A stretch of 12,418 nt of DNA from an uncultured Collinsella sp. (GTDB taxonomy: Bacteria > Actinomycetota > Coriobacteriia > Coriobacteriales > Coriobacteriaceae). The notes beneath the pieces are model-generated. The model did no database searches. It saw nothing but the letters and a program-made list of their open reading frames with translations, and was not told the DNA's origin. The DNA lies in contig CAJJZO010000038.1 of the NCBI GenBank assembly GCA_905197585.1, positions 1-12,418 on the forward strand, written 5' to 3'. Below are positions 1 to 12,418 of the stretch, piece by piece (positions within the stretch are counted from its first letter, which is position 1; every line of letters starts with the position of its first letter). A program made the translations under genes and the position numbers.

Positions 1-55
1 GGTCCGTTAAAAGGTTTTTCTCGAACCGTGCCGGGAAAAACGCCCTTAAACTGCC

Positions 56-90
56 GTGCGCGCGGTCGCCTTTTGTTCGACCGCGCGCAC
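56..90 (-). terminator. Perfect 13-bp hairpin downstream of upp
   Basis: Bases 56-68 and 78-90 are perfect inverted copies (13 bp, GC-rich) around a 9-nt loop. The structure begins 43 nt past the upp stop codon. On the minus strand a T5 run follows only about 17 nt after the stem (GGGCGTTTTT), so this is not a textbook intrinsic terminator. It could end upp transcription or protect the 3' end of the message. No other feature is supported between base 1 and the upp stop. Confidence 0.55.
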
Positions 91-132
91 CGTTTCTTCG
101 TATTTGCAGCCGCGGCCGTCTTAGCCCAGCGA

Positions 133-780
133 CTAGAGCGTGCCGAAGATGCGGTCGCCGGCGTCGCCGAGGCCGGGAACGATGTAGGCGGCCTCGTTGA
201 GATGGTCGTCGATGGCGCACGTATAAATATGTACGTCGGGGTCCTTTTCGGTCAGTGACTTGAGGCCCTCGGGCGCGGCGACGATGCACAGCATGCGGAT
301 ATCCTTGACACCGCGCTCGCGCAGGTAGCTGATGGCCATCTCGGCCGAACCGCCCGTGGCGAGCATGGGGTCGACGACCAGGCAGATGCGCTGGTCGATA
401 TCCTTGGGCATCTTGCAGTAATACTCATGCGGCTCGTGGGTGACCTCGTCGCGTTCCATACCGATGTGGCCCACGCGAGCGGAGGGCACCAGTTCGAGGA
501 TGCCGTCGACCATGCCAAGGCCTGCACGCAGGACGGGAACGATGGCGAGCTTTTTGCCGGCGAGCTGCTTAAACGTTGCGGTGGTGATGGGGGTCTCGAC
601 TTCGACGTCTTCCATGGGCAGGTCGCGCATGGCCTCGTAGCCGTCAAAAAGTGCAAGCTCGCGCACAAGCTGGCGGAACTGGTTGGTGCCGGTGTTTTTG
701 TCGCGCAGGATCGACAGCTTGTGCTGGACGAGCGGATGATCGACAAGCGTCACACGGGACGCATCGTAGGTGACGGTCAT
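133..780 (-). CDS. upp: Uracil phosphoribosyltransferase (Upp), 215 aa
   Basis: Cytosolic pyrimidine-salvage enzyme that converts uracil and PRPP to UMP and pyrophosphate. The protein shows the type I PRPP-binding loop [11 protein letters not shown] (about residues 135-145) and the C-terminal uracil-binding signature [16 protein letters not shown] (about 199-214). Length is close to the usual 208-210 residues. The ATG at 778-780 is chosen because MTVTYDASR.. aligns with the family N terminus and because GAAAGGGG lies 10 nt upstream; an in-frame ATG 20 codons further up would add an unrelated leader. It is the last gene of the run, 122 bp after glpK, and that gap holds two overlapping hairpins. 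In Firmicutes upp lies near the prfA/prmC/sua5 group, so the location is not random. Identification is secure. Confidence 0.97.
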
Positions 781-803
781 GGGTTGATTGCCCCTTTCGT
801 TGC

Positions 804-831
804 GGCCGCAAAACGGCCTTGCTGACAAGGC
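804..831 (-). promoter_or_regulatory. Two overlapping hairpins in the glpK-upp gap
   Basis: Read on the minus strand, the first hairpin is GCCTTG-TCAG-CAAGGC (831 to 816), followed by CGTTTTG. A second hairpin, GGCCG-TTTTG-CGGCC (818 to 804), shares bases 816-818 with the first, so the two cannot form together. The second ends 5 nt before the upp Shine-Dalgarno. The first with its T4 run could be a weak glpK terminator; the pair could be an attenuator for upp. I see no PyrR-box-like consensus. Stems are short, so this is tentative. Confidence 0.3.
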
Positions 832-902
832 ACGCAGCAATGTTGCCGCCGCACGCCATGCATAATTTAGCGGTTTGTTGTATCGAGCAGCCCATCGCAG
901 CC

Positions 903-2444
903 CTACTGTGCGGTACTGAGCGAGCGCTTGACTGCATCACGCCAGCCCGCAAGGTTTTGCTCGCGACGCTCGGCGGACATATGGGGAAGGAAGGTCCTAA
1001 CGATCTGGGCATTTTGCTCCAGCTCTTCAAGGTCTTCCCAATAGCCGACGGCAAGACCCGCCAAGTACGCGGCACCGATTGCCGTGGTCTCCACCGTCTC
1101 GCATTGCAGCACGGGGATATCCAGCAGGTCGGCCTGGAATTGCATGATGAACTCGTTGCGTGAGGCGCCGCCATCGACGGACAGGCGCTCAATCGAAAGT
1201 CCCACGTCCTGCTCCATGGCGCGCAGCACGTCATAACTCTGGTAGGCCATGGACTCGCAGGCCGCACGCACAATGGTCGCGCGACTCGAGGCACCGGTCA
1301 GGCCGCACACGATACCGCGGGCATGCGGATCCCACCAGGGAGCGCCCAGGCCAGCGAAGGCGGGGACGAAGTAGCAGCCCTCGTTGTCGTTGATCGAAGC
1401 GGCGAGTTGCGCGGACTCGCTCACACTCGAGATGATGCCCATGTTGTTGCGCAGCCAGTTCATGGTTGAGCCGGCGGCAAAGATAGAACCCTCGAGCGCA
1501 TAGCTGATCTTGCCGTCCGCGGCGATACCGATCGTGGAGACCAGACCGTTCTTGGATTCGACGACCTCGTCGCCGGTGTTCATGAGCATAAAGCAACCCG
1601 TGCCATAGGTGTTTTTGGTCTGGCCGGGATGGAAGCAGCAGTGGCCGAACAGCGACGCCTGCTGATCGCCCGCCACGCCCATGATGGGCGGCATATTGGT
1701 CATGATGTCGCTCGCGACGCGGCCGTAGTCGCCCGAGCTCCAACGAACCTCGGGCATCATGGAACGCGGAACGTCAAAGAGCGCCAGCAGGTCGTCGTCC
1801 CAATCGAGCGTATGGATATTAAAGAGCGCCGTGCGGCTGGCATTGGTGTAGTCGGTGGCAAAGACCTGACTGCCGGTGAGGTTGTAGATGAGCCAGGTGT
1901 CGATAGTGCCAAACATGAGGTCGCCCGCCGCCGCGCTCTCGCGTGCGCCGTCGACGTTGTCGAGAATCCACTGCACCTTGGAGGCCGAGAAATACGGGTC
2001 AAGCGTAAGTCCCGTGCGGGAGCGCACCAGCTCTTCTGCGCCCCGCTCGACCAGCTCGTCGATCAGAGGTGCGGTGCGACGGCATTGCCACACGATGGCG
2101 TTATAGATGGGTTGGCCGCTTATGCGGTCCCACACCACCGTGGTCTCGCGCTGGTTGGAGATACCGATGGCGGCGATGCGGTCAGAATGGATGCCGCTCT
2201 TAAACTGGACCTCCATCATCACGCCGATCTGGCTGGCAAGCACCTCCATGGGGTCTTGCTCTATCCAACCGGGACGCGGGAAGCTGGTTTTGACGCTACG
2301 ACGTGCCTGCGCGACGATGCAGCCGTACTCGTCGACGATGGTCGCAAGTACCGAGGTGGTGCCGCAGTCGAGCGCCATGATGTAGGAACCGCCAAAGTTA
2401 AACGAGGCATCTTCCATGCCCAAGCTGCCCAGATTCAACGACAT
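903..2444 (-). CDS. glpK: Glycerol kinase (GlpK), 513 aa, divergent phosphate loop
   Basis: FGGY-family kinase that phosphorylates glycerol to sn-glycerol 3-phosphate with ATP in the cytosol. Recognisable GlpK blocks: [10 protein letters not shown] (97-106, glycerol-contacting Arg-Glu), AIVWQCRRT (116-124), [14 protein letters not shown] (178-191), [19 protein letters not shown] (198-216), [11 protein letters not shown] (257-267, catalytic Asp at 260), [15 protein letters not shown] (277-291), [13 protein letters not shown] (365-377), [15 protein letters not shown] (423-437). There are about 16 extra residues before the usual start, and the nucleotide loop reads DCGTTSVLA where E. coli has DQGTTSSRA, losing the ATP-contacting Arg. 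No histidine resembling the PTS-phosphorylated site of Enterococcus is visible. The start at 2442-2444 is supported by AAAGGTG, and this ribosome site overlaps the stop of the upstream TsaC-type gene (13-bp gap), suggesting co-transcription. No glycerol facilitator or glycerol-3-phosphate oxidase gene is in the window. Confidence 0.93.
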
Positions 2445-2457
2445 CGCTTACACCTTT

Positions 2458-3201
2458 CTATTGCATCGGGTCGGACAGGACCCGTTCGATCTCTGATGCG
2501 GGAAGTGCGCCTTGGCGCAGGATCTGGAGCCCGCCGTGCTGGAACGACACGATGGTCGAGGCGTCGCGACACGGGGTCTCGCCGGCGTCGACGGCAACAT
2601 CGACCCCCTCCAGGATGCGACCTTCGACGGCGGCAAAGCTTGCCGGCGAGGGCGCGCCGTGTGTGTTGGCGCTCGTGCAGGCAAGGGGACTGCCGCAGGC
2701 GCGGATGAGCGCTTGGACCACGGGAGAGGCCGAAGCGCGCAGGGCCACGGTGTCGTCGGCAGCACGCATAAAGGTCGGCACGCAGGGAGCCGCCTTGACC
2801 ACGATAGTCAGGGCTCCCGGCCAGCATCGTCGCGCAAGTACGCGGGCATCTTCCGGGATATCCACGCCATAGCGGTCGAGCGCCTCGACACCATCGACCA
2901 GCCAAGCGACGGTTTGCGTGAGTTCACGTTGCTTGAGAGTGAAGATACGGCGGTAGCCGGTACCGAGCGCAGGGACCGCGGCGCCATTGACGGCAGCCTG
3001 CGGATCGCGCGGCCACGATGGGAATTCGCCTGTATCTTGGGGCACGGCGTCCGAGAAGGCGTTGACCGCCACGGCGACACCGTAAACCGTCTCGGTCGGG
3101 ATCAGCGCCAGGCCGCCGCGGCCGAGCACCTCGGCCGCGCGCTCGACGGCAAGCCGATGCGGCTCGCGCGTTCCCTCATATACCCGATAGACCGTCTGCA
3201 T
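2458..3201 (-). CDS. tsaC: L-threonylcarbamoyladenylate synthase, YrdC/TsaC-type, 247 aa
   Basis: YrdC-domain protein predicted to make threonylcarbamoyl-AMP from threonine, bicarbonate and ATP, the first step of t6A formation at position 37 of ANN-decoding tRNAs. Motifs: LIPTETVYGVAVAV (33-46), IFTLKQRE (86-93, keeping the Lys-x-Arg of the KxR...SxN signature), RCWPGALTIVV (125-135), DTVALRASASP (150-160), PLACTSANTHGAPSP (172-186, with Ser-Ala-Asn) and DASTIV (213-218). There is no C-terminal Sua5 domain. Two oddities: about 35 extra residues (roughly 47-83) lie between the YGV and IFTLK blocks, and the usual KGRP reads KQRE. The start at 3199-3201 has AAGGGG 11 nt upstream. glpK follows after 13 bp. 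prfA and prmC upstream are typical genomic partners, here separated by the toxin-antitoxin pair. Function is inferred from conserved active-site motifs. Confidence 0.87.
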   Translation of the reverse strand: MQTVYRVYEGTREPHRLAVERAAEVLGRGGLALIPTETVYGVAVAVNAFSDAVPQDTGEFPSWPRDPQAAVNGAAVPALGTGYRRIFTLKQRELTQTVAWLVDGVEALDRYGVDIPEDARVLARRCWPGALTIVVKAAPCVPTFMRAADDTVALRASASPVVQALIRACGSPLACTSANTHGAPSPASFAAVEGRILEGVDVAVDAGETPCRDASTIVSFQHGGLQILRQGALPASEIERVLSDPMQ

Positions 3202-3219
3202 GTGTATGCCAGCCCCTTA

Positions 3220-3288
3220 CGCTCTGGTGCAAGTTTGTTTACTGTGGGGCATTCTCGCACGAAACGTTCAACCTATTTGCCCAGAGCG
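3220..3288. repeat. 8-bp inverted repeat spanning the tsaC leader
   Basis: CGCTCTGG at 3220-3227 and CCAGAGCG at 3281-3288 are perfect inverted copies 53 bp apart. The arm nearest the gene lies immediately upstream of the Shine-Dalgarno AAGGGG. The pair could form a leader stem or a split operator, but an 8-bp match at this spacing may be chance. I found no convincing sigma-70 promoter in the 148-bp gap 3202-3349. Confidence 0.2.
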
Positions 3289-3349
3289 CATGTTGGTTTG
3301 GTGAGCGGCTCTAGTAGTCGGTGAAAGTGAGGGGGTTAATTGAAGATTT

Positions 3350-3652
3350 TTAGCGCGCAAGCGTAACGGTACGATCGGGAAACTCGATGCTTGCAACCAG
3401 TTTTCCGCCGAGGCTCTCTGCGTACCTGCTCAGCGTGTCGAGCCTCATCGAACCCAACTCCCCACGCTCGAGCTCGGATACACGTTTTTGAGAAACGCCC
3501 ATCGACTGGGCGACCGACGCCTGTGTTAGATCTTTTAACCTGCGAATCTGAGCAAGCTTATAGGCTTCGATACGATCGCGAGTCCTCTCCTGCTCGGCGG
3601 TAATGGAGTCGCGTGTTATCCCGCGAGATTCCATATACTCATGCAGTTCCAT
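3350..3652 (-). CDS. XRE-family antitoxin of a HigBA-like module, 100 aa
   Basis: Small DNA-binding protein with one helix-turn-helix at about residues 36-80: RRLKDLTQASVAQSMGVSQ gives the first helices and KRVSELERGE the recognition helix, ending in RYAESLGGKL typical of HigA-type antitoxins. The C-terminal strand (KLVASIEFPDRTVTL) resembles the short tail of this family. The N-terminal 30 residues are charged and probably helical. Role inferred: binds and neutralises the toxin encoded just upstream and represses the shared promoter. It starts inside the toxin gene (14-bp overlap, different frame) behind a near-perfect TAAGGAGG, which should give strong translation of the antitoxin. No separate promoter is seen. 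By eye its GC is lower than that of the flanking housekeeping genes, fitting acquisition by transfer. Confidence 0.88.
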   Translation of the reverse strand: MELHEYMESRGITRDSITAEQERTRDRIEAYKLAQIRRLKDLTQASVAQSMGVSQKRVSELERGELGSMRLDTLSRYAESLGGKLVASIEFPDRTVTLAR

Positions 3653-4034
3653 CTCGATCGAGCCTCCTTACGTGGCGACGGTATATTTGCTCGGCCCTTG
3701 GAATGTTGATCGCATACCAACCGTTCCATTTTGCCCTTGACGATCCCGCTCGCGACTTATCACCCGCCAATAGCAATACCGCCTGGCGCTTGGGGTCAAA
3801 GGCGAAGAGGATGCGAATCACCTGCCCACCACACGACGTCACTCTCAGCTCCTTTAAATGATGAAGCTTCGAGCCCTTTACGCGGTCAACCAGCGGACGA
3901 CCAAGGCTGGGACCTTCCTTCTCGAGCACCAAAAGGTCTGCATAAATCTGCTTCAGCGTAGCTTCATCCTGCTCATCAAGCCAAGGTTCAATGTAATCAA
4001 GCACGATACGGTACCGATGCAGCTGATTTGACAT
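3639..4034 (-). CDS. HigB/RelE-like toxin (phage Gp49-like family), 131 aa
   Basis: Member of the RelE/ParE superfamily, phage-derived Gp49-like/HigB branch; such proteins usually cleave mRNA on the ribosome. Diagnostic blocks are LGRPLVDRVKGSKLHHLKELRV (44-65), VIRILFAFDPKRQAVLLLAGDK (72-93) and WYAINIPRAEQIYRRHVRRL (106-125), matching the order fold core, beta hairpin with GDK, then C-terminal helix of this family. Length is slightly above the usual 100-120. The start at 4032-4034 has GAAGGAGAAAGG just upstream and its own promoter. Toxin-first gene order is typical of higBA. The stop TGA at 3639-3641 lies within the start of the antitoxin gene. Catalytic residues of this branch are not well enough defined for me to call activity, so toxicity is inferred from family and pairing. 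Confidence 0.88.
   Translation of the reverse strand: MSNQLHRYRIVLDYIEPWLDEQDEATLKQIYADLLVLEKEGPSLGRPLVDRVKGSKLHHLKELRVTSCGGQVIRILFAFDPKRQAVLLLAGDKSRAGSSRAKWNGWYAINIPRAEQIYRRHVRRLDRDGTA
3663..3670 (-). promoter_or_regulatory. Strong antitoxin Shine-Dalgarno inside the toxin gene
   Basis: TAAGGAGG on the minus strand, 10 nt before the antitoxin ATG and fully within the toxin coding sequence. It is the best match to the anti-SD sequence in the window and fixes the antitoxin start. It may raise antitoxin synthesis above toxin synthesis from the same message. Confidence 0.75.
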
Positions 4035-4043
4035 ACCTTTCTC

Positions 4044-4076
4044 CTTCTATAGTAGAAGTTTTACGGTATATTGCAA
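4044..4076 (-). promoter_or_regulatory. Toxin-antitoxin promoter with overlapping operator dyad
   Basis: On the minus strand TTGCAA (4076-4071) and TACTAT (4054-4049) are spaced 16 bp, a plausible sigma-70 -35/-10 pair. The perfect dyad CTTCTA-tag-TAGAAG (4044-4058) covers the -10 box and ends just before the toxin ribosome-binding site. A dyad on the -10 is the expected position for autorepression by the HTH antitoxin. Transcription would start about 10 nt upstream of the toxin ATG, so the leader is very short. Confidence 0.6.
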
Positions 4077-4109
4077 GGACAAACTTGCGCAAATGTCTAT
4101 TTATTAAGC

Positions 4110-5360
4110 TTAAATACGCTGTTTGGGCTCGGTGACGATGGCTCGGACGATGCGGGGACGATCGGTGAGGTCGTGGACGATGCGCACGTCCGAGAGACCA
4201 GCCTGGCGGCAGAGCTCGGCGGCGACGTCGAGGGCACCCTCGTAGAGCTCGCAGGCAAACAGGCCGCCGGCGCGCAGCATATAGGGCGCCGCGTTGAGCA
4301 GGCGGCGGAAGATATCAAGGCCATCGGCACCGCCCTCGAGCGCCAAATCGGGCTCGAAGTCCTTGACCTCGTGCGGCAGCGAGCGCATGACGTCGGTCGG
4401 AATGTAAGGCGGGTTGGAGACGAGCACGTCGAAGGTGCCCCATTCCTCGCGGGGGATAGAGCTCACCAGGTTGGTGAGGCTGAAGGCAACCTCATCTGCC
4501 GTGAGACCGAGGGCATCGCGGTTTTTGGTGGCCAGATCGATGGCGCGCGACTCGATATCGGTGGCGGTGCAGGTGACGTGACCGCGGCGCTCCCAGGCAA
4601 GGGAGAGCGAGATGCAGCCCGTGCCGCAGCCGACCTCGAGAATGCGGGCAGTGCGGGGCTCGGCTGGGGCAGGCGCAGCGGCATCCTGAGCTGAAGCCGT
4701 CTCCTGGTCGGCGCCCTCGATGGCGATGCCGTATTCGTCGAGCTCGGGTTCGGCGGCTTCCGCGGCTTCGGCTTCTGCTATCTGCGTGGCGGCTTCCTCG
4801 GCCTCGCGGTCGGCCAGTTCCTCGGCATAGGCACGGCTGCCCAGTACGTCGCCACCCAGCGCAGCCTCATCGGCAGCCGTGAGGTTAGCGGCACGGCGCT
4901 CGGCCGTCGCTCGCTCGTCGGCCAATGCGGCTTCGACTTTGCGCGCTTGCTCGACCTCGTCGTTCCAGGGCAGCTCAACGCGCTGACGGGCGGCAGCCTC
5001 GGGGCTCAGCACCTCGGCATCCAGATAATTGAGGACTTCCTCGACGAGCATCTCGGTCTCGGGACGCGGAATGAGTACGCCGGGGGCGCACGCGACGTCG
5101 ATCATGCGGAACTGCGTGCTGCCGGTGATGTACTGCAGCGGCTCGCCCTTGGCGCGGCGGACGACCGCCGCGTGCATGGTCTCGAGCTGCGCCGCATCGA
5201 GCGTCTCGTCCATACGCATATATAAGTCGATGCGCGCCAGACCCGTGGCAGCGCAGAGCAGCCACTCGGCAGAAAGTCGGGGGTGTTCCTCGCCGCGCTC
5301 GGCCAGGTACTCCTTGGTCCACTCGAGACAACGCTTGATGGTCCAGATCTCGTTTGCCAT
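4110..5360 (-). CDS. prmC: Release factor glutamine methyltransferase PrmC with internal acidic insertion, 416 aa
   Basis: SAM-dependent N5-glutamine methyltransferase (HemK/PrmC) that modifies the GGQ glutamine of RF1 and RF2. Order: N-terminal helical substrate domain (1-95) with RRAKGEPLQYITG (68-80); IPRPETE (97-103); a long insertion; SAM motif ILEVGCGTGCISLSLA (240-255); catalytic NPPY (316-319) in VSNPPYIPTDV; then HEVKDFEPDLALEGGADGL (330-348). Homologues are about 280 residues; here about 120 extra residues (roughly 112-237) lie between IPRPETE and the SAM motif, rich in Ala and Glu and likely helical or disordered. The start at 5358-5360 is preferred because MANEIW begins the family-like region and GGGGAGGA lies close upstream; an in-frame ATG 25 codons earlier adds an unrelated Arg-rich leader across the predicted promoter. 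prfA is the next gene upstream, across a 598-bp gap. The reading frame is intact and catalytic motifs are present, so activity is likely. Confidence 0.93.
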   Translation of the reverse strand: MANEIWTIKRCLEWTKEYLAERGEEHPRLSAEWLLCAATGLARIDLYMRMDETLDAAQLETMHAAVVRRAKGEPLQYITGSTQFRMIDVACAPGVLIPRPETEMLVEEVLNYLDAEVLSPEAAARQRVELPWNDEVEQARKVEAALADERATAERRAANLTAADEAALGGDVLGSRAYAEELADREAEEAATQIAEAEAAEAAEPELDEYGIAIEGADQETASAQDAAAPAPAEPRTARILEVGCGTGCISLSLAWERRGHVTCTATDIESRAIDLATKNRDALGLTADEVAFSLTNLVSSIPREEWGTFDVLVSNPPYIPTDVMRSLPHEVKDFEPDLALEGGADGLDIFRRLLNAAPYMLRAGGLFACELYEGALDVAAELCRQAGLSDVRIVHDLTDRPRIVRAIVTEPKQRI

Positions 5361-5408
5361 GGGGTCCTCCCCTCTTAAGCGCCGGGCGGCGCGCGAATGT
5401 CGGAGCAG

Positions 5409-5435
5409 ATTGTACGCGAGACCAGCGCTTGGCAA
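5409..5435 (-). promoter_or_regulatory. prmC: Candidate prmC promoter
   Basis: On the minus strand TTGCCA (5435-5430) and TACAAT (5414-5409) each match 5 of 6 sigma-70 consensus bases; spacing is 15 bp, shorter than ideal. Transcription would begin about 40 nt before the prmC start codon. This would give prmC its own promoter, consistent with the large gap to prfA. Confidence 0.45.
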
Positions 5436-5526
5436 GGGACGATTGGAGGCGATTATCGAGAATCAGCCCAGATTTTTGGTTTGGCCCCGTCCAAAGTGTT
5501 CATTCGTCGACGTTCATATCTGCATC

Positions 5527-5597
5527 CGTCAAGCTTTTGGCAAGGTTGCCCCTAACCTGACCAATATCTAACCAAACGCTTGCCACATCGCTTGACG
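5527..5597. repeat. Imperfect nested inverted repeat, 71 bp
   Basis: CGTCAAGC (5527-5534) pairs with GCTTGACG (5590-5597). TGGCAAG (5538-5544) pairs with CTTGCCA (5579-5585). A 3 x 4 internal loop separates the two stems. The apical part holds a small AGGTT/AACCT hairpin (5543-5547 with 5554-5558), an alternative to the inner stem. Fifteen base pairs in fixed register are more than expected by chance, but strand and role are unknown. Confidence 0.45.
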
Positions 5598-5753
5598 CGC
5601 GACGCATCAAAAATCATCCCGCGACTTCTTGGACGATTATTCGAGCAATATTTTCAATAGCAGATGAATACCGCTAATTGCTTTAAGCAGGTAAGCAGCT
5701 CAAAGGCCATCAAAACCGATTGAATAACATCTCAAAGCAATGTACCCAACCTA

Positions 5754-5778
5754 GTCATTTAAGAACGTCCCCAATGAC
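5754..5778. repeat. REP-like hairpin, copy 1
   Basis: GTCATT (5754-5759) and AATGAC (5773-5778) form a 6-bp stem around the 13-nt loop TAAGAACGTCCCC. Bases 5751-5780 match 7261-7290 at 25 of 30 positions. One stem pair is A-T here and G-C in the other copy, a compensatory change that supports the hairpin. This looks like an interspersed palindromic element, not a gene-specific site. Confidence 0.65.
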
Positions 5779-5816
5779 CACCTCTAAGGCGCCGCAGGTT
5801 GAGCATAAGTCAGCGA

Positions 5817-5914
5817 AAACGCCCCTAAGCGAGCAAGGTGACGTGAAAGAGGAGGGAAGCGTACTTCGGTACGCGACCGACGATTGAACGTCAGATTGCC
5901 GCTTAGGGGCGTTT
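5817..5914 (+). ncRNA. Candidate structured RNA: 98-nt rod with tandem G.A motifs and UUCG cap
   Basis: Nested arms: 5817-5831 with 5900-5914 (15 bp, perfect), 5833-5836 with 5896-5899, 5839-5844 with 5888-5893, and 5859-5864 with 5869-5874 closing a UUCG tetraloop between C and G. The 14 x 13 'internal loop' (5845-5858 / 5875-5887) aligns in register as four GA/GA tandem mismatches separated by one or two Watson-Crick pairs: 5845-5846 with 5886-5887, 5849-5850 with 5882-5883, 5852-5853 with 5879-5880, 5856-5857 with 5875-5876. Tandem sheared G.A pairs are stable only as plus-strand RNA; the complement would carry U.C mismatches. The element lies in the prfA-prmC gap, opposite to gene direction. 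No plus-strand promoter was recognised. On the minus strand the outer stem is followed by GGGGCGTTTTCG, so it could also act as a prfA terminator. Confidence 0.5.
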
Positions 5915-5927
5915 GCAGCGTCGAGCC

Positions 5928-5955
5928 GTTACGCGGTTTGGTAAAACCGCGTAAC
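5928..5955 (-). terminator. 12-bp perfect hairpin directly after prfA
   Basis: GTTACGCGGTTT (5928-5939) and AAACCGCGTAAC (5944-5955) form a perfect stem with a 4-nt loop, beginning 3 nt past the prfA stop. There is no T run after it on the minus strand. It may act with the 5817-5914 stem (followed by TTTT) as a tandem terminator, or stabilise the prfA message. Confidence 0.55.
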
Positions 5956-5958
5956 CCA

Positions 5959-7026
5959 CTACACGGCCTGTGCCAGCTTCTCGGCTCGCTCGGCGGCGGC
6001 GAGCGCCTCGATCACGGTGCCGAGCTGGTCGCCCAGAAGAACGCCGTTGTAGGTGGAGTTGAAGCCGATGCGGTGATCGGTCACGCGGTCCTGGGGCTGG
6101 TTGTAGGTACGGATCTTCTCGGAACGGTTACCGTGGCCGATCTGGCTTTGGCGCTCGGCACCAAGCTCTGCCTGCTGCTTCTCGAGCTCCATCTCGTACA
6201 GACGGGCGCGCAGCATCTGCATGCAGACCTCGCGGTTCTGGATCTGGGAGCGCTGCTCCTGCGACTGCACCACGGTGTTGGTGGGCAGGTGGGTGATACG
6301 CACGGCGGAGTAGGTGGTGTTAACGCACTGACCGCCAGGGCCCGAAGCGCAGTAAGTATCGATGCGCAGGTCGGACTGGTTGATCTGGACGTCAATCTCC
6401 TCGGCCTCGGGAAGCACGGCGACGGTTGCCGTGGAGGTCTGGATGCGGCCCTGGGACTCGGTCTTGGGAACGCGCTGGACACGGTGCACGCCGGACTCGA
6501 ACTTCATGACGGAGTAGACGCGGTCACCCTCGACCTTGAACTCGATGGACTTAAAGCCGCCGGCCTCGCTGGGACTGGAATCGAGCACGGTGGTCTTCCA
6601 GCCGCGAGACTCGCAAAAGCGCTGGTACATCTTGTACAGGTCGCCGGCGAAGATGGCTGCCTCGTCGCCACCGGCGGCGGAGCGGATCTCGACGATGGTG
6701 TTCTTGTCGTCGTTGGGGTCGCTCGGGATGAGCATGTACTTGATATCTTCCTCGAGCTGGGGAAGCTTAGCCTCGTTTTCGGAGATGTCCATCTGGAGCA
6801 TCTCCTTCTCATCGGCGTCGGTGGTATCGTGGAGCATTTCCTTGGCAGCCTCGATGTCGTCGAGCGCGCCGATGTACTCGCGCGAGGCAGCAATGAGGTC
6901 GGACTGGTGCGCGTACTCCTTGTTGAGACGCGTGAACTCCTTGATGTCGGAGGCGACGGCCGGGTCGGACAGCTTCTTCTCGAGCTCCTCGTAGGCCTTG
7001 ATGATCTTTTCGAGCTTGTCGCGCAT
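5959..7026 (-). CDS. prfA: Peptide chain release factor 1 (RF1), 355 aa
   Basis: Class I release factor that recognises UAA and UAG in the ribosomal A site and triggers peptidyl-tRNA hydrolysis. An N-terminal coiled-coil domain (1-95) precedes the codon-recognition domain with the P-x-T tripeptide as PKT (187-189) in RVPKTESQGRIQTS, which marks RF1 and not RF2 (SPF). The catalytic GGQ is at 231-233 in SGPGGQCVNTT; the residue after GGQ is Cys where many RF1s have His. Gln233 is the PrmC target. C-terminal signatures GHGNRSEKIRTYNQPQDRVTDHRI (297-320) are intact, and length is normal (about 355-360). The start at 7024-7026 has AAAGGAG 7 nt upstream. The partner prmC lies downstream on the same strand. 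Many stop codons in this window are TAG or TAA, which RF1 reads. Confidence 0.98.
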   Translation of the reverse strand: MRDKLEKIIKAYEELEKKLSDPAVASDIKEFTRLNKEYAHQSDLIAASREYIGALDDIEAAKEMLHDTTDADEKEMLQMDISENEAKLPQLEEDIKYMLIPSDPNDDKNTIVEIRSAAGGDEAAIFAGDLYKMYQRFCESRGWKTTVLDSSPSEAGGFKSIEFKVEGDRVYSVMKFESGVHRVQRVPKTESQGRIQTSTATVAVLPEAEEIDVQINQSDLRIDTYCASGPGGQCVNTTYSAVRITHLPTNTVVQSQEQRSQIQNREVCMQMLRARLYEMELEKQQAELGAERQSQIGHGNRSEKIRTYNQPQDRVTDHRIGFNSTYNGVLLGDQLGTVIEALAAAERAEKLAQAV

Positions 7027-7236
7027 GGCAGGACTCCTTTATATGCGTGAAGATGAAAATCGGCAGAGTTGATGGGGCGCATGGCGCCACTGCGGGGGTA
7101 AGCCCAGCTAGAACATGTCGATCTTCAGATACATGCGCATCCCTTCGCGTGTGGGGTACATAGTTGCGGTCTAACCCATACATGATAGCGTGCGCAGACA
7201 AACCTGCATATAACCCGCACGGAATGAGTGGACGCA

Positions 7237-7288
7237 GCCGTTGGGTATGTTCCTTAACGACCAGTCGTTTAAGAACGTTCCCAACGGC
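7237..7288. repeat. 52-bp REP-like palindrome, copy 2 of the element
   Basis: Bases 7237-7261 and 7264-7288 are inverted copies: 21 of 25 positions pair, the others being two T.T, one T.G and one C.A, with only CA between the arms. The right half contains copy 2 of the hairpin found at 5754-5778 (GTCGTT, loop TAAGAACGTTCCC, AACGGC). It lies 30 bp beyond the M20 peptidase stop and could help terminate that operon, but its second copy elsewhere suggests an interspersed element. Confidence 0.7.
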
Positions 7289-7290
7289 CA

Positions 7291-7311
7291 ACAAAGGGAC
7301 TGTCGCTTTGT
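7291..7311 (-). terminator. Small hairpin after the M20 peptidase gene
   Basis: ACAAAG (7291-7296) and CTTTGT (7306-7311) form a 6-bp stem with a 9-nt loop, 7 nt past the peptidase stop on the minus strand and directly before the 52-bp palindrome. It lacks a T run. It may be the end of the transporter-peptidase transcript. Confidence 0.35.
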
Positions 7312-7317
7312 CACATT

Positions 7318-8745
7318 CTAGAGCGTGTGGAGCAGGGCGATGAGGAAGCGGACACCCTGGAGGTAGGCACGGCGGGTAATGCGCTCGTTAGTGCCGTGGA
7401 CACCGCGCTCGCACTCGTCATCGTCGACCACAAACGCCGAAAAACGAATGCACTCGGAGCAAATGCGCTGATAGTTGGCAGCGTCGGTCGCGCCGATGAC
7501 AGTTGAGGGGACGATGCTGACAGGAGCCCCGCCCGTCGTAGATGATCCGTTTTCCTCCGTCCCCTTTGGATCACGGAAATAGCGGGCGGCAATGGCGCGA
7601 ACGGCCTCAAGTCCCGGTCCGCCGATGCGCGGAGACGGCGAGGGCTCGGAGCTGCCAGGACCGAGCTCGACCTCGACACGGTCGGCGAGCCCCGTCTCGG
7701 CAACGGCGACGCGGCAGCGGGCCGCGACATCGGCCACGCTCGTACCCTCGAGCATGCGGAAGTTAATGTTGGCCCACATATCCTGCGGCATTACGTTGGC
7801 GCCGGTGCTGCCACCCTCGATCTGCGTGGGCGCACAGGTGGTCGTCACCAGCGGATAGAGCTTCTTGCTGGCAAGGCACTCGCGCACGATGGCGTCCCTG
7901 TTGGAGGCAATCTCGTCGGCCGTGTAGAGTCCCAGCTCGACGAGCTGTGCGGCAAGCAAGTCGGTCACGCGCGTCGGCCACTCGATGTCGCAGATTGCGG
8001 TGATGGCGCGACTGAGCACCTCGAGCGACGTACCGCCGTAGGGGTTGGAAGAATGTCCACCCGCGCTCTTCGTCTTGAGCACAATATCGGCGTAGCCCTT
8101 CTCGGCAAGGTCGGCATGCATAAGCCAGCCCTCGCCTGCGCCGTACTCGGCAGCCGAAACGACGCGGTAGTCACCCTCGTCGATCAGGTATTCAAGTTCA
8201 ATACCGCGCTCCTCGAGCACGCGACCGATCGCCCCCGCGCCGCACTGCGTGGTTTCCTCGTCCTGGCCAAAAGCGAGCAGCAGCGTCCGCTCGTGCTGCC
8301 AGCCGTGCGCCAACGCATACTCAACCGCCTCGAGAATACCTGCGACCTGGTCCTTCATGTCGATCGCGCCGCGACCCCAAATGTAGGTGTCGTCCACGTG
8401 GCCACTAAAGGGGGCATGCGTCCAGTCAGCCTCGGTGCCGGGCACCACGGGAACCACGTCCATGTGGCCCATGAGCATAACGGGCTTGAGGGCGGGGTTG
8501 GAACCGCCAAGCGTCACCAATAGCGAATGGTCGATAAGCTCGACCTCGCCCGCCGCGAACACGTGCGGCCACGCCTGCTGCATATAGGCGCGCAGGTCGT
8601 CGAACGACTGCCAGTCCACCACCTCGGCATCCATGCTCGAGACGGTCGGAAACGACAGCACGCGGCCCAGGCGCTCGCACGCACCGGCCTCGTCTATATC
8701 GGCAAAATCGTCCTCATGCGCAAAGAAGCGCCAAACCTCGGCCAT
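7318..8745 (-). CDS. M20 metallopeptidase, carboxypeptidase S / PM20D1-like, 475 aa
   Basis: Di-zinc hydrolase of the M20 family acting on C-terminal amide bonds of small peptides or N-acyl amino acids. Metal and catalytic sites in order: LMGHMDVVPV (His94, Asp96), WGRGAIDMKD (bridging Asp129), FGQDEETTQCGAG (catalytic Glu163, metal Glu164), YLIDEGD (Asp190) and C-terminal RGVHGTNERI (His450). The last motif and the overall layout are those of the yeast CPS1 / mammalian PM20D1 branch, not DapE or ArgE. GGHSSNPYGG (about 229-238) marks the lid/dimerisation domain. No signal peptide, so cytosolic. The start at 8743-8745 aligns with homologue-like MAEVWRFF and has AAAGGA close upstream; an in-frame ATG 18 codons earlier would begin within the intergenic hairpin. 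It follows the ABC transporter ATPase by 72 bp, suggesting it processes imported substrates. Substrate unknown. Confidence 0.9.
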   Translation of the reverse strand: MAEVWRFFAHEDDFADIDEAGACERLGRVLSFPTVSSMDAEVVDWQSFDDLRAYMQQAWPHVFAAGEVELIDHSLLVTLGGSNPALKPVMLMGHMDVVPVVPGTEADWTHAPFSGHVDDTYIWGRGAIDMKDQVAGILEAVEYALAHGWQHERTLLLAFGQDEETTQCGAGAIGRVLEERGIELEYLIDEGDYRVVSAAEYGAGEGWLMHADLAEKGYADIVLKTKSAGGHSSNPYGGTSLEVLSRAITAICDIEWPTRVTDLLAAQLVELGLYTADEIASNRDAIVRECLASKKLYPLVTTTCAPTQIEGGSTGANVMPQDMWANINFRMLEGTSVADVAARCRVAVAETGLADRVEVELGPGSSEPSPSPRIGGPGLEAVRAIAARYFRDPKGTEENGSSTTGGAPVSIVPSTVIGATDAANYQRICSECIRFSAFVVDDDECERGVHGTNERITRRAYLQGVRFLIALLHTL

Positions 8746-8769
8746 GACATCCTTTCGATTGTGATGACG

Positions 8770-8794
8770 AGGGCCGCCCCACCGGAGCGGCCCT
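8770..8794 (-). promoter_or_regulatory. 8-bp GC hairpin between the ABC ATPase and M20 genes
   Basis: AGGGCCGC (8770-8777) and GCGGCCCT (8787-8794) pair perfectly around a 9-nt loop. There is no T run after it on the minus strand, so full termination is unlikely. It could be an intra-operon element that lowers peptidase expression relative to the transporter or stabilises the upstream message. Confidence 0.4.
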
Positions 8795-8817
8795 GACACG
8801 TAAGCGTTTTCGGTCGG

Positions 8818-9603
8818 TTATTTGTCCTCGAGATAACGCGAGAGGAACTCGCGAGTGCGCTGGTGTTTGGGGTTGCCAAAGAGCTCGGCCGGCGCGGCGT
8901 CCTCGAGCACCACGCCCTTGTCCATAAAGACCACGCGATCGGACACGGTGCGGGCAAAGGCCATCTCGTGCGTGACGACAACCATGGTCATGCCGTCGGC
9001 AGCGAGCTTGCGCATGACCTCGAGCACCTCTCCCACGATCTCGGGGTCGAGCGCGGAGGTCGGCTCGTCGAACAGCATGATCTGCGGATTCATGCACAGG
9101 GCACGAGCGATGGCCACGCGCTGTTTTTGGCCACCGGACAGGCGGCCCACGGCGGCGTGCGCGAACTTTTCGAGTCCCACGCTGGTCAGATGCTCCATCG
9201 CGACCTTCTCGGCGTCGGCCTTGCTCATCTTTTTGAGCGTGACGGGCGCGAGTGTGCAGTTGTCGAGCACATCCATGTTGTTGAACAGGTTGAAGCCCTG
9301 GAACACCATACCGATGTCCTCGCGCAGCTTGTTGATGTTGCAGCGCTCGGCCGTGAGGTCCTGGCCGTGGAACCAGATGTGGCCCGCGTCCGGGGTCTCG
9401 AGCAGGTTGAGGCAGCGCAGGAAGGTCGACTTGCCCGAACCCGAGGCGCCGATGATGGTGACGACCTCGCCGGGATTGACGGACAGATTGATGCCCTTGA
9501 GCACCTCGAGCGAGCCGAAGCTCTTGCGCAGGCCCTCGACGCGGATGAGCGGCTCTTTAGTTTGTGCGGCGGCCGCAACGCCGGTAGTGGCGGTATCTGC
9601 CAT
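8818..9603 (-). CDS. Polar amino-acid ABC transporter ATP-binding protein, 261 aa
   Basis: Cytoplasmic ATPase of the GlnQ/HisP type (PAAT importers), energising the adjacent permease. Walker [10 protein letters not shown] (52-60), Q-loop VFQGFNLF (100-107), ABC signature LSGGQKQR (155-162), Walker B IMLFDE (175-180) followed by PTSALDPE (D-loop), and switch His212 in VVVTHEM. All are intact. Length is slightly above the usual 240-250 because of about 15 extra N-terminal residues rich in Ala and Thr. The start at 9601-9603 has GAGGAG 7-8 nt upstream; an in-frame ATG 25 codons earlier lies inside the permease coding sequence and adds an unrelated leader. It begins 22 bp after the permease stop, in the order binding protein, permease, ATPase. 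Confidence 0.96.
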
Positions 9604-9625
9604 GATGATTCTCCTCGTCTTAAGC

Positions 9626-10774
9626 CTAGTTAGAGCTGGGCAGCGTGGCAGGGGCCTCGGCGCCGAGCTTTTTGCCAAAGGCTTCGAGCAGGCGGCTCGC
9701 CACGAGCGTCAGGATCAGGTAGACCACGAGCGCCACGCAGAAGACTTCCATCTGGCGATAGTACACACCGGCGACGGTGGTGGTGGCGTACATGAGGTCG
9801 AACACGCCGATAACCGAGAGCACCGACGAATCCTTGATGTTGATGATGAGCTCGTTGGTGAGCGCCGGAATCGCGTTTTTAATGCCCTGGGGGAACACGA
9901 CTTTGCGCATGGCCTGCCACTGCGACAGACCCAGCGAGCGCGCTGCCTCGGCCTGGCCGGGGTCGATGGACTCGATACCGCCGCGCAGGACTTCCATCAT
10001 GTAGGCGGTGGAGTTGAGCGAAATGGTGACGAGGCCGGCGGTGAAGGTACTCCAAATCTGGTTGGCCTGGGCGGTCTCGAAGCCCATGCCGCGCAAAACG
10101 GTGAAGCCCGCGTAATAGATGAGCAGACCCTGGACCATCATGGGCGTGCCGCGCACGATGGTGGAGTAGACGGTCGCAAAGCCGCGGCCGATACTCTTAA
10201 AGAAGCGCACCAGGTCGTTGTCCACGCGGTCGAAGGTCTGAATACGCAGGAACACAAAGAGCAGCGCCAGGAAGAATGCGATGACGGTGCCGAAGGTGGC
10301 AAGCGCGATGGTGATCTCGATGCCGCGGATGAAGAAGTCGCCGCTCTTGTAGGTCATGTAGACCAGGCTCGACAAAAAGTCGCTAGGGTTGGAATCCGAG
10401 ACAATGCTCACCTGCACCAGATCGATAAACGACATGACGCAGCGGTCCACGAAAAAAATCACCGCGATGGCGACCACGACGTAGCTGCCCAGGCGCACGC
10501 CATGGCGGAAACGCTCGGATGCGAACGGCGACGTTTCGCGATAGTCGCTCCAGTGCATAATCTTGGTGACGAGCGCCGCCGCCGACACGACAATCCAGGC
10601 CCAAAGAATCGCCCAAAGGCAATCCTGGAAGATACCGGTGGGGGCCAAGAAGCTCAGCGGCGTGGGGTTGCGCTGGCTAAACGCCAGGCCGAGCGCCGCG
10701 ATGACGCTCGTGCCCAGGTATACATAACGGTGGTCTGCCTTGATAAAGGAGGCCAGGCGATTGATGGTTTTCAT
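9626..10774 (-). CDS. Amino-acid ABC transporter permease (HisM/GlnP family) with long N-terminal membrane extension, 382 aa
   Basis: Membrane-spanning subunit of a polar amino-acid importer. The family domain runs from about residue 148 ([20 protein letters not shown]) and includes VRGTPMMVQ (207-215), [16 protein letters not shown] (256-271) and the EAA loop [21 protein letters not shown] (276-296), which docks on the ATPase; the last helix is about 342-362. Stand-alone family members are usually 215-240 residues. Here about 145 extra residues precede the domain, with hydrophobic segments near 18-33, 47-70 and 96-117, so probably three added helices. No binding-protein domain is fused. The start at 10772-10774 has AGGGAGG 4 nt upstream and lies 9 bp after the binding-protein stop, indicating translational coupling. 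An upstream fusion is unlikely because the frame is short and well bounded. Confidence 0.94.
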
Positions 10775-10783
10775 GCTGCCTCC

Positions 10784-11710
10784 CTATGCCGGCTGACGGT
10801 CGAGGCACGCGTCCCACATTTGGTCGCGCTCCTCCTGGCTGACGCCCTTGAGCGTCTTGTCGATGAGCTTAAGCAGTTTGTCCGAGCCCTTGCGGCAGCC
10901 GACGTTTGCCGTGACCTCCTGCTTAAAGCCCTCGCCCTCGGCAAATTGAATGGGGACGATGCCCGGGTTTTGGGCCATATAGCCCTTCTCGTTCTCGGTG
11001 TTGTAGGTCACGGCATCGCACGTGCCCTGCAGCAGGTTCGAAAACACCGTGGGAACCGAATCGACCGGGTTCTTGTGGACAACGCCCGGGATCTCGTCGA
11101 TGACGGTATCGAGCATGGTGTCCTTTTGGCCGAGTACCGTGGCACCGCTAAAGTCGCTGAGCTTGGTCGCATTTTGGTAGGGCGAGCCCTCTTTTACGAA
11201 CAGGCCAAAGTAGCCAATGAAGTACGGGTCGGAAAAGCCGACGGACTCCTCGCGCTCGGGCGTGGCGCTCATGCCGGCAATGATGAGGTCGATCTGGCCG
11301 TTGTTGAGCGAATCGATAAGGCCCGAGAAGCTCTGCTTGACGGCAACGGGCTCGCCGCCGAGGGCCTTGCAGACGATCTTGGCGATCTGCACGTCGTAAC
11401 CGTCGGCATAGGCGCCCTGCACGTTGTCGATGGGGATGGTGTACTCGCTGGCCTCGGAGACCTGCCAGTTGTACGGAGCGTAGGCCGCCTCCATGCCAAT
11501 GCGGATCTTGTCCTTGCCGATCACGGAATCGGACAGGTCGTCGCGACCGCCGCCCGTCGTGGGCTGAACTACTTCCAGCGTGGAGGGGCGCTGGCAACCG
11601 GCAAGTGCGCCGGCGACGACGGAAGCGCTCGCAGCGAGAGCGCTACCCAAAAAGATGCGACGGCTGCACACCGGCTGTGGATGCGCGTCGCGTTGATGGG
11701 GAGAATGCAT
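10784..11710 (-). CDS. Amino-acid ABC transporter substrate-binding lipoprotein (SBP_bac_3), Tat-type signal, 308 aa
   Basis: Extracellular solute receptor delivering a polar amino acid to the permease. The N terminus has a twin-arginine motif SRRIFLG (16-22), a hydrophobic stretch (about 23-36) and a lipobox LAGC with lipidated Cys39. The mature part is a family 3 binding protein: IRIGMEAAYAPYNW (69-82), GYDVQIAKIVCKALGG (104-119), IDLIIAGMSATPEREESVGF (140-159), DPYFIGYFGLFVK (161-173). Only three Cys beyond the lipobox one are in the ordered domain, so folding before Tat export is possible. The start at 11708-11710 is set by AGGGAAGG 6 nt upstream; an in-frame ATG 24 codons earlier would put a non-signal leader before the Arg pair. 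First gene of the transporter operon, with two alternative hairpins in its leader. Substrate cannot be read from sequence alone. Confidence 0.94.
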   Translation of the reverse strand: MHSPHQRDAHPQPVCSRRIFLGSALAASASVVAGALAGCQRPSTLEVVQPTTGGGRDDLSDSVIGKDKIRIGMEAAYAPYNWQVSEASEYTIPIDNVQGAYADGYDVQIAKIVCKALGGEPVAVKQSFSGLIDSLNNGQIDLIIAGMSATPEREESVGFSDPYFIGYFGLFVKEGSPYQNATKLSDFSGATVLGQKDTMLDTVIDEIPGVVHKNPVDSVPTVFSNLLQGTCDAVTYNTENEKGYMAQNPGIVPIQFAEGEGFKQEVTANVGCRKGSDKLLKLIDKTLKGVSQEERDQMWDACLDRQPA

Positions 11711-11721
11711 AATCTGCCTTC

Positions 11722-11765
11722 CCTGTTGAATCGTATGCTGACGACTTAACAGGATATACGTCAGC
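11722..11765 (-). promoter_or_regulatory. Mutually exclusive dyads in the binding-protein leader
   Basis: On the minus strand, GCTGACG (11765-11759) pairs with CGTCAGC (11743-11737). CCTGTT (11753-11748) pairs with AACAGG (11727-11722). The 5' arm of the second lies in the loop of the first, so only one stem forms at a time. The 3' arm AACAGG includes the first three bases of the Shine-Dalgarno AGGGAAGG. The arrangement fits translational switching, or an operator near a promoter. No known amino-acid riboswitch core (lysine, glycine, T-box) was recognised. Confidence 0.4.
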
Positions 11766-11811
11766 GACCAGCAGCGCAGCACAAGCTCGAAAAATTAATA
11801 GACACACGGTA

Positions 11812-11824
11812 GTCATTGGGGACG
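11812..11824. repeat. Partial copy of the REP-like element
   Basis: GTCATTGGGGACG is the exact reverse complement of 5766-5778, the 3' half of hairpin copy 1. Similarity stops on both sides. An exact 13-base match to a given site is unlikely by chance in 12 kb, so this is probably a decayed or truncated copy. Confidence 0.4.
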
Positions 11825-11852
11825 CCGATGTTTTGGCAATGCCGGCGAGCGA

Positions 11853-11943
11853 CGTCCAGAGCGAACAAGTGGCATGAAAAAGGCAAGGCATGACCAGAAG
11901 GTCTATGCCTTGCCTTTTGAATGACAAATTATCGCTCTGGACG
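11853..11943. repeat. 91-bp imperfect palindrome enclosing the epimerase terminator
   Basis: CGTCCAGAGCGA (11853-11864) and TCGCTCTGGACG (11932-11943) are perfect 12-bp inverted copies. They are in register with the terminator stem inside (11878-11891 with 11905-11918). The 13 x 13 bases between the stems also align: six Watson-Crick pairs and several G.A mismatches in plus-strand RNA, including a GA/GA tandem at 11876-11877 with 11919-11920. The whole forms one rod, similar in size to that at 5817-5914. Confidence 0.6.
11878..11918 (-). terminator. Strong intrinsic terminator of the aldose epimerase gene, probably bidirectional
   Basis: AAAAGGCAAGGCAT (11878-11891) and its exact complement (11905-11918) give a 14-bp stem, topped by GACC/GGTC and an AGAA loop. 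On the minus strand the stem ends in TTTTT. It lies 55 nt past the epimerase stop and insulates the transporter operon. The A run on the other side would allow termination from the plus strand too. Confidence 0.85.
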
Positions 11944-11973
11944 GCGCACAGCATCGACCGAGCGGCGGAACCT

Positions 11974-12418
11974 CTAGAGCAAGGTAACGCTAAAGGTACG
12001 CTTGTCGGTGGCGCCGGGAGCCAAGGTGATGGTGTTGACCTTGTGCTCAAAGATGTCGTCCTCGGTGTCCATGGTGGTGTGACCGGTCCAGGGCTCGAGC
12101 GCCACAAACGGAGCGTCGTTGGCGGCAGACCACACGCCGATGTACTTAAAGCCCTCAAAGTCGATCTTGACGCCGTGGCCCGACTTGCGGCCGCGCAGCG
12201 TGAGCGTGGAGCCCGGGGTATCGGTGAACATGATGGCGTCGTTATCGAAGCTGCGGTGCGTGATGGGCAGCACGTCCGAGTTATCGGGAGCCTTGTAGCT
12301 ACCCTCGAACGTCATAAGGCCATCGGGCGTGATGACAGGGGCCTCGTTAGTCCAAGCCTCGGTAAACGCCAACTCGTAATCCTCGAACGCCTCGTCCTCG
12401 GCGCCGGGGGCGGGCACG
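11974..12418 (-). CDS. Aldose 1-epimerase, LacX-like (partial; N terminus beyond the window)
   Basis: C-terminal part, about 148 residues, of a galactose-mutarotase-superfamily protein that interconverts alpha and beta anomers of aldoses. Characteristic blocks: PITHRSFDNDAIMFTD (about 96-111 residues before the C terminus), TLTLRGRKSGHGVKIDFEGFKYIGVWS (segment from 12205 down to about 12125), and PFVALEPWTGHTTM with the probable catalytic Glu of the EPW motif coded at 12094-12096. Full LacX-type proteins are about 290-300 residues, so roughly half is present. The frame is open to the window edge; the GTG at 12415-12417 is an internal Val codon, not a start, since VP...G..FEDYEL is mid-protein in the family. 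It ends in TAG and is followed by a strong terminator, so it is the last gene of its own transcript. Confidence 0.9.
   Translation of the reverse strand, partial: VPAPGAEDEAFEDYELAFTEAWTNEAPVITPDGLMTFEGSYKAPDNSDVLPITHRSFDNDAIMFTDTPGSTLTLRGRKSGHGVKIDFEGFKYIGVWSAANDAPFVALEPWTGHTTMDTEDDIFEHKVNTITLAPGATDKRTFSVTLL

Follow-up and report, generated by a model that had tools for sequence, protein, structure and literature searches.

Integron attC sites are positioned behind the stop codon of their cassettes, hairpins behind stop codons are typical of transcription terminators, and some IS elements target REPs. REPs themselves are 20-40 bp long and are found chiefly behind coding regions, and in many cases the TAG that ends a flanking ORF is provided by a GTAG REP (PMC3733652); REPs are tied to RAYT transposases (PMC2817692), and one Collinsella RNA is mentioned upstream of L7/L12 (PMC8040213).

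The window, by which we mean the whole stretch of 12,418 nucleotides that was analysed, comes from an uncultured Collinsella sp. and on sequence grounds belongs to the Collinsella aerofaciens group; its prmC is 91-97% identical, in the best segment, to the first 19 loci found with it. Between prmC and prfA lies a rod-like hairpin (the rod, 5817-5914) which is real and is one copy of a dispersed family; the family is likewise real and is not matched to any described family. Membership of Collinsella-1, which the earlier note had raised, or of another Rfam RNA was rejected, since no family reached the Rfam gathering threshold in the window or in 20 other loci with copies. At E<=5 there was no Rfam match for 5700-6000, and at E<=1 four copy-bearing loci returned one sub-threshold gntR-DTE match (23.9 bits), away from the rod in L361, a locus that is also one of the 20. 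The rods resemble Rfam families in being structured and covarying. A phage origin was rejected as well, there being no rod match in the phage collection, and the only "plasmids" record with rod matches, the 900-kb C. aerofaciens "plasmid 6" NZ_OY725717.1, carries rpoC and a ribosomal protein operon and so looks like a piece of a chromosome. Among titles and the beginnings of abstracts, with few subscription journals covered and PMC8040213 represented by passages of its text, no description of the rod family was found, and the main text of PMC3733652 contains none of the terms Collinsella, Coriobacteri- and Actinobacteria.

The rod and its surroundings

The features of the window are as follows.

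4110..5435, minus strand: prmC, release factor glutamine methyltransferase (TIGR03534, 225 bits, over cut-off), the next gene downstream of prfA
5790..5815, plus strand: left flank box of subtype A, GCCGCAGGTTGAGCATAAGTCAGCG, which by eye recurs beside many subtype A copies
5817..5914, GA-bearing strand plus: the rod, a long imperfect hairpin (predicted fold, comparison of copies)
5835..5897, plus strand: conserved core (63 positions of model R1, 88.5 bits)
5845..5887, plus strand: segment bounded by the near-universal GA/GA tandem (5845-5846 with 5886-5887), enclosing further GA tandems and the apical stem-loop
5928..5955, no strand assigned: second hairpin, GTTACGCGGTTT..AAACCGCGTAAC, seen by eye between the rod and the prfA stop codon
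5959..7026, minus strand: prfA, peptide chain release factor 1 (TIGR00019, 478.5 bits, over cut-off), stop codon at 5959-5961
11867..11930, plus strand: second, weaker core copy (25.3 bits, E 1.6e-4)

In RNA folding the plus strand of 5790-5940 has a predicted MFE of -78.2 kcal/mol against a shuffled mean of -48.6 (z -8.0; 0/200 shuffles as stable), and this fold contains both the nested stems and the opposed GA pairs that had been described from the letters alone; the minus strand of the same segment folds less well (-64.6, z -6.9). Alignment A1, of 36 cores, places opposed GA/GA tandems of the window rod at 5845-5846/5886-5887, 5849-5850/5882-5883, and 5852-5853/5879-5880, with GG/GA below them at 5837-5838/5894-5895, GAA/GA above them at 5856-5858/5875-5876, and a TTCG apical loop at 5865-5868. 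The UUCG cap proposed in the earlier note is thus a property of the window copy, but not of the family, other copies carrying TTTG, TTTT, TTCT, or GGAT.

By eye, the second hairpin occurs in variant forms beside many subtype A copies and varies separately from the rod. The weaker copy at 11867-11930 has a left box too, and it likewise stands just behind a minus-strand gene (11974-12417), its end lying close to the TAG that terminates this gene. A different repeat, with GGGGAC/GTCCCC cores, lies beside class A rods in the window (5752-5781), in the L007 prfA-prmC gap, and in L307, L308, L311, and L313.

A dispersed family with a conserved fold

With the rod as BLAST query, each of 8 C. aerofaciens-group genomes returned 28-43 matches and three other genomes 1, 1, and 2 weak ones; one further matching locus lay outside these genomes. 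A covariance model built from the alignment of 36 distinct cores found 47 matches at E<=1 and 46 at E<=0.01 in Collinsella genome G006, where all counts by position use the 46 and leave out one weak match (E 0.46); 43 of these lie outside called genes and 3 inside one (simple gene caller), so that the copies are mainly intergenic and numerous, as in REP/BIME. The same model has matches in 39 of 43 genomes of the genus (E<=0.01; 30-48 matches each in 23 of the 43), in 53 of 65 genomes of the family (E<=0.001), and in 83 of 296 genomes of the class (E<=1e-7 with strict filters, in a sample drawn evenly from a larger group); 39 of these 83 were not among the returns of the family search, and sequence was read from one of them (G268, copy L375). 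Tandem arrays of two or three rods in a single orientation occur in other genomes (L378, L379, L354, L371).

The rod structure is under selection. Among the 36 aligned cores, 93.7% of pair cells are standard, compared with 75.3% after shuffling and at most 40.4% when the partner is slid; 13 of 18 pairs are altered on both sides, with 102 such cells vs 37.3 shuffled. The 38 distinct rows from further genomes, whose alignment was fitted to the covariance model and hence leans towards it, have 85.0% standard pairs vs 63.3% shuffled, and 17 of their 18 pairs are altered on both sides (125 cells vs 39.3). Many intergenic copies with GA retained and stems covarying, the support that the earlier note had named for its candidate, were therefore obtained. 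The GA ladder fared less evenly: the lowest GA/GA tandem is present in 91 of 102 distinct cores, but the full ladder is not kept across the family, the next tandem being strictly GA/GA in 32 of 102 (by a simple register) and several A subtypes having a plain Watson-Crick stem in place of the upper ladder. In class A, the window type, the lower loop reads AGGU 5′ and AGAU 3′, and the left box and often the second hairpin are present; class B may have AGAU or AGGU on either side, and 26 of 31 distinct class B copies have GTG in both arms, which by pattern gives tandem U.G/G.U pairs. One G006 copy (C3:53153) is without loops and nearly fully paired, and nested remains of elements occur.

The conserved G.A pairs, and with them the G.U pairs, are possible on the plus strand only, as the earlier note had argued for G.A. 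Under RNA and DNA parameters alike, 126 of 128 copies have a GA strand more stable than its complement, in which the oppositions are U.C and A.C. Isolated wobbles are mixed as an indicator of strand and are not decisive: on the GA strand of 33 copies from further genomes (the 38 less five more copies), G.T outnumbers A.C 28 to 9 (p 0.003); core pairs of the further-genome copies include 10 G.U vs 20 A.C (p 0.10); and in the C. aerofaciens group a raw 56 vs 24 for G.T and A.C becomes 26 vs 22 after like contexts are collapsed. Taken together, the conserved G.A and G.U pairs and the greater stability suggest that selection acts on the fold of the plus (GA) strand, which may form as single-stranded DNA.

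Position behind genes and turnover between strains

Most rods stand behind a stop codon of a gene on the opposite strand to GA. In the annotated record NZ_OY725717.1 this holds for 15 of 16 strong copies (three weak matches, E 0.001 to 0.9, left out), 20-63 nt from the core, the exception lying between two genes on the GA strand. In G006, as read by a simple gene caller, 38 of 46 copies have an opposite-strand stop codon at most 75 nt from the core, 4 have the reverse arrangement (L139, L152, L156, L164), and 4 have neither (L138, L166, L174, L180); the bias of 38 vs 4 (p 6e-8) contradicts the suggestion that the element inserts in either orientation. In further genomes the figure is 30 of 38 copies (at most 75 nt), the 38 being 41 matches less two repeats of L354 and one weak match (L371), and not independent, since they include close relatives such as L346/L358/L359, L347/L348, L360/L366, and L351/L374; of the other eight, four are in same-orientation tandem arrays and four are exceptions (L352, L362, L363, L375). 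A minority of copies are in sense orientation before a start codon (L352, L362; L152, L164). That orientation is set by replication and not by the gene was considered and rejected: two NZ_OY725717.1 copies are reversed along with their genes, so that there the gene decides. On the evidence of annotation and gene calls, the placement favours the complement as the transcribed form.

Genes with a rod at their 3′ end include prfA, and rpoC, tyrS, cysS, lysS, proB, hisF, and queA in the NZ_OY725717.1 annotation; in other genomes they include fabG, gyrB, cysS, asnS, pheS, and metG, recognised from protein tails that score below full-length cut-offs. Among subtype A copies behind opposite-strand stops, 19 of 24 have the stop codon 57-61 nt from the core. 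REPs carry an unpaired GTAG or CGTC tag at one end; in subtype A, TAG often precedes the element and CGTC lies at the distal end of the GA strand, but the TAG is at the same time the stop codon. The stop is TAG in 18 of 24 A copies (p 0.04) and 26 of 38 A and B copies (p 0.09), compared with 54 of 106 background stops.

Comparison of related strains reveals differences at the same gene ends. Of 20 sequences, 16 could be read across the prfA-prmC gap, and all 16 have a family member there, of three subtypes (5, 5, and 6), with the second hairpin varying separately from the rod. For 13 of the 16 NZ_OY725717.1 slots a copy lies behind the same gene in G006, and the subtype differs between the two at the SDR, queA, tyrS, and hexokinase slots (at least 4 of the 13). 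Specifically, i) the infA-map gap, aligned in 21 of 22 loci, has a rod in 6, none in 11, and another short insert in 4, and the 8 bases TTACATTT are found at both rod edges (L185 differs by one base) and once in the empty site; ii) the lacB slot, readable in 23 of 29, has a rod in 5, deletion derivatives in 4, none in 12, and different sequence in 2; iii) the L182 slot (n=22) has 7 rods of two subtypes and 15 sites without one; iv) the L171 slot (n=22) has 9 rods and 13 rod-less sites which retain one arm and may be deletion scars; and v) the M20 slot (n=22) has class A in 3, class B in 4, an A relic in 1, B deletions in 2, and other sequence in 12, most of which have a different hairpin and one half of the second hairpin. 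Because one arm is kept at some "empty" sites (L171, M20), gain and loss are not polarised. A target-templated outer stem, with the left arm an inverted copy of the target, was suggested by the L171 and L182 slots and is possible, but was dropped as a claim because the M20 deletion scars keep one arm. In L213-L217, at the lacB slot, the element is longer, with up to about 130 additional bases left of the rod, and a peptide-coding reading of this long left part was dropped because by eye its lengths shift frame between strains.

Possible roles and known systems

In overall character the rod resembles a dispersed palindromic repeat more closely than a free-standing RNA gene. We hold with moderate confidence that the rods are dispersed extragenic palindromes found across the class Coriobacteriia, working like REP/BIME, exchangeable as cassettes, and transcribed as a 3′ stem-loop. 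New or exchanged copies would result from movement at the DNA level or from recombination of one copy with another; the GA strand, which is the template strand of the adjacent gene, would be the folded form recognised by a putative protein; and what would keep copies in place is the very stable stem-loop that the complement, once transcribed, makes behind the stop codon, and which might bound or stabilise the upstream mRNA or separate it from the next gene. Rod slots are common to different species at the fabG, cysS, gyrB, and asnS ends with differing sequence, and this speaks for a host function and against the REP-like reading.

Such shared slots, and the fixed place behind stop codons, would also be expected if the rod acted only as the mRNA-sense (UC) strand, forming in the 3′ UTR or between cistrons a stem-loop that serves mRNA stability or processing, and if it spread through recombination without being a mobile element. 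The rpoC and cysS examples point the same way, since by eye a terminator-like hairpin follows the rod, which would place it inside the 3′ UTR. We nevertheless consider this account unlikely, because the complement, with its U.C and A.C oppositions, is the less stable strand in 126/128 copies, and conserving exactly those oppositions would require a separate reason.

We give a rather small chance to the proposal that the rods are folded single-stranded template-strand DNA sites at which a putative recombinase or transposase swaps gene 3′ ends, as in an attC-like bottom-strand system whose cassettes are 3′ UTR hairpins read via tandem G.A/G.U pairs. Folded single-stranded template DNA would reconcile placement with GA-strand conservation; differences from attC are given below. 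It is similarly improbable that the plus (GA) strand itself is a structured non-coding or leader RNA, even though the conserved GA/GA and UG/GU pairs form on that strand only, the stems covary, and the few sense-oriented copies before start codons (L352, L362, L152, L164) would suit a leader. In 38/46, 15/16, and 30/38 copies the GA strand runs antisense to the gene it adjoins, which also weighs against the stand-alone plus-strand RNA of the earlier note; in 10 of the 46 G006 copies there is scant space for a promoter, the next co-directional gene beginning less than 150 nt away on the rod's other side; and by eye there is no shared flank left of subtype B copies. That the rod is an intrinsic transcription terminator with a decorated stem is very improbable, since the ending of the window copy in CGTTTTCGCT after the stem on the minus strand is set against the fact that, by eye, no T-run follows the stem in copies of subtype B or in GC-rich ones of subtype A, the separate terminator-like hairpin seen by eye after some copies, and a conserved core that a terminator would not be expected to have.

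The family would be a structured repeat that spans the class, is absent from Rfam and marks the ends of housekeeping genes (several aminoacyl-tRNA synthetases, fabG, gyrB, rpoC, prfA) in bacteria common in the human gut. Given cassette exchange among strains and a fold biased towards the template strand, the acting strand and the mover become directly testable questions.

As to a mover, Y1/RAYT-type genes gave 34 matches in 18 chosen genomes, being present in 14 of the 18, and tend to co-occur with rods (13 of 14 chosen genomes with rods vs 1 of 4 without); a RAYT was nonetheless rejected as mover, because a covariance-model scan of 12 loci with Y1/RAYT-type genes, of the 34 matches, found no rod. 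In 4 of these 12 a different repeat, GGGGAC, similar to the one beside class A rods, flanks the gene on both sides. IS110-family transposase genes directly adjoin rods in L132 (tyrS slot, annotated) and, by eye, in L138/L062.

The rods resemble integron attC sites in being hairpins of conserved structure behind a stop codon whose relevant fold would be that of the bottom (template) strand; they differ in that here the hairpin is exchanged while the housekeeping genes stay, and in that the conserved part lies in the middle instead of at the ends, which were compared by eye. REP/BIME elements, the GTAG-/CGTC-tagged palindromes, are the closest known kind. The rods differ from these in length (about 98 bp vs 20-40 bp; PMC3733652), in their conserved G.A and G.U pairs, in one prevailing orientation to the gene, and in the 12 scanned Y1/RAYT loci, which are without an adjoining rod; like them, the rods are imperfect palindromes scattered outside genes, chiefly behind coding sequences; many are plausibly transcribed, and they form mosaics with other hairpins and may abut a TAG stop codon.
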